Origin: Psychrosphaera aestuarii
Lineage (GTDB): Bacteria > Pseudomonadota > Gammaproteobacteria > Enterobacterales > Alteromonadaceae
NCBI RefSeq assembly: GCF_017948405.1
Contig: NZ_CP072844.1
Coordinates: 682,001 to 746,000 of the forward strand
Length of the DNA stretch: 64,000 nt
Reading direction: 5' to 3'
Of this stretch, positions 1-64,000 are shown one piece after another; position 1 is the stretch's first letter, and every line of letters begins with the position of its first letter. The notes below the pieces were generated by a model. That model worked only from the letters and a program-made list of their open reading frames with translations, had not been told where the DNA came from and ran no database searches. The position numbers and the translations under genes were made by a program.

Positions 1-1
1 T

Positions 2-268
2 GGTGTATATGCAGGTTTGCTTATGGGATTTTTAACTTGGCTTATGTTCTTGTTAATGCCACTTGCATCGTCAACAGACCCAGGCAGTCAAAGCTCGGTG
101 ATTAGCCAAGGTGTCATCATCTCACTTATTGCAAATAGCGTAGGTTATTACATCTTTTCTTTGCTCGCGAACGACTCATTGACAAAATTCAAGCGACTGC
201 ATTTGTTTATCCTAATACCCGTGCTGATTTGTCCGGCCAAAAATTACGTCATACTCAAGCCAGAGTAA
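2..268 (+). CDS. C-terminal part of a sodium:solute symporter-type membrane domain, probably the N-terminal half of a CrbS-like sensor kinase (partial, frameshifted)
   Basis: The reading frame enters from the left edge and encodes two hydrophobic helices of the kind that end an SSF/SLC5 transporter domain. It stops at 266-268. The reading that continues into the downstream kinase is in another frame: from 181 the next frame reads DKIQATAFVYPNTRADLSGQ and runs without a stop into the kinase at 229. One extra base near 179-181 would join the two into a single protein. In CrbS/CbrA-type sensors the SSF domain is joined in this way to a STAC, PAS and kinase module. I infer that this is the 5' part of that gene, broken by a real mutation or a sequence error. 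Confidence 0.7.
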   Translation, partial: GVYAGLLMGFLTWLMFLLMPLASSTDPGSQSSVISQGVIISLIANSVGYYIFSLLANDSLTKFKRLHLFILIPVLICPAKNYVILKPE

Positions 269-2145
269 AAGACTTACAAGATTTACTTATGACGTTTTTA
301 GGCAGCGAACGCAGTGCCCAACTTTTTGTTGAGTACCAACAAGAGCATCGGCTTAACTTAAACGAAGATGACGACTTAACCCATCAATTTGTGAATTACT
401 GTGAACGAATGCTCGGCGGTGTTTTAGGTGCGTCATCGGCCCAGTCATTGGTAAATATTGTACTGTCCGGCAAGCAACTTGATGTGGAAGATGTGGTTAA
501 CTTCTTTGATGACACCACACAAGCATTAAAAAACAATCAGGCAATCTTATTTAGCTCTCTTGAGAACCTTAGCCAAGGCGTCAGTGTGGTAGACGCTAAT
601 TTGAATTTGGTCGCATGGAATAAAAGATATTTAGAGCTGTTTGAGTATCCTGATCATATGGTGCAAGTTGGCTTACCAATTAAAGAGTTGATTCGTTTTA
701 ATGCCGAGCGAGGCGAATGCGGACATGGCGAACTAGAAGACTTAGTCAATAAACGTCTATCGCACCTTAAAAGCGGCAAGAGTCACACCTTTATTCGCAG
801 AAGAACCGACGGTAAAGTGATTGAGATGGTGGGTAACCCTTTACCAACGGGCGGATTTGTTACGAGTTTTAACGACATTACCAGTTTTGTTGAAACCGAA
901 AAGGCCCTAAAGGATGCCAACATCAATTTAACAGATACCGTACAACGACGCGTTAATGAAATTAGTGAAATTGCCGAAGAGTTAAAAAAAGCCAAACAAG
1001 AAGCGGACGATGCTAACGCTTCTAAATCGAGATTTTTAGCACTGGCGAACCACGATGTTTTGCAACCTCTAAATGCAGCTCGTTTGTACTTGTCGTCATT
1101 AAGTGAAGATGCGCTAAACGCAGAACAGCAGGGCACATTAAATAAAGTCGATCAGTCACTATCGGCAATGGAAGACTTGTTATCCACTTTGTTGGAGATT
1201 TCAAAATTAGAACAAGGTGCGCTTAAACCAAGCCTGAGCCACTTTAAGCTAAGTACTATATTGGCACAGTTGTGTGATGAAATTTCCGCCCAATGTAAAG
1301 CAAAAAACCTAGAGTTTGTTCAGCATTGGCAAGATGTTACCGTGCATTGCGATGCAACCTACTTGCGTCGTATTTTACAAAACTTCTTATCAAATGCGGT
1401 TAAGTACACAGAAACAGGTAAGGTATTAGTTGGGCTACGTAAGGGTGGACAAGGTGTACGAATTGAGGTATGGGATACGGGAGAGGGCATTTCAAAAGCC
1501 GAGCACGATCGCGTGTTTGACGCCTTTTATCGAACCCATAGCGGCAGTGCCAAAGGTTTAGGGCTGGGGCTCAGTGTTGTTGAACGTATGAGTTCGCAAT
1601 TAAAATGCCCAATAAAAATGACTTCAAAGTTAGGTAAAGGTTCGTGTTTTGGTGTGACCGTACCGTTAGGATCAGAAAGTCTAACGATACAAAATAATCA
1701 GTTTGAACAATTTGAATCGAGCCAGTTTAATCAACTTAACGTTATTTGCATTGACGATGAAATTCAAAACTTAGACGCCACTAAAACCTTGCTCGAAAAA
1801 TGGCAATGCCAATGTTTATGTTTTTCGAGCGTTGAACAAGTCAGTGATTTTTTAGCCAGTTGTGCGCCTGATAGCTCAAACCCAAGCTTCACCAAACCCG
1901 ATGTATTGCTGGTGGACTATCAGCTAGTGCCATCTAATATAACCGGCTTAGAGCTTATTCAGTCTATCCGTTCACATTTTCAAGAAGCGATACCGGCCGC
2001 ATTGGTCACCGCAATGAAAGATGAGGAGCTCAAAGCGCAATGCGATGCGTTAGGGGTAAGGTACATGTTAAAACCGTTAAAACCAGCACCGTTAAAATCG
2101 TGGTTAAAGAGCCTTATTCAAAAAGCACAACGTGATGCAGACTAA
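229..2145 (+). CDS. crbS: Hybrid sensor histidine kinase/response regulator, CrbS-like (cytoplasmic part)
   Basis: The 638-residue reading from a TTG has a STAC-like linker (about 1-75), a PAS domain (about 107-220), a coiled coil, a HisKA domain with phospho-accepting His275 in ANHDVLQPLNAARL, an ATPase domain (N-box around 385-389, DTGEG 416-420, GLGLGL 443-448) and a C-terminal receiver domain (acidic DD 509-510, phospho-acceptor Asp563 in LLVDYQL). The true protein almost certainly starts further left with an SSF transporter domain (2-268, other frame). CrbS/CrbR in Vibrio and MxtR/ErdR in Pseudomonas turn on acs. Here a LuxR-type regulator and acs lie next door, convergent with this gene, which supports the same role. 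The TTG at 229 is probably not the natural start. The family assignment rests on domain order and context, not a database search. Confidence 0.82.
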   Translation: MSGQKLRHTQARVKDLQDLLMTFLGSERSAQLFVEYQQEHRLNLNEDDDLTHQFVNYCERMLGGVLGASSAQSLVNIVLSGKQLDVEDVVNFFDDTTQALKNNQAILFSSLENLSQGVSVVDANLNLVAWNKRYLELFEYPDHMVQVGLPIKELIRFNAERGECGHGELEDLVNKRLSHLKSGKSHTFIRRRTDGKVIEMVGNPLPTGGFVTSFNDITSFVETEKALKDANINLTDTVQRRVNEISEIAEELKKAKQEADDANASKSRFLALANHDVLQPLNAARLYLSSLSEDALNAEQQGTLNKVDQSLSAMEDLLSTLLEISKLEQGALKPSLSHFKLSTILAQLCDEISAQCKAKNLEFVQHWQDVTVHCDATYLRRILQNFLSNAVKYTETGKVLVGLRKGGQGVRIEVWDTGEGISKAEHDRVFDAFYRTHSGSAKGLGLGLSVVERMSSQLKCPIKMTSKLGKGSCFGVTVPLGSESLTIQNNQFEQFESSQFNQLNVICIDDEIQNLDATKTLLEKWQCQCLCFSSVEQVSDFLASCAPDSSNPSFTKPDVLLVDYQLVPSNITGLELIQSIRSHFQEAIPAALVTAMKDEELKAQCDALGVRYMLKPLKPAPLKSWLKSLIQKAQRDAD

Positions 2146-2220
2146 TTTGGTTGGCCTCTTTGGCTAGGAGCTTATCTTAGATAAGTGGGTAAGATGTTTG
2201 TTAAAATACTTTGTTAAAAG

Positions 2221-2871
2221 CTAGGCTGGCTCAACGGGAGTTAGTTGGAGTTTCTCAGCGAGCAATACCGCCTGAGTGCGGCTGTTAATCCCAAGTTTGC
2301 GGAAAATAGCGGTGATATGTGCTTTTATCGTTGCTTCCGTTACCTGCAACTCATAGGCAATTTGTTTGTTAAGCAAACCTTCGTGCAATAAGTAGAGCAC
2401 TTTGTATTGTTGTGGTGTGAGTTCAGCAACCCGATTGGCTAAATCAAGATCGTCCTTGCTCAATGCTTTAATTTTCCCAGCCATGCCTTCAGGTAACCAG
2501 CTATCGCCGTCTAAAATGCAGTTAATAGCACTAGCAATTTGCGCCGACGGTGACGACTTAGGAATAAATCCCATAGCACCAAAGCCCATAACTTTTGAAA
2601 TAACATCAAGCTGTTCAGAGCCAGAAATAACGGCTACAGGAATGTCAGGGAAGTCTTCGCGGATACGAATAATGCCGTACAGATCACCACTGCCCGGCAT
2701 GTGTAAGTCTAATAACACCAAATCAAGATCTGGGTTTTGATCAATTTGTTGAATGGTGGATTCTAACGAATCCGATTCGGCCACTTCCAAGTCTGCAAAT
2801 TGCAAACGTAAGGCACCAATAAGTGCCTCACGAAATAAAGGGTGATCATCTGCAATTAAAAAGTGAGCCAT
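2221..2871 (-). CDS. crbR: LuxR/NarL-family response regulator, CrbR-like
   Basis: 216 residues: an N-terminal receiver domain with the acidic pair Asp8-Asp9 and phospho-acceptor Asp55 (LLDLHMPG), then a LuxR-type helix-turn-helix at about 145-205 (LTPQQYKVLYLLHEGLLNKQIA ends the first helix pair, and VTEATIKAHI is the recognition region). The gene begins 24 bases after the acs stop on the same strand, so acs-crbR is probably one transcript. It converges with the hybrid kinase, its likely partner. In Vibrio and Pseudomonas the matching regulator activates acs when acetate must be taken up. If that holds here, it regulates its own operon. Confidence 0.88.
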   Translation of the reverse strand: MAHFLIADDHPLFREALIGALRLQFADLEVAESDSLESTIQQIDQNPDLDLVLLDLHMPGSGDLYGIIRIREDFPDIPVAVISGSEQLDVISKVMGFGAMGFIPKSSPSAQIASAINCILDGDSWLPEGMAGKIKALSKDDLDLANRVAELTPQQYKVLYLLHEGLLNKQIAYELQVTEATIKAHITAIFRKLGINSRTQAVLLAEKLQLTPVEPA

Positions 2872-2895
2872 AAATGATCCATTTGAGCAAAACTG

Positions 2896-4839
2896 CTATT
2901 TATTTAGTCTGTTCTCAATGATGTTATCAACAACACTCGGATCTGCCAAGGTGGAAATATCACCTAATTGATCATGCTCATTGGCAGCCACCTTGCGTAA
3001 AATACGACGCATAATTTTTCCTGAGCGTGTTTTAGGCAAACCAGGCGACCATTGAATCATATCTGGCGTAGCAATAGGGCTTAAGTCATGACGAACCCAA
3101 TCACGCACCGACTTAGTCAGCTCAGGCGTTATTTCCGTGCCCGATATTGGCGTTAAATAAACATAAATGCCTTGGCCTTTAATATCGTGCGGGTAACCCA
3201 CAACGGCAGCCTCAGCTACTTTTTCATGCGCCACTAAAGAGCTTTCAATTTCTGCCGTACCTAAGCGGTGACCAGACACATTTAGCACGTCATCAACGCG
3301 GCCAGTAATCCAGTAATAACCATCGGCATCGCGCTTACATCCATCGCCAGTAAAGTAAACATTGTCGTAGGCCGAAAAGTAAGTTTGACCAAAACGTTCG
3401 TGATCGCCATGAATAGAACGAGCTTGTCCAGGCCACGAATCTTTAATGATGAGGTTACCTTCAGCTTCGCCTTCTAATTCATTACCATCACTATCTACGA
3501 GTGCCGGTTGTACACCAAAAAATGGTAACGTTGCTGAGCCAGGTTTTAAATCTGTCGTACCCGCAAGTGGCGTGATCATCGCGCCGCCCGTTTCAGTTTG
3601 CCACCAGGTATCTACAATCTGACACTTCTTCTCGCCCACTTTTTCGTAATACCATTGCCATGCTTCAGGGTTTATTGGCTCGCCAACGGTACCAAGTAAT
3701 CTTAGTGAGTCGCGTGTTGAATCTTGTGCGGCTAAATCACCTTTACACATCAAGGCTCTAATCGCGGTGGGCGCGGTATATAAAATACTAATTTGATGCT
3801 TATCAATAATTTGACCAATTCTACGCTCGTCTGGATAGGTAGGCACGCCTTCAAACATTACCGTCGTTGCGCCATTAGCCAGTGGCCCGTATACAATGTA
3901 TGTGTGGCCGGTAATCCAGCCTACATCAGCGGCACACCAATACACTTCGCCAGGTTTGTAGTTAAATATCTTTTCATGGGTCATCGACGCCCACACTAAA
4001 TAACCGCCAGAAGTGTGAACTAAGCCTTTCGGTTTACCAGTAGAGCCAGAGGTATAAAGTACAAACAAAGGATCTTCCGCGTTCATTTCTTCTGGTTCAC
4101 AGGTCATGGCGCAGTTTGATACTAAGTCATGCCACCACACTTGTGTGGTTGCGAGCGGATTGATTGGCGCACCGTTATTAAATACAACAGTGTGTTTAAT
4201 ACAATTAACGTCATCACGCTCTAGCGCTTCTTCAACGTTTTCCTTAAGTGGTAATGGCTTGCCACCACGTTTGTTTACATCGGCAGTGATAACAACGCTA
4301 GCACCACAATCTATAATTCGGTCGGCAATCGCGTTAGGAGAAAAACCAGCAAAAACAACAGAGTGAATAGCGCCAATCCGAGCACACGCTAACATGGCAT
4401 AAGCAGCTTGAGGCACCATTGGCATGTAAATAATGACACGGTCGCCTTTTTTAACGCCAAGTTTTTTCAGGCCATTAGCTAGTTTACAAACCTCGTCATG
4501 CAGTTCTTGGTAGCTTACGCGTTTATCAACGCCTGGAGAGTCGCCTTCCCAAATAATAGCCGTGTCTTTTGCGCGTGTTGGCAGGTGACGGTCAATACAG
4601 TTGGCACTAACATTTAACGTGCCATCTTCAAACCATTTAACTGATACGTTGTCTTTTTTAAATGAGGTGTTTTTTACTTTGGTATAGGGTTTCATCCAAT
4701 CAAGACGCAAACCTTGTTCGCCCCAAAACTCATTTGGGTGATTGATAGAAGATTGATAAAGCACTTTGTACTCTTCCATTGAAAGTGCGTTGTCGTGTTT
4801 ATATTCAAAATCCGCAACGGGATACAAGCTAGCAGTCAT
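2896..4839 (-). CDS. acs: Acetyl-CoA synthetase (AMP-forming)
   Basis: 647 residues, the usual length for Acs. It activates acetate with ATP and CoA to acetyl-CoA in the cytoplasm. The ANL adenylation signature [15 protein letters not shown] is present, followed by a family-typical core ([20 protein letters not shown]). The C-terminal motif [11 protein letters not shown] carries the catalytic lysine (Lys608), which in other bacteria is switched off by acetylation. The start is the ATG giving [14 protein letters not shown]. The gene is followed at 24 bases by the CrbR-like regulator and is divergent from a porin gene. Inverted repeats 60-95 bases upstream of the start are candidate regulator sites. 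Confidence 0.97.
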
Positions 4840-4897
4840 GTCAATTACCTTTGTTTAAACTATCACCTAAATTCATCGTAACTGTTTTAAAGCTTTA

Positions 4898-4935
4898 GGT
4901 CTAAAAAAGGTATTAGACCATAGTCGAATAGACTA
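4898..4935. promoter_or_regulatory. Two inverted repeats in the divergent acs/porin intergenic region
   Basis: GGTCTAA at 4898-4904 is the exact reverse complement of TTAGACC at 4913-4919. It is followed at once by TAGTC (4921-4925) and GACTA (4931-4935), again inverted. The repeats sit about 60-95 bases upstream of acs and 110-150 bases upstream of the porin, where a dimeric activator could bind. Binding by the adjacent CrbR-like protein is inference only. Confidence 0.35.
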
Positions 4936-4984
4936 AAGACTAATTGTGCATTTATATAGCCAATAGATACTGTGATGCAGTGTT

Positions 4985-5017
4985 GAGGAGGCAAGTGAGA
5001 GTTGGGTCTTGCTCCTC
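4985..5017 (+). promoter_or_regulatory. Stem-loop in the 5' leader of the porin gene
   Basis: GAGGAGGCAAG (4985-4995) pairs with CTTGCTCCTC (5008-5017), leaving one bulged G and a 12-base loop. It ends 28 bases before the porin ATG and has no T-tract after it, so it looks like a leader hairpin (mRNA stability or control) rather than a terminator. Confidence 0.4.
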
Positions 5018-5045
5018 ATATAATAAATAAACTTGGGGAAGCAGG

Positions 5046-6089
5046 ATGAAAAACGCGAACAAACTACTTTTGGTGTCGATGTTAGGCTTAGGAATGGGCT
5101 TTAGCACGATAGCCAATGCCGCCTACGAAATTCAAATTAGTGACGATCAAAAAATTAAATTTGGTGGTTATATAAAAATTGATGGCCGTTATGTTGATGG
5201 TGATATCGCTTATCGAGACTTTTGGATTGGTTCCGGTACGGTTTTGGCTGAAGATGTATCGCAATTTAAAATGTTTGCCAATGAGTCACGTATTAATACG
5301 ACATATAGCAATGGCGACGTAACGGCATTTGTCGAGATGGACTTTTTTGGTGGCGGCGGGAACGAAATTATTTCAAATTCATCGCATCCGCGTTTACGTC
5401 ATGCCTTTATTAAATACAAAGACGTATTAATTGGTCAAACGTGGACCACCTTTATGAATACCTCAGCACTTGCTGAAACTGCAGACTTTGCAGGCCCAAT
5501 GGTAGGCGAGGCTTTTGTTCGTAATAACCAAGTGAGATACACCAATGGTAATTGGCAGTTTGCGATTGAAAACCCAGAGTCATACGGTGGTGATCCAACG
5601 CAAGATGTTATGCCAGATGTGGTAGCAAAATATAACTTCAAAGGCGACTGGGGTAATGTTTCAGTGGCTGGATTATTTAGACAGCTGCATACACCAATGG
5701 ATAACAGCGAAACAGCATTTGGTATATCGGTAGCCGGTAAGATTGTAACAACTGGCAAAGACGATTTTCGTTTCCAAATTCACACAGGCAATGTAGGCCG
5801 TTATGTTGGTGTAACGGCAGCGCAAGACATAGTTGGCGAAGAAGCTGAGGAGTCGACTAGCTACATGGTTGCTTATCGCCATTTTTGGAACGAGGATACT
5901 CGAAGCTCAGTCTTTTATGGCAATATCACCACAGATAAAACCGACGTAGACAGAACCCATTGGGGAGTAAATGTATTTAAAAACTATACATCGAACCTCG
6001 CTATTGGCGTAGAAGTGGGTAGCTTTGAAATGGCCGAACAAAACGCCGAATCAACTTACGTTCAATTTAGTGCTAAATACAATTTGTAA
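5046..6089 (+). CDS. DcaP-like trimeric outer-membrane porin
   Basis: 347 residues with a signal peptide (cleavage after ANA, about residue 25) and then alternating beta-strand sequence. The start of the mature part, IKFGGYIKIDGRYVDGD, followed by a segment with DFWIGSG and ESRINTTY, resembles DcaP-family porins. These form outer-membrane channels for negatively charged small molecules. The protein ends in an aromatic/hydrophobic strand (VQFSAKYNL), as beta-barrel proteins do. A strong ribosome site (GGGGAAGCAGG) precedes the ATG. It is divergent from acs, and a role in carboxylate uptake under shared control is an inference. A bidirectional terminator follows. Confidence 0.78.
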   Translation: MKNANKLLLVSMLGLGMGFSTIANAAYEIQISDDQKIKFGGYIKIDGRYVDGDIAYRDFWIGSGTVLAEDVSQFKMFANESRINTTYSNGDVTAFVEMDFFGGGGNEIISNSSHPRLRHAFIKYKDVLIGQTWTTFMNTSALAETADFAGPMVGEAFVRNNQVRYTNGNWQFAIENPESYGGDPTQDVMPDVVAKYNFKGDWGNVSVAGLFRQLHTPMDNSETAFGISVAGKIVTTGKDDFRFQIHTGNVGRYVGVTAAQDIVGEEAEESTSYMVAYRHFWNEDTRSSVFYGNITTDKTDVDRTHWGVNVFKNYTSNLAIGVEVGSFEMAEQNAESTYVQFSAKYNL

Positions 6090-6110
6090 TTACGCAGATC
6101 ATGAAATAAA

Positions 6111-6136
6111 AAAAGAGAAGCAAAGGCTTCTCTTTT
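6111..6136. terminator. Bidirectional rho-independent terminator
   Basis: AAAAGAGAAGC (6111-6121) pairs with GCTTCTCTTTT (6126-6136) around a four-base loop. A T-run follows on the plus strand and an A-run precedes it, so it can serve both the porin and the convergent gene that ends at 6151. Confidence 0.85.
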
Positions 6137-6150
6137 TTATTGCCGAGTGA

Positions 6151-7821
6151 TTACATTAAATTAAATAAGGGCATATCAAAGGCAACAAACAATAACATTC
6201 TGCTTTCACTGCTTGCTTGCTCGTCAAATTTAGCGCCTTTTTGATAAGCAACACCAACCACTAACGGCCACTTCTGTAGTCCATAACTAACGGCCAAAGA
6301 AGGCGCAAATATTTCATCCACCTCAAAGTCTTGCTCAATACCATTTAGCTTTAAGTTGATGGGATAACCAAAATCAAAAGGCGCAACCATAATACTCAGT
6401 GCCCCTTCGTTTAAGCCTAGCCAGTCGCGATCAACGGTGTATTCCAAACCAATAGGCACATAAAAGCCATTGTTATGACTTTCACTATTCGAACTTGCTA
6501 AATCATTAGACTTCATATTGTACGCGGCACCAAAATATGAGGTGACCATCAAGTGCGGCTCCGGTGTTCGCTTTTGCCAAAAACCCGTGGCTGGCAGAGC
6601 AAAGGTCGATAAAATCCCTTTAACTTCATCAGCCGTGTTCGCATCACTTAACAAAGCAAAAAATTGAATATGTTTGGATAGTTTCCACAATTCTTGGTTT
6701 TCAGTGTCATTAGGATGTTGCACCTTCCACCATTTTTTTATCAAAGCTAGGGCTTGTTGTGCTAACTCAGACGTAGACTGTTGATTATTTTGAGTATTTG
6801 ATTGCACAGCCTTTACACTGTCATAAAGTTTTTTAATTGGGCTGATTAAGGCTTTGTAATCAGCCAACAAGGTTTCAATATCACCAGAATCTGGCAGTAC
6901 CGCCATGTCATTTATCAAATAAGCCTGCGCATCAAAGCCGGGTTGCAAACTAAACGTTGTGATCAGTTGCTGAACAAAATGTTCACGGCTGGTACAAGCT
7001 TGAGGACTTTGAGTATTGGCTTTTTCACAAACGGCTTGCCAAGCTTCAGACTCAGTTGGAAACTTAGTTAACAATTGGGCAGAAGGGCGTAAATCCGCTT
7101 GGTGCTTTTTAACGTGCTCAAGCCAGGTTTTTAAGGTGTCAGGTAAGGCGGTTAAGCCATTAATTTGTTGGGTAAATTGAAGATAGTTAAAGCGAGGTAA
7201 GTTACAAATACTGCCAGTCTCGCTAGGCGTGTAGGCTTTAAATACGGCTAAACTGGCCAGCAATTCCTCAAAAGGTTGATAAAAGGCCTGCATTTTTTTG
7301 CGTGACTCAGAATCAGCGTCAAACATAGTCACTGTTAATGGCGAATAAGCTGTTGCGCCTGTCGTTGTCGTGTACCGAATATCTAGTTGCTGCATAATAC
7401 CGATGACGGTATTGGCAATAGGCACTTGTTTGTTGCCGAAGTTAACATTAGCTTCGATTTCTTTTGCGAAACTACGAACCAGCAGGGTTTCCATGTCATT
7501 TCGAATCGCATTTTGCCACTGCGCTTTAGAACTGATAAAAATCTTTAAAGTCCCTTGTTGATAGCTGTTTAGCGTGTCGTAAGTGGTTGGAAAGTAACAC
7601 TGTAAATTTTTGTTATCACGGATACTTTGCTCGTATAAATACAAAGCAGTGTCTTGTGCTCGTTCTAATAAAAAGTCGGCTACGCCATTAATGCGCGCAC
7701 TATGATTTTGGTTTTGTTGAGTAGTAGAAGTATTAGCGTGAATTGAGTTTGAAAAGAGTGATAAAAGCAGTACGACAGTATAAAGCTGTATCAACCCTGA
7801 TTTAAGCTTAAATAGGCGCAT
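6151..7821 (-). CDS. Exported protein of unknown function with a barrel-like C-terminus
   Basis: I do not recognise this family. The 556-residue product starts MRLFKLKSGLIQ and has a signal peptide ending about residue 29 (SIHA). The middle 350 residues are mostly helical, Gln/Thr-rich, with four cysteines (one in LQCYFP, the others near SICNL, AVCEKA and QACTSR). From about residue 440 the sequence changes to alternating strands (NNGFYVPIGLEYTVDRDW, LAVSYGLQKWPLVVGVAY, RMLLFVAFDMPLF), the look of a partial outer-membrane barrel. An envelope location is likely. The gene is alone on its strand and convergent with the porin. Confidence 0.7.
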   Translation of the reverse strand: MRLFKLKSGLIQLYTVVLLLSLFSNSIHANTSTTQQNQNHSARINGVADFLLERAQDTALYLYEQSIRDNKNLQCYFPTTYDTLNSYQQGTLKIFISSKAQWQNAIRNDMETLLVRSFAKEIEANVNFGNKQVPIANTVIGIMQQLDIRYTTTTGATAYSPLTVTMFDADSESRKKMQAFYQPFEELLASLAVFKAYTPSETGSICNLPRFNYLQFTQQINGLTALPDTLKTWLEHVKKHQADLRPSAQLLTKFPTESEAWQAVCEKANTQSPQACTSREHFVQQLITTFSLQPGFDAQAYLINDMAVLPDSGDIETLLADYKALISPIKKLYDSVKAVQSNTQNNQQSTSELAQQALALIKKWWKVQHPNDTENQELWKLSKHIQFFALLSDANTADEVKGILSTFALPATGFWQKRTPEPHLMVTSYFGAAYNMKSNDLASSNSESHNNGFYVPIGLEYTVDRDWLGLNEGALSIMVAPFDFGYPINLKLNGIEQDFEVDEIFAPSLAVSYGLQKWPLVVGVAYQKGAKFDEQASSESRMLLFVAFDMPLFNLM

Positions 7822-8002
7822 AATATTTTCCTTAATGGCCAGATAGAATTATTAGCATACTCTTCTGGTTAAATAATGCACGATTTGATTTTTGCTTGCT
7901 GTTCAACGGCTACACGTTTGATCTTTTGTCGCTAAAGTTTAGTATTCCTATTAAAATTATTTTAGTGCCTGCTCAGGTATTCAATTATTTAAAGGATCCA
8001 TA

Positions 8003-8638
8003 ATGAAACTCGAAAACCTATTATCAATCAAACCGCTACTACTTACATCTGTATTGGCTATGTCAGTATTTGGATCATCCTTTCAAGCATTAGCCGGCCA
8101 TCATAAAAATAGTGTCTACGAATTGAAAAGCAAACAATCTTTACTTACGTTTTTCTCAATAAAAAGCGGCAGTATTGGTGAAGTTCATGAATTTAAGTCG
8201 TTAAATGGCCACATCGATAAAGAAGGGTTAGCGACAATAACAATAGACTTAACGAGCGTTGAAACCGGCATCGAAATTCGAAACGAACGCATGAAGTCTA
8301 TGCTTTTTAACACAAACGAATTTACCACGGCCCAAGTGCAAACCGAGGTTTCTCTAGATGCACTTAAAGCGCTAAAAGTTGGTGAATCATTTCATCGTCA
8401 CGTACCGGTTACCCTAAACTTGCACGGCCAAAGCCAAAAGTTGATCGCTCATTCAGACGTGGTAAAGATAGCCGACAATAAAATTGTGATTTACAGCACC
8501 AAACCAGCGGTAGTGGATGCGTCACAGTTTGGACTGGTTGATGGCATTGCCGCCTTGCAAAAAATTGCGGGCTTACCGTCAATTGCTACATCGGTTCCGG
8601 TCACCTTTAAGTTAACTTTTGAACTACCTAGCAAGTAA
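8003..8638 (+). CDS. YceI-family periplasmic protein
   Basis: 211 residues with a signal peptide (cleavage near residue 31, QALAGHH). The rest matches the YceI lipocalin-like fold: a first strand YELKSKQSLLTFFSIKSG, then a block with GHIDKEGLATITIDLTSVETGI, the conserved NERMKSMLFNTNEF and the final VPVTFKLTFELP. YceI proteins bind isoprenoid-like lipids such as polyprenyl chains in the periplasm, and the physiological role is poorly known. The ribosome site AAAGGA lies 8 bases before the ATG. The gene stands alone between two minus-strand genes. Confidence 0.85.
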   Translation: MKLENLLSIKPLLLTSVLAMSVFGSSFQALAGHHKNSVYELKSKQSLLTFFSIKSGSIGEVHEFKSLNGHIDKEGLATITIDLTSVETGIEIRNERMKSMLFNTNEFTTAQVQTEVSLDALKALKVGESFHRHVPVTLNLHGQSQKLIAHSDVVKIADNKIVIYSTKPAVVDASQFGLVDGIAALQKIAGLPSIATSVPVTFKLTFELPSK

Positions 8639-8715
8639 TACAACTAGTTACCAAGTAAATACCAGCTAACAGGTAAATACCAAGCACTAGGTATTTAAGC
8701 ACCAAATCAAATTAG

Positions 8716-10002
8716 CTAAAGCAGTAAGGTTAGCGCCAGTGGTAAAATTAAAATACTGGCGCAAACATATCCAAGCCGCTGGGCTTGATTAGAATAAGCC
8801 ACCGCTTGTTTCATGCCAAATAAAGGCCGTAAAAGCGAGCTTCGTCTAATCACCTCATAACAACCTAAACATCCGGCTATCGTGATAACGACTACAGCAA
8901 TAGGCTCTAATACCGCGCCAAAACCACCAAAATCGACGCGTGATAGCCAGTAAGCCGCCACAATAAGAATGCTTTGATGCAAGATATAAAAAGGGTATAC
9001 GCCTTCAGACCAATAGTTGAGTTTGTCTGATTTTACATTTAGGTAGGTATAGGCCAGCGACAATAACGTTAATACCCCTAGCGTTCGAGAAAGACTGTAA
9101 CTAATTAGGCCCAAAATCTGTAAAGCTGGGTGCGAATCGTCGCCAAACGGTAGCCACATAAATTGGTAAAAACAAACAAAACTAATTAGAACAATCGGCG
9201 TGACTTTGAGCAACAAAGGCAACCCTGCTTTTAAGCGTTGCCAAAATAACGGTGACCAGCCAATAACATACCCGTAAAGCATAAAGGTGAATCCCAGTGG
9301 ATAACGAACCGTGTCGGGATCCCAAAATGTTTGCAACAAAAAAATAGGCAGTGTCATTATTGCAGTGGCCACCGCAGAGTGTTGACGCAATATCCAATGA
9401 AAAAGTTGCTCAACCCAGTGTGCGTTTAGTAACGGCAATAAACAAACTAACGCCAAAGAGTATTGCCATAACGATCGTAAATACCACAGATGATTAACAT
9501 CGACATGGGGCCATATCCCGGCCTGAAAGTCGTCAAATAGTGTGGTGTCAGCAGAGAAAAACTCCAGCATGAATTGCCAGTAGGACATATCGAGTGCGGC
9601 TTTTTGAGTCATTTCAACATACAGCTGTGGCGGCACAATCACCAAAATTCCAAACAACAAAGGGAGCAACAAGCGAATTGAGCGCAGAAAAATAAAACGC
9701 TCAATAGACACTTTCACCAATAAAAAACGAATAGCGACGCCCGATATCAACCATAAAATTGCCATACGCCATGGTGAAATCATCAACATCGCTAATTCCA
9801 AACCTTGCCACTGATATTGGCTTTTGTAGTGATAGCCCCAATTTTCAACATAAAGCATACCAATATGAAAAAATATCAGTAATCCAAATACACCAACTCG
9901 TAACCAATCTAAATCAAAGCGGCGACCAGGCAAATCAATGCGACTCGGTACAAAGTAATGGTTGAACAACTGGTATAAATTGTTAATGCTAAATTTCATC
10001 AC
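8716..10002 (-). CDS. Membrane acyltransferase of the acyltransferase-3/OpgC type
   Basis: 428 residues with about ten membrane segments. The N-terminal signature RRFDLDWLRVGVFGLLIFFH, with its conserved histidine in the first helix, and the late segment ending GVYPFYILHQSILIV are typical of acyltransferase-3 proteins, which acylate surface glycans and similar acceptors from the cytoplasmic membrane. The overall pattern is closest to the OpgC/MdoC-like branch. It is divergent from a membrane-anchored LytTR regulator across 205 bases, a pairing that suggests regulation. The acceptor cannot be told from the sequence. Confidence 0.82.
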   Translation of the reverse strand: MMKFSINNLYQLFNHYFVPSRIDLPGRRFDLDWLRVGVFGLLIFFHIGMLYVENWGYHYKSQYQWQGLELAMLMISPWRMAILWLISGVAIRFLLVKVSIERFIFLRSIRLLLPLLFGILVIVPPQLYVEMTQKAALDMSYWQFMLEFFSADTTLFDDFQAGIWPHVDVNHLWYLRSLWQYSLALVCLLPLLNAHWVEQLFHWILRQHSAVATAIMTLPIFLLQTFWDPDTVRYPLGFTFMLYGYVIGWSPLFWQRLKAGLPLLLKVTPIVLISFVCFYQFMWLPFGDDSHPALQILGLISYSLSRTLGVLTLLSLAYTYLNVKSDKLNYWSEGVYPFYILHQSILIVAAYWLSRVDFGGFGAVLEPIAVVVITIAGCLGCYEVIRRSSLLRPLFGMKQAVAYSNQAQRLGYVCASILILPLALTLLL

Positions 10003-10207
10003 GGGCTTGCTCCATATGCTCTTTTACAACATCAATTTCTATAACGACAGTTTGTCATAGCGTTGTCGGAATAAAGTGGGAAAAGTGTTTGGTGACGGGC
10101 TATAGGGACAAGCGGTGGCTGAGTGTGATGAATTACTTTCAGAATATAGGGAATAATGCGACCGAATAATATATCGTAATAAGGTCAATCACTTGTGAAC
10201 AAAATAA

Positions 10208-11065
10208 ATGAACTACTTATCTCACTTTCAGCGTTATAAATTCAGGTATGAAGTTAGCGCATTAATTGCGTACTTTTTAATTAATGCCACGGTGTTGGCG
10301 ACCTCCGTCATCATGGAAAAAAGTCGAGTGACGGATGCATTACCCTTTAGTCTGTGGGAGCCCTTTGTTTGGGAATATTCTAGCGGATTAAGCTCGTTAC
10401 TATTGTTTCCCGCCATAGTCTACTTACTAAAAAAATACCCATTTCAATGGCAGAGCATAAAACGTTCACTGGCATTTTATTTTTTAATTTCGATACTGTT
10501 CTCGTTAAGTCATGTTGGCCTAATGGTAGGCATGCGCGAGATTGCTTATGCGCTGGTAAGTCGTGATTATGATTTTGGCCAAGTGGGTTTCGAACTACTA
10601 TACGAATATCGAAAAGATCTGTGGAGCTTCATCTTTTTTGTGATTGTTATTAAAGGGTATCAATTTATTGTTGGTCAGCTGCAAGGTGAGGCTAATCCTA
10701 TTGCTCAAGGCGAAGACAACAGCGACAAACCGGCCATGAACCTAGACCGACTGCTCGTTAAAAAGCTAGGCAAAGAATTTATAATAAAAATTGACGACGT
10801 AGAGTGGCTAGAGTCATCGGGCAATTACGTTAATTTACACATTAACCAACGCATATATCCAATTAGAACAACGCTTACGGCTTTAACTAAACAGCTGAGT
10901 GAACGCGGTTTTTGTCGTATCCATCGCTCTCACGCTATTCGGCTCGATATGGTTGAATCTATTACGCCATTAGCGAGTGGCGATAGTGAAGTGAAACTTA
11001 AAAACGGCAAAACACTCATGTTGTCTCGCCGTTATAAAGACGCTTTTAAGCAAACGTTTACTTAA
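10208..11065 (+). CDS. Membrane-anchored LytTR-domain transcription regulator
   Basis: 285 residues. The first 160 or so hold four hydrophobic helices. The C-terminal 100 are a LytTR DNA-binding domain (LLVKKLGKEFIIKIDDVEWLE, then NYVNLHINQ, FCRIHRSHAIRLDMVESI and LMLSRRYKD). There is no receiver domain, so the signal probably comes through the membrane part. It is divergent from the acyltransferase, a likely target. Its last 8 bases overlap the end of the convergent peptidase gene. Confidence 0.88.
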   Translation: MNYLSHFQRYKFRYEVSALIAYFLINATVLATSVIMEKSRVTDALPFSLWEPFVWEYSSGLSSLLLFPAIVYLLKKYPFQWQSIKRSLAFYFLISILFSLSHVGLMVGMREIAYALVSRDYDFGQVGFELLYEYRKDLWSFIFFVIVIKGYQFIVGQLQGEANPIAQGEDNSDKPAMNLDRLLVKKLGKEFIIKIDDVEWLESSGNYVNLHINQRIYPIRTTLTALTKQLSERGFCRIHRSHAIRLDMVESITPLASGDSEVKLKNGKTLMLSRRYKDAFKQTFT

Positions 11066-12179
11066 CCCACTTATTTGCTTGTTTCACAAACTCCAGCAGC
11101 ACCTTCACATTTTGTTGTTGCTGGTTTTTTAAGTGCTCTTTCATCACTGGAAATAGCGCCGTCTTTTTATCAAATTTAGTGTGCCAAATTTCGCCCCAGG
11201 CTTTTTCATCATCACGGTTACAGCTGGTTAAGTTTTTCTCGTCAAAACAATCCCAGTAAGCCTTATCAGCCACTTGAGAATAACCGTCGTTGCCTCGTTT
11301 ACCGTTTAATGCAAAGTTAGTGGCTTCAATATAGGCTGTGGTTACGCCGCTGCAGGCAAACGGAGAATGATCCGACCAAGATCCAGTTTCGCCCTCAGGG
11401 TAACCTTTGTATTCTTGGTGTAATAAGTGAGGTGTGTCTGGGTAAAGTTGTGTTGAAACCGCTCGAATACCTTCACGCAGCTCAGTGCCGCTTACGTAGT
11501 TGATTTCTTTTATGTAGTCACAGCGATAAGGTTTTGAGTGTGCGCTGTGTACGTACAACTTGTCGCCGCCAATAATCGTATCTAAGTTAATCATACCTAT
11601 CATGTTGCTGGTGTCATTGTTATTTACATAGGCGACAGAGCCTTGCAAACCGCGTTCTTCTGCACCAAAAGCAATGAGTCGAACGGTATAAGGTAAAGTT
11701 GTGTTTTCCTTTGAAGACGCAGCGTTAGCACTTAATAAGTCAGCGAGAGACAACAACGCCGCCACACCTGAACCATTATCAATTAAACCTTGTGAGCCTG
11801 ATTTTACACCTACCGAGTCATAATGCGCGCCGACCACTAATAACTTGTCCGATTGACCTTTTATATCAATAAACAGGTTTTGAGAATTATAGTTTTTAGT
11901 ACGCAGAGTGTAACTAAAGGCTTGCATTGTGACTTCGTAACCCGCTTTTTTCCATTCCGACGCTATCCACTCAGCAGTTTGTTTTTCTTGCTCTGAGCCA
12001 CCAACACGGTCGGCTTTAATTTCAATATAATCGGCTACTTTTACAAACTCAGACCAAGCCGAGCTCTCTGCTGAATTCTCCGCTGAATTTACGGCAGTAC
12101 CGACGGCTGTGGCACTCATTGCTGTAGTAATTAAAATAAGTGAAATGGATAACATGACCGAACGTTTAATAAAATTCAC
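11058..12179 (-). CDS. Exported M28-family zinc aminopeptidase
   Basis: 373 residues with a signal peptide. M28 metal-site motifs are present in order: GAHYDSVG, DNGSGVAALLSLADLL, FGAEERGLQGS, INLDTIIGG and WSDHSPFACSG. The nearest well-known relative by pattern is the periplasmic aminopeptidase Iap, which trims alkaline phosphatase in Escherichia coli, but the substrate here is unknown. The start is GTG, with GGAG six bases upstream. The 3' end overlaps the convergent LytTR gene by 8 bases. Confidence 0.88.
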   Translation of the reverse strand: MNFIKRSVMLSISLILITTAMSATAVGTAVNSAENSAESSAWSEFVKVADYIEIKADRVGGSEQEKQTAEWIASEWKKAGYEVTMQAFSYTLRTKNYNSQNLFIDIKGQSDKLLVVGAHYDSVGVKSGSQGLIDNGSGVAALLSLADLLSANAASSKENTTLPYTVRLIAFGAEERGLQGSVAYVNNNDTSNMIGMINLDTIIGGDKLYVHSAHSKPYRCDYIKEINYVSGTELREGIRAVSTQLYPDTPHLLHQEYKGYPEGETGSWSDHSPFACSGVTTAYIEATNFALNGKRGNDGYSQVADKAYWDCFDEKNLTSCNRDDEKAWGEIWHTKFDKKTALFPVMKEHLKNQQQQNVKVLLEFVKQANKWVK

Positions 12180-12560
12180 ACCGACTCCAAAGTTAGTATC
12201 TAGCTTTTTGAAAAAGCTGGTAAAAAGGTTTGTTAAATAAAACTCAATAAATTGTAACCTTTATTTTATGTATAGGAAGTGAAAACACTTAGTTTTAAAC
12301 TTGTGTAGCCTTAAGTTCAACACAGCGAGTAACGCGCTACCATTAACTAAGGAAGGTTATTTTTAAAAACAATAGTTATATAAAGGGTGTTTGTCATCTA
12401 TTGCCTTAACCTTCTGCAACCTCGCTAGTATTAAGTTTGATTAAAAATAGCCGAGAAAACCCGCGAACACGTTTAATCTAGAGGTGATGGGTAAACTTTC
12501 ACTTCACTCTCTAGGCATTTTTATTTATAGTACTGTGCCTTAAGCAACGTCATTTTATGT
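12180..12560. other. Intergenic region between divergent M28 peptidase and cdd genes
   Basis: 381 bases without a convincing gene. It holds a perfect short hairpin AGCTTTTT/AAAAAGCT (12202-12218), which falls in the peptidase leader, and a longer hairpin near 12478-12514 upstream of cdd (listed separately). Promoters for both genes must lie here, but I cannot place their boxes with confidence. Confidence 0.6.
12478..12514 (+). promoter_or_regulatory. Stem-loop followed by a T-rich stretch upstream of cdd
   Basis: CTAGAGGTGA (12478-12487) pairs with TCACTCTCTAG (12504-12514) with one bulged base. GCATTTTTATTT follows. It lies 46 bases before the cdd start and has the form of a terminator or attenuator. 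No gene ends just upstream on this strand, so a leader element is possible. Confidence 0.35.
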
Positions 12561-13484
12561 ATGAATCATTGCAACGCAACAGACCCAAAAAGCTCGCTAA
12601 GCCAATGTGAGTTACAAGACCTTTTCGAACTTATCGCCATGCAAGGCGGTGTATTAAAATCTCATCAAGTTTTGTCGTTAATGACACAGCACGCCGTTTC
12701 TTTTGACACAATAAAAGAAATGCTGTTACCGGTTTGTGAATTGTTCGCTATCGCGCCTATTTCTAAGTTTCACGCTGGGGCTATAGCGCAAGGGCAGTTA
12801 ACCGATGTTGTGGAAAACACCAACACCAAGCAGCAAGTGGCGAATTTGTATTTTGGCGCCAATTTAGAATTTGCTGGTGAGGCACTTAACTTAACGGTTC
12901 ATGCAGAACAAGCCGCCATTAATAATGCATGGCATCATGGCGAATCAAAAATTACTGCTATGGTTATCAACGCTGCACCTTGTGGATTTTGCCGACAGTT
13001 TATTAATGAAGTAAGAGACGCGCGTTTAATGCCAATGAATATTGCAGGTAAAAGCGTGAGCTTAGACGACTTACTGCCTGATCCCTTTTCGCCAGAAGTA
13101 TTAGGCAGCGATGTGATGTTGTTTGATACCATTAATAACGGCATTGCTTTTACTGACATTGATAAAGACCTGTTGCACGCGGTGAACTCGTCGTATGCGC
13201 CTTACACTAAAAACCCAAGTGCAGTAATGATTGAATGCCATGGCGACACAAAATTTATTGGTCGATATGCCGAGAATTGTGCCTACAATCCGAGTTTGTC
13301 ACCATTGCAAAGTGCACTAAGCATAATGGCGCTGCATGGGCTTAACCCAAACAAACACCCAATTAAACGAATTACCTTAGCAGAAGTGAAAGGCCAAGCT
13401 AATCAACTGGGCGCAACCAAAAACGTATTAACCAGCTTGCCGCAAGGTATTGAATTTGTTCATTTGTTAGGTGAAAAAGTATAG
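12561..13484 (+). CDS. cdd: Cytidine deaminase
   Basis: 307 residues, slightly longer than the two-domain Escherichia coli enzyme. It deaminates cytidine and deoxycytidine to the uridine forms in pyrimidine salvage. The catalytic domain has the zinc ligand and proton shuttle His114-Ala-Glu116 (TVHAEQAAINNAW) and the paired cysteines Cys141 and Cys144 (PCGFCRQF). The second, inactive domain follows and keeps the dimer-forming pattern. The ATG at 12561 has only a weak ribosome site. A structured leader precedes it. Confidence 0.95.
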   Translation: MNHCNATDPKSSLSQCELQDLFELIAMQGGVLKSHQVLSLMTQHAVSFDTIKEMLLPVCELFAIAPISKFHAGAIAQGQLTDVVENTNTKQQVANLYFGANLEFAGEALNLTVHAEQAAINNAWHHGESKITAMVINAAPCGFCRQFINEVRDARLMPMNIAGKSVSLDDLLPDPFSPEVLGSDVMLFDTINNGIAFTDIDKDLLHAVNSSYAPYTKNPSAVMIECHGDTKFIGRYAENCAYNPSLSPLQSALSIMALHGLNPNKHPIKRITLAEVKGQANQLGATKNVLTSLPQGIEFVHLLGEKV

Positions 13485-13561
13485 GTAGTTGTATATAGTC
13501 CAGTGAGTACATTTAAACGCTATATTTAATTAATAGCTAGGTTGATAAAAACAAGGACGTT

Positions 13562-14359
13562 ATGAATACTCACAATGACAACGCATTAAAACCACTGCCA
13601 GTTATACAAATACTAACCGTTAGCTTGCGCTTACCTTTTGAAAATGCCGCTACAATTTTTCGTTTGGGCTGGCCGTATCTAATCGTTGCATTATTGCTTC
13701 CTGTATTGGCTACTCAAATGGGTAACAGTGCCTTCAACATAGTTTTACTTCCATTTGTAATTGCCACCAGTGTACTTGCAGGCGTTGCTTGCCATCGAAT
13801 ATTTTTGTGCCCTCAAGAAGAAGTAAAGCAGTTATCAACATTCCGTTGGGCGAGCTCTGAAGCTGACTTCTTTGTTGCTGGTTTAAAGTTAATATTTGCA
13901 TTAATTGTAGGGCTATTATTAACGGTTGGTCTTGGCTCAATGATTGTTAATATCTTCGACACACAGTTAGTGCCAACCGAGGTCTATTTCGGATACAACC
14001 TAGCCGAATGGGCTGGTATGCTTGTATTTGGTTACGTGTTTTCAAGAATTAGCTTTATTTTACCTGGCGCTGCGGTTGGCCGTTACTTCAATTTTAATAC
14101 TTCATGGGCGGCAACAAAGCCTTATGCTTTGCGTCTATTTTTTGTCATTTCTTTTTTGCCAATACTATTGGCAACGATAGTAAATAGATTTACTACTACC
14201 ATGATGAGTGACGTTTCAGGTAACCCTCTTGGTTTGCAATTAGCAATATCAGTGTTGTCCATCGTCGGCGCTGTTATTGAACTATGTATATTGTCGAAGT
14301 CTTTTGAGTGGGTAACTAGCCAAATGCCAGAAGAGCACCAAGAACCCACCACTGAATAA
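13562..14359 (+). CDS. Polytopic membrane protein of unknown function
   Basis: 265 residues with about six hydrophobic segments, starting with GWPYLIVALLLPVLA (residues about 38-52). The short cytoplasmic N-terminus and the hydrophilic C-terminus (MPEEHQEPTTE) are typical of small integral membrane proteins. I do not recognise the family. A ribosome site AAGGACG lies just before the ATG. It follows cdd by 77 bases, with no visible terminator between, and precedes the methyltransferase-HNH gene by 95. Confidence 0.75.
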   Translation: MNTHNDNALKPLPVIQILTVSLRLPFENAATIFRLGWPYLIVALLLPVLATQMGNSAFNIVLLPFVIATSVLAGVACHRIFLCPQEEVKQLSTFRWASSEADFFVAGLKLIFALIVGLLLTVGLGSMIVNIFDTQLVPTEVYFGYNLAEWAGMLVFGYVFSRISFILPGAAVGRYFNFNTSWAATKPYALRLFFVISFLPILLATIVNRFTTTMMSDVSGNPLGLQLAISVLSIVGAVIELCILSKSFEWVTSQMPEEHQEPTTE

Positions 14360-14454
14360 GGAACTTTTTTAGGGCTCGAATCGTTGGCTCGGGCTCCAAC
14401 TAACTAGCAGAAGCCCATAGTTTTAATGTTCACAGTAATAAACAAGGAACGCGA

Positions 14455-16233
14455 GTGAGTAACGAGTTTTATAATTTGAATGCACAGGAAGTGTCAGCGC
14501 AGTATCTAAGTAAAAGCTTTGAGCAAGTGCATCAAAGTTGGATTCACTTATTACCAGCCACTCTTAATAAAACAAGTGTACGAATTTTAGATGTGGGTGG
14601 TGGCTCTGGTCGTGACGCCAAATATTTTGCTGAGCAATTGCAAAACATTAACAGCAGTCAAAGCTCAGGCCAGTCTACTGAAAGCACAGGTCAGGTGTTT
14701 GCCATTGAGCCCGCCGCCGAACTAGCTAAATGGGGAGAGCAAACTACCAAAGGCTTAGGTGTAACTTGGTTGCAAGATACCTTGCCAGCGTTGGAAAATA
14801 CCACCAAACTCGAAATCAGCTTTGATCTTATTTTACTCAGTGCGGTGTGGATGCACATACCACCAACTGACCGCGCTCGCGCCTTTCGAAAACTCACTAA
14901 TATATTGAAGCCGGGTGGCCAGTTAGTTATTTCACTGCGCCACGGTCATACCGACGATGAACGAAAAAATCGTAATATGTATGATGTCAGCGCCGACGAA
15001 CTAAAAAAGCTCGCCAGTGAACATGGCTTGTTTGTAAAACTTGAAACCGAACTAGACAAAGATCAATTAGGCCGTGGCCATGTAAGTTGGCAAACTGTTG
15101 TTTTGGCAATGCCTGACGACGGTACAGGTGCTTTTCCATTTATTCGGCATGTCGCGATTAATGACGGAAAGTCAGCGACCCATAAATTGGCACTGATGCG
15201 TGTTTTATTGAGAATCGCAGACGGTCATGCTGGAGCTGTTTTAAGAAGAGAGTCCTCGCCTGATGGTGATCGAGTAATATTACCAGCAGGTTTAGTTGCG
15301 CTTTATTGGTGTCATCAATATAAAGATTTAATAGATTTACATGGCCTTTTTCAAACGCCAGCTAAAAGCGCTAATATGGGTTTCATGAAGGAAGATGGGT
15401 GGCATAAGTTAACTCACCGAGTCGCATCTGACTACCGGATAGGAAATCTATTTAACGGTGATGATGCCAAAGCGCTTCATAAAACACTGTCGGCAGCCTT
15501 ACGAAATATAAAAAATATGCCTTGTAAGTATATTACGTTCCCCAACAGTTCAACGCCTGTGTTCGAAGTAGAAAGCAAAGTTGTGAAAGCCAAAGATAGC
15601 TTGTTTCTTGATCTAACGACTCTTGAGCAGTGGGGTGAATTTTCACTGCCTGAATCAACTTGGTTAGCATTTAATCGTTATGCTTGTTGGATTGAGCCTG
15701 TACTTGTGAGTGAGTGGGTAAAAACCATGGCAAGTTACAAAGGTAATGAAAAGTATTCACATCCTGAGGCCCAATATCAACTTTATAAAGCGCTAGACTG
15801 GTTAGAACCTAAACGGACAACAACAGAAGTTCGGCAACGTGTCGAAACCTTAAAAGCTTCACAAAAAGTCGAATGTATATGGTCCGCAAAAGCAATTAAG
15901 CAAAAATTCGACATAGATCACAGTATGCCGTTTTCAAGATGGCCAAATAATGATTTGTGGAATTTGGTTCCTAGTGACAGCAAAGTTAATAACGAAAAGC
16001 GAGATCGTCTACCAACGGAGCATAAGTTAAAGGCTTCGAAGGATAGAATGCAGAGTTGGTGGATTAATGCGTGGCTTAGTGATGAAAAAAAATACGAGCA
16101 ACGCTTTTTTGCAGAAGCTAATATTGCGCTACCCGGGTTAGACTCAAACAACACATCAATTGATGATTTATTTGAAGCACTAATGATGCAAAGAGGTCGA
16201 TTGAAAGAAATGCAGCAATTGCGAGAGTGGTAA
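14455..16233 (+). CDS. SAM-dependent methyltransferase fused to an HNH-type nuclease domain
   Basis: 592 residues. Residues about 1-210 are a class I methyltransferase: motif I RILDVGGGSGRDA (44-55), an acidic post-I region, then LILLSAVWMHIP and ILKPGGQLVISLRHG. It has no NPPY-type DNA-methylase motif and looks like a small-molecule or UbiE-type enzyme. A helical middle (about 225-470) follows that I do not recognise. Residues 485-520 form an HNH motif: FDIDHSMPF (Asp488-His489), DLWNLVPS (Asn503) and KVNNEKRD (Asn512), similar to the HNH_4 form. The start is GTG, with AAGGAA upstream. The fusion suggests action on nucleic acid, perhaps in defence, but no partner gene is visible. Both domains are read directly from the sequence; the function is unknown. 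Confidence 0.8.
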   Translation: MSNEFYNLNAQEVSAQYLSKSFEQVHQSWIHLLPATLNKTSVRILDVGGGSGRDAKYFAEQLQNINSSQSSGQSTESTGQVFAIEPAAELAKWGEQTTKGLGVTWLQDTLPALENTTKLEISFDLILLSAVWMHIPPTDRARAFRKLTNILKPGGQLVISLRHGHTDDERKNRNMYDVSADELKKLASEHGLFVKLETELDKDQLGRGHVSWQTVVLAMPDDGTGAFPFIRHVAINDGKSATHKLALMRVLLRIADGHAGAVLRRESSPDGDRVILPAGLVALYWCHQYKDLIDLHGLFQTPAKSANMGFMKEDGWHKLTHRVASDYRIGNLFNGDDAKALHKTLSAALRNIKNMPCKYITFPNSSTPVFEVESKVVKAKDSLFLDLTTLEQWGEFSLPESTWLAFNRYACWIEPVLVSEWVKTMASYKGNEKYSHPEAQYQLYKALDWLEPKRTTTEVRQRVETLKASQKVECIWSAKAIKQKFDIDHSMPFSRWPNNDLWNLVPSDSKVNNEKRDRLPTEHKLKASKDRMQSWWINAWLSDEKKYEQRFFAEANIALPGLDSNNTSIDDLFEALMMQRGRLKEMQQLREW

Positions 16234-16263
16234 TTTTTAGTGTTTTCAACACCATTAATAACC

Positions 16264-17088
16264 CTAACGCTCAACCCTATACAACTGAAACGAGGCCGTT
16301 TCCAGCGCTTGTCCCTTGTGATATGAATACCAGTGGCCGCTTATCATATTCTTGTTTTGCTGGTGCAGTACAATTTGATTTGCAAAGGTTGGGTGACTGG
16401 TTTTAATTGTAATGAACGGGTTATCTTTGTCGCTATTAAGTATGATGTCATCACTGTTAAAGGTCGATTTAATCACGACGTCTGAGCCATTAGCAAAATA
16501 AACAAATTCAGATGACTCGCCTGGCTGAACATTTAAAGCGATGAGTTGTTTTTTATTATGATAATCAGCAACGCCAATCCAAAATCCATTGATTCCGTCA
16601 TAATCAGGTCGCTCGCTTTGCATTAGTTTGAGTGTGTTGCTGTATAGGTTAATAAATTCACGAACGGTAGAAGGACCGTTTTTTTTCTCCAGTTGGTAGC
16701 TTTGGCTAAGTACTGGCTTTTCATATGAAAAGGCGGTTTCTAAAACATGCAGTGAGTCCGTATTGCCTAGCGCTGGCACAATAATAAAACGGAGTGCTCT
16801 TTTGTTGTTTTTAGGGCTTGTTACAGTCACAGTGCATTCAGATTGCGTACAGACAATGTCATTATTGGTAAAAGGTATGCGCTTACCATCGCGAAATGCG
16901 CTGGAGAAATTGGCAGTGAAAAAAGCATGCTCGCCACCTTCATTTATTTGTAACAGGTGATAGTCCAACCCCACAGAGTCGCTAATGCCTTCCCATAAAC
17001 CAGTTTCAAGCTTTAATGGTTTCTGTTCGGCTAATACCCAAGGCGACAAAAGTGCCATAAACATCAAACTTAAAAAAATATATTTCAT
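16264..17088 (-). CDS. Exported protein with two similar halves, function unknown
   Basis: I chose the ATG at 17088 (MKYIFLSLMFMALLSPWVLA), which begins a clear signal peptide and has GGAAAG upstream. A longer reading would need a TTG at 17109. The 274-residue product appears to be an internal duplication: GLWEGISDSVGLDYHLLQINEGGEHAFF near the N-terminus corresponds to a later segment with GFWIGVADYHNK, LIALNVQPGES and EFVYF. Each half is beta-rich. No family is recognised. An extracytoplasmic location is likely. Confidence 0.72.
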   Translation of the reverse strand: MKYIFLSLMFMALLSPWVLAEQKPLKLETGLWEGISDSVGLDYHLLQINEGGEHAFFTANFSSAFRDGKRIPFTNNDIVCTQSECTVTVTSPKNNKRALRFIIVPALGNTDSLHVLETAFSYEKPVLSQSYQLEKKNGPSTVREFINLYSNTLKLMQSERPDYDGINGFWIGVADYHNKKQLIALNVQPGESSEFVYFANGSDVVIKSTFNSDDIILNSDKDNPFITIKTSHPTFANQIVLHQQNKNMISGHWYSYHKGQALETASFQLYRVER

Positions 17089-17229
17089 CTGGTATTTGCT
17101 TTCCGACAAATAAGTAAATTTTTAGTAGTTATTATAAACGTTAATAAATACAATGTTTTGTGCAAATAATAAACTAAAGTGGCGTTTATAAATACAAGCC
17201 CAAGAATACTAACGTAAGGATACACCCGA

Positions 17230-18588
17230 ATGAACAATTATCTTAAATTAGCGCAAATACTGACTTTTACTGCTGTGCTTGCAGCCTGTGGCGGTGGAGG
17301 AGGTGGCTCTTCGGATGGCGGTTCAAGTTCTGGTGGTGAGTCTGGTGGCAGTTCAGGCGGTTCTAGTAGTGGTTCAAGTTCTCGATTGGTTTGGGATGCT
17401 GCCCTGCCAACGACGAGTTTTGCCTATTACTCGTCTCCTGCGTTAAGTGCAGACGAGCAAACGATTTATGTAGGCACTGCAAAGAATGTTAGAAATGCAT
17501 CAGCGGGCAACGACGTTATGGCAGCATACGACCGAAATGGCAATGTTAAATGGCAGTACACCTTGCCTAATGCTGAAGAGGTTCGCTCGAGCCCAGTGGT
17601 GCACAAAGGCAATATTTATTTTACCGTTGATAAGCGTACTGCCGAATTTAATAAAAGCTATCGAGACTTAGTGGCATTAAGCGCCGCAGGTAATGAAATT
17701 TGGCGACAACGTGTATCAGAATACGGCAGCCAAACTGGCTCAGGCTTAACAAAAGTGGTGGCAACGGGCGATCAAATTATTTACACCGGCTTAGATGTTT
17801 TCGTTTTTAACGCAGATTCGGGTACTAAACTTTTTGAGCGCTTATGTAATTGCAGTGGCCGCCAAGATCGCTTTGTAAATGGTGCGCTAAATAATAACGG
17901 CGAGCTGGTTTATTACGATGAAGGTAGGTTACTTAAATTAAACCTAACCACTTATCAAGTGTCTGGTGAGTTTGCTGATATCGAAACTTTTCCACAAGAC
18001 TTAGTATTGTCTTCGCCAGCGGTTGACTCAAACAACAATGTTTATTTAGGCTCTGAAGCTGGCATTTTATATGCGTTTAATGACAATTTAGAGTTGCTTT
18101 GGGACTTTAGATTAACCACACCTAACGTTATTGAAGCGCCGCATATTCGCTCGTCGGTAGCGATTGATGAGTCTAGACAAACGCTATACTTTGGCACAAA
18201 GAGTAACGAAAACAGTGAATTTTATGCGCTAGACATGAACGACCAAAGTGTGAAATGGAAAGTGTCTATCCCGGGTGATGTATACGTTTCACCAACTATT
18301 GGCGACAACGGCAATATCTACTTTGCATCAGAAACTGACTTGCTTTATGCCTACACTCCAAGCGGTACATTAGCCTGGCAGTATGACCTAAAAGTGAATG
18401 TCACTTGGTCATCTCCGGTTATCGACAGCTCAGGCATTTTGTATATTGGTGGCTTATCTGAAGCGGAATTATCGTCGTCGAGCGCAACGGGTAAAGTGTT
18501 TGCTATTCAAACTGACAGCACCGGCTTAATGACAAATACGTGGGCTAAAATCCACCGTGATAATCAAAATACCGGTGTATCTAAATAA
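17230..18588 (+). CDS. Lipoprotein with PQQ-like beta-propeller repeats
   Basis: 452 residues. A lipoprotein signal peptide ends in the lipobox LAAC (Cys20), followed by a Gly/Ser-rich linker to about residue 53. The rest is a set of propeller blades with the repeating pattern of a strand, Asn-Gly/Asp-Gly turn and VKWQYTL- or LAWQYDL-like tryptophan motif (NVKWQYTL, EIWRQRV, ELLWDFRL, VKWKVSIPG, LAWQYDL). The fold matches PQQ-like or BamB-like propellers. There are no obvious catalytic residues, so a binding or scaffold role in the envelope is likely. Confidence 0.85.
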   Translation: MNNYLKLAQILTFTAVLAACGGGGGGSSDGGSSSGGESGGSSGGSSSGSSSRLVWDAALPTTSFAYYSSPALSADEQTIYVGTAKNVRNASAGNDVMAAYDRNGNVKWQYTLPNAEEVRSSPVVHKGNIYFTVDKRTAEFNKSYRDLVALSAAGNEIWRQRVSEYGSQTGSGLTKVVATGDQIIYTGLDVFVFNADSGTKLFERLCNCSGRQDRFVNGALNNNGELVYYDEGRLLKLNLTTYQVSGEFADIETFPQDLVLSSPAVDSNNNVYLGSEAGILYAFNDNLELLWDFRLTTPNVIEAPHIRSSVAIDESRQTLYFGTKSNENSEFYALDMNDQSVKWKVSIPGDVYVSPTIGDNGNIYFASETDLLYAYTPSGTLAWQYDLKVNVTWSSPVIDSSGILYIGGLSEAELSSSSATGKVFAIQTDSTGLMTNTWAKIHRDNQNTGVSK

Positions 18589-18640
18589 AGTACAGCAGGT
18601 TAATACAATGCCTTTGCTCAGCCTGATAAGCGTTACAAGG

Positions 18641-19159
18641 TTATTGTTCAGAAGTAAATGAATACACCACCGAGGCTATTTTCCAGCCTTGGTTGGTTTG
18701 TATCATTTGCATATTTTCCTGTCCCCAGTGAACCTTTTTGTTGTTTTTATAAAATTCATAATCGAAAAAAACAGAGGCGATATTGCCATCAGTTTGTATT
18801 TTTACATTACTGATCCTTTCTTCTACAGGACCTTTGTTATTTGAACTCATTGCTATCAGTTTTTTAGCAGATGTTGTCCAGTAGCGGGTGGCAACAAAAT
18901 TTTTATTATCGCGTTTGTTAATTTCTGCAACTCCGGCTCGTCGTAACACCATAGTTTTTGGTGAGACAATACCATACATGGGCGCCTCAGGATCTATAAA
19001 TAAGCTTAAAAACGTGTCTTTATCTTTGTTAATAATCGACTGCTCAAAAGTAGCGATCACCTCTTTAATGTTAGTCAGTTCATTTGAGTTTTGATTTTCA
19101 TTGGCGTCACAAGTGCCTGAAAAAATAACGAATATCATGATAAATATTAAGTGCTTCAT
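18641..19159 (-). CDS. Exported NTF2/SnoaL-like protein
   Basis: 172 residues with a signal peptide (MKHLIFIMIFVIFSGTCDA). The rest matches a SnoaL/NTF2-like alpha+beta cone: a first helix with EVIATFEQSIINKDKDTFLSLF, a central block and final strands with ASVFFDYEFY and GWKIASVVYSF. Proteins of this fold range from isomerases to simple ligand carriers, and the sequence does not say which. It is convergent with the propeller lipoprotein. Confidence 0.75.
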   Translation of the reverse strand: MKHLIFIMIFVIFSGTCDANENQNSNELTNIKEVIATFEQSIINKDKDTFLSLFIDPEAPMYGIVSPKTMVLRRAGVAEINKRDNKNFVATRYWTTSAKKLIAMSSNNKGPVEERISNVKIQTDGNIASVFFDYEFYKNNKKVHWGQENMQMIQTNQGWKIASVVYSFTSEQ

Positions 19160-19272
19160 AATTATTCCTTTTTAATTGATTAAGCACTTATGTTGTAGGC
19201 TAACCACTAGTAGTAATACCAATAAAAAGTTCTATAATTATCTAAAGTCTTTGTTTTTAATAAATAAAATAG

Positions 19273-20793
19273 TTACAGCCATTGCGCTTTTGTTTGTTGG
19301 TATAACGCTGTTTGCCAGTGCAGTTCGCGACTAGTTGATATCTTGATGGCCTCATCGAGTGCGTGATGAAACTCACTTTTACTGTCATTCATTTTTGCAA
19401 TTTGTGCGAGCTTAGCCCACGAAGCCGACTCTCCCACGGGACAGCGTAAAACCTTATGGTAGGCTTTTCCTTCGTGAACCAATCGTGCGGCTTCTTGGTA
19501 GTCTTTTTGATTAATCGCAATGTTGGCCATTTGATCTTTTAAATAGGCCATATACAGCCAATCATTATTTTTCGTGGCAATACTCAGCGCCTGTTTAGCA
19601 ATCGCCAAGGATTGTGAGTCATTCATTGTCACGTAATAATACAATGACTTAGAAAATAGCAATTGCGTTAACTCGGTATCGTCATTTAGCGCTTCGGCGA
19701 TAGGGATAGCAATATCTAGTCGCGCTTTGCCTTGTTCAAATTGTTTTAATCTGAAAAAGCTATCCACTAATAAACGCTGTGCAGTGAGGTTGTTTTCATC
19801 TCTAATTACAATACTAGTAAGTAAAGACTTACTTAATTCATAATTTCCATTCATATTGCTTTCTAAAGCAGCAACAAGTAGCTCGTTATCAAAGTCAGAA
19901 CGGCGTTGTTGGCTTGGATTATCTTCGTTTTGATTATCCAATTGCTGTGCAATGATCTGAGTGAATTTGTCGGTCATTGCCTGCAGGTCTTGATTGACTA
20001 ACGCGCCCGAGGTATTTCCATTTCGATAGTAAAAGACATAAATCAGTTGATAATCGCTAGCCGAGCCGCCCAACGTTGAATGCACAATAAGCTCAGCACC
20101 AGAGACTTTAAAAATTTGCTGAATATCGGCAGGGCGGATAGCAGCGGTTTTACTTTCAGGTAATGCAATGTCGGCACGTTGTAATACCTCTAAAACGTAG
20201 TCCGTTTGTAAAACTTGGTGGTTGTTTGAATTGTTTAATCGACTAATCACTTGATCCATCATGCCGAGCCTGACCCAAGCATGATCATTCCCGGCAACTT
20301 GGTTTAATGTGGGTAATACAACAATGGAGCCGGGGGTTTTGTTTGAAGGATAAAGCGTTGTTGAAGTAAAAAATGCAAAAGCGGTCAATAGGAACAGGCA
20401 GGCAATAGCAAGCCTTACACCTGAAAAAATAGAAGATTTATTGGCGTTTAATGAGTCAGTTTGAGGCGCCTGAGATTGAGGCTCTGTGCTTTCAACTGAA
20501 GTAACTTCGGGTAACCATACATAGCCTTGTTGAGGAATGGTTTTTATTACATCTTGATTTGGAAATAGCTGTCTAATTTCGTTTATAGATTGAAATACCA
20601 CTTGTTCACTAACCACGGTATTTGGCCACACTTGTGAAAGTAAATTTTGTTTGTTGATGGGCGTGTTAGCGCTTTTAAGCAAAACAATTAGCAGCTGGCA
20701 CGTTTTAGGACGTACTTTTAATTGCTTACCATTTTCATTACAAACCGTCAGCGCCTGCTCATTAATATTATGGCTAAGTGTTTGGTAAATCAA
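19273..20793 (-). CDS. CadC-like membrane-anchored winged-helix regulator with TPR-like sensor
   Basis: 506 residues. Residues about 10-105 are an OmpR/PhoB-type winged helix (LKVRPKTCQLLIVLLKSANTPINKQ ends the first helices; VWPNTVVSEQVVFQSI and the wing TIPQQGYVWLPE follow). A single membrane span lies near 125-150 (LAIACLFLLTAFAFF). The periplasmic part has a helical tail with TPR-like helix pairs from about 300. This is the CadC/ToxR architecture, in which the periplasmic part senses and the N-terminus binds DNA. The start is a TTG preceded by AAGGAA at about 12 bases, and no ATG fits the frame. The stop is close to the gene end, so some C-terminal repeats may be missing relative to longer relatives. 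Confidence 0.85.
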   Translation of the reverse strand: MIYQTLSHNINEQALTVCNENGKQLKVRPKTCQLLIVLLKSANTPINKQNLLSQVWPNTVVSEQVVFQSINEIRQLFPNQDVIKTIPQQGYVWLPEVTSVESTEPQSQAPQTDSLNANKSSIFSGVRLAIACLFLLTAFAFFTSTTLYPSNKTPGSIVVLPTLNQVAGNDHAWVRLGMMDQVISRLNNSNNHQVLQTDYVLEVLQRADIALPESKTAAIRPADIQQIFKVSGAELIVHSTLGGSASDYQLIYVFYYRNGNTSGALVNQDLQAMTDKFTQIIAQQLDNQNEDNPSQQRRSDFDNELLVAALESNMNGNYELSKSLLTSIVIRDENNLTAQRLLVDSFFRLKQFEQGKARLDIAIPIAEALNDDTELTQLLFSKSLYYYVTMNDSQSLAIAKQALSIATKNNDWLYMAYLKDQMANIAINQKDYQEAARLVHEGKAYHKVLRCPVGESASWAKLAQIAKMNDSKSEFHHALDEAIKISTSRELHWQTALYQQTKAQWL

Positions 20794-20951
20794 AATAAGT
20801 ACATTTCCTTGTGTGATTGCTATTCACTATAGAGCGTTAACTTTCCAAACACAAATCATGTTAAGAATAGAATACTTTGTTTAAAATTCGTGCTATTGGT
20901 AGTCTTGTAAATTAAAAGGATTTAACCGGACTTACTTAAGGACAGCTAAGC

Positions 20952-21506
20952 ATGGGACTATTTACGTTAACTGATGCAGAAAAGTGCGCCGTATTTGACT
21001 ATACCTCGTTAGTGCCAGGAGACATTTTGGTGAGTGACTTTAGTTTTGGGCCTATAGATTATCAGCATTGGTCATTAGTATCCGACAGACGTTGTGAGCA
21101 GGGCATTTACATGCTGATTTCTGCTACAGAGCGCACCGGCACTGTATGTGAAGAGCCCGCCCATGAAGTTATTCAATGCGCAAATACCTACAAAGCTTTG
21201 CATAAGTCCCTGTGGCCGGTACCAAAAAGTATTGCCTTGGCGCGCAGCCATATTGGCAAATGGGATTACTCGGTTACCGAACGAAACTGTCAGCACTTTA
21301 TTAATTTAGTCACGGGATTGGGGCTAAGGTCTAGTCAGGTTTATGCGGGAATAACGTCGGGGCTTATTGGCGGCGTAGGCACGGCGCTGTTAAAAAAAGA
21401 CGCTTCCTGGTTAGAGATTTTAAGTGTCACGGTAGCAGGTATCGCTAGTGGCGTAGTGGCTTCAAAAGCGTTGCAAAAAGGCTCGGATCCATTAACGGAA
21501 ACATAG
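20952..21506 (+). CDS. LRAT-domain (NlpC/P60-like) acyltransferase or hydrolase
   Basis: 184 residues. The lecithin-retinol-acyltransferase fold is indicated by VPGDILVSDF, the catalytic histidine in YQHWSLV (His39) and the nucleophile cysteine in ERNCQHFINL (Cys113). A C-terminal hydrophobic, glycine-rich stretch (GLIGGVGTALL and VTVAGIASGVVASKAL) suggests membrane contact. Enzymes of this type in other organisms hydrolyse or transfer acyl groups of phospholipids. The bacterial substrate is unknown. It lies 25 bases ahead of the glutamate synthase gene, so the two are likely co-transcribed. Confidence 0.82.
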   Translation: MGLFTLTDAEKCAVFDYTSLVPGDILVSDFSFGPIDYQHWSLVSDRRCEQGIYMLISATERTGTVCEEPAHEVIQCANTYKALHKSLWPVPKSIALARSHIGKWDYSVTERNCQHFINLVTGLGLRSSQVYAGITSGLIGGVGTALLKKDASWLEILSVTVAGIASGVVASKALQKGSDPLTET

Positions 21507-21531
21507 ATTTATTCAAATTGAAGGAGCGTTT

Positions 21532-23112
21532 ATGAACGTTAGAGTTACGGTGGTTTTGATTTTAGCGGCATTAATTTTAGGTTCGGCGCTTATTCAATTT
21601 TATTGGCTCACTGCCGTGTTTGTCGCACTATTAATCATGGCTTTAGTTGATATTACCCAACGCAAGCATACGATTTTACGCAATTACCCTCTGTTAGGTC
21701 ATATTCGGTACTTCATGGAGTTTATTCGGCCTGAGATTCAGCAATATTTTGTGGAGTCTAATCTAAGTGGCCGACCGATTAACCGAGAATATCGCGAACT
21801 GGTTTATCAGCGTTCTAAACAAGAGTCTGATACAAGACCCTTTGGGACACAATTTGATGTTTACCGAACGGGTTACGAATGGATGTCTCACTCATTGCAC
21901 CCAATACATATAGAGAACAAAAACCCACGAGTAAAGTTTGGTGGGCCAGATTGCACCTTGCCATATATGGCGTCGCCATTAAATATTTCTGCTATGAGTT
22001 ATGGCGCATTAAGTAAAAATGCGGTTTTGGCCTTGAACAAAGGGGCAAAAGAAGGCGGTTTTGCTCACAACACAGGTGAGGGAGGGTTAAGTCCATACCA
22101 TTTAGAGTATGGCGCTGATGTGATTTGGCAAATAGGTACAGGTTACTTTGGTTGTCGTACCGAAAGTGGTGGTTTTGATGCAAACCTTTTCTCGGAAAAA
22201 GCGACGCTTGATGTTGTTAAGATGATTGAAATAAAGCTTTCACAAGGAGCAAAACCCGGTCACGGTGGGATCTTGCCGGCGGCGAAGCTGACCAAAGAAA
22301 TTGCGGAGATTAGACATGTGCCTCTTGGTAAGGATGTTATATCACCGGCTGCGCATTCGGCATTTGATTCACCTATTGGATTACTCATGTTTGTTAAACA
22401 GTTACGTAAATTATCCGGTGGCAAACCTGTTGGGTTTAAACTGTGTATTGGTCAGCGACATGAATTCTTAGCGATTTGTAAGGCCATGCTAGATACAGGC
22501 ATTACACCTGACTTTATCACGGTTGATGGCTCAGAAGGTGGCACTGGAGCGGCGCCAATCGAATTTACTAACTCTGTTGGTATGCCACTGACCGAAGCCG
22601 TTGTATTTGTGAATAACGCGCTAATTGGTATTGGTGTTCGCGATAAAATTCGAATTATTGCAGCTGCTAAAATTTTTTCCGCTTTTCACATCGCAAAAGT
22701 AATGGCGCTTGGTGCTGATACGGTTAACTCGGCTCGTGGCATGATGTTAGCGCTTGGTTGTATTCATGCTAGAAACTGCAATAACGACAAATGCCCAACG
22801 GGGATCACAACACAAAACCCTAATCGCTATAAATTGTTAGATATCGACTTAAAAGGCACCCGAGTATTTAACTTTCATAAGGCCACGATAACTAACTTAT
22901 TAGATTTGGTTGGTGCTTGCGGGATTAATGATCTTAGTCAGATCACGCGAAGTCATGTAAATAGACGTGTAAGTGCAACCGAAGTAAAAACTTATCATGA
23001 AATATACCCATTATTTACACAAAACTGCTTGTTGGACATCAACACCATTCCAGAGCTTGTTCAGCAAGACTGGCAACGAGCAAATTCGAGTGACTGGGCG
23101 GCAGTAAATTAA
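21532..23112 (+). CDS. FMN-binding glutamate synthase-family protein with N-terminal membrane anchor
   Basis: 526 residues. The N-terminus has two hydrophobic helices (about 4-42). The rest is the GltB-type FMN/alpha-glutamate synthase barrel: NISAMSYGALS, NTGEGGLSPYH, KPGHGGILP, TVDGSEGGTGAAP and the cysteine cluster CIHARNCNNDKCPTG expected for an iron-sulphur site. It has no amidotransferase domain, so it is the stand-alone, membrane-linked form whose electron donor and reaction are not settled. A good ribosome site (GAAGGAGCG) precedes the ATG. It follows the LRAT gene closely. Confidence 0.9.
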   Translation: MNVRVTVVLILAALILGSALIQFYWLTAVFVALLIMALVDITQRKHTILRNYPLLGHIRYFMEFIRPEIQQYFVESNLSGRPINREYRELVYQRSKQESDTRPFGTQFDVYRTGYEWMSHSLHPIHIENKNPRVKFGGPDCTLPYMASPLNISAMSYGALSKNAVLALNKGAKEGGFAHNTGEGGLSPYHLEYGADVIWQIGTGYFGCRTESGGFDANLFSEKATLDVVKMIEIKLSQGAKPGHGGILPAAKLTKEIAEIRHVPLGKDVISPAAHSAFDSPIGLLMFVKQLRKLSGGKPVGFKLCIGQRHEFLAICKAMLDTGITPDFITVDGSEGGTGAAPIEFTNSVGMPLTEAVVFVNNALIGIGVRDKIRIIAAAKIFSAFHIAKVMALGADTVNSARGMMLALGCIHARNCNNDKCPTGITTQNPNRYKLLDIDLKGTRVFNFHKATITNLLDLVGACGINDLSQITRSHVNRRVSATEVKTYHEIYPLFTQNCLLDINTIPELVQQDWQRANSSDWAAVN

Positions 23113-23164
23113 AATAAAGTTCGGCAATGAAAGTAAAAAACAGAGCCGACAATTAGGCAGTAAA

Positions 23165-23183
23165 AAGGCGCATAAAGCGCCTT
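23165..23183. terminator. Bidirectional terminator between glutamate synthase-like and DUF799 genes
   Basis: AAGGCGC (23165-23171) pairs with GCGCCTT (23177-23183) around a five-base loop. An A-run lies on the left and a weak AT tail on the right. It separates two convergent genes. Confidence 0.7.
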
Positions 23184-23221
23184 AAAAATTTACATCAAAG
23201 AGACTGGCTCTTCCTAACGTT

Positions 23222-23902
23222 TTATTTCGCTTTAAAGCGGTTCACACTAGGAGTTTGCTGATCTTTGTTATGTTGTTGATGGTATTGACCGACTGGTGCA
23301 GAGCTTAACGCCATAAAGTTAACGCGTTTAGCAATTGGCACATAGTCAGTTGTGGCCGTTTTTATAGCCGTAGCAATAGCATTTACCAATAATCCAGCAA
23401 CACTGCCGCTATTATCATTACTAGATGTATCAACAACTAGGCTGTCGTTATAAAACCATAACTTTTCGCCAGTTTTAGTTGAAAACAACTCATATTGCAA
23501 CGCAACTTCAACATTACCAGACACTACGTAGTAGTTGGTTTGCCATTTGTTAATTGATACAAACAGTACTGCATCAACGCCAAACTGCTCGCCAAATACG
23601 CTTGGATCAACATTTGCTAATTGCGCGCCATCTAGAATGCCTTCTTGTTGAAAGATACTCTGGACTAACTCGATTGGTGCAACATAAAAACCGTGATAAG
23701 ACAGCGGCTCTGCTAATGTTGTTGTTATGAAGTCAGTAGACTCAGGTGCGGTTGTGTTATTAATCGCGGGCACGACTAAAATAGAAGCCGGTTGTTCGTT
23801 ATACATCTTCGGAAACGCTTCCGATTTAGTGACGTATGTTGATTGACAGCCCGTTAAAAAAATAGCGAAGGCTAACATGCCAAAAAGTTTTATTGATTTC
23901 AT
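23222..23902 (-). CDS. DUF799 (GNA1162-like) lipoprotein
   Basis: 226 residues with a lipobox LTGC near residue 19. The sequence after the anchor (FPKMYNEQPASILVVPAINN, then LAEPLSYHGFYVAP and FGVDAVLFVSINKW) is the DUF799 pattern seen in Neisseria GNA1162. These envelope proteins resemble the N-terminal domain of TolB. It is the last gene of a four-gene lipoprotein operon with a CsgG-like protein at its head; the start touches the stop of the gene before it. A secretion or envelope-maintenance complex is the usual suggestion for this gene set. Confidence 0.88.
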   Translation of the reverse strand: MKSIKLFGMLAFAIFLTGCQSTYVTKSEAFPKMYNEQPASILVVPAINNTTAPESTDFITTTLAEPLSYHGFYVAPIELVQSIFQQEGILDGAQLANVDPSVFGEQFGVDAVLFVSINKWQTNYYVVSGNVEVALQYELFSTKTGEKLWFYNDSLVVDTSSNDNSGSVAGLLVNAIATAIKTATTDYVPIAKRVNFMALSSAPVGQYHQQHNKDQQTPSVNRFKAK

Positions 23903-24246
23903 TATTTGGCTCCTACCATTTGAATCATTCTATCCATAAGTAATGCTGATTCAGGGTACGTTGCTTTTTCTTTTTCGAAATAAACTAACGCATCGGCTTT
24001 TTTGCCTTGCTTTAACAATAGTGTTGCATACTCTGCATTTACGCCAGGAGGCACTCGTAAGCCATATTCTTGTGACTTATTGAATACGTCTTGAATACTC
24101 ACATAGTGTTGAGCAAGCGTCTCTTCACTAGGTTCAGCTTTATACTGATATAGGGTTGCAGAATAGTCACCCCAGTAATACATGGTTGGTTTTGCAACAC
24201 AAGCTGCAAGAACCAAAGCCATACCTGCGATTAATATTTTTTTCAT
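23902..24246 (-). CDS. DUF4810 lipoprotein
   Basis: 114 residues. A short signal peptide ends in LAAC, then MYYWGDYSATLYQYKAEP, the hallmark of DUF4810, and helical TPR-like repeats (AEYATLLLKQGKKADALVYFEKE). It overlaps its upstream neighbour by four bases and meets the DUF799 gene, so translation is probably coupled. It is the known companion of DUF799 and CsgG-like proteins. Confidence 0.87.
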   Translation of the reverse strand: MKKILIAGMALVLAACVAKPTMYYWGDYSATLYQYKAEPSEETLAQHYVSIQDVFNKSQEYGLRVPPGVNAEYATLLLKQGKKADALVYFEKEKATYPESALLMDRMIQMVGAK

Positions 24247-24551
24247 GGTAATGTTACTTCCCTGTTGTCGTTATTCGATAAGAATAACTTTCTGTTTAAA
24301 ATAAGTTTATCCGCCTTATATACTTGAAATAGCACTGTACCTAATGGCACTTGTACTCTCACCGTATCCATTTTTGATTCAGGGAACGCCACTGGTGTAC
24401 TGTTGTTTACACTGTATGTCTTATTAGCTACATCACCTTTTACCACTATGTAAGCTGCTTCTTCGGCTTGTGATGTTGTATGTGTAACTGTTCCGCATGC
24501 AGTAACAAACGTTAGCGAGATGCCTAAAATGATCGACTTTAATAAATTCAT
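24243..24551 (-). CDS. Small lipoprotein of the CsgG-DUF4810-DUF799 operon
   Basis: 102 residues with lipobox VTAC (Cys19). A Thr-rich tether is followed by a small beta domain (AYIVVKGDVANKTYSV, VRVQVPLGTVLFQVY). I do not recognise a named family. It starts exactly at the stop of the CsgG-like gene and overlaps DUF4810 by four bases, so it belongs to the same complex or pathway. Confidence 0.78.
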   Translation of the reverse strand: MNLLKSIILGISLTFVTACGTVTHTTSQAEEAAYIVVKGDVANKTYSVNNSTPVAFPESKMDTVRVQVPLGTVLFQVYKADKLILNRKLFLSNNDNREVTLP

Positions 24552-25501
24552 TATTCACCCTCTTCCATGATGTAATAGTCGTTAAGGTTATTAGTGTTCA
24601 GGTTTTCACTAGTGAATGAAGCCAACGACACTTCGTTATCGCCAGTGCCTACAGTTTGAACAACTGTAAGTTGACCTACTTTTTTACCTGGTAATTCAAT
24701 CATTAAGCCGTTTTGAGGGTTCTTGATTTTTTTGCCACGTTTAAAGATACCAAAGTCGCTACCCGCTTTTATACCTTGTGATGCGCCGCCTGATATCACT
24801 AGCATATCGTCTTGTTTATCAAGAATATAAGCTCTCCAAGGCTTGTCCATCAGGTTTTCAACAACGTCGCTGATCATTTTAGAAATGGCCGCTGAGATCG
24901 CCTTATCATTAATGCTTGAGTCATAACCGGCACGACCACCAACACCTAGAGTTGTGCTCGCTTCAACTTCAGCCTCACCAGTACCTTCTTGTGAATAGAT
25001 AATCTGGCCATTGCTTGTGTCGATCAAACGGATGTTCACGGTTGCCGTTGCGATTTGTTTGTTAGTGCGACTAAAAACACCAACATCGCTGACATTTTTA
25101 CGGCCAAATTCAGATACCGAACCAACAATTAAATAATCAGCTTTTACTTTTTCCATCGCTTCTGAAGAGAAGGCGGCTTCTTCAGTTAATTTACCTAGCT
25201 CTTGACGCTCTAATAGAATGAATTTGCCAGTAGAGGCAAGTCGGCTTGATAAAATATCAGAAGCTTGTTTACCAATAACGTCACCATCTTTGTCAGTAAA
25301 AAAGAAATTTTTACCTTGTTTGGTTTCGTTGGTAAATCGAGAAATTGCAACAACGCGTTTTAATACTTTTTCATCTTGTACTAAAGTCGGGCTAGTAGTC
25401 GCAACACTTGGTGCTTTAACTGTTGGAGCAGGGGTTGATTGGCAACCGGCTAAAAATAGGGCAGCCGATAGCACTGATAAAGGTATAATTTTTGTATTCA
25501 T
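24551..25501 (-). CDS. CsgG/HfaB-family lipoprotein
   Basis: The ATG at 25501 (MNTKIIPLSVLSAALFLAGC) has AAGGACC just upstream and begins the lipoprotein signal. A longer reading would start at a TTG. The 316-residue product has lipobox LAGC, then the CsgG core: VVAISRFTNETK, the segment from SDILSSRLASTGKFILLERQ to ADYLIVGSVSEFG, and ATVNIRLIDTSNGQIIYSQEG. A C-terminal beta domain (GIKAGSDFGIFKRGKKI) follows. CsgG itself forms the outer-membrane pore for curli subunits, but no csgA or csgB lies nearby. It heads an operon of four lipoprotein genes. Confidence 0.9.
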   Translation of the reverse strand: MNTKIIPLSVLSAALFLAGCQSTPAPTVKAPSVATTSPTLVQDEKVLKRVVAISRFTNETKQGKNFFFTDKDGDVIGKQASDILSSRLASTGKFILLERQELGKLTEEAAFSSEAMEKVKADYLIVGSVSEFGRKNVSDVGVFSRTNKQIATATVNIRLIDTSNGQIIYSQEGTGEAEVEASTTLGVGGRAGYDSSINDKAISAAISKMISDVVENLMDKPWRAYILDKQDDMLVISGGASQGIKAGSDFGIFKRGKKIKNPQNGLMIELPGKKVGQLTVVQTVGTGDNEVSLASFTSENLNTNNLNDYYIMEEGE

Positions 25502-25673
25502 TTTGGTCCTTGTGTTGAATGGCTTCAACTTTTAATTTTCCGTTTGATTACACAGAGGTTGTGTTTTCAACTTGAATTTATAGCAATCGAACGCGTATTT
25601 CAAACAAAAAAGTGTATCAAACTAAGGTGGGAACAAAAGGTGCTTACAAGATGAACAACTTAATATGATAAGA

Positions 25674-25696
25674 AAAAGGCGCACTAGGCGCCTTTT
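25674..25696 (-). terminator. Rho-independent terminator after yqhD-like gene
   Basis: AAAAGGCGC (25674-25682) pairs with GCGCCTTTT (25688-25696) around a five-base loop, with a T-run on the minus strand. It lies 50 bases beyond the stop of the alcohol dehydrogenase gene. Confidence 0.85.
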
Positions 25697-25745
25697 AAAA
25701 GAGAAGTCGCCGAGTGGCAACATTTAATAGCAGGAAGGTATTGGC

Positions 25746-26894
25746 TTAAGCCGCTAATTCTAAAATAGTGCGCGCTTTAGCAGGGTCAATATCTCCATGT
25801 TCACCTAACGCGGTCATGCCATTGTTTTCTAAACTCGCAATAAGTTTATCAATGGCTACGTCTGTTGAGTCACCATTTAAGTCATAATCTGACATTTTTG
25901 TTTCAACGCCCATGTCTTCAAAAAAGCGAACAACGGCTTGAATCGTTTCGTCAATGCCGGTAACGCCAAATACACGTTCACCAAGTTGAAGAATTTTCTC
26001 TTTTTTAGATTCAGCTTGAACCTTCATTAACGCAGGTAAAACAATGGCAAGTGTTTGTGCGTGATCTAAGCTGTAAAGGGCCGTAAGTTCATGGCCAATC
26101 ATGTGTGTTCCCCAGTCTTGAGGCACACCTTTACCTATTAGGCCGTTTAGCGCCATGGTTGCCGACCACATAACGTTGGCTCTTACGTCGTAATCTTCTG
26201 GGTTTTCTAACGCCTTAGGGCCTTCGGTAATAAGTGTTTGCATAATGCCTTCTGCAAATCTGTCTTGCAGCGGGGCGTTAACAGGATACGTTAAATACTG
26301 TTCAATAACATGAACAAAGGCATCTACGGCACCGTTGCTCACTTGGCGAGCTGGCAATGAAAACGTATATTCTGGGTCAAGCACAGCAAAAACAGGTTGA
26401 ACCGTTTCAGAAGAAAAACCACGCTTTTGTGCCGTCTCTTTTTTAGTAACTACCGAATTTCCGTTACTTTCAGAGCCCGTTGCCGGAAGGGTTAACACGG
26501 CACCAATAGGCAATGGGTTTTCAAAGCTTGCGCCTTTAATTAAGATATCCCACGGATCGCCAGCAAAGTCTTTAGCAGCTGCAATAAATTTAGCACCGTC
26601 AATAACGCTACCGCCGCCAACAGCTAAAATAAAATTAACATCATTGTTACGAACAACTTCAACCGCTTTCATTAATGTTTCGTACGACGGATTAGGCTCA
26701 ACACCCGCAAATTCAAAAATTTCTGCATCTTTTAGGGTCGTTAAAACTTGGTCGTAAATACCATTCTTTTTAATCGAACCACCGCCATATAAAAACAACA
26801 CCCTAGCATCGCTTGGTAGTCTCGACGACACTTGTGAAATCTGACCTTTACCAAATAAAATCTCGGTCTGGTTTTTAAACGTAAAATTAAGCAT
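25746..26894 (-). CDS. yqhD: Iron-containing alcohol dehydrogenase, YqhD-like aldehyde reductase
   Basis: 382 residues, close to the Escherichia coli YqhD length. It is a group III, NADPH-preferring reductase of toxic aldehydes. The N-terminus (MLNFTFKNQTEILFGKGQIS) and the coenzyme motif VGGGSVIDGAKF match this branch. The metal-binding residues sit in VDAFVHVIEQYL, GHELTALYSLDHAQTLA and the histidine just before it. It is a single gene with its own terminator. Confidence 0.88.
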   Translation of the reverse strand: MLNFTFKNQTEILFGKGQISQVSSRLPSDARVLFLYGGGSIKKNGIYDQVLTTLKDAEIFEFAGVEPNPSYETLMKAVEVVRNNDVNFILAVGGGSVIDGAKFIAAAKDFAGDPWDILIKGASFENPLPIGAVLTLPATGSESNGNSVVTKKETAQKRGFSSETVQPVFAVLDPEYTFSLPARQVSNGAVDAFVHVIEQYLTYPVNAPLQDRFAEGIMQTLITEGPKALENPEDYDVRANVMWSATMALNGLIGKGVPQDWGTHMIGHELTALYSLDHAQTLAIVLPALMKVQAESKKEKILQLGERVFGVTGIDETIQAVVRFFEDMGVETKMSDYDLNGDSTDVAIDKLIASLENNGMTALGEHGDIDPAKARTILELAA

Positions 26895-27113
26895 GAAGAC
26901 TCCTGTATGTAAGGAAAATAAAAATCCGTAAAGGATATAGAAACAAGTTGTTGTTAAGTGGGGATGGGTTTTTAAATTTAAACCTTTTTATACGTAAAGG
27001 TACAAAATGTTACTGTTTTTTTAGGTAATAGGTAATAGATGATACGAGATAGTAGATAGGAGTGAAGTGGGCGAGTTCTAAATGTGAACTTAATAACTCG
27101 CCAACTTGGTAAT

Positions 27114-27509
27114 TTAGATTTTTACTAGCGATACGTCACATTTGGCGTAGTTAACAACACCGTTTGCTGTTGAGCCGATAAGGGCCTGAATGCCTTTTTT
27201 AGAATGAGTACCGATTACAATTAAGTCGGCTTCTTTCTTTTCGGCCAATGTGCAAATTTGCTCGTAAGGTTTGCCTACTTTTACAAAGACTTTTTTCGGC
27301 GGAATTTCGAAGGCTGTTGCTATCTCATTAACGGCCGGCAATGCTTCTTCTTGCAGTGTCTTTTGGTAGTCTTTTGGAAGAATGGTGTAAGGGATAACAT
27401 TGATTACATATAACTTTGCGCCGCAGAGTTTGGCTAGCGTGTGAGCTTTCTTTAAAACAATTTTACCTTCATCGCTGGCTTCTATGGCACAAATAATTTT
27501 TTTATACAT
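27114..27509 (-). CDS. Universal stress protein (UspA family)
   Basis: 131 residues. The fold starts KIICAIEASDEGK and ends with the nucleotide-loop motif IGTHSKKGIQALIGSTANGVV followed by the last strand DVSLVKI. The glycine/serine pattern (G-2x-G-9x-G-S/T) is the ATP-binding form. It is a cytoplasmic stress-linked protein of unknown precise role. It stands alone between yqhD and the divergent htpX. Confidence 0.92.
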   Translation of the reverse strand: MYKKIICAIEASDEGKIVLKKAHTLAKLCGAKLYVINVIPYTILPKDYQKTLQEEALPAVNEIATAFEIPPKKVFVKVGKPYEQICTLAEKKEADLIVIGTHSKKGIQALIGSTANGVVNYAKCDVSLVKI

Positions 27510-27660
27510 TTGCTAACCTCTATTTTTATTATATTTAATAAAAGATAGTGAAATTAAGTTGGTAAGTAAAGATTCTGTTGAATATTCAAGCAACACATAA
27601 TATGTTCCACTCATCCTAGGTATGTAACCTAAAACAACGATTTATTAGTAGGAAATAAAA

Positions 27661-28533
27661 ATGTTTCGAATTGGTTTATTTATCATTTCAAATATAGCAA
27701 TCATGGCATTGCTAGGCTTAACGTTCCGTCTGTTTGGTTTAGAGGGATTGCTGGCACAAAATGGTGTAGATTTAAACCTACAGGCTTTGCTCGTATACGC
27801 TGCGGTACTTGGCTTTTCTGGCTCAATTATTTCTTTGTTATTGTCTAAAATGTTGGCAAAACGCTCAATGCGAGTCGAGCTTATAACTCGCCCTCAAACA
27901 CAGCAAGAACGCTGGTTGGTCAGTACGGTTGAGCGACAAGCAAAACAAATGAAAATAGGAATGCCAGAAGTCGGCATTTTCCCAAGTCGCGATCCAAATG
28001 CGTTTGCAACTGGTTGGAATCGTAATAATGCCTTAGTTGCGGTAAGCCTTGGCTTATTAGAACAAATGACTCAAGACGAAGTAGAGGCTGTACTTGCTCA
28101 TGAGGTGAGTCATATAGCAAATGGCGATATGGTAACCATGACTTTGTTGCAGGGGGTGATGAATACCTTTGTGGTGTTTTTGTCACGAGTGATTGGTCAC
28201 GTTGTCGACCGAGTTGTGTTTAAAGTTGAACGCGGACATGGACCAGCGTTTTGGATAGTGTCTATTGTCGCTGAGCTTATTTTAGGTGTGTTGGCAATGA
28301 TTATTACCATGTGGTTCTCTCGCTATCGTGAGTTTCGTGCTGATGCGGGTGCCGCGTCGATAGTTGGCAAACAAAAAATGATTGCGGCATTACAACGTTT
28401 ACAAAGCCATAAAGGTGAGCCTGCGGTACCGGATGAAATGGCAGCGTTTGCAATTAATGCGGGACGAGTGCATGCCTTATTTTCCAGCCATCCGCCGCTT
28501 GAGAAACGCATTGAGGCATTAAAAAACAGCTAG
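27661..28533 (+). CDS. htpX: Membrane zinc metalloprotease HtpX
   Basis: 290 residues, the usual length. It is a heat-shock protease of the inner membrane that degrades damaged membrane proteins. Two N-terminal membrane helices, the zinc motif HEVSH (147-151) in VLAHEVSHIANGD, two more helices and the third ligand region in YREFRADAGAA are all present. The ribosome site AGGAAA precedes the ATG. A strong terminator follows. Confidence 0.96.
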   Translation: MFRIGLFIISNIAIMALLGLTFRLFGLEGLLAQNGVDLNLQALLVYAAVLGFSGSIISLLLSKMLAKRSMRVELITRPQTQQERWLVSTVERQAKQMKIGMPEVGIFPSRDPNAFATGWNRNNALVAVSLGLLEQMTQDEVEAVLAHEVSHIANGDMVTMTLLQGVMNTFVVFLSRVIGHVVDRVVFKVERGHGPAFWIVSIVAELILGVLAMIITMWFSRYREFRADAGAASIVGKQKMIAALQRLQSHKGEPAVPDEMAAFAINAGRVHALFSSHPPLEKRIEALKNS

Positions 28534-28543
28534 CATGGCAATA

Positions 28544-28575
28544 AAAAAGCTAACTAATTACTTAGTTAGCTTTTT
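28544..28575 (+). terminator. Strong rho-independent terminator after htpX
   Basis: AAAAAGCTAACTAA (28544-28557) pairs fully with TTAGTTAGCTTTTT (28562-28575) around a four-base loop. Confidence 0.92.
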
Positions 28576-28642
28576 AGTTTAGACGTTTAAGTCTTCACTT
28601 ATAGAGTCGTTGTAAAAAGGCTGTGTGTTTATTCACAACAAG

Positions 28643-29275
28643 CTATTTAGCAACCATAAAACCATTCAAGAAGTTATCGATCTCATCTTGGTAGTCTTTA
28701 ACTAAATTTGCACCTGTGTAGGTTAGGTATTGCGTTACGCCAGCATCATTTGAGTGGTAGTAACCAAGGTATCTAAACTTAACGCCTTGGATAGTGCCTT
28801 CCATTTCTAAATAAATCACTTTATTGCCGTTAACCATGCGGTATTCTTTTTTTACAATACGCGTGTCTGGCGCAGCATCTTTGGCATTTTCCAGCGCTTG
28901 ATCTGCCAATGAGTCTAAGTTCATTGCAAGACGTTCAGTAATGGCCATTGCGTATAAGTCTTCACCTTTTAGCTGAAACGTATACTCAGAAGGCGCGTTA
29001 CCATCTTGGTTTTTTTCAAACTTCCACTTTTTAGGGTTTATCCAAAAGTTTGCATCGGTTTTGCCACTTTTGATTTTAAAGCTGGCACTGTCTGGTTTAG
29101 TAAATGTGCCCGGATTCATTTGTAGCTCAGCCTCAGACTGAGGTATGGCACTTTCATAAACCCATGTGCCATCGTCGTTAAGAATAACCACGTCGCCATT
29201 TTCCGTGACGGCTTTTTTACCTGCAACAGCAAAGGTACTAAATAAAACTAACGCTAAAATAACAAAATATTTCAT
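28643..29275 (-). CDS. Exported protein of unknown function with a DGTW motif
   Basis: 210 residues with a signal peptide (MKYFVILALVLFSTFAVA). The mature N-terminus KKAVTENGDVVILNDDGTWVYE is a short motif shared by several exported proteins of marine gammaproteobacteria. A larger domain follows (DANFWINPKKWKFEK, then YLGYYHSNDAGVTQYLTYTG). I cannot name the family. It is convergent with htpX. Confidence 0.75.
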   Translation of the reverse strand: MKYFVILALVLFSTFAVAGKKAVTENGDVVILNDDGTWVYESAIPQSEAELQMNPGTFTKPDSASFKIKSGKTDANFWINPKKWKFEKNQDGNAPSEYTFQLKGEDLYAMAITERLAMNLDSLADQALENAKDAAPDTRIVKKEYRMVNGNKVIYLEMEGTIQGVKFRYLGYYHSNDAGVTQYLTYTGANLVKDYQDEIDNFLNGFMVAK

Positions 29276-29475
29276 TTTATTTCCTTATAAGTAGGCCAAT
29301 CACTCTGATTGACTTTGCTGGGTAGTGAACAATAAGTTCATTATAAAATCAAGACGTAACATGTGTTTGGTTCGCCGCAATTGGTCGAACAATTCCGTTT
29401 GACTGTCTTTTTTGCTTAAAAAGTAAATTCGACAATGTATGACAATGTTAAGTTTACATTCAGGGAGAGCAAAAT

Positions 29476-29897
29476 ATGCAGGTGTTTATTTATAACGCGA
29501 GTTTAACGTCAACAGGAACTAGGGCATTGTTGTTAACACCTGTTTTCATCATGATCTTGTTTTTTCCTCAACTCAAAAGTTAGACACCAAGTCACAACCA
29601 TTTGCATTGCAGTGGGCCTTTGTCCACTTACCGCCGATAGCTTTTTTAGATAAAGAAGGCAGAGCGCAAGGTGAGTTAGCCGAGCTTATGAATAAGGTAA
29701 GCGAACTAAGTGGCGTGCCTTATGAAGCATTTGAGTTTCCAAACATAAGAGCAATCTCCAACCTTAATCGTCATCAATTAAACTTTTCTATTGGCGTCAA
29801 AACATTAGTTAATCAAGTTGATGATTTGTCTGGCAAGCGACTAGAAACCGCATTTTTGGATTACCAAACCAAAGATTTAGACTCTCTCAAGAAATAA
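29476..29897 (+). pseudogene. Decayed periplasmic solute-binding-protein gene
   Basis: An ATG at 29476 opens a signal-peptide-like reading that stops at 29578-29580. The next frame continues the protein: LVFSSTQKLDTKSQPFALQW, then AFVHLPPIAFLDKEGRAQGELAELM and NFSIGVKTLVNQVDD, the start of an SBP_bac_3-type amino-acid-binding fold. One more T in the run at 29561-29565 would join the frames. The product then jumps to LSGKRLETAF and ends at residue 96 of the downstream reading, far short of the usual 230-260 residues, so an internal stretch is also missing. It is not functional as it stands. Confidence 0.75.
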
Positions 29898-29994
29898 CCC
29901 ATCGTAAGATAGCCCGCAGTTGTCTCATCTTTATTGTGTTGTTTGATTAAAAATAATACAACCATTGCAGCAAACAAAATAAAAGGGAATCAAT

Positions 29995-31908
29995 ATGCGA
30001 GCGTTCACCACTCGACTAGTCATTTTTTGTCTATTAGTCTCAAGTGCCATGGTTACGACCTCTGTGGCCTATGCAGCAGATAAAGCCAATCCTCGCGCGG
30101 ACTATATTCGCGCAAACTACACTAAGTATGAATACCAAATTCCAATGCGCGATGGCATTAAGTTGTTTACTTCGGTTTATATACCAAACGACGACTCTCA
30201 ATCTTATCCAATGATGTTCCAACGTACCCCGTATCGTGTTGCGCCATATGGCGCTGATAACTACAAAACCTCATTGGGGCCAAGTGAGTCGTTTGAAAAA
30301 GAGAAGTTTATTTTTGTATTTCAAGACGTGCGCGGGAAGTACATGTCGGAAGGCGAATTTGTTAATATGCGACCGCAAGATGCCTACAAACGCGGAAAAG
30401 GCGCCACCGATGATGCTACTGATACCTACGACAGTATTGATTGGTTAGTTAAGAACATACCGACGAATAACGGTAAAGTGGGGATGTGGGGAACCTCTTA
30501 TCCTGGTTACTACACGTCAGTTGCCTCAATTAACAGTCACCCAGCGTTAAAAGCAATATCGCCACAAGCGCCTATCGCAGACTGGTTTTTTGATGACTTT
30601 CACCGTAATGGGGCCTTTGTGACGCCAATGGCGTTTATCTTTTTTGACAGCTTTGATAAAAAACGAGCAGGCCCACAAGCACATAACGAAAAACGGATGG
30701 ACTCAGTAACACCAGACGGCTATCAGTTTTTTAAAGAGCTAGGCCCATTGAGCAATGTCAATAAAAAGTATTTTAACGGCACGCGTCCCTTCTGGAACGA
30801 GTTAACGGAACATCCAAATTATGATGATTATTGGAAAGCGCGTGACGTACTGCAGCATTTGGGTAATACCAAACCTGCTACCTTAGTTGTTGGTGGTTGG
30901 TACGATACAGAAGATTTATACGGTCCACTTTATACTTATCAAACCATGTCGGATAACAATAAAAAAGACCATATCAAACTGGTGATGGGGCCTTGGTATC
31001 ATGGTCAGTGGAACAGTCGTTCTGGCGGTTCTAAGCTAGGCGAAGCCAACTTTGGTTTTGATACCAGCAAATGGTTTCAAGAGGAAATTCAGCTGCCGTT
31101 TTTTAAAGAGCACTTAAAAGGCAACGCGTCGAACTCGACAAATAGTAAACAAGCTAAGGCATCGAATATCGCCACTGCGACTATTTTTGAAACGGGCAGT
31201 AATCGTTGGAGAAAGTTTGATGTTTGGCCGCCAAAAGAAGCCAAAGCTCAAACCTTATACTTAAGTGGCAATGAGTCTCTTAGTGCAAACAAGAGTGACT
31301 CTGGTGCAAGCGAATACATTAGCGATCCAAACAAACCGGTTCCACATTCTGCAAAAATAAGCCGTGGTTGGGACCGTCCTTACATGGTTGAAGATCAGCG
31401 CTTTGCAGCGCGCCGCCCTGACGTTTTAGTGTTTGAAACCGAAGTGTTGGATAACGACTTAACGTTAAGTGGTGCCATTGATTTAGACTTATGGTTTTCA
31501 ACCACGCAATCGGCCGCCGATATTGTGGTGAAGCTGGTGGACGTAAAGCCAGGCAAAGATGAGACAAACAATAGAGTGGATCGTGCAACGGGCAATCGTC
31601 ACGAGCTCGTTAGGTGGGGCGTGATTCGTGGGCGTTTTAGAGACAGCATGAGCGAACCAAAACCGTTTAAACCTAATACGCCAACACAGGTGAAGTTTGA
31701 ACTTTATGATGTGCTGCATACCTTTAAGCGTGGCCACAAGCTGCAAATTCAAATACAAAGCAGCATGTTCCCGTTTATCGACATCAATCCTCAGAAATAC
31801 GTAGATAATATTTTTGAAGCGAAAGAAAGTGATTTCAAGCGTGCCTTCCACAAAATTTATCACACCAAAAAATACCCAAGTGCGATTAAATTTAAAACCT
31901 TAAATTAG
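29995..31908 (+). CDS. Exported CocE/NonD-family hydrolase (X-Pro dipeptidyl-peptidase-like)
   Basis: 637 residues with a signal peptide (cleavage after AYA, about residue 27). The alpha/beta-hydrolase triad is visible: nucleophile Ser168 in MWGTSYPGY, Asp304 in VGGWYDTEDLYG and His336 in GPWYHGQW. The C-terminal half is the jelly-roll domain of the X-Pro peptidase/cocaine esterase family (DLTLSGAIDLDLWFST, GHKLQIQIQSS). It acts on esters or proline peptides outside the cytoplasm; the natural substrate is unknown. A strong terminator follows. Confidence 0.9.
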   Translation: MRAFTTRLVIFCLLVSSAMVTTSVAYAADKANPRADYIRANYTKYEYQIPMRDGIKLFTSVYIPNDDSQSYPMMFQRTPYRVAPYGADNYKTSLGPSESFEKEKFIFVFQDVRGKYMSEGEFVNMRPQDAYKRGKGATDDATDTYDSIDWLVKNIPTNNGKVGMWGTSYPGYYTSVASINSHPALKAISPQAPIADWFFDDFHRNGAFVTPMAFIFFDSFDKKRAGPQAHNEKRMDSVTPDGYQFFKELGPLSNVNKKYFNGTRPFWNELTEHPNYDDYWKARDVLQHLGNTKPATLVVGGWYDTEDLYGPLYTYQTMSDNNKKDHIKLVMGPWYHGQWNSRSGGSKLGEANFGFDTSKWFQEEIQLPFFKEHLKGNASNSTNSKQAKASNIATATIFETGSNRWRKFDVWPPKEAKAQTLYLSGNESLSANKSDSGASEYISDPNKPVPHSAKISRGWDRPYMVEDQRFAARRPDVLVFETEVLDNDLTLSGAIDLDLWFSTTQSAADIVVKLVDVKPGKDETNNRVDRATGNRHELVRWGVIRGRFRDSMSEPKPFKPNTPTQVKFELYDVLHTFKRGHKLQIQIQSSMFPFIDINPQKYVDNIFEAKESDFKRAFHKIYHTKKYPSAIKFKTLN

Positions 31909-31971
31909 AAGGTAAAGATTGGAAGGTAAATATTAGAAGTTTTTGAATTAAATTTTTGGTCAGAAAAAGCG

Positions 31972-32007
31972 CCGACATCTGATAATTTATGGATGTCGGT
32001 TTTTTTA
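31972..32007 (+). terminator. Rho-independent terminator after the CocE-family gene
   Basis: CCGACATC (31972-31979) pairs with GATGTCGG (31992-31999), followed by a run of T to 32007. Confidence 0.88.
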
Positions 32008-32149
32008 AATAACATATATATATTAGCCATTTAGTTTCCCCTAAAAAAAGCTCACTCCAAATTAGTATTTCTTTGATTTATAAACTAGGTTTTATTAATC
32101 GGTTTATTTTTGTACACAATCGTGAGAAAAATCATTAGGGAATGAAGTC

Positions 32150-34465
32150 ATGGCAAATACAACAAAGTCGGGCGGCAAGTCGCCAAAAATAGAACCTACT
32201 CTAGATCAAACTAATTCAAACACTAGCCTGTCTGAGGATGCTGTTTTAGAGAGAGAGGACGCCATTGAAGCGGATGTAAAAACGCAAGTTGAAAGCAATG
32301 CTGTTGTTGCAAAATCACCAGGCGACTATAAGTATTTCACGGAAGATGACTTAAACAAAATTCTTCAAAACTTAGATGTATTGCGTGGCGACGTTTTACC
32401 TAAGCCGGTTGTGGCTGAAAACGCCGAGCCCGTTGAGACTAATTTCCCTTCTGTTTGTTTAATAGGGCTTGGTCGCTGTGGGTCTAACATTGCGTTAGAC
32501 GTGGCTACCTTGGTGCATAACGCTCGGGTATTTTACCTTAATGACTTTCACGATGCAGAAGACAAACACAAAGAAAAAAACCGCAAAGCACTTAACTGGA
32601 TACAGCGCAGTTTAAAAATTCAACCAGAAGAAGATTTACAGCCGGTATTTTTAATTGAGCCTCTGGTGATGTTGGGCGATTTAGATAAAGACATTCGTGG
32701 TCGAATTCAGTTTTCGGCTAAAAACGGTGGCATTAACTTTTTAAACGAATATACCAAATTAAAGATCATGGACTTGTCAGAAGTTCATGCAGGCGGTGCT
32801 GGTAACGCGCCAATTTTAGGCCAGTACTTAGCTAAAGTAATTTTAAATAAAGAAACGGAAAAATTTAGCAACGAAGACTGGAAGTTCATTCATTCTTACC
32901 TTATTGATTCTTGCGGTATTAAAGCCAACCAATCACGTTTGTACTTTTACATATTCAGTGCGGGAGGCGGTACCGGCTCGGGTATGGCATCTGAATTTGG
33001 ACTTGCGCAGCAATACTCTTACATGAGTAAAACCTTTGATATTCGTACCGAACAAGAAATGCAGGCGCACAACCAGTCCTTTGTATTTGAACCAATATTT
33101 ACCAGCGGTATTTGTATATTGCCTAACATTACTCATCGTACAGTTGAAATGTCGGAAGCCTTACACATCAATGCGGGGCGACTGTTATGTAAATACTTGT
33201 CGGAAGAGTGGAATTTTTCTTACAGCATGGATAATGACGGCAGTGACTCGGACAGCATTAAAAAGCGTATTCGTCCTTGGAATGCCATGATGTTGATCTC
33301 TAATGACATTATGCGTTACGCCGAAGAAACCGACGATTCAAATATTGGCGAAAATGACAATGGTCAGTTTATTGATGTCAACGCTATGGAGAAACATGCT
33401 AACCAATACATTAGTCAGCAAATATTTAATATCTTAACGGCACAAGCCGTGACTACGGATTACGATGAAAATTATTTTAGACGTGCCGGAATCGACATAG
33501 GCGAGACGATACGTTTAGACGCTAACGACTTATTTATGAGTCTGGCGGGACCTATTGCGGTGGCTTATGCGGAGTCGGTCGTGCGAGTGCGCGATTCCCA
33601 TGAAGGAAGAGTGGGCTTTTTTGATAAATCGAGTGAAGAGCTCGACATTGATGATTTGTTTTATCGCTCAATTGATTTACCGCACTTTAATAAACAGACT
33701 ACAGCAATCGAGGGTATTAGCCTGTTGCCTGTAGAGTCAGAGCGTTATAAAAGCTCACTTAAAAAGTATCGTGAAAGTGGTTATGATGCGAAACATTTAA
33801 AAGATTTACACTTCTTCAAAAACTGTTCGTCAGTGGTGTCCATTGTATCTTTACCGAAAGACTATAAATTGTCGTATATGGATTTGAACAAGCTGAAACT
33901 GCATCTAAATAGCTTGTTCCCGAATACCACGCTTAAACGCTTTGCATTGGTTATTGGTGCGTCGGCTAATTTGTCGTTAACTACGTTAGTAGCTAAAAGC
34001 CCGTGTTTAAGTGACGACTTCTTAACCCTCATTGTTTCGTACATTAAACGTTGTTTTGCAAAAGAAAACTTTGCCTTTGATGAAACCTTAGACAAAGCCA
34101 TAATCGAATTTATCACCGCGCCAGAGTTTGACGAAGCTAAGTTAGAAGGCATGTTAGAAGAGTTTGAAAATCCAGCTAAGATTCTAGATACCAACTGGTT
34201 TGCCATCAAACCTATGTACGAGAAAAAGTATCGTGAGCTCATTCACGACGAAAGTAAGTTCACTTCAATAAACGACATTCGACTCAGCATCACCAGTGTC
34301 AAACAGGCGATTTACTATTTACGTAAAATCTACCGCCACCGCATTGGCAAAACAAACGTTGTGTCGCTTAACAATGTGTCTATGTTTGATGCCGACCCCG
34401 CGCCAGAAAGCAGCGCTCAAGCTGAAAGCAGCGCACCAGCAGGAAAAGGTAAGTCGAAAAAGTAG
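32150..34465 (+). CDS. Large FtsZ/tubulin-superfamily GTPase-like protein, uncharacterised
   Basis: 771 residues. An acidic, disordered N-terminus (1-95) is followed by a Rossmann-like start CLIGLGRCGSNIALDV (103-118) and the tubulin/FtsZ signature loop SAGGGTGSG (270-278), the T4 phosphate-binding motif. Further on, RLDANDLFM (455-463) lines up with the FtsZ T7 loop that supplies the catalytic aspartates (here Asp457 and Asp460). The spacing between motifs is much larger than in FtsZ, so there are big insertions. The C-terminus is a Ser/Ala- and Lys-rich tail (from about 745). Assignment to the superfamily is from motifs only. The cell almost certainly has its own ftsZ elsewhere. The gene stands alone with its own ribosome site (AGGGAATG) and terminator, just outside the yicC island. 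A cytoskeletal or membrane-shaping role is plausible, not shown. Confidence 0.75.
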   Translation: MANTTKSGGKSPKIEPTLDQTNSNTSLSEDAVLEREDAIEADVKTQVESNAVVAKSPGDYKYFTEDDLNKILQNLDVLRGDVLPKPVVAENAEPVETNFPSVCLIGLGRCGSNIALDVATLVHNARVFYLNDFHDAEDKHKEKNRKALNWIQRSLKIQPEEDLQPVFLIEPLVMLGDLDKDIRGRIQFSAKNGGINFLNEYTKLKIMDLSEVHAGGAGNAPILGQYLAKVILNKETEKFSNEDWKFIHSYLIDSCGIKANQSRLYFYIFSAGGGTGSGMASEFGLAQQYSYMSKTFDIRTEQEMQAHNQSFVFEPIFTSGICILPNITHRTVEMSEALHINAGRLLCKYLSEEWNFSYSMDNDGSDSDSIKKRIRPWNAMMLISNDIMRYAEETDDSNIGENDNGQFIDVNAMEKHANQYISQQIFNILTAQAVTTDYDENYFRRAGIDIGETIRLDANDLFMSLAGPIAVAYAESVVRVRDSHEGRVGFFDKSSEELDIDDLFYRSIDLPHFNKQTTAIEGISLLPVESERYKSSLKKYRESGYDAKHLKDLHFFKNCSSVVSIVSLPKDYKLSYMDLNKLKLHLNSLFPNTTLKRFALVIGASANLSLTTLVAKSPCLSDDFLTLIVSYIKRCFAKENFAFDETLDKAIIEFITAPEFDEAKLEGMLEEFENPAKILDTNWFAIKPMYEKKYRELIHDESKFTSINDIRLSITSVKQAIYYLRKIYRHRIGKTNVVSLNNVSMFDADPAPESSAQAESSAPAGKGKSKK

Positions 34466-34493
34466 GTTTAAATATGAGTGCTTAAATAGAAAG

Positions 34494-34519
34494 GCCCAGC
34501 ATGACTGGGCTCTTTTTAT
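34494..34519 (+). terminator. Rho-independent terminator after the FtsZ/tubulin-like gene
   Basis: GCCCAG (34494-34499) pairs with CTGGGC (34505-34510), followed by TCTTTTT. It ends 23 bases before the island's left attachment site. Confidence 0.85.
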
Positions 34520-34541
34520 ATGTGTTTAAACGTATTTGGGT

Positions 34542-34562
34542 TTATTCAATATTTTGGATCTG
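34542..34562 (-). repeat. Left attachment site (attL-like) of the yicC island
   Basis: On the plus strand it reads TTATTCAATATTTTGGATCT followed by G. On the minus strand it codes for QIQNIE and a TAA stop, the same ending as yicC at the other end of the island. The minus-strand frame stays open further upstream (KIKDLRSQIN before the shared ending) with only weak resemblance to YicC. Confidence 0.82.
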
Positions 34563-34633
34563 AATGTTGATTTGACTTCTCAAGTCCTTTATTTTGCTGT
34601 ATTTGTGTGTATTTTAGGTTTTCTAAATTTACA

Positions 34634-34643
34634 TTAGTAACCA
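34634..34643 (+). promoter_or_regulatory. Possible integrase arm-type site at the left end
   Basis: TTAGTAACCA matches the repeated sites beside the integrase gene (46967-47038) and lies 72 bases inside the left attachment site, where a second arm site would be expected. Confidence 0.4.
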
Positions 34644-34662
34644 TATTGGTTTGCCTTTGAGT

Positions 34663-35526
34663 TTAGGAAACTTTAGGTACTTCTTTATTTGGTTCAAACT
34701 TATCAACGAGTTGTTTGGCTCGGGTTTTCAAGTCTTCCAGCTTTTTGAGTTTTCTAAATATTTGAAGCACCTCTTCAACAATGTCGAATGCAATTAATAA
34801 GTCCTCTTCTTCAACACCATTGGAGTGCGTGCCTTCATTCCCAATAAGCCTGATTGCATGTAGGAGTTTGGTTTCAATAGGATACTCCTCAGATAGTTCC
34901 TTTAATTGTCTTGCCAAACTATTAGGTTTTGCTTTAAGTTCCAAGCAGAATGCTTCAACAGCCTTCCTTAGTTTGTGAGCAGAACCGTTGGTATCAAAAT
35001 GAAAATAACTGAATGCATTGTATAACTCTGACTTTATTGAGCTGGGGACTTCTTTGTCTAAATGGATAATAGGAATAGGTATGGAGAAATAATCTACTTT
35101 GTAGATATCTGCCTTCTTTTTTTCATTTTCGTTTTTATTAATATGTTTCTGTTTTAGACCTGAACATGAAATGTTCCCATCACAAGCGTCACACACTAAA
35201 AATGCATTAAACAGTTCAAATTTAATTTCTGGTGCATTTAGCTCTTGAAGCCCGATGAAAATACCGCTGACTATCCCCAAAACTGGGCTTGTCTCATATA
35301 TTTCTTTTACATTATTATGCTTAGCCTCCTGAGCAACCCGTTTACGTTGTTGCTCTAATTTGTAATGTCGAGAAGCGAGCTTTTTATAATTTTCAGTTAA
35401 TGGCCTAGTTTGGATCGAACTTTTGTCAAAATTAAGAGAGACAGAGTTGCAGAGAGGGCAGGGTAGATCTGGGTAATTTTCTATCTCTACAAAACCAAGA
35501 ATTGACTTCCATGTACTGCGATTCAC
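34663..35526 (-). CDS. DUF4145-domain protein of the restriction island
   Basis: 287 residues. The start is GTG with GGA upstream (MNRSTWKSILGF). A zinc-ribbon-like CPLC motif sits near residue 21 and a second cysteine pair lies in CDACDG near residue 112. The C-terminal DUF4145 part is clear: SSIKSELYNAFSYFHFDTNG, then AHKLRKAVEAFCLEL and the conserved ending with IRLIGNEGTHSNGVEEEDL. DUF4145 proteins are common beside restriction-modification genes, function unknown. It is the outermost cargo gene, next to the left attachment site and 29 bases after the PD-(D/E)XK gene. Confidence 0.8.
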   Translation of the reverse strand: MNRSTWKSILGFVEIENYPDLPCPLCNSVSLNFDKSSIQTRPLTENYKKLASRHYKLEQQRKRVAQEAKHNNVKEIYETSPVLGIVSGIFIGLQELNAPEIKFELFNAFLVCDACDGNISCSGLKQKHINKNENEKKKADIYKVDYFSIPIPIIHLDKEVPSSIKSELYNAFSYFHFDTNGSAHKLRKAVEAFCLELKAKPNSLARQLKELSEEYPIETKLLHAIRLIGNEGTHSNGVEEEDLLIAFDIVEEVLQIFRKLKKLEDLKTRAKQLVDKFEPNKEVPKVS

Positions 35527-35555
35527 ATTTGTTCCTTTTCTTTTTGTTGTTTCTA

Positions 35556-36578
35556 TTAATCTTTATGTAATTCAAAAGTAATTTGAGGGAAAGTCGTAGT
35601 CACCTTCTGTGCGAATTGAGCTGCACTTTCTTTTCCCCAATTTCGTGCAACGTAGTAATCTCGTCCGTTATAAGTAAGTTCAGGTTCACGTGATACACGG
35701 TATTTTCTGTATTTCTTATTTGTTTCAGTGACTTCAGATTCGAGTTTTATTAATTGAAAGGCACATGTAGTATCCTCTCTCAAAAACTTAAAGGCTTCGT
35801 CATCTATTAAGTTATTCTGACTTAGAGTTTTGACGGTACAATAACCTATATCAGCCTTCTTGATACGAGAGTGAACTACATCGCCGTTATAGCTGATAGA
35901 ATACAGGCTTCTGTCTTTTGTGCTTTCTCTTGATGCTCTCTCCTTTTGGCGTTTTTCACGGATCTTAACTTGGTAATCTTCAATTTCAGGAATAGGAATG
36001 ACTGATTGAATATCCAAGAGAATTTTACCATTACTTTCATATGGATGCATTCGTACACAGCGTATTGATAAGCCATAGTCATTTAACCACATGACCGTTG
36101 TTGTCAGCTCTCTAGAAAATTCAGCAGAGGCTAAAACGATTTTTACTTCCTGTGCAAATTCATCTTCGTCTTTTTCATCCCAGCCTAAAAATTCTAATAT
36201 CGATGATTCGGCATCTAAATCTATGTCATTTACTTTCAAGTAATCCGAATAGATATCAACTAAACGGTCAAACGTAAGTGTAGAAACCATTGCGGCATAA
36301 CGAACCGCTTGCAGTTCCATATGGCCGCCATCTTCTGTTCGCTTAAGTTCGATTACAACGATGTTTGCTTGTTTATCAATGCCTAGTAGATCGATACGTC
36401 TGCGACTTTCATCCCATTCGCCAAACTCTTCAGCAACAACTAAAGTGTCTGGCGAAATTATCTCAATTTGATGTTTTAGCAGACGTTGTAAATCTTCACG
36501 TTCTTTTAAACCTGATTCAGAGAAGGTGGTGCGTGAAATTGTTTTAATTTCGTTGTCTGTTACTTGGTAAATTGGCAT
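35556..36578 (-). CDS. PD-(D/E)XK nuclease-like protein
   Basis: 340 residues. The nuclease core is visible: Glu in VVAEEFGEW, RRIDLLGID (metal aspartate) and NIVVIELKR (the E-x-K pair), followed by HMELQAVRYAAMVS, as in the stand-alone nuclease-like proteins often annotated with DUF91- or DUF4268-type domains. The C-terminal part (YTISY-like to FELHKD) has beta-rich segments of unknown role. It lies on the same strand between hsdR and DUF4145, separated from hsdR by 327 bases, so it has its own promoter. A defence role is inferred from context. Confidence 0.78.
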   Translation of the reverse strand: MPIYQVTDNEIKTISRTTFSESGLKEREDLQRLLKHQIEIISPDTLVVAEEFGEWDESRRRIDLLGIDKQANIVVIELKRTEDGGHMELQAVRYAAMVSTLTFDRLVDIYSDYLKVNDIDLDAESSILEFLGWDEKDEDEFAQEVKIVLASAEFSRELTTTVMWLNDYGLSIRCVRMHPYESNGKILLDIQSVIPIPEIEDYQVKIREKRQKERASRESTKDRSLYSISYNGDVVHSRIKKADIGYCTVKTLSQNNLIDDEAFKFLREDTTCAFQLIKLESEVTETNKKYRKYRVSREPELTYNGRDYYVARNWGKESAAQFAQKVTTTFPQITFELHKD

Positions 36579-36905
36579 TATCCATGTACCTATTATTTCT
36601 TATAAACTTTATAAAACTAATTCGCAAAACCAATACATAATTATATCTAGTGTATGCTTTAATATTGTTAAGCAGAACTATGAATCGAACTACTAATCTA
36701 GATTCTTCTCAGCTGTTCTTGATGTCGCTTTTTCAGGCCGTACTGGCGAAATCATATCAAGGGAATCTTGTTTCGTTTATATTTGTAAACATTTAGATGT
36801 AATTGAAGCAAATTTATTTAACTTTTTTGTGCATTCGCTTCAGCATTTTGTTTACACTAATAACGAGGAATAGAATATTCTCCACCATCGTAGGTTAATT
36901 CCAAT
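36579..36905. other. Intergenic region between hsdR and the PD-(D/E)XK gene
   Basis: 327 AT-rich bases. I see no convincing gene, terminator or repeat. One 38-codon reading on the plus strand (36680-36796) lacks a ribosome site and was not called. The promoter of the PD-(D/E)XK gene should lie in the left part. Confidence 0.5.
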
Positions 36906-39900
36906 TTAACTGCTCCATGAATTAGATAGCAACTCTGCTTGTTTTAACACCAGGTCAACAGCTTCAGCGGCTTTGTCAGGTGGATATTTATAACGCTGCA
37001 ATGTACGGCGCACCAGTATTTTTAATTTAGCTCGAACGCTGTCACGAACCTGCCAGTCAACTGTGGTCGATTTTCTGAGTTTGTCAGTAATTTCGACAGC
37101 AATCTTTTTAAGGATCTCATCACCAAGTTCACGTACTGCACTTTCGTTGTTGGCTAGAGCATCATAAAACGCGATTTCATCTGGATTTAACCCCAGTTCA
37201 GCCTCGCGCATCATTTCTTCCTGAAACTCTTTGGCCATTTGAATAAGTTCTTCAATGACCTGAGCTGTTTCAATGGCGCGGTTATTGTACTTTCTAAGCG
37301 TTTCTTGCAAGCGGTCTGCGTATTTCTTCTCTTGCACAACGTTATTACGTGTTTTCGCTTTAATGTCATCCTTGAGTAATTTTTCAAGTAACTCAACGGC
37401 GAGGTTGCGCTCTGGCATCTGTCGCACGTCTTCTAAAAACTCATCCGATAGCAAACCAATATTGGGTTTATCCAAGCCACAAAGTGCGAACACGTCAGCA
37501 ACGCCCTCGGCAATCACGGCATTATCGAGAATCTGTTTCAGTGCCGAGTTCTTTTCTTCCTGAGTAAGCTTTTTATCAACGCTGGTAAATTTGCTGATAG
37601 CGGCCTTGATAGCAGAATAAAAGGCAATTTCTTTCCTTAATTCTTTTGCCTCATCCAAGGTACTACATAGTGAGTAAGATTTTGTTGCCGCCAACACTAA
37701 GTCTAAGAAACGCTTTTTACCATCCTCCAAGCCGAGCACATAGTTAGCGGCAGGCACCAAGAGTTTGTGCGCTTGTGATTCATAACCCGATATGTCCAAA
37801 CCATCGGATTTTGGCGTTTTACCGAACATGCCTCGGATAGCATCCATTTTTTCTAAAAGGATTGAAAACGCTTCCTCTGCATTGAGTGTTGGCTCGCCTT
37901 TACCTTTAGAGTCTGTATAGATTTTTAATGCTTGCTTAAGTTCATTGGCTATTCCGATGTAATCAACGATTAGACCGCCTGGCTTATTTTTGAATACGCG
38001 GTTAACCCGAGCAATGGCCTGCATTAAGTTATGGCCCTTCATCGGTTTATCCACGTACATAGTGTTACAACAAGGCGCATCAAACCCCGTTAACCACATG
38101 TCCCTAACAATGACGAGCTTCAGTGGGTCGTTAATATCCTTAAAGCGCTTCTCTAAGCGTTTTTTGGTTTTTTTGTTATAGATATGGGGTTGCAGCAATG
38201 GCTTGTCCGAAGCAGGCCCTGTCATAACAATCTTAATCGCCCCTTTTTCAGGATCATCCGAATGCCATTCAGGACGCAATGCAACAATTTCATTATAGAG
38301 ATGCGCACAGATATCACGGCTCATACCAACAATCATGGCCTTGCCATCCATAGTGGCATTGCGTGTCTCAAAGTGCTCGATCAAGTCAGCCGCAACTTGG
38401 CTTAATCTAGGAGTCGCGCCAACAAGCTTTTCAAGACGGCTCCATTCCCCTTTAGTTTTCTCACGGTTGCTGACGTCCTCTTCATCCTCGACCACTTCAT
38501 CCACTTGATCGGACAACTCAGCGATTTCGGCGTGGTTCAAATCAAGCTTTGCCAAGCGAGATTCATAATAAATCGGAACCGTGGCACCATCATCTACTGC
38601 ATCTTGAATGTCGTAGATGGACACATAGCCACCAAATACAGCGCGAGTGTCTTTGTCTTCTTGTGAAATGGGTGTACCAGTAAAACCAATAAAGGAAGCA
38701 GACGGTAGCGCATCGCGCATATGCTTGGCGTAACCAAACTTATATTGACCATCTGCACTTAAGGTGGCTTTCAGGCCATATTGGCTGCGGTGTGCTTCGT
38801 CTGAGATAACAACTATATTGTGACGATCATTGAGTATTGGATGATGCTTCTCGTCTTCAAGCAGGGCAAATTTTTGCACTGTGGTAAAAATGATACCGCC
38901 GGACTCTCTTTCAGCTAATAACTGTCTTAACGCATCTCGGTCAGAAGCTTGAACAGGTGTTTGCTTCAATAGCTCTACTGCGTTGCAGAAGGTGGCATAG
39001 AGCTGACCGTCTAAGTCATTGCGGTCAGTAACGACAATCAGGGTTGGGTTATTCATAGCCTTTTGCTGAAGCAACATACCGGCATAACAACACATTGAAA
39101 TACTTTTTCCGCTGCCTTGAGTATGCCAAACCACACCTGCTTTTTTACTACCAGGTACAACCTCATCACCATAGGTTGCCCGCTTCTCTGTTACGCCATC
39201 AATTTGCTGAGCAGCAATGACTGTCGCCTTTACCGCTTCTCGCACAGCATGAAACTGGTGATAACCCGCAATCTTTTTGATGATCGTCTCACCATCTGTT
39301 TCAAACAATACAAAAAATCGTATGTAATCCAGCAACAACTCGCGGTCAAAGAAACCGCGAACCATGGTTTCTAGTTGCCACTCCAGTAGCGGTTTGTCAT
39401 CTTCATTTTTAATGGTACGCCAAGGCATAAAACGCTCTTGGTTAGCAGTTAGAGAGCCTACCCGAGCGGTGTAACCATCACTGACAACTAACGCCTCATT
39501 GAAGATGAAAAGGTCTGAAACTTCATCTTTATAGGTTTGCAGCTGATTAAAGGCATCCCAAATATCGGCATTTTCATCGCTTGGGCTTTTCAGCTCAAGC
39601 ACAGCAATCGGTAAGCCGTTGATAAAACAAATGACATCAGGCCGACGTGGCTGTTTAGTGCCTGTAATGGTGAACTGATTGACAACTGAAAAGGTGTTGT
39701 TGTTTAGATTATCGAAATCAATGATAAAAGCATGGTCAGTTACTGGCTCGCCATCCTCTTTTTTGTATTCAACAGGCACACCCTCCAATAACAAGCGATG
39801 AAATGCGCGGTTATTGGTTATTAAATCCAAGCTTTCAGGCTTTAAAACAATCGCTTTAAACTGCTCGAAGCAATGTTCTATCTGCGCGGCAGGTAAGTGT

Positions 39901-40070
39901 TTATTAACCGTTTCAAATGCCGCTCTAAGTTGCTCATCCAATACCACTTGCGCGTAGTCATTACGCAGTGGGTTATCGCTATCTGGCGCAATATCAGGGC
40001 CATGCAAAACATCCCAACCACCTTCGTTGAACCAGTCTAAGCAGAGATTTTCTAGTTGTTCTTCGTTCAT
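36906..40070 (-). CDS. hsdR: Type I restriction endonuclease, R subunit
   Basis: 1054 residues. The N-terminal nuclease core has Asp145 (RRPDVICF) and Glu159-Leu-Lys161 (AVLELKSPS). The SF2 translocase follows: Walker A HTQGSGKS (316-323), DEAH at 424-427, FIGFTGTPI and the late motif LTGFDAP with QAIARVNR. The C-terminal helical tail (990-1045) carries [17 protein letters not shown] and YKYPPDKA, the part that in this enzyme class contacts the methylase core. It is translated last in hsdM-hsdS-FRG-hsdR and overlaps the FRG gene by four bases. Confidence 0.97.
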
Positions 40071-41308
40071 TGGTTACTCCCTCCACCAACAACTTCCAAA
40101 ATATTCTCGACGATGGTATCTCTCGCATTAACGGGGTAACCATATTTACGTAATAATACGCGGGTAGCATTTTTCATTTCGGCTTGCACCGTGTCGCGGG
40201 CTTGCCAATCGACAACCATCGACTTTGAAAGGTATTTATTTAGCTCATCGGCAATTAGCTGAACGCGACTCGGTTCTACCTTTTGGCTTTCTGGTGTGGA
40301 TTTTAGTAATTCGAGGATGGAACCAGCATTTTGGCTAAGAGGCAGTGCTGTTTGCTCTGGTAGGGCCGATGCTTCAGTCGCAGGCTCGCGGGCAGCCACA
40401 ACTTGCTTGCTCTGCAAGGCTTTATCACGCTCAACCTCTGCCATAAAGATATTGCAATAATCAGCCGCACCAATTAAATCAGGAAATAAGCTAGCATGGT
40501 GAACATTCATGCGCCTTAGGTGTTTTAAACACTCTTGTTGTTCTTCGTTTTTGATGTACACCTTGCAGATATATTTAGCGAGAATGCCCGCTTGCTCTCC
40601 CTCAGCCGCAGTTTTTAGTTCGTCATCTGGAAAATCGTCATTGGTTAACACTTCGGTTAACTTGTTTTCAATAGTGGCGTCATAAGGCGAAAAGGTAAAC
40701 AGCCCTGCTTGGCTCACCAAGCGCCCATGATCATCTTTTTTCGGCTCAAATACACGAATATCCGAGCAAAGTTCATCATCCGATATAAAACTTTTATTTA
40801 GGATATAAACGGCCCGATAAGGGTTGTCTTTTTCGTCTGTTTGATCTTCTTTGGCGAAAGCAAAAAACAAAGCTACATAAGGTGAGTAGGTCCAATCTAG
40901 CAATGGCGTCATCAAACCGTGATGCTGACCGATTGACCATAGTTCATCATGCTCACGCTCATTTTCATCATCGAGCAATGAGTGGTCTGCAATACGACCT
41001 CTAATGGCCTTACGGAACAAATCTAGCTGCTGTTTTGCAATCTCTTCTGTTACAATGCCATTATCGGTAACACGAGCTAACGTTGGTGTCATCTCCCAAT
41101 CAAAGCGACGGTGGCCACGAAAAATAGATTGCTGGTCAATACGATTAAAAAACGGGCTTTCCAGCAAAGAAGAAAAATCGCGCCAATGCTCTACACGAGT
41201 AACCGGAATTCGACCACTAACGTGATCAGCCGTAATTTCGAAACTTTGGCTTGGACTTTCACTATTCCATAGGGGGATTTTATCCCAATAAGAAGTTGAG
41301 GTTGTCAT
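40067..41308 (-). CDS. FRG-domain protein with an HsdR-like C-terminal tail
   Basis: 413 residues. The FRG domain spans about 15-230: [19 protein letters not shown] (61-79) and [20 protein letters not shown] (128-147) are its two signature blocks. FRG domains are found in defence and toxin contexts, activity unsettled. A low-complexity linker (about 305-345) leads to residues 352-407, which align with HsdR 990-1045 of the neighbouring gene with 22 of 56 residues identical by eye (VDWQ, RD, YP and others). The gene sits between hsdS and hsdR with four-base overlaps on both sides, so it is made with the complex. Docking on the methylase core in place of, or beside, HsdR is my inference. Confidence 0.88.
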
Positions 41309-42651
41309 GCAACAACCTCACTCGCTAAGTCTATTTCGCCGGAAAGTAATTTAGGGAGTAGCGCATCACGAAGAAGCTCTAGTTGTTTAGACTCACGCCT
41401 CAATGATTCGATCATCAAGTACTTAGTGGTAACTAATTCTGTATAGCTTTCTGCCAGTTTTTTTGATGGAAGAACAATGTCTTTAATAATGAACTCAGAC
41501 CAGTGACGTCGATACTCTTGGAACTCTTGCTTTCCTTGAATTGCGAAGTAGGTCCAAATAGTTGGCCGTACAGATCCTTTCAAAGGAATAACGTTCGAAG
41601 ATATATCGAAGCTTGAGCAAGATAAATGTGTTATACAAGTGTGATCACCAAAAATAAAAATAGGATCTTTGGGATTTGCTTCAAAGCCAGCATCATCATT
41701 GTGAAAACCAAGAAGAATACTAGCTCCTTGCTCATAGACAGGAGTCTTGCCATGAGGCTCAACCTGTTTCTTGCTGTATCGTTTATTTGGTTTTAATCTT
41801 TTAACTATGTCACCAATTCGAACTACATCCCACCCCTCTGGTATCCCACCAAGTTCAGAGTCTTGCATTGCCGCAGGAAATAGGGAAGCGGTTTGGGCAA
41901 GTTTGTTAAATGCCTCGAAATTGCTGGCTTTTAAACCGCTTAGCTCATCAAGTGTTTTGGCAGAAATAACACGCATGGCAGCGAGCTCTGCATCGTCAGC
42001 GCTACCACCCGCTGCCAAAGCTTCAATTTTGGCTTTGACCGGATCAAAATCGACAAACCAGCTTTTGAAGATTGCTTGAGCGATTTGTTCTAAGGTTTGG
42101 CTGGTTTGGGTGTTGTTTTTTTGCTTAGTATTTAGGTTAAAAGCCAAATCATTTATAACCCTTAAACTATCTTTATCTGGCCAGAAGATAACAGCATCTT
42201 CAATTTCTTTCGGATTAAATGCTGGGTAAGTACCACCATCTGCAACTCGGACAAGATGTTCGTTAAATAGTTCTGAAGTAATAACACTATACAAATACCA
42301 TTCTGTTCCTGTCGCAATCGCTGAAACTACAACAAAACCTGTTGAGGCTATCCAGTTTTCATGAACTTCATCCAAAAAAACATACTGTTTTAAATTTGGT
42401 CTAACAGTTGACATAATGAAGTCATTCTTTTTGACTATTCTCTTGGCTCTAGACGGAGCATCGGCATAAATCATATGTTTTGGAGGCTCGAACGAACCAT
42501 TAGAAACCGATGAGATATCGATATAATATATTTCGTCAGGAGCATCTTTTTTTCTGATGGTGTTTGCATTAACTGTTGCTACATCACTAATTTTTTTATA
42601 TCTCCATCCCTTTGGCAATGGCAAGTTATGCTCTCTAATATCAAAACTCAT
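41305..42651 (-). CDS. hsdS: Type I restriction-modification specificity subunit
   Basis: 448 residues with two target-recognition halves, each introduced by a typical start: PLPKGWRYKKISDVATV at the N-terminus and GGIPEGWDVVRIGDIV near residue 273. The central conserved helix region (TLEQIAQAIFKSWFVDFDPV) and the C-terminal one (KQLELLRDALLPKLLSGEI) are both present. It reads the DNA target for methylation and cutting. It overlaps hsdM by 11 bases and the FRG gene by four. Confidence 0.95.
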   Translation of the reverse strand: MSFDIREHNLPLPKGWRYKKISDVATVNANTIRKKDAPDEIYYIDISSVSNGSFEPPKHMIYADAPSRAKRIVKKNDFIMSTVRPNLKQYVFLDEVHENWIASTGFVVVSAIATGTEWYLYSVITSELFNEHLVRVADGGTYPAFNPKEIEDAVIFWPDKDSLRVINDLAFNLNTKQKNNTQTSQTLEQIAQAIFKSWFVDFDPVKAKIEALAAGGSADDAELAAMRVISAKTLDELSGLKASNFEAFNKLAQTASLFPAAMQDSELGGIPEGWDVVRIGDIVKRLKPNKRYSKKQVEPHGKTPVYEQGASILLGFHNDDAGFEANPKDPIFIFGDHTCITHLSCSSFDISSNVIPLKGSVRPTIWTYFAIQGKQEFQEYRRHWSEFIIKDIVLPSKKLAESYTELVTTKYLMIESLRRESKQLELLRDALLPKLLSGEIDLASEVVA

Positions 42652-44380
42652 AATTAATCCCTGCCAGATTTTCCTTAATTGCCTTTTCTAATCGGTCAGA
42701 CTCTTCAAACTGAGATTTTAATTGCGCGGTTAATCGCTGCATCTTCTCTGGGAAAGGCTCGCTATCTTCCTCAGCATCGGCTGCGCCCACATAGCGTCCT
42801 GGTGTTAGCACATAATCATGCTTTTTCATGTCTTGAAGTTTGGCGCTGAAGCAAAAACCTTTTTCGTCTTCATAGTCTGTACCAGCTTGCCAAGCATGAA
42901 ATGTATTCGCGATTCTTTTAATATCTGTTGGATCAAAATCGCGCAATACACGATCTTTCATAAAACCGAGGTTGCGGGCATCAATAAACAACGTTTCACC
43001 ACGGCGATCGCGCTTGCCTTTTTGACCTGGTGCCGTGCCACCTTTTTTGTTTTTGGTTAAAAACCAAATACAGGCGGGAATTTGCGTGTTGGTGAACAGT
43101 TGCCCTGGCAAGGCCACCATACATTCGACAAGATCTTCCTCAATCAATGCTTTACGAATTTCCCCTTCATTGTTGGTATTCGAGCTCATGGAACCATTAG
43201 CGAGTAATAAGCCCATTGATCCGTTATCGTTAAGGTGATGCAGCATGTGCTGTATCCAGCCGTAGTTGGCATTACCTTGCGGCGGAGTGCCATATTTCCA
43301 GCGGATATCCCCCTCTAATTTAGCATGCCACCAGTCTTTGATATTAAACGGTGGGTTAGCCATCACAAAATCAGCACGTAGGTCGGGATGTTGATCATCT
43401 AGGAAGGTATCGGCGTTCTTTTTACCAAAGTTAAAGTCGATACCGCGAATCGCCATATTCATGGCGGCTAACTTCCAAGTCGTCGGGTTACTTTCTTGAC
43501 CATAAACAGAAATATGCTTGCGCTGTTCAGCTGCGTTGTAATGTTTATCAGCGGCATGAGCTTCGATGAACTTATCATTGCTCACAAAGAAGCCACCGGC
43601 CCCCATTGCCGGATCATAGACTCGGCCTTGATATGGCTGTAGCATTTCAACGATCAAGGTTACGATACTTTTGGGGGTGTAATATTGACCACCTTGTTTG
43701 CCTTCGGCTAAAGCGAATTGCCCCAAGAAGTACTCATAGACATGGCCCAAAATGTCTTTGCTGTGCAGATCGAGCTTTTCGCCGTTGTGAACTGGGTTAT
43801 GAAATTGAGTCTTAGAAAACTCATTAATTAACGCGATTAAATTTTCATTTGATACTTCATAGCGTCCAACTCTCGGCAAAACACCTTTTAGCTTTGGGTT
43901 TGCCAGCTTGTCGTCAACTTTAAAGGTTTCGATTGCTTCTAAGGCATTGTCGATTAACTTGGATAGAGAAGTAAGCTTAAATGTTTCACCATGCTCTAAT
44001 TCAATGTCATCACCAATGGATCTTGCTGCGGTGCTTTTAAGAAACTCCCAGCGAGATTGTTTAGGCACCCAGAAAACGTTTTTTTCCTGATAATACTCAT
44101 GCAGCTCTAACTCTGCGTTTACTGCTTCGTTATATTCTTCTTCAGAGTCGTAATCTTCACGTGGCATAAAGTAGATGTTGTCGTCGCTATCATCTTTTGT
44201 GAACAACGTACGCAACTCTTGTTGGCGCTCTTCAAATGCGTCTGACACATACTTTAAAAAGATGATCCCTAGTACGACGTGTTTATAGTTAGCGGCATCA
44301 AGGTTATTGCGTAATTTGTCTGCTGCAGACCAGAGCTTTTGATCGAGTTCTTTTAAAAATTGCTGTTCTAAATTATTCAT
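42641..44380 (-). CDS. hsdM: Type I restriction-modification methylase subunit (N6-adenine)
   Basis: 579 residues. A helical HsdM N-terminal domain (about 8-170, from LWSAADKLRNNLDAANYKHV) is followed by the SAM-binding motif YDPAMGAGGFF (255-265) and the catalytic NPPF (342-345). The GQYYTPKSIV block before motif I is typical of type I methylases. It is the first gene of the operon and begins with ATG. The 452 bases upstream hold the promoter. Confidence 0.97.
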   Translation of the reverse strand: MNNLEQQFLKELDQKLWSAADKLRNNLDAANYKHVVLGIIFLKYVSDAFEERQQELRTLFTKDDSDDNIYFMPREDYDSEEEYNEAVNAELELHEYYQEKNVFWVPKQSRWEFLKSTAARSIGDDIELEHGETFKLTSLSKLIDNALEAIETFKVDDKLANPKLKGVLPRVGRYEVSNENLIALINEFSKTQFHNPVHNGEKLDLHSKDILGHVYEYFLGQFALAEGKQGGQYYTPKSIVTLIVEMLQPYQGRVYDPAMGAGGFFVSNDKFIEAHAADKHYNAAEQRKHISVYGQESNPTTWKLAAMNMAIRGIDFNFGKKNADTFLDDQHPDLRADFVMANPPFNIKDWWHAKLEGDIRWKYGTPPQGNANYGWIQHMLHHLNDNGSMGLLLANGSMSSNTNNEGEIRKALIEEDLVECMVALPGQLFTNTQIPACIWFLTKNKKGGTAPGQKGKRDRRGETLFIDARNLGFMKDRVLRDFDPTDIKRIANTFHAWQAGTDYEDEKGFCFSAKLQDMKKHDYVLTPGRYVGAADAEEDSEPFPEKMQRLTAQLKSQFEESDRLEKAIKENLAGINYEF

Positions 44381-44832
44381 GTATGACCCAATAATGATTT
44401 GATGCGGTTGTAATTAACTTATTTGAGAAATTAATACCATTCTGGAAGTATGTGGACTGTTGTTTTCAATAACGATCTGTCTTCCATGTCAATTGCAATA
44501 TCAAACTTAAGTTTAAGAGTTATAAACTTAGAGCTCAATTCTATATTCTATGTAAGCTCATAGAGTACTACAAACTAAGTCAATATTAATAGTAGTTACA
44601 ACAAATTGAAAATTATGGAATTGTTAATTGGTATCCGGGTTAGTAACCTTTTTTTGAAATCGGCAAGCTAGGTGTCTATGAATTCAGGGGAAGATCATCC
44701 ATCATCATTCCTTTTGTGTAAAATTACCGCCTAGTTCCGAAGCAAACAATTGTTGGCTAAACAGTGGCAAATAAATTTAACCATTTAAATTAAAACAAAA
44801 AAGTAGCTCTATCTCTGTGTGGAAACTCGAAG
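44381..44832. other. Gene-free AT-rich region upstream of hsdM
   Basis: 452 bases. No gene of useful size is visible on either strand. It must contain the hsdM promoter. One TTAGTAACC (44640-44648) resembles the integrase arm sites but is isolated and may be chance. No controller-protein gene or strong hairpin was found. Confidence 0.5.
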
Positions 44833-45642
44833 TTAATCATCCTGACTTGTCTTTAGTGACCAGCCAGGGGTATACAAAATAGAAGAATCTGAAACCTGTC
44901 TTTTAACAGTTCTTTGATCAACCTTTATGTCATTCCTACTGATTTTTGGAGCCTTAAAGGAAGGCTGGAGGCCATAGCCTATTTTTACATCACCCAAACT
45001 TGGTTGGGACTTAGGCTTTAGTGCCTTTTCAGCGTAATGACTGGTAACTAAATCCTTATTAGATTTATTATTGGGTTGCTCTAGTACAGGTGAGTTTTTT
45101 CTTAATTCGTTATTAAGGCCTGATTTGTTTTTAGGCTTTTGAGTACGTTCCACTAGCCCGAATTTAGACTCGTAAAAATATGTGTTATGCGTAATTTTCT
45201 TGTCATAAACTTCAGCATTCTCTTGGCTTATATAGGGATTATCAGAAAAATAATAATAGTCAAAATAATTTTTAGAAAACCAATCTCTTGCCTCAGCCAT
45301 GACTTCATTGACTTTTTGATTGGTTATCTTCCCAGGATAAACCTGGGCAAATTTAATATGATTTTTGATGAAAATAATATTGTCGAAGTGAAGAGGATCT
45401 CTATTTGGGCTTATCAATGAAGGGGTGAACTTTCCGATATATGCTTTGGCCCATTGTAGAATCTTTTCTGCATTTTTTATTCTAAGAGTGGATAATGACC
45501 TTCGAGTTAAGTTAAATGCTCTGTTTATTGCTTCGGTCGACCCTCTATTTTGCAAATACTTAAGCATTCCATAATCAATGTCACGGAACAGTTCCTCCAA
45601 AATAAGCTGTTCTTTAATGCTTAACTCACTGAAATTAAACAT
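44833..45642 (-). CDS. Unknown island protein
   Basis: 269 residues, not recognised. The N-terminal 140 residues look folded and helical (KEQLILEELFRDIDYGML, then AINRAFNLTRRSLSTL and EKILQWAKAYIGKF). Residues 175-269 are polar, rich in Lys, Ser, Asn and Pro, and probably disordered, ending GWSLKTSQDD. The helical start with a Leu-Thr-Arg-Arg-Ser-Leu stretch could bind nucleic acid, but this is a guess. It lies between the integrase and the restriction operon on the same strand. Confidence 0.6.
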   Translation of the reverse strand: MFNFSELSIKEQLILEELFRDIDYGMLKYLQNRGSTEAINRAFNLTRRSLSTLRIKNAEKILQWAKAYIGKFTPSLISPNRDPLHFDNIIFIKNHIKFAQVYPGKITNQKVNEVMAEARDWFSKNYFDYYYFSDNPYISQENAEVYDKKITHNTYFYESKFGLVERTQKPKNKSGLNNELRKNSPVLEQPNNKSNKDLVTSHYAEKALKPKSQPSLGDVKIGYGLQPSFKAPKISRNDIKVDQRTVKRQVSDSSILYTPGWSLKTSQDD

Positions 45643-45742
45643 GTTTTAATCCTCTATTATTCCTTTAAAACGCTTAAATCGAATTTTTTAAATTAAACAT
45701 TATTTAATGTAGGTCAGCAAGACGTATTTAAATCCGCTATCT

Positions 45743-46953
45743 TTAAACTATTATCGGTTCGATTACCGACGATAGTTTTTGTAGTGCTTTTTTTCTGTCT
45801 TCAAAGTAGTCATGTCTGTCATATACACCAGCAACTCCTTTAATCTTATGATAAAGGCAACGCTCCGCTATGTCGTTAGCAGTGCCTAATTCAGAAAGTA
45901 AACTGCGGAATGTGCGTCTAAAGTCATGTACCGTAAAATGTTTAATTCCAGCGTCACCAAGAAAGTTTGGATAATTGCTCTTTTTTGAATAGCTTTTGGG
46001 GCCAAATAATTTTGATAGAGCATGATTTATGGTGTCATCCGAAATATATTCTCTATTTTTACTTTTTCTTCTAGAAGGGAATAAGTAGCTTGAACCAGCA
46101 GATCGGACTTTAAGCTCTTTTAATAAGGTGATTACGAGCTCGGGTAGAGGAATTACATTCTCAGAACCTGTTTTGTCCTCTCTTCTTCTAGCTTCCAAAC
46201 CCCTTTCTCTAGGTCAAACTCTTCCCACTTTGCAGCTGTAAGTTCAGTTTTTCTTACCCCAGGACTAAGTAACAGTGATATTGCGAGGTAATTGTCCCTG
46301 ACAAACATATCTTGGTTTTGTCGAAAAATCTCGAAGACAGTTTTCAACTCAGAAAAAGAGAGGACTATTGCTCGACTTTTTTGTACTCCACCAGCATCGG
46401 CTGGCTTAAATGCAGTAGCAGGGTTGTTGTTAGCTAAATCCAATTTACAAGCATGGTTAAACAACTTTTTACAGCATAACAAGGTCTTATTTGCGATAGA
46501 AGGGCGGTTGCTTTTTGTCACCTTGTCTATTATTCCTTTTATGTCCCTTGCATTTACATGACTAATTGTTAGGTCACCAATAAGAGGCCGTATCTCTTTT
46601 TCATAGTACCGTTTTGTTATTTCGGGGTGTTTTAAGTTTCTAACTAAATATTTATACCAGTCGTCAACAGTTCGAATTTTAACGGAATCGGCTCTAGCCT
46701 TTTCAGCCAAGGGATCTACTCCCTCTCTAACTTTCTGAATCAATGATGACGATTTATGCTTTGCAGTTGCAAGACTCATTGCAGGATAGGAGCCACCTTC
46801 AATACGCATAAACTTTCTTTTGTTGTTGATACTATAACGAACTTCCCAATAGGCCTTCCCTATTGTTTGAACTCTGATGTAAAGGTTGTCCGCGACTGCT
46901 TTTCGCCCTTTCGTTTGATCTTTCAAAAAAGATTTTATTTGTTTATCGTTCAT
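45743..46953 (-). pseudogene. int: Tyrosine-recombinase integrase of the yicC island, frameshifted
   Basis: The first part (266 codons from 46953) has an Arm-DNA-binding/DUF4102-like N-terminus and the first catalytic arginine in SPGVRKTEL (Arg234), then drifts out of frame after LEEERTK. The second part (from about 46180 to 45743) has KTGSENVIPLP, the HDFRRTF box, the second histidine in CLYHKIKG and the nucleophile tyrosine in GVYDRHDYF. One extra base in the four-T run at 46171-46174 (plus strand) would restore ERTKTGSENV, a normal integrase sequence. All catalytic residues are otherwise present. A recent loss or a sequence error are both possible. Confidence 0.85.
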
Positions 46954-46966
46954 ATAATTCCATGCA

Positions 46967-47038
46967 GTGGTTACTAATTTCTTTTAATTGATATTTAGGG
47001 TGGTTACTAACCGTTCTAGTAACCAGTTTAGTAACCAC
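46967..47038. repeat. Four GGTTACTA sites beside the integrase gene (arm-type or operator sites)
   Basis: GTGGTTACTAA occurs directly repeated at 46967-46977 and 47000-47010, and in inverted form as CTAGTAACCAG (47017-47027) and TTAGTAACCAC (47028-47038). The sites lie between the integrase start and the attachment site, where integrase arm sites or integrase-gene operators are expected. Confidence 0.6.
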
Positions 47039-47081
47039 TAAATTGTTAACTTAGGGCAACAATAAGAAACGCTATATAATA

Positions 47082-47107
47082 AAAAACCCCGCAATAACGA
47101 GGTTTTT
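47082..47107 (-). terminator. Rho-independent terminator after yicC
   Basis: AAAAACCCCG (47082-47091) pairs with CGAGGTTTTT (47098-47107) with one mismatch and a six-base loop. On the minus strand it is followed by T. It lies on the island side of the attachment site. Confidence 0.75.
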
Positions 47108-47143
47108 CAGTGTTTTATGAATTGATGGAAACGGTTGGAAACT

Positions 47144-47164
47144 CTATTCGATATTCTGGATCTG
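47144..47164 (-). repeat. Right attachment site (attR-like) within the yicC 3' end
   Basis: The last seven codons of yicC (QIQNIE and TAG) form this copy. It matches the left copy at 18 of 21 positions; the three differences are transitions that keep the encoded residues and stop. Confidence 0.82.
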
Positions 47165-48007
47165 CTCACGCATTTGCTCAATAAGCACTTTCAATTCTAC
47201 CGCTGCATTTGTAACGTCTGCATTAATAGACTTCGATGCTAATGTATTTGCTTCGCGGTTAAACTCTTGCATCATAAAATCTAAGCGTCGGCCACAGGCG
47301 CCGCCTTTTTTCATTATTTTTTGGGTTTCGCTCACGTGCGACTTTAAGCGGTCTAGTTCTTCCGCTACGTCGGTTTTCTGGGCAAGGTAAATCAATTCTT
47401 GCTCTAGGCGAGCTTCATCAATATCGACTTTAGCGTCGGCGAGTTTGTTTTGAAGACGTTCTTTTTGCCATTCCATAATCGCAGGCATGTGTTGTTCGAC
47501 TATCGCGGCTTGCTCAAGAATGTTTTCTAGGCGGGTATCAATCATGACTTTAAGGTTGGCACCTTCGCTGCCACGGGCTTCGATGAAGTCTTTTACTAGG
47601 CCATCAAAACCGGCAAGTATTTGCTTTTGAACTTCGTTCATGTCGGTTTCTTCAGCTTCCATCACGCCTGGCCACTTAAGAATATCGAGCGGGTTCAATT
47701 CGCCATTTGACGCTTCTGTTAAAATCCAATTTGCACTATCAATAAGCTGTTTCGCTAACTTTTTGTTTACCGTGAGTTGACTGATGGCTGATGGATTTGC
47801 CGTGTACTTTAAAAATACCTCAACTTTACCGCGTTGTAATTTTTTTCGAAGGCGTTCACGCAGTACCGCTTCTAACGAACGAAACTGTTCAGGAAGACGA
47901 ATATAGGTTTCTAAATAACGTTGGTTAACAGATCGGATCTCCCACACTGCAGTGCCCCAATCGCCTTTTATCTCTTGTCTTGCGTATGCCGTCATGCTTT
48001 GAATCAC
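47144..48007 (-). CDS. yicC: YicC-family endoribonuclease
   Basis: 287 residues, the normal length. The GTG start gives MIQSMTAYARQE, as in other YicC proteins. The family pattern continues with the segment from WEIRSVNQRYLETYIRLPEQ to LREALRERLR-like positions and ends with GGACGRRLDFMMQEFNREANTLASKS. YicC proteins are RNA endonucleases affecting small RNAs in Escherichia coli. The 3' end is the attachment site of the island to its left, and the gene remains intact. Confidence 0.95.
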   Translation of the reverse strand: MIQSMTAYARQEIKGDWGTAVWEIRSVNQRYLETYIRLPEQFRSLEAVLRERLRKKLQRGKVEVFLKYTANPSAISQLTVNKKLAKQLIDSANWILTEASNGELNPLDILKWPGVMEAEETDMNEVQKQILAGFDGLVKDFIEARGSEGANLKVMIDTRLENILEQAAIVEQHMPAIMEWQKERLQNKLADAKVDIDEARLEQELIYLAQKTDVAEELDRLKSHVSETQKIMKKGGACGRRLDFMMQEFNREANTLASKSINADVTNAAVELKVLIEQMREQIQNIE

Positions 48008-48155
48008 AACAAATCCCTAACTTTTAATTTGAAATCAATTTACGAATAGTATAAACATGACTTATGGGTTCTCACAGGTTAATTTAGAAATTTTTGAGAA
48101 CGTTGCTGTAATGGGGTGAATTAGTATTTATAAAACATTAATCATTGTTGTAGTT

Positions 48156-48878
48156 ATGGGTTTTTATGTAGCCTCTGCCAATTCATTTCCTCTAACCTTA
48201 AACAACACTGGCAACACAATTATAAAAAATACTGATAATGACGTCGGTGTATCCTGTCCTGTTCCAAAACAACTGGTTTTTTCCTCGCTTAGACACCCAA
48301 AAATTCAAAAAGACATTCAACCCGTTTTAAAGCGTGCTTATAAACGACTAGGAATAGAAGTTGATTTTGTTGTGACCAGTTCCTATCGAGACTTATTATT
48401 AGTTTCTGAGAATAAGCTGATGGGGAGTGCGGCTTTTGCCGAAGATATCATCGACACAGTACCAAATGTGTTGCCCGTGTATCCGCCATTAACGGCGATG
48501 TCATATGTTTTACTGTGTCAAAAAGGGGTGGTTTGCGACAGTAGTATTTTTAATAATAGCGATAATCCAGAGGCGATAGTGGTGTCTACTGCGATGTCGA
48601 AAGGACTAAAAGATCATTACCCTCAGATTCGAGATGATCGCTTAACTACAACGAATGAAGTTAAAAATGTCATACGCTATCTAAAAGAAAACCGGGTTAA
48701 TTACGGTATCTATCCTATATCTGACAAAACCAAAGGTGGGCTAAAAGAAATCCCGCCGAACGTAAACTATTCTATTTTATATGACTTACAAACTTTTCAC
48801 GTAATTAGTAAGCAAATTTCCTGTCTATTACCTAAAATAGAGTTCGCACTGCGTGAAGAATTACACAAATTTAAGTAA
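48156..48878 (+). CDS. Exported protein resembling a periplasmic solute-binding protein
   Basis: At least 240 residues from the ATG at 48156. The sequence CPVPKQLVFSSLRHPKIQK and onward to IRYLKENRVNYGIYPIS follows the layout of SBP_bac_3-like folds. The ATG leaves only a stub of a signal peptide (MGFYVASA). Extending the frame upstream to an ATT at 48120 adds SIYKTLIIVVV and completes a normal signal peptide, so a rare ATT start is possible. No other start codon fits before the in-frame stop at 48117. Ligand unknown. Confidence 0.65.
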   Translation: MGFYVASANSFPLTLNNTGNTIIKNTDNDVGVSCPVPKQLVFSSLRHPKIQKDIQPVLKRAYKRLGIEVDFVVTSSYRDLLLVSENKLMGSAAFAEDIIDTVPNVLPVYPPLTAMSYVLLCQKGVVCDSSIFNNSDNPEAIVVSTAMSKGLKDHYPQIRDDRLTTTNEVKNVIRYLKENRVNYGIYPISDKTKGGLKEIPPNVNYSILYDLQTFHVISKQISCLLPKIEFALREELHKFK

Positions 48879-49062
48879 TTACTTTAATTTGTCGCTTTTT
48901 TAGTCAAAAAAGGTCGCTATTGTCTTAAAAAAAGCGTATGATTCGCGCCCTTTTGAATTCCCCCACAGACAGGCTAAGCTCAATTGAACACGTTGCAACA
49001 CGGTTGCAGGCGTAAATGGTAATTGAGTGATGATGGACTACGCGTGAAGTTGGGGTAGAGAT

Positions 49063-50982
49063 GTGAGTAATAAAATGACAGAAAATGTAACCCCAAAGTT
49101 TGTTGACTTAGGTTTATCCCCAGCAGTTTTAGAAGCCGTTCAACACGTAGGTTATGAGACCCCTTCACCAATCCAAGCCGAATGTATTCCGCATATTTTA
49201 AATGGCCATGATATTTTAGGTATCGCACAAACAGGTACTGGTAAAACAGCCGCTTTTGCATTGCCAACTTTGTGCCACTTAGACCCAAAGATTAATTCGC
49301 CGCAAATTTTAGTATTAGCCCCGACTCGTGAATTAGCGATTCAGGTAGCAGAAGCGTTTACGACTTATGCTGAAAAGTTAGATGGTTTCCACGTATTACC
49401 AATTTACGGTGGTCAAGATTTCCGTACGCAGCTTCGTGCCCTTAAGCGTGGTGTTCACGTTGTTGTTGGTACGCCTGGTCGTGTTATGGACCATATGCGC
49501 CGTGAAACGTTAGACTTATCTAACCTTAAAACAATTGTTCTTGATGAAGCTGACGAAATGTTACGCATGGGCTTCATTGATGATGTTGAGTGGATCATGG
49601 AACACGTTCCTGATGCAGCGCAAATCGCGTTATTCTCAGCAACAATGCCTGCGCCAATCTTAAAAGTGACGCAGAAGTATCTTAAAGATCCTAAAGAAGT
49701 TCGCATTAAGCCTAAATCAGCAAGTCACTCTAACATTACGCAACAGTACTGGATTGTGAACAACAACCAGAAGCTAGACGTATTAACGCGTTTATTAGAG
49801 TTAACTGAGTTTGATGGCATGATCATCTTTACCAAGACTCGTCAAAGCACGTCTGAGCTAGCGGATAAATTATCTGCACGCGGTCACGCAGCTGCGGCGC
49901 TTAACGGTGATATGAATCAGTCGCACCGTGAACAGTGTATCGAATCACTTAAATCAGGTCGTTTAGATATCATTATTGCAACAGACGTTGCTGCACGTGG
50001 TATCGACGTTGAGCGTGTAAGCCACGTAATCAACTATGACTTACCATATGATGTTGAGTCTTATGTTCACCGTGTTGGTCGTACAGGTCGTGCGGGTCGT
50101 AAAGGTAATGCAATCTTATTTGCTACACCACGCGAGCGCCGTCTTCTTAAGACGATTGAACGTGAAACTAAACAAACAATTTTACCTTATGAGCCACCTT
50201 CAAATGAAGAAGTAACTGCATTACGCGTTGCTGCATTTAAAGAGAAGATCGCTGATGTTATTGGTGGGCAGGATTTAGATTTCTTCAACAACTTAATTAG
50301 TGAGTTTGCTGCAGAATCAAATCAAGACGTAGCAACAGTTGCAGCTGCCTTAGCCCTTATGGCTCAATCAGAAGCTCCATTAATTGTGACTGGCCGTGGC
50401 ATGCCGGGCAACAACAAATTTGACGATAGTCGTGGTGACCGCGGTGATCGTGGCGGACGCGGTGAAGGCCGTGGTCGTGACAGAGAACGCGGTGGTCGTG
50501 GTGAAGGTCGTGAGCGTGGCGGACGCGGAGATCGTGATCCTGGCGTTAAAATGCAAGCTTACCGTATCGAAGTTGGCCGTGAACACGGTGCAACGCCTCG
50601 TGATATCGTTGGTGCAATTGCAAACGAAGCAAACCTTAACTCGAAGTTTATTGGTAACATCAAGTTAATGCCTGGCTTCTCAGTTGTTGAGCTACCTGCT
50701 GATATGCCTGCTGAAACTCAACAGAAGTTAAAGCAAACTAAAGTTCGTAACCAAGTATTAGACATCAAAGTTGACCCACGTGGCGGCGAAGGTGTTGGTG
50801 GTCGCGGCGGTGAAGGTCGTGGTCGTGGAGAGCGTGGTGGACGCGGTCGTGATGATCGTGGCGGACGTGGCGGTGAAGGTCGTGGACGTGGCGGCGAAGG
50901 TCGTGGACGTGGTGCTGAAGGCCGAGGTCGTGGTGGCGAAGGTCATCGTGGTCGTCGTTCAGAGAACAAACCTCGCGACTAA
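49063..50982 (+). CDS. csdA: DEAD-box RNA helicase, CsdA/DeaD type
   Basis: 639 residues. A GTG start (MSNKMTENV) follows a GGGGTAGAG ribosome site. The helicase motifs are in order: GYETPSPIQAECIP (Q), AQTGTGKTAAF (I), PTRELAIQV (Ia), DEAD in VLDEADEML (II), SAT (III), ATDVAARGIDVE and HRVGRTGRAGR (VI). The C-terminus has an RNA-binding domain of the DbpA type (YRIEVGREHGATPRDIVGAI), flanked by Arg-Gly-rich stretches, the last of them long (about 560-635). This is the CsdA cold-shock and ribosome-assembly helicase. A terminator follows. Confidence 0.95.
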   Translation: MSNKMTENVTPKFVDLGLSPAVLEAVQHVGYETPSPIQAECIPHILNGHDILGIAQTGTGKTAAFALPTLCHLDPKINSPQILVLAPTRELAIQVAEAFTTYAEKLDGFHVLPIYGGQDFRTQLRALKRGVHVVVGTPGRVMDHMRRETLDLSNLKTIVLDEADEMLRMGFIDDVEWIMEHVPDAAQIALFSATMPAPILKVTQKYLKDPKEVRIKPKSASHSNITQQYWIVNNNQKLDVLTRLLELTEFDGMIIFTKTRQSTSELADKLSARGHAAAALNGDMNQSHREQCIESLKSGRLDIIIATDVAARGIDVERVSHVINYDLPYDVESYVHRVGRTGRAGRKGNAILFATPRERRLLKTIERETKQTILPYEPPSNEEVTALRVAAFKEKIADVIGGQDLDFFNNLISEFAAESNQDVATVAAALALMAQSEAPLIVTGRGMPGNNKFDDSRGDRGDRGGRGEGRGRDRERGGRGEGRERGGRGDRDPGVKMQAYRIEVGREHGATPRDIVGAIANEANLNSKFIGNIKLMPGFSVVELPADMPAETQQKLKQTKVRNQVLDIKVDPRGGEGVGGRGGEGRGRGERGGRGRDDRGGRGGEGRGRGGEGRGRGAEGRGRGGEGHRGRRSENKPRD

Positions 50983-51007
50983 TCACAGCGTGTAAACAAT
51001 AACTATC

Positions 51008-51029
51008 AAAGCAGCTTTCGGGCTGCTTT
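51008..51029 (+). terminator. Terminator-like hairpin after csdA
   Basis: AAAGCAGC (51008-51015) pairs with GCTGCTTT (51022-51029) around a six-base loop. The T-run is short. Confidence 0.65.
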
Positions 51030-51124
51030 GTAGTAATTACTTATAGATGTTTCTATTTTAGTTTTCTCAAATAGAATACACTGAATAAATTCAACTTAAT
51101 CAGATTCTTAGAAAGGTTTTTAAT

Positions 51125-51838
51125 ATGCGTCCAAGCGGAAGAACAACAGCCCAAATTCGTCCTGTTACTATTACTCGTAACTTCACAGCATACGCTGAAG
51201 GGTCTGTGTTAATTGAAATTGGCGACACTAAAGTTTTATGTAATGCCACTGTTGAAACGGGTGTTCCTCGTTTTATGAAAGGCCAAGGTAAAGGCTGGGT
51301 TACTGCTGAATATGGCATGTTACCTCGTTCAACTCATACGCGTAATCAGCGTGAAGCGGCAAAAGGCAAACAGTCGGGTCGTACACTAGAGATATCACGT
51401 TTAATTGCTCGTTCATTACGTGCAGCAATCGATTTATCAGCATTGGGTGAAAATACTATTACCGTTGACTGTGATGTGATTCAAGCGGATGGAGGCACTC
51501 GTACTGCGTCTATCACAGGTGCGTGTGTTGCACTTGTTGATGCGATTAATTACATGCGCAAAGAAAACATCATTAAAACAAACCCACTTAAGCATATGAT
51601 TGCAGCTATTTCTGTTGGTGTTTACAAAGGCACACCAATTGCTGACTTAGAGTATTTAGAAGACTCTGAAGCAGAAACAGATATGAATGTAATCATGACT
51701 GAAGATGGTCGTTTAATTGAAGTGCAAGGTACGGCGGAAGAAGAGCCTTTTACCTTTGACGAAATGAATGAAATGATGAGCCTAGCTAAAAATGCTATCG
51801 GCGAGTTAGTTGATGAGCAGAAAAAAGCGTTGGCGTAA
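51125..51838 (+). CDS. rph: Ribonuclease PH
   Basis: 237 residues, the usual length. It is a phosphate-dependent 3' exoribonuclease that trims tRNA ends. The start [14 protein letters not shown], the phosphate-site arginines in [19 protein letters not shown] and the block [18 protein letters not shown] are characteristic. It is followed by pyrE, the standard arrangement in gammaproteobacteria. Confidence 0.97.
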
Positions 51839-51873
51839 TTTACTGTAAAATTTAATTTTTCAGCTATTTTAAG

Positions 51874-51905
51874 AAGTCGCCGTTTGAATAAAATGCGCGA
51901 CTTTT
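51874..51905 (+). terminator. Hairpin between rph and pyrE, possible attenuator
   Basis: AAGTCGC (51874-51880) pairs with GCGACTT (51897-51903), followed by only two further T. In enteric bacteria pyrE is controlled by an attenuator at this position. This one is weaker in form and the role is inferred. Confidence 0.4.
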
Positions 51906-51963
51906 GTGTATCTGGATTATGATTTATTAAACGATAAAGTAGAGTTCGAAGTAGGAGAATGAA

Positions 51964-52605
51964 GTGAAAGATTATCAGAAGGCGTTTATTGAGTTTGCGT
52001 TAGAAAAACAAGTGTTAAAGTTTGGTGAATTCACCCTCAAATCTGGCCGCACTAGCCCGTACTTTTTTAATGCTGGACTTTTTAATACAGGACGCGACTT
52101 AGCACGCTTAGGCCGATTTTATGCCGCTGCGTTGGTAGACTCTGGTATTTCATACGATGTTCTATTTGGTCCTGCTTATAAAGGCATTCCTATTGCCACG
52201 ACAACTGCAGTGGCATTAGCAGATCATCACGATCACGACACGCCATACTGCTTTAATCGCAAAGAAGCAAAAACTCATGGTGAAGGCGGCAGTTTAGTGG
52301 GTGCAGAGCTTAAAGGTAACATCATGCTGGTTGACGATGTAATTACTGCTGGCACTGCAATTCGTGAATCTATGACTATTATTGAACAAGCTGGCGCGGC
52401 CTTATCGGGTGTTTTAATTGCGCTTGATCGTCAAGAAAAAGGTAAAGGTGAGCTGTCTGCCATTCAAGAAGTTGAGCGCGACTTTGGCACAAAAGTAATT
52501 TCAATTGTTACCTTAACCGACGTAGTCAGTTTCTTAAAAGAAAGCCCAGATTTTGCCGAGTTTTTACCAAGCGTAGAAGCGTATCGAGCTCAGTACGGTA
52601 TCTGA
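51964..52605 (+). CDS. pyrE: Orotate phosphoribosyltransferase
   Basis: 213 residues. It converts orotate and PRPP to orotidine monophosphate in pyrimidine synthesis. The PRPP-binding motif [17 protein letters not shown] is exact, and [10 protein letters not shown] and [13 protein letters not shown] match the family. A GTG start follows AGGAGA. It is preceded by rph and a possible attenuator hairpin. Confidence 0.97.
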
Positions 52606-52662
52606 GCTTCGGACAAGCCGAGAAGCTATCGTATCACCGCTACTAATTTCAAAGGATAGGTC

Positions 52663-53637
52663 ATGAGAACGTTATACCCAGAAATTAAAGTTAACCAAAC
52701 TTATATGCTTGATGTAGGTGACGGTCATACCCTTTATGTTGAAGAGTCTGGAAATCCAGAGGGTATTCCAGTTATTCATTGTCATGGTGGACCCGGCGGT
52801 GGCAGTTCGCCAACACAAAGGCGTTTTTACGATCCAGAAAAGTATCGCATTATATTATTTGATCAACGTGGTTGTGGGCAGTCAACTCCTCTTGCTGCGA
52901 CGGACATTACCGCGACTTGGAACAATACAATAAGTCATATTATTCGTGATATGGAAACGATAAGAGACCACTTATCTATTACTCGTTGGGTGGTGACTGG
53001 AGGCTCTTGGGGCACTACGGTTGCCTTGTTGTATGCAATTCGAAATCCTGCTGTGGTACAGGCTATTATTTTGCGTGGTGTATTCTTGGGTCGACAGCAA
53101 GATCTAAATTGGTTGTTTGGTGCAACGGAAGGAGCGAGCCAAATATTCCCTGAGTACTACGCAAAATTTATCAAAGACGTTCCGTCCGATTCAGTAGAAG
53201 AAACGCTCGAGTACTACAAAGACAAGTTGATGGGTGATAATGATTTTGAACAGCTTGCTGCCGCTAAAAAGTTTGGCGCATGGGAGGCAAATATGATGGA
53301 GTTAAATTATCATTTGTCTCACCATGATTCACCTCATAAAGAGTTGTTAACAATGGCTATTTTGTACTGCCATTATTTTACAAACCATTGTTTTATTTAT
53401 GAGTCTGAAATACTGAGTGAAATAGCCGCGATTCAACATATTCCCGGATATATTGTGCATGGTCGAAACGATGTGATATGCAAACCCGAGGGTGCGTTTG
53501 TGCTAAATAGTGCATGGACTGCAAGTGTGCTAGAAATGGTTCCAGCAGCCGGACATGCTTCAGTTGAGCCTGGTATTGTGGATGGTTTGATTAGAGCGAG
53601 TCAAAAAGTTGCTCGGTTTATTAACGAGAAAAAGTAA
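52663..53637 (+). CDS. pip: Proline iminopeptidase (S33 family)
   Basis: 324 residues. It releases N-terminal proline from peptides in the cytoplasm. The oxyanion region [12 protein letters not shown], the sequence [13 protein letters not shown] and the nucleophile in [13 protein letters not shown] mark the family. The aspartate near [11 protein letters not shown] and the histidine in AAGHASVEP complete the triad. The ribosome site AAAGGATAG precedes the ATG. The dtd gene follows 16 bases after the stop. Confidence 0.93.
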
Positions 53638-53653
53638 AAGTAGTGGTAGTAAC

Positions 53654-54091
53654 GTGATTGGATTAATTCAGCGAGTAAGTCAGGCAAAAGTTGAAATAGC
53701 CGGTGATATATCGGGGCAGATTGACGGTGGTTTATTAGTGTTGCTTGGGGTTGAACAAGATGACGATGAAGCAAAAGCAAAAAAGCTAGCAGAACGTATA
53801 AGCAAATATCGAATATTTAATGACGAAAACGGCAAAATGAATTTAAACGTTCAACAAGTTAAAGGCTCGTTATTAGTAGTTTCGCAATTTACCCTAGTCG
53901 CCGATACCAAATCAGGTAATCGTCCAGGTTTCTCTCGAGGGGCAACACCTGAACATGGCAAGGCGATTTACGAGTATTTTGTCGAGTACTGCAAAACACT
54001 TGGTCTGCCAGTCGAGACCGGGCAGTTTGGAGCGGATATGCAAGTATCACTAGTTAATGACGGACCTGTGACATTTTCATTATCGGTATAA
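53654..54091 (+). CDS. dtd: D-aminoacyl-tRNA deacylase
   Basis: 145 residues from the GTG at 53654 ([17 protein letters not shown]), matching the usual N-terminus. A longer reading upstream overlaps pip and is not favoured. The enzyme removes D-amino acids (and glycine mischarged on tRNA-Ala). The active-site block [17 protein letters not shown] and the Gly-cis-Pro motif VNDGPVTF at the C-terminus are both present. The gene lies 16 bases after pip. Confidence 0.95.
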
Positions 54092-54105
54092 AGACTAATC
54101 CTCAA

Positions 54106-54160
54106 CAAAACAAAACAAAACAAAACAAAACAAAACAAAACAAAACAAAACAAAACAAAA
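54106..54160 (+). repeat. Eleven tandem copies of CAAAA
   Basis: A perfect pentanucleotide tract of 11 copies (55 bases) starts 14 bases after the dtd stop and ends 27 bases before the likely start of the next gene, inside its leader or promoter. Such tracts slip during replication, so copy number can vary between cells and alter spacing of expression signals. Confidence 0.95.
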
Positions 54161-54187
54161 AATAATAATAAAACAGGAGTGTGCGCG

Positions 54188-54553
54188 GTGGGATTTTTAA
54201 AATTAATTACTGTATTAGTCGCTGGAGTAGCTTTGGCTATGAGCGGTTATTTGTATCAATTAATAGATCAAACTAACTTTTTTAACCAATCAATAGAAAT
54301 TCCAGCCGATCAGATTTGGATGTACCACTTAGTCGCTGCGATTGTAATTGTGTGGTTAGTGATAAGTTTGTTTTTGAAGCTACTTCCGCCATTATTAATA
54401 GTGGGCTTGCTTATTGTAGCAGTAGGCAGCGAGGGCATGTTTGTTGGGCTTAATTTTAACGGCACAATTGTTGAGCAATCAGAGTTTATGGAAAAATTAG
54501 AAAATAGCGCTGAAGACTTAATGAAGAAGGCTGAAGACTTACTAGATAACTAG
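54188..54553 (+). CDS. Small membrane protein of unknown function, behind a CAAAA tract
   Basis: 121 residues. I prefer the GTG at 54188, eight bases after AGGAG; the GTG at 54179 overlaps that ribosome site. Three hydrophobic helices (about 3-20, 43-62 and 63-82) are followed by a charged, amphipathic helical tail (FMEKLENSAEDLMKKAEDLL). No family recognised. Its leader contains the 11-copy CAAAA repeat, and the 3' end lies in a three-copy TAGATAAC repeat. Confidence 0.72.
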   Translation: MGFLKLITVLVAGVALAMSGYLYQLIDQTNFFNQSIEIPADQIWMYHLVAAIVIVWLVISLFLKLLPPLLIVGLLIVAVGSEGMFVGLNFNGTIVEQSEFMEKLENSAEDLMKKAEDLLDN

Positions 54554-54566
54554 ATAACTAGATAAC
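54543..54566 (+). repeat. Three tandem copies of TAGATAAC at the gene end
   Basis: The eight-base unit repeats exactly three times and supplies the stop codon (54551-54553) of the small membrane protein plus further stops in other frames. Eight is not a multiple of three, so copy changes shift the frame beyond the stop without effect. Confidence 0.85.
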
Positions 54567-54579
54567 TGTATTTTCTATA

Positions 54580-54601
54580 AAGGCCGGCTTATGTCGGCCT
54601 T
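54580..54601. terminator. Bidirectional terminator between the small membrane protein and the spermidine synthase-like gene
   Basis: AAGGCCG (54580-54586) pairs with CGGCCTT (54595-54601), followed by ATTTATTTTT. It touches the stop of the minus-strand gene. Confidence 0.75.
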
Positions 54602-55409
54602 ATTTATTTTTGATTTGTTCAGCAATGTTATGTTGCTCAATCTCTTTGGGGAATACATATGCTGTTAATTTTGAATCAGTGTTGTCAGCAGGCGCTTTAT
54701 GCGCAAGGTAAATATGATTCAGCATCCCGGGCACGGCAAAAAGTTTAACAGGGCCATTAAACGCATGTTCAATATTGTGCGCTATGGTTCGTAACACCTC
54801 GCCTTCTGATTTTAAACAATTAAAAATAAGCCATCCATCTTCATTTATTAACTGATAGCAACGTTTAAAAAAACAATCATCAAATACTTGTTCTGGTTCG
54901 CTTGAACCAAGAAATAAGTCTACCACTAACCAGTCAAAGCTCTGCTCATTGGCGAGAGCAGCATCAATATAAACAAAGGCGTCGGCAGCAATAATATTTA
55001 GATCAGCAGACTCAGGCATATACTGTACTACCGCGTTGATAACTTCTTGGCTATATTCAATACTCGTAAAATTTATTTGCGGCTGAGTGAGTGCCAGATA
55101 CCGTTGCATAGACTGACCGCCACCACCAAGCTCTAGTATTGAAGTTGGGATTTTATGGTGGACTTGCGGCAACATCATGGTCAGGGTATGGGCTAGAACC
55201 GGTCTATATGGTGCGTGTAATTGGCAGGCGCTCTGAACCACGCCGTTTATTTCTAACCAAATATGGTGTTGATTTTGCAAGACTTCTAATCTGAAGTCAG
55301 TACACTGATAAAAATAGAGTTGTTGTTCAGCGGCGAAACTGTAGGTGATTTGCGTCGCATCCATAGATAGTTTTAAATACCGTAAGCTATTTTTAATACT
55401 TCTAAGCAT
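54600..55409 (-). CDS. Spermidine synthase-like SAM-fold protein
   Basis: 269 residues. The Rossmann core is that of the spermidine synthase/methyltransferase group: SILELGGGGQSMQRYLAL, NFTSIEYSQEVINAV, NIIAADAFVYID and DWLVVDLFLGSSEPEQVF. There is no clear N-terminal beta domain of true SpeE, and the polyamine-site residues cannot be confirmed, so the reaction is left open. It is divergent from the GNAT-thioesterase gene by 47 bases. Confidence 0.78.
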   Translation of the reverse strand: MLRSIKNSLRYLKLSMDATQITYSFAAEQQLYFYQCTDFRLEVLQNQHHIWLEINGVVQSACQLHAPYRPVLAHTLTMMLPQVHHKIPTSILELGGGGQSMQRYLALTQPQINFTSIEYSQEVINAVVQYMPESADLNIIAADAFVYIDAALANEQSFDWLVVDLFLGSSEPEQVFDDCFFKRCYQLINEDGWLIFNCLKSEGEVLRTIAHNIEHAFNGPVKLFAVPGMLNHIYLAHKAPADNTDSKLTAYVFPKEIEQHNIAEQIKNK

Positions 55410-55456
55410 AACAATAAGTTGCCTGTGCGCAACAGAGAAAATTTAGAGGATAAAAT

Positions 55457-56365
55457 ATGTATCAAGTTGTCGCCCCCCAAACTGAAGAAGAATGGGAACA
55501 GTATTATGAAATTCGCTGGCAAATACTCAGAGCTCCGCTGCAACAACCGAGAGGTTCAGAAAAAGACGAGTATGAGCAACATGCTTGGCACCGAATGGTT
55601 AAAGATGATAACGGCAAAGTCGTCGGTGTCGCTAGATTACACTTAGTTAGCAATGAAGAAGGGCAAATACGCTATATGGCGGTGGTTGAAGATCACCGTC
55701 GACGAGGTTTAGCCACTATGATGCTTGAATCACTTGAAGCCATAGGTCGACAAGAAGGTGTTGAGAGAGTCATTTTAAATGCACGCACTTCAGCAACTAA
55801 TTTTTACGAGAATTTAGGTTATCAAGTAACGGGTGATGCGCCAGAAATCTTCGGCTCTATTCCCCATGTTCAAATGTGCAAGCCTCTTGATAAGGTGGAA
55901 GTCATCATTCGCCATCCGCAATGGTGCGTAGATTTACAAAACATATGGCATCAACAAATTCCTATTACGCAGTTAATGGGAATTAGAGTGTATCAATATA
56001 CTGGTGATACGTTTGAAACGCGTGCCGCGCTCAATCCAAATATGAATCTTCATGGCACTATGTTTGCGGGAAGTATTTACTCACTTGCTACTTTAACCGG
56101 TTGGGGATTAGTGCACTTAACCATGAAAGAAAATGAGGTTGACGGCGATATTGTATTAGCCGATGCCAACATTCATTACCATAAGCCGGTTACTGAACTA
56201 CCTCGTTGTATTGCTCATTTTGAGCATGTTAAAGGAGACTTTGAACCACTAAAAGAGAATAAAAAAGCGCGTATTCACGTGCAAGTTGATGTGATGGACG
56301 ATCAAGTGAAAGTCGCAGAGTTTAGTGGCCAGTATGTGGTTATTCCAACAAAGAAGACGAACTAG
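55457..56365 (+). CDS. GNAT acetyltransferase fused to a YiiD-type hotdog thioesterase
   Basis: 302 residues. Residues 1-145 are a GNAT domain: YEIRWQILRAPL, the acetyl-CoA loop VVEDHRRRGLATMML and the late NFYENLGYQV. Residues 150-302 form a YiiD-like hotdog domain (MNLHGTMFAGSIYSLATLTGW, then DANIHYHKPVTELP). Escherichia coli YiiD has the same order. The joint role, acyl transfer and thioester removal, is not known. A good ribosome site (GAGGAT) is present, and the next gene starts one base after the stop. Confidence 0.9.
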   Translation: MYQVVAPQTEEEWEQYYEIRWQILRAPLQQPRGSEKDEYEQHAWHRMVKDDNGKVVGVARLHLVSNEEGQIRYMAVVEDHRRRGLATMMLESLEAIGRQEGVERVILNARTSATNFYENLGYQVTGDAPEIFGSIPHVQMCKPLDKVEVIIRHPQWCVDLQNIWHQQIPITQLMGIRVYQYTGDTFETRAALNPNMNLHGTMFAGSIYSLATLTGWGLVHLTMKENEVDGDIVLADANIHYHKPVTELPRCIAHFEHVKGDFEPLKENKKARIHVQVDVMDDQVKVAEFSGQYVVIPTKKTN

Positions 56366-56366
56366 A

Positions 56367-57215
56367 ATGAATCAAAGAGTAGGCATTATTGGTGGTGGTT
56401 TCGTTGGCCGAGCATTAGCAGAGTCATTAAACAAGTCAAAATACAAGGTTAAGCTGTCTTTTAGGTCAAATAAGCCAGAATCATTGATTTTAGGGGTTGA
56501 ATATTATTATTGTGATGTTCAAGAGTCCACGATAAAAGCTGAGGATCCTTTATTTGAAGTCGATTCACTCGTTATTTGTATTCCCCCAGGGTTTCGTCAG
56601 GATATGGGTGATTCTTATACAGCCAAGATAAAATCCTTAGTCGAAAAGGCCGAAAGTAGTAATGTCAAACAGGTTATTTTTACAAGTTCAATTGGAATTT
56701 ATTCTAAAGACGGTATTAATGATGAAAATACTGACCTCGACTTGTCTGTAAATAAGGTGAGGGTCTTACACAGCGCGGAACAGACGGTTTTACAAAGTAG
56801 GTTACAATATAAACAGGTGTTAAGATTAGGTGGACTCATTGGCGGTAGTCGTCATCCAGGACGATTTAAAGTACCTATTACCCAAACGAATGCTAATGAA
56901 GCGGTAAACATGGTGATGTTACAAGATGTGGTTGGTTCAATTGAAACTGTCATTGAAGATATAAAGAATAACGAAGTATCGCCACAGGCAATTTTAAACG
57001 TTGTTGCACCGCACCATCCAAATAAGCAAAGCTTCTATCGTTATGCTAGGCAAAAGTTAAATACGCTAGATGGAATGCCTATTATTAACGACTACCAACC
57101 AGCAGATGAAACTCAGAATAATAGTGGCCCAATTGGGCGTGTGGTGCAGGGTGATCAAATTACCAAGGTGTTTGCTTTTACGTATCAGGTAGACAGCTTT
57201 TTTACCGCTTTTTAA
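56367..57215 (+). CDS. NAD(P)-binding epimerase-like protein (YeeZ-like)
   Basis: 282 residues from the ATG at 56367 (MNQRVGIIGGGFVGRALAES). An upstream reading that overlaps the GNAT-thioesterase gene is not favoured. The Rossmann motif GIIGGGFVGR and the later VIFTSSIGIYS resemble atypical short-chain reductases such as YeeZ. A full Tyr-xxx-Lys pair is not evident, so catalysis is uncertain. It begins one base after the preceding stop, so the two are translationally linked. Confidence 0.8.
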   Translation: MNQRVGIIGGGFVGRALAESLNKSKYKVKLSFRSNKPESLILGVEYYYCDVQESTIKAEDPLFEVDSLVICIPPGFRQDMGDSYTAKIKSLVEKAESSNVKQVIFTSSIGIYSKDGINDENTDLDLSVNKVRVLHSAEQTVLQSRLQYKQVLRLGGLIGGSRHPGRFKVPITQTNANEAVNMVMLQDVVGSIETVIEDIKNNEVSPQAILNVVAPHHPNKQSFYRYARQKLNTLDGMPIINDYQPADETQNNSGPIGRVVQGDQITKVFAFTYQVDSFFTAF

Positions 57216-57231
57216 TTGTCTTGGTTACGAC

Positions 57232-57678
57232 TTAACGATGTTTAGCTAAATATTTATCGAGTTGGTTGGCAAACTGTTGCTTATCTTTGTCGCCATATTT
57301 AGCTTGGCCACCTGATTGCACGCCACTTGCTCTCATGGTGTCCATAAAGTCTCTAATGTTCAGTCGCTGTTTTATGTTTTCAGTAGTGTAAAGTTCGCCC
57401 CTTGGGTTTAACGCAATGGCTTTTTTATCAATGACTTCTGATGCTAACGGTATATCAGCGGTGATCACTAAATCGCCTTCCTGAGCTTGCTCAACTATAT
57501 AGTTATCGGCGACATCAAAACCTGAACTTACTTGCATGCTTTTTATTACTAACGATGGAGGAGTGGCGATGTATTGATTTGCCACTAAAATAAGTGGTGT
57601 TTTAGTGCGCTCGGCAGCTTTAAACAATATTTCTTTTACAGGCACTGGACAAGCGTCTGCATCTACCCAAATAGTCAT
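57232..57678 (-). CDS. yaiI: YaiI/YqxD-family protein (DUF188)
   Basis: 148 residues. The PIN-like pattern [18 protein letters not shown] is diagnostic, followed by [22 protein letters not shown] and a C-terminal block with [14 protein letters not shown]. The acidic residues of a PIN nuclease are present in part. Function unknown. It is convergent with the epimerase-like gene. Confidence 0.92.
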
Positions 57679-57796
57679 GGTATGGTCTCTTGCTAATTAT
57701 GGCTGCAGTGTATGTTATTCGTTAGAAGCTTGCAAAACAGAAATGCCACCAAAAAATAACAATCTTTTGTAAGATATCGCGTTAAAAGGCAATGAT

Positions 57797-58888
57797 ATGA
57801 AATTAATCAAAATCATTCTGCAATCTCTATGGCTATTTGCCCTGCTTAGCTCATATAATTGCCAAGCGTTGTCTAATTTATCAAATGACATGAAGGATTT
57901 TATGCTCGATTTTAAGCGTGAACCACAGTTTAGTAAGTTTATCTCTGAGACGATAGAGCCCTTTTGGGAGCGTTACGCAACGCCAGGTCAGTTCATTAAC
58001 CGTCAAGGTTTAACCATTCATTTTGTTGAAGTTGGTAACGATGACGCGTCACACACAATTGTGATTTCCCCGGGTCGAGTTGAAGGTTATCTAAAATATA
58101 AAGAGCTCGCTTTTGATTTTGTTTCGCAAGGCTTTAGAGTCTTTATTATTGATCATCAAGGGCAGGGCTTATCATCTCGCCTATTAGTAAATCGCGAAAA
58201 AGGCCATGTACAACACTTTGACGATTATTCTAGTGATTTTAATCAGTTTTTAACTGAGATTGTTGAGCCGAAAGTGGTGGGTAGTTTGTCTTTAGTTGCT
58301 CATTCTATGGGATCTGCAATTGCACTAAGATATTTGCAAACACATCAACACAAGATCAATAAAGCTATTTTTTCATCGCCAATGTGGGGGTTGCCGACTG
58401 GACCCATTCCTGCGACGGTGTTAAAGCCTATGGTAAAATCAGCGGCATGGCTGGTTGAGCAGGTTAAGCCACAAAGCCCTTACTTTGTGGGAAGCATGGA
58501 TTATGAAGCTTTACCGTTTGATAGTAATCCTCTTACTCACTGCAAAGTGCGCTATCAGTATTTTCGAGATACCTACGAGAAAAATCCAGACTTGAAGCTC
58601 GGCGGTATTACCTACAGCTGGGTATTAGCGTCTATTAACGCTTTAGACAAAGCGTATGAGCAATTAGACCGGGTGAATATTCCTGTGATGGTATTTCAAG
58701 CCGGCGATGACAATGTGGTTGATAACAGTGCGCAAGATAAATTTTGTGAACGCTTAAAAGAAGTCGGGAACGAGTGTGAAACAGGTGTGCCTATCGTTAT
58801 GAAAGGTGCTCGTCACGAAATATTTATAGAACAAGATACTATACGCAATAAGGCGCTGAGCAAGGTGCTTAAGTTTATAAGAGAATAA
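57797..58888 (+). CDS. Exported alpha/beta hydrolase, lysophospholipase PldB-like
   Basis: 363 residues with a signal peptide (cleavage near residue 25, NCQA). The fold shows VISPGRVEGYLKYKELAFDF, IIDHQGQGLSSR, the nucleophile serine in LVAHSMGSAIAL, the acid in FQAGDDNVVDN and the histidine in KGARHEIFIE. The pattern RNKALSKVLKFI at the end is typical of PldB. PldB of Escherichia coli is inner-membrane; here the signal peptide points to the periplasm. Confidence 0.87.
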   Translation: MKLIKIILQSLWLFALLSSYNCQALSNLSNDMKDFMLDFKREPQFSKFISETIEPFWERYATPGQFINRQGLTIHFVEVGNDDASHTIVISPGRVEGYLKYKELAFDFVSQGFRVFIIDHQGQGLSSRLLVNREKGHVQHFDDYSSDFNQFLTEIVEPKVVGSLSLVAHSMGSAIALRYLQTHQHKINKAIFSSPMWGLPTGPIPATVLKPMVKSAAWLVEQVKPQSPYFVGSMDYEALPFDSNPLTHCKVRYQYFRDTYEKNPDLKLGGITYSWVLASINALDKAYEQLDRVNIPVMVFQAGDDNVVDNSAQDKFCERLKEVGNECETGVPIVMKGARHEIFIEQDTIRNKALSKVLKFIRE

Positions 58889-58895
58889 CACGGCT

Positions 58896-59594
58896 TTACT
58901 CGTACAAAAACTTGGCTTCTCTGAACATAACCCAAGATGCAATAACATACTTGTCGTTTGATATTGGCGTCAGTCCTCTGTGGGTGTGTGTAAAGTCACA
59001 AGGCGCTAATATTAGGCTGCCAGTCGCGGGCTTAACTTTGGCTTGTTGATAAAAAAATTCCGTTTCCCCACCATCTGCAATGTCATTTAAATAGAATAAA
59101 ATGAGCAGGCTACGTCTAAGTGAACGCTGAGTTGTGTCGGTTGGATGCGGAAAGTGTTCGGAATGCCAATGTGGGTATCCACCTTGTTGTTTTTGGTATT
59201 TTTGAATATTCAGAATATCGAGTTCGTAAATTCTAGAAGCAATTTGGCTTATTTGTTCGTCTGACAAAGTGTTAACGTGCTCGTGGGATAAGGTTTTAAC
59301 TTCACCGGTATGTGGATCTTGAAATGACGTGGATAGCGCGCCAGTTAATAACATAGGATGCATGCGTACGTATTGCACTAGAGCCTTGAGTAAAGTTTGA
59401 GATAAGGCGTTTTGGATAGGCTGCCAACTTTGGTGATGGTTGATGGTCAGATCAAGACTGTTCTTTTTAGATATATCAACGCCGTTGCCGGTTCTGCCAG
59501 GGTGTTTATTGGCATCATTTTCAAATTGATTAATAATTTGCTGACAGAAATCGGGTGATAATGCATTTTTAAACTCTAAAATAAACTGACTCAT
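58896..59594 (-). CDS. 2-oxoglutarate/Fe(II) oxygenase, prolyl hydroxylase-like
   Basis: 232 residues. The double-stranded helix core is seen in YPHWHSEHF, LLILFYLNDIADGGETEF and GSLILAPCDFTHTHRG. The first metal pair is His144-Ser-Glu146 (HxE rather than the common HxD), the distal histidine is His203 or His205, and Lys215 in NDKYVIASW is the likely 2-oxoglutarate anchor. Substrate unknown. It is convergent with the lysophospholipase gene by seven bases. Confidence 0.82.
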   Translation of the reverse strand: MSQFILEFKNALSPDFCQQIINQFENDANKHPGRTGNGVDISKKNSLDLTINHHQSWQPIQNALSQTLLKALVQYVRMHPMLLTGALSTSFQDPHTGEVKTLSHEHVNTLSDEQISQIASRIYELDILNIQKYQKQQGGYPHWHSEHFPHPTDTTQRSLRRSLLILFYLNDIADGGETEFFYQQAKVKPATGSLILAPCDFTHTHRGLTPISNDKYVIASWVMFREAKFLYE

Positions 59595-59715
59595 ACTGCA
59601 TGCCTTTATTGCTTTTAACTGAGTAATGCACGCAATGTGTCATGTTCTAACATATAATGTCAAAAATTCGAGCCAACAGGCTAGTTAATCTTATAAATTT
59701 AGTGAAGAGAGCAGT

Positions 59716-60180
59716 ATGCTTAACATTGTTTTATTTCAACCAGAAATCCCACCAAACACAGGTAATATCGTACGCTTGTGCGCCAATAGCGGTTTTCAAC
59801 TTCATTTAATTGAGCCGCTGGGTTTTGATCTTGATGAGAAAAAAGTACGTCGAGCAGGACTTGATTATCATGAATTTACTAAAGTAAAGCGCTATCCAAA
59901 CTTTCAAGCTTATGTTGACGCAAACCCTGGTAGTCATTTATATGCCTGCACAACCAAAGGGCAAGGTTATCATAGTGACGTTGCTTACAAGCCTGGCGAT
60001 AGTTTGGTGTTTGGACCAGAAACTAGAGGCCTACCGGACGATGTGTTGGCCTTGATTGGTCAACAAAATTGGGTGAAAATTCCAATGCAACCCGATAGCC
60101 GAAGCATGAACTTATCAAACGCGGTATCGGTATTTGTCTATGAATCATGGCGCCAATTAGGCTACGAAGGGGCAAAGTAA
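59716..60180 (+). CDS. trmL: tRNA (cytidine/uridine-34 2'-O)-methyltransferase
   Basis: 154 residues, the usual SPOUT-family length. It methylates the wobble ribose of two leucine tRNAs. The start [26 protein letters not shown] and the knot residues [15 protein letters not shown] and [22 protein letters not shown] are diagnostic. The ribosome site GAAGAGAG precedes the ATG. Confidence 0.97.
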
Positions 60181-60279
60181 GCTAAAAAACTGATTTAATT
60201 GCTATTTACTTGGCACTTTACTGTACTACATCTATGCTTAATTGACGGTATATTTGGCTTATAGTACGGGAAGAGTGCC

Positions 60280-62250
60280 TTGCTGTTGATCAATCCCCAC
60301 CAAATTTTTAACTTGTTTTACAAGCTACTACATTTCAGCAGTGACCTTGTCGCGCCTGCACTTCTAAAGTCTGATGAACCTCCACAAGTAGAGGAGTCTA
60401 TTAATTTACTCATCACTCACGATACATTCATGATCGTAATTACCTTATTTTTCGCAGTGATCTTTTTAATTGTAATGTACGGTCGTTGGCTCAAAGTAAA
60501 GTTGGCTTTTCAGGCAACAAGCAAACAGTCTTTTATCGATTCACTACTATCAAATACAAAAGAGGGTATTTGGATTGCCAACAAAGATCGAGAAATTGAA
60601 AAGGTAAACGTTGCTTACACAGATATTATGGGTTTTGATGAATCTGAAACAACGGGTAAATGCTTTAAGGTTTTTAAGGACGAAGGTCGAAATTACGAAG
60701 TTGAAAATATTATTTGGCAAGAAGTGGTAAAAACGGGTTTTTGGCACGGTGAAATCTGGACTGTAACTAAAGACGGACATCGAATATCCGTAGATATGTC
60801 AGTGACACGAGTGGCCACAGAACAAAAGTTTACTGGCCAAGTAGACGTAAAATACGTAGGCATGATGTTTGATGTGACTGATCGTAAATATAACGAACGG
60901 GCTTTACATCAACTTGCAACACGAGATCAATTAACTGAGTTGCCGAACCGAACACTATTTGTCGAATATATTAAACACTCTATCGCCACAATTCAGCCGA
61001 CGTTACCGCACTTTGCGGTGGTGTTTATTGATATTGATAATTTTAAAAAAGTTAATGCAAACGTAGGGTTACTGCAAGGCGATACTATTATTGGGCTTGT
61101 AGCAGAGCGTTTACAAAAGCAGTTAGATGCAAGTGTTACGCTCGCTCGATTAGGAGGTGATGAGTTTGCGTTGCTATTGCCAAGTCAATTGTGTGCAAGT
61201 CAGCCAATTAATTATATAGAAAAAGTTATTCATGACATTCAATCATGTTTTGTCGAAACTTTTAGATTAGATGATCATGAAGTTAACCTTACTACGAGCA
61301 TAGGTGTGGCTATTTACCCTACCCATGGCGCGCAGTGTGATGAGTTAATGCGCTGTGCCGATACCGCTCTAAACCGAGTAAAGATTAGCAGTAGAAACGA
61401 TGCCTTAATCTTTGACCATGTGATGGATGATATTTCCTCGGATAATTTAAACGTTGAAAGTGAGTTAGTAGCGGCCATCAACGGAAATGAGTTATCAGTG
61501 CACTACCAGCCTTTATTTCATTCAAAACAAGATCAAATATATGGATTTGAAGCCTTAGTCCGTTGGAATAGCAAAACTCGAGGTGTAGTACCTCCCGGTC
61601 AGTTTATCCACATTGCAGAGCAAAATGGACTAATAAGACAGGTTGACTTTTTAGTATTAAAAGAGGCGTTTGCCGCCGCTGAACGGTGGGATGAGTTGGG
61701 TTTGATGCGGGGCCGAATCGCGGTGAACATTTCGTCAGTAAACTTTCAGCAAGCTGAATTTGTCAGTCACATCAAAAAGCTAGTCGCTGATGTAAACGGT
61801 AACTGTAAGAATATCGAATTAGAGCTGACTGAAACCGCTATGATGATAGATGCGGATACCGTTGCAAAAAACATTTCAATTTTAAAAAGCATGGGGTTCA
61901 CCATTGCGTTAGATGACTTTGGTACCGGGTTTAGCTCACTTGGCCACTTAAAACAATTTGATATTGATAAAGTTAAAATAGATCGCTCTTTTATTCACGA
62001 AATAGAGTTTAATGAGCAAGACCGAAATATAGCATCGGTAATTATACAGCTGGCGCACCATTTGCGACTTGATGTGGTTGCAGAGGGTATAGAGAACGAG
62101 CAACAAGCTTATTTGTTGCATGTTATGGGATGTCACCGTATGCAAGGGTATTTATTTAGTCGCCCGCTTACGGAGCCTAAGTTGATAGAATTTTTAAAAA
62201 GTGAAGAAAAAAATGTTATGGGCTTGTCAAAACGAATAAAAGTGAGTTAG
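60280..62250 (+). CDS. Membrane-anchored PAS-GGDEF-EAL protein (c-di-GMP turnover)
   Basis: Up to 656 residues. A single membrane helix (about 50-70) is followed by a PAS domain (about 85-200), GGDEF (RLGGDEFAL, intact) and EAL (GFEALVRWN, the acidic ELTETAMM and DDFGTGFSSLG, all intact). Both active sites look complete, so the protein could make or break c-di-GMP; which dominates cannot be seen. The start is uncertain: TTG at 60280 or 60286 after GGAAGAG. The next gene follows in the same direction after eight bases. Confidence 0.9.
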   Translation: MLLINPHQIFNLFYKLLHFSSDLVAPALLKSDEPPQVEESINLLITHDTFMIVITLFFAVIFLIVMYGRWLKVKLAFQATSKQSFIDSLLSNTKEGIWIANKDREIEKVNVAYTDIMGFDESETTGKCFKVFKDEGRNYEVENIIWQEVVKTGFWHGEIWTVTKDGHRISVDMSVTRVATEQKFTGQVDVKYVGMMFDVTDRKYNERALHQLATRDQLTELPNRTLFVEYIKHSIATIQPTLPHFAVVFIDIDNFKKVNANVGLLQGDTIIGLVAERLQKQLDASVTLARLGGDEFALLLPSQLCASQPINYIEKVIHDIQSCFVETFRLDDHEVNLTTSIGVAIYPTHGAQCDELMRCADTALNRVKISSRNDALIFDHVMDDISSDNLNVESELVAAINGNELSVHYQPLFHSKQDQIYGFEALVRWNSKTRGVVPPGQFIHIAEQNGLIRQVDFLVLKEAFAAAERWDELGLMRGRIAVNISSVNFQQAEFVSHIKKLVADVNGNCKNIELELTETAMMIDADTVAKNISILKSMGFTIALDDFGTGFSSLGHLKQFDIDKVKIDRSFIHEIEFNEQDRNIASVIIQLAHHLRLDVVAEGIENEQQAYLLHVMGCHRMQGYLFSRPLTEPKLIEFLKSEEKNVMGLSKRIKVS

Positions 62251-62258
62251 GAATTTAC

Positions 62259-64000
62259 ATGGAGCTTTTGGGTTTATTGAATACTCTGTTTGGCGTTAAT
62301 CTTGTTATTGCCTGTATGATACTCGCGCTTATTTTATGTTTAAAAAAACATGAGTATTGGTTAGGCTTTTTATCCAACATTTTAGCAGCTAGTTATTGTT
62401 TTTGTGCCACACAAGGCATTCTTTCGCCTGACTACCTTCCTGTTTTACTGTTAGCTTCTGTTGCAGCCGCACTGTTTTCTATCCCCCTGATTTGGAAAGA
62501 TATGTTGTTTAACATTGTAGACCATGCTTATCAGTGGACGTTTTTATTGATAGTGGTCGGCGTTTTAACGATTAATCAGCTGCTACTAAATCAAATCGTC
62601 CTCTTTTTAGGTGCATCCATTTTAGTGTCTGCGATTATATTATTTAGAAGTATCCATCAGCATGGAGCGCTGATTCGACGGTTAAATATCGTGAGTAATG
62701 AGTTGGAGAGAGCGTCATTTAAAGTAGGGTTTGATCTTTCTACAGGCTTACCGAATAAAAACGGATTTGAAGAACGTATCGATAAATGGATATATGTAAA
62801 TCCTAAAGTTAAAGTCAATATCGTTGCATTTAAGCTAACTCGCTTTGCGGAGCTGAACCGATTGATTGGTCATAACAATGCTGATTTGGTCAAGCTTCAG
62901 TTGGTAAGCCGAATTCGTAAAAAGTTAGAAAGTGTCGCAGAGATTATTCTTCTAAATGATGATAATGGAGAGGCTTATTTCGCCAGCGTTGGCGGTGTAG
63001 ACTTTGTGGTCGCAATACGCGAAGACTTAAATAATTACGCAACCGAAAATATTATTAGTTTGTTAAACGGGAGTGTTAACGAACCCATCGTTGTGGACTC
63101 TACCGCAGTGGATGTTGGTATAGAGTTTGGAGTTTCATGTTATCCGGAACAAGGCAATGCCGTAAGTAGTTTAATCGAAAATGCATTTTTAGCGATGAAC
63201 CAAGCACATGAAACGAATAGTTCTATTTATTTTGATACTGCGCAGCACACCAAACTCATCAATAAAAAAACCATCATAGTTCAGTTAAAAGAAGACTTCG
63301 ACTTAGGGCGATTCAGTGTTTATGTCCAACCACAAGTTAATATCAAAACTAGGGAAATAATTGGTGGTGAGCTGTTGGTTCGCTGGAATCGGGAAGGAGA
63401 GGGCATCGTTACAGCGAAAGAGTTTATTAGCTTAGCGGAGCAATCAGGAATTATATATCAACTCAATATGTGGACAATAGAAAAGGCGATTCAAACGCTG
63501 GCCTCGATGAAAGCTGATGGTTTAGAGCAGACCTTATCGGTAAACGTCTCAAACCGAGAGTTATTACAATCCCATATGGTGGAGTCTATTTTAAATTTGT
63601 TAGACGAGTATATGGTTCCACCAGAGCAATTAATAATTGAAATAAAAGAGTCTGCTTTTGCTGAAAATAAATCCAAAGCATTAAAAGTGGCTAGATTGCT
63701 CCAACAATCAGGGGTTAAAGTGGCGATTGATGATTTTGGTAAAGACTTTACGGCGATAGAAACATTTAATCACTTTATGCCACACTACTTAAAAATAGAC
63801 TGTCGCCATATCTCTGACAGTAATAAAGGTAGTCAGCTTAACACCTATACTAATGCGATAATCGGCGTCGCTAAGTCACTAAAAATACCTGTGGTAGCCC
63901 ATGGCATTGAGTCTGAGCAAACTGAACAACAACTTTTGGATTTAGAGTGCGAAATGGGCCAAGGCTTTTTTTACAGTAAACCTTTTGAGTTGGTTGGCTT
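62259..64000 (+). CDS. Membrane GGDEF-EAL protein with degenerate GGDEF (partial, runs off the edge)
   Basis: An ATG at 62259 with TAGGAA upstream opens a frame that is open to the window end (at least 580 residues). About five membrane helices span residues 5-140. The GGDEF box reads GGVDF, so cyclase activity is unlikely. The EAL part has GELLVRWN for EAL, EIKES and a DDFGKDF in place of DDFGTG, with the conserved lysine and glutamate regions LKIDCRH and AHGIES. Phosphodiesterase activity is doubtful but not excluded. It starts eight bases after the intact GGDEF-EAL gene, so the pair may act together, with this one as a binding partner. Confidence 0.88.
   Translation, partial: MELLGLLNTLFGVNLVIACMILALILCLKKHEYWLGFLSNILAASYCFCATQGILSPDYLPVLLLASVAAALFSIPLIWKDMLFNIVDHAYQWTFLLIVVGVLTINQLLLNQIVLFLGASILVSAIILFRSIHQHGALIRRLNIVSNELERASFKVGFDLSTGLPNKNGFEERIDKWIYVNPKVKVNIVAFKLTRFAELNRLIGHNNADLVKLQLVSRIRKKLESVAEIILLNDDNGEAYFASVGGVDFVVAIREDLNNYATENIISLLNGSVNEPIVVDSTAVDVGIEFGVSCYPEQGNAVSSLIENAFLAMNQAHETNSSIYFDTAQHTKLINKKTIIVQLKEDFDLGRFSVYVQPQVNIKTREIIGGELLVRWNREGEGIVTAKEFISLAEQSGIIYQLNMWTIEKAIQTLASMKADGLEQTLSVNVSNRELLQSHMVESILNLLDEYMVPPEQLIIEIKESAFAENKSKALKVARLLQQSGVKVAIDDFGKDFTAIETFNHFMPHYLKIDCRHISDSNKGSQLNTYTNAIIGVAKSLKIPVVAHGIESEQTEQQLLDLECEMGQGFFYSKPFELVG

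Follow-up and report, generated by a model that had tools for sequence, protein, structure and literature searches.

Why does a type I restriction operon carry, beside the gene for its endonuclease subunit, a gene for an FRG-domain protein that ends in the same way as that subunit? The question arises in the window, the whole stretch of 64,000 nucleotides analysed here, in which hsdM, hsdS and hsdR of a HindI-type (T1RH-like_C) type I restriction system share their operon with the FRG gene as a fourth member. The genes of the operon and the relevant parts of their products are as follows.

42641..44380, minus strand: hsdM, N6 DNA methylase subunit, 579 aa, matching PF02384 (N6_Mtase) at E=2.4e-108 and HsdM_N at E=2e-17.
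41305..42651, minus strand: hsdS, specificity subunit, 448 aa, matching PF01420 (Methylase_S) in two stretches, E=1.7e-8.
40067..41308, minus strand: FRG gene, 413 aa, matching PF08867 at E=7.4e-24 and PF11867 at E=3.1e-14.
40433..41308, minus strand: FRG core, residues 1-292, predicted ADP-ribosyltransferase-type effector.
40310..40432, minus strand: FRG linker, residues 293-333, fast-evolving.
40082..40309, minus strand: HsdR-type tail of the FRG protein, residues 334-409, with predicted helices at 346-363, 372-388 and 393-409.
36906..40070, minus strand: hsdR, 1054 aa, with HSDR_N nuclease, SWI2/SNF2 motor and T1RH-like_C; TIGR00348 at E=6e-186.
36912..37145, minus strand: HsdR tail, residues 976-1053, with predicted helices at 976-1001, 1010-1026 and 1031-1053.

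The FRG gene overlaps both of its neighbours by four bases, hsdS at 41305-41308 and hsdR at 40067-40070, just as the first-pass annotation of this DNA had it; the sequence at each junction is ATGA. The product of the FRG gene falls into three modules. The FRG core comes first, followed by a loose linker, and the protein closes with a three-helix tail that shares its ancestry with the HsdR end. Residues 60-158 match PF08867 with 84.9 bits, above the curated cut-off of 25, and residues 334-405 match PF11867, the curated Pfam C-terminal domain of HindI-like R subunits, with 53.5 bits against a cut-off of 26.8, the latter match covering part of the profile (T1RH-like_C positions 249-321 of 329); the isolated tail gives E=3e-15 with the same profile. 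A Pfam search at E<=1 found in the FRG protein neither the HSDR_N nuclease and SNF2 motor nor an ABC NTPase and anticodon-nuclease domain. The PADLOC PDC-S15 model PDLC04934 matches residues 3-408, tail included, over model positions 3-409 of 416 (E=1.3e-188, 625 bits); the 12 other matching PDC-S15 models stay inside residues 21-311.

Several other genes lie around the operon. Downstream of hsdR is a 340-aa protein (35556-36578, minus strand) that matches PADLOC PDC-S11 at E=2e-126 and, weakly, a NucS-type nuclease. A DUF4145 protein of 287 aa (34663-35526, minus strand; E=4e-15) adjoins the hsd operon and also weakly matches PADLOC PD-T7-4 (E=1e-5). On the other side, a phage-type integrase at 45743-46953 (minus strand) appears as two overlapping ORFs, 46153-46953 and 45743-46198; it resembles a broken gene next to the defence genes, perhaps at an old site of integration. 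At 32150-34465 (plus strand), a 771-aa protein contains a GGGTGSG motif and matches Tubulin_2 below threshold (E=0.009); it is possibly a distant tubulin/FtsZ-like GTPase.

The resemblance between the two tails had been read by eye as 22 identities in 56 positions. BLASTP returns 22 of 54 between FRG residues 352-405 and HsdR residues 990-1043 (E=2e-8 as a single comparison of the two proteins), and the alignment scores 43.9 bits against 26.9 for the best shuffle, with 1996 of 2000 tail shuffles giving a score. Comparison of a profile of 15 FRG tails with one of 15 HsdR tails yields a probability of 99.2% and E=2.7e-19, where such profile-profile E-values are single comparisons and the alignments chosen subsets (alignment A6 omits L029 from 16 tails). 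The VDWQ-x-RD and Y-x-YP motifs pointed out in the window pair recur in both families, in 32 FRG and 32 HsdR tails from the window and 31 other loci; in the joint alignment of these tails D34, R38, Y58 and P59 are invariant in both sets, W35 is present at 0.97 and 1.00, and R38 is followed by D or E. The PADLOC REase_I model matches the FRG tail, and a PDC-S15 model matches the HsdR C-terminus. A full-length FRG profile likewise pulled in HsdR via the tail, and FRG ORFs were counted with a core-only profile in its place. Across 69 loci with HsdR, 32 FRG ORFs match the C-terminus of their own HsdR at E<=3.2e-4, and no non-FRG ORF matches the tail part below E=0.002. Judged from these sequence comparisons, the likeness of the tails is beyond chance and is true homology; the observation that the FRG protein carries an HsdR tail is confirmed and extends far beyond the window. 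One conceivable use for such a tail, to bind DNA and so bring the FRG enzyme to it, is extremely unlikely in view of its charge, since the mean net charge is +0.4 (-6 to +5) for FRG tails against +4.0 (2 to 7) for HsdR tails, 32 of each.

Predicted structures agree with the alignment. Two AlphaFold2 models, built from separate alignments of 48 FRG sequences (mean pLDDT 74.4, pTM 0.61) and 34 HsdR sequences (mean pLDDT 75.1, pTM 0.52), place the three predicted tail helices in register at the BLAST offset of 638 residues: helix 2 matches at both of its modelled ends, helix 1 where it stops and helix 3 where it begins. The VDW motif (W368 in FRG) lies in the predicted turn preceding helix 2. Between core and tail, at residues 308-326, the pLDDT of the FRG model falls below 50. 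The same division appears in substitution rates when the window and the three loci nearest to it (L002, L003 and L017) are compared in 6 pairs. The core gives a dN/dS of 0.025-0.089, the linker one of 0.187-0.541 and the tail (residues 334-413) one of 0.064-0.118; these ratios are rough, as dS is above 1 in several cases. Purifying selection is strong on core and tail and weaker on the linker. As judged from this pattern of selection, two conserved modules joined by a loose linker are what a tethered enzyme would be expected to look like. The FRG gene could instead be an independent embedded defence gene, its tail a functionless relic of recombination with the end of hsdR; the constraint on the tail relative to the linker argues against this.

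As for the core, FRG has been placed in the ADP-ribosyltransferase (ART) superfamily as a possible NADase effector, according to the accessible part of the source (PMC9503650). The ART fold was not recovered for FRG in this analysis. The signature residues R64, G65, R79, Q128, H129, D138, R196 and Q200 are identical in 46 of the 46 rows of the tailed clade. The FRG core is predicted to be an ART-superfamily enzyme that probably uses NAD+.

Both PF08867 and PF11867 are present in 120 of the best 120 among 1622 homologues. Two proteins list further domains: P0113 (524 aa, 70% identical to the window FRG) lists PF28043, source name KwaA, and P0155 (483 aa) lists PF04851 ResIII; these are either natural fusions or gene-calling errors. 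A one-genome-per-species scan with the tailed-FRG profile kept 80 loci of 122 relatives and, combined with whole-genome searches, gave 161 loci (some chosen for HsdR, not FRG) with 133 FRG ORFs, a set biased towards tailed FRGs by the query. All 39 tailed ORFs, counting the rear piece of a broken gene at L038, have hsd genes in the same stretch and none stands without them; 85 of the 94 tail-less ORFs have no hsd genes near, a count that includes split genes counted twice (L045, L062) and short contigs possibly hiding hsd genes, and the other nine have them. In 36 of the 39, M, S and R lie on the same strand, the other three being near contig ends, and the four-base overlap with hsdS recurs in 24 of 39, so that the place of the gene in the operon, noted earlier for the window, is conserved. 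The HsdR beside a tailed FRG is also tailed in the listed operons with hsdM and hsdR, the distant loci L238-L244 included; L031 is an exception in that its hsdR is split and the tail is on the second ORF.

The nine tail-less ORFs near hsd genes delimit the association. Two (L037, L039) run off the end of a contig, the L038 entry is the first part of the broken gene there and L221 repeats L163, which leaves whole tail-less genes at L046, L163, L186, L188 and L192. At L186 and L188 some 10 bases separate the FRG gene from an hsdR whose product lacks a T1RH-like_C match, at L046 the FRG gene follows an hsdR bearing T1RH-like_C, and at L163 it stands about 650 bases ahead of hsdM. All five loci fall outside the tailed clade. 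Tail-less FRG genes in hsd operons, named beforehand as something that would speak against the docking idea, do occur at these five loci of other FRG clades, but not inside the tailed clade. L186, L188 and L192 belong to an FRG clade of their own that has a variable insert, and their FRG genes cluster with hsdR and extra genes. A less biased set, all 51 FRG matches in 398 genomes, contains two tailed genes (the window and L112), both in hsd operons, and 49 others (among them L206, which gave no FRG ORF), 4 of them near hsd genes (Fisher p=15/1275=0.012).

A FastTree phylogeny of 126 FRG cores places the 46 rows labelled tailed on one side of one branch (support 96, 1 change); it omits L001, L037, L038, L039, L158, L206, L221 and ORFs with a core match of less than 170 residues. 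Because the tailed rows share this single branch, the linkage counts reflect one old event that was kept, not many. Since a single clade has the tail and the FRG proteins around it lack it, we infer that the tail passed from HsdR to FRG. Distances between FRG cores and between HsdR cores correlate at r=0.917 over 39 loci; therefore, the pair has largely travelled together.

Is the tail a property of the FRG proteins or of their position? Among 71 ORFs other than FRG that lie between hsdM and hsdR (two of them repeats because L163 and L221 overlap), none bears it, the best weak rows having E-values of 3.3 and 3.5 over 11-12 positions. As such, the tail belongs to the FRG clade and not to the slot in this sample, and we reject the idea that it is a general tag of operon genes. 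Pfam matches among 20 embedded proteins include SIR2, TIR, Fic, RhuM-Fic, Abi_2, Abi_C, Schlafen-like and GmrSD types, YhcG nuclease, AAA, DUF4268, DUF3800 and DUF6161, with two of the 20 unmatched. At L207 (6197-7366) and L208 (6384-7490), SIR2 and TIR proteins without the tail lie between hsdS and a hsdR whose product is tailed; they are other predicted NAD+-using effectors in the same place. This variety of occupants (SIR2, TIR, Fic, Abi and others) favours a tail that is a mere relic, as does the hsdS-hsdR interval being a known site for defence genes, for example DarTG2 (accessible text of PMC12255303), and the report, in the available portion of PMC11411939, that TgvAB protects without hsd genes, 10- to 100-fold less against several phages.

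Searched with the tail profile, the 398 genomes return 68 matches, 48 in ORFs of at least 900 aa (one of which, G159, was read closely) and 20 in shorter ORFs. The short ones comprise 2 FRG genes, 15 that match HsdR, and G180, G080 and G073. Two of these 15, small ORFs inside contigs at L122 (7899-8201, minus strand, 100 aa) and L126 (7743-7997, minus strand, 84 aa), match the HsdR tail only and are either remnants or small tail-only proteins.

Distant members of the family also occur. Locus L238, the Rhizobium johnstonii plasmid pRL11, encodes an FRG 32% identical to that of the window (tblastn) in the annotated order methyltransferase, S, FRG, R, and its tail is picked up by the tail profile and matches its own HsdR (E=4.8e-4); a shorter search gave another segment at E=0.79. 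This FRG has 751 relatives, and among the best 120 the gamma-trained tail profile recognises 67 at E<0.01, 30 of them at E<1e-4. Chosen subsets of distant FRG tails match the HsdR tail profile at E=8e-11 (11 sequences), 5e-6 (7) and 4e-7 (7, 49 columns), alignments A8-A10 being 11, 7 and 7 of 26 tails with P0183 in none. Conversely, the C-terminal part of a distant-FRG profile (325-415 and 347-415 of 426) matches ORFs of 1086 and 1064 aa (E=7e-6 and 2e-4), both of which are HsdR (L245, L246).

Searches of 385, 40, 384 and 382 genomes led to six distinct places, of which five were analysed and a partial match in G599 was left out. Together with pRL11 and L239, these five make up L238-L244, and in all seven loci the genes follow the order M, S, FRG, R on a single strand, with about 1 kb between FRG and hsdR at L239 and L243. 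Matches between the FRG tail and its own HsdR range from E=3.7e-11 (L240) to weak ones at L242 (4e-4, with a long gap) and L239 (0.005); none was seen at L241, L243 and L244, whose tails also miss the tail profile, and those of L241 and L243 miss PF11867. The tails of L241-L244, whose FRG genes are in the same slot, are too diverged for individual recognition. All seven loci are labelled tailed, the label resting for L241-L244 on the profiles of relatives. L239, a viral-classed IMG/VR contig with M, S, FRG and R (51% identical), was the one locus from the viral-contig search, and its FRG tail has no VDW motif. The plasmid search gave 33 records, two with at least 80% of the query and both from R. 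johnstonii; the six records of the phage search match inside residues 34-288. The Kosakonia FRG gene had no blastn match in E. coli genomes. That tails have diverged beyond individual recognition at L241-L244 is a further point for a relic, and retention of the tail in L238 at 32% identity a point against it; together with the purifying selection on the tail, this makes a functionless relic highly unlikely.

Locus-specific co-adaptation of the FRG tail to the tail of its own HsdR was tested twice and none was seen. Distances between FRG tails and between HsdR tails correlate (Mantel r=0.556), but the cores correlate too. In the ranking of 39 HsdRs only L240 has its own in first place; L241 has its own at the bottom. 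The two tails may share a conserved surface without tuning, or may have different binding sites. Homologous helical domains can pair with each other, and the tail might bind HsdR itself, the FRG protein riding on the motor subunit, or an outside partner, instead of the HsdR site on M2S. The tailed HsdR beside each tailed FRG, at L238-L244 and, on the second ORF of the split hsdR, at L031, is consistent with such pairing. Insertions between FRG and hsdR, set against close coupling to hsdS, point slightly to HsdS/HsdM as the partner, and we regard binding to HsdR or an outside partner as distinctly unlikely.

Where, then, would the tail dock? The first-pass annotation took it that the tail of type I R subunits contacts the methylase core. 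This has been proposed in print for EcoR124I, the helical C-terminus of whose R subunit is believed to bind the methylase (accessible parts of PMC5248579 and PMC2878639). Our model of the window HsdR aligns to EcoR124I HsdR only up to about residue 708, the C-terminus remaining unaligned, and belongs to another C-terminal family (T1RH-like_C); hence the docking role does not carry over by the homology seen. The wider interpretation, an FRG effector recruited to or competing within the restriction complex, gains from the homology, the operon place, the selection on the tail (dN/dS 0.064-0.118) and its absence from the 71 other ORFs, and loses from the failure of locus-specific tail matching, from the five tail-less FRG genes near hsd genes and from the diverged tails at L241-L244. 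On this evidence it is probable that the FRG protein associates with the Hsd complex by way of its tail. The fuller proposal, that FRG is a predicted ADP-ribosyltransferase-type effector tethered to the complex by an HsdR-type docking module, a PrrC-like guard with a different effector, is the explanation we favour over its rivals, at about even odds. The FRG tail would occupy the HsdR-docking surface of the Hsd complex, on M2S or at the second, weaker R site, and would either keep the FRG protein latent or place it at the complex; when a phage blocks restriction, or the complex is disturbed, the FRG enzyme would become a second line of defence, in a role that may be likened to that of PrrC for EcoprrI. 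More tentatively, and on balance doubtfully, some type I systems may have two alternative R-site subunits with the same docking tail, the DNA-cutting HsdR and FRG, assembling on one M2S core as different outputs. The core, which reads the sequence and senses its methylation, could then direct either cleavage of the invader or activation of an NAD+-using suicide or signalling enzyme, for instance if a phage inhibitor displaces HsdR or blocks it.

Competition for the second R site could also make FRG a regulator of restriction, its core acting as a sensor and its tail setting the share of cleavage-competent (R2) and non-competent (R1) complexes. The affinities of M2S for its two HsdR subunits differ greatly and R1 complexes do occur, as stated in the available sections of PMC2878639 and PMC5248579, and the four-base overlap with hsdS in 24 of 39 loci is in keeping with such control. 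Yet the signature residues are kept in 46 of 46 rows, which is more than a pure competitor needs, and with 2 tailed FRGs against 48 tail matches in ORFs of at least 900 aa in the 398 genomes the regulator would be dispensable for most systems; we judge this role unlikely.

Our literature search turned up no publication that describes the HsdR tail on an FRG protein; the embedded-defence preprint of Payne and colleagues (2024) may list these genes, and the parts are already in databases, as PDC-S15 in PADLOC and in a JGI protein name (P0005) that pairs both domains. A coupling hypothesis of 2012 holds that immunity components themselves restrain toxins; the word FRG is absent from the accessible part of that text (PMC3506569). 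An effector that carries a recognisable piece of the R subunit makes this idea concretely testable, and the finding bears on how effectors in restriction operons couple to the restriction enzyme beyond PrrC. If true, tails shared with R subunits would provide a search key for effectors tied to restriction complexes.

Comparison with known systems helps to place the tethered-effector reading. With the candidate FRG-type defence genes of PADLOC PDC-S15 the window protein shares a full-length match that includes the tail. With HindI-type HsdR (PF11867) it has the last ~75 residues in common, but it matches neither nuclease nor motor, and of the C-terminal domain, 329 positions long, it covers only 249-321. 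DarT is an ADP-ribosyltransferase. DarTG2 occupies the same place in a type I operon as the FRG gene, as far as the available text goes (PMC12255303), but is a toxin-antitoxin pair, whereas FRG has no adjacent antitoxin gene, since hsdS and hsdR abut on both sides with four-base overlaps. A further parallel is PrrC/EcoprrI, in which, too, the predicted output would be suicide or dormancy. The prrC gene lies between hsdS and hsdR. Like the FRG gene, it is an effector gene embedded in an hsd operon, here of type IC, and its product is sequestered in the enzyme and released on phage infection, according to the accessible portions of these reports (PMC3874165, PMC12707154, PMC3506569). PrrC combines an ABC NTPase domain with an anticodon nuclease (available part of PMC3506569), whereas the FRG protein matches no such family; PrrC is latent in the type IC restriction complex, and the FRG protein carries an HsdR-type tail.
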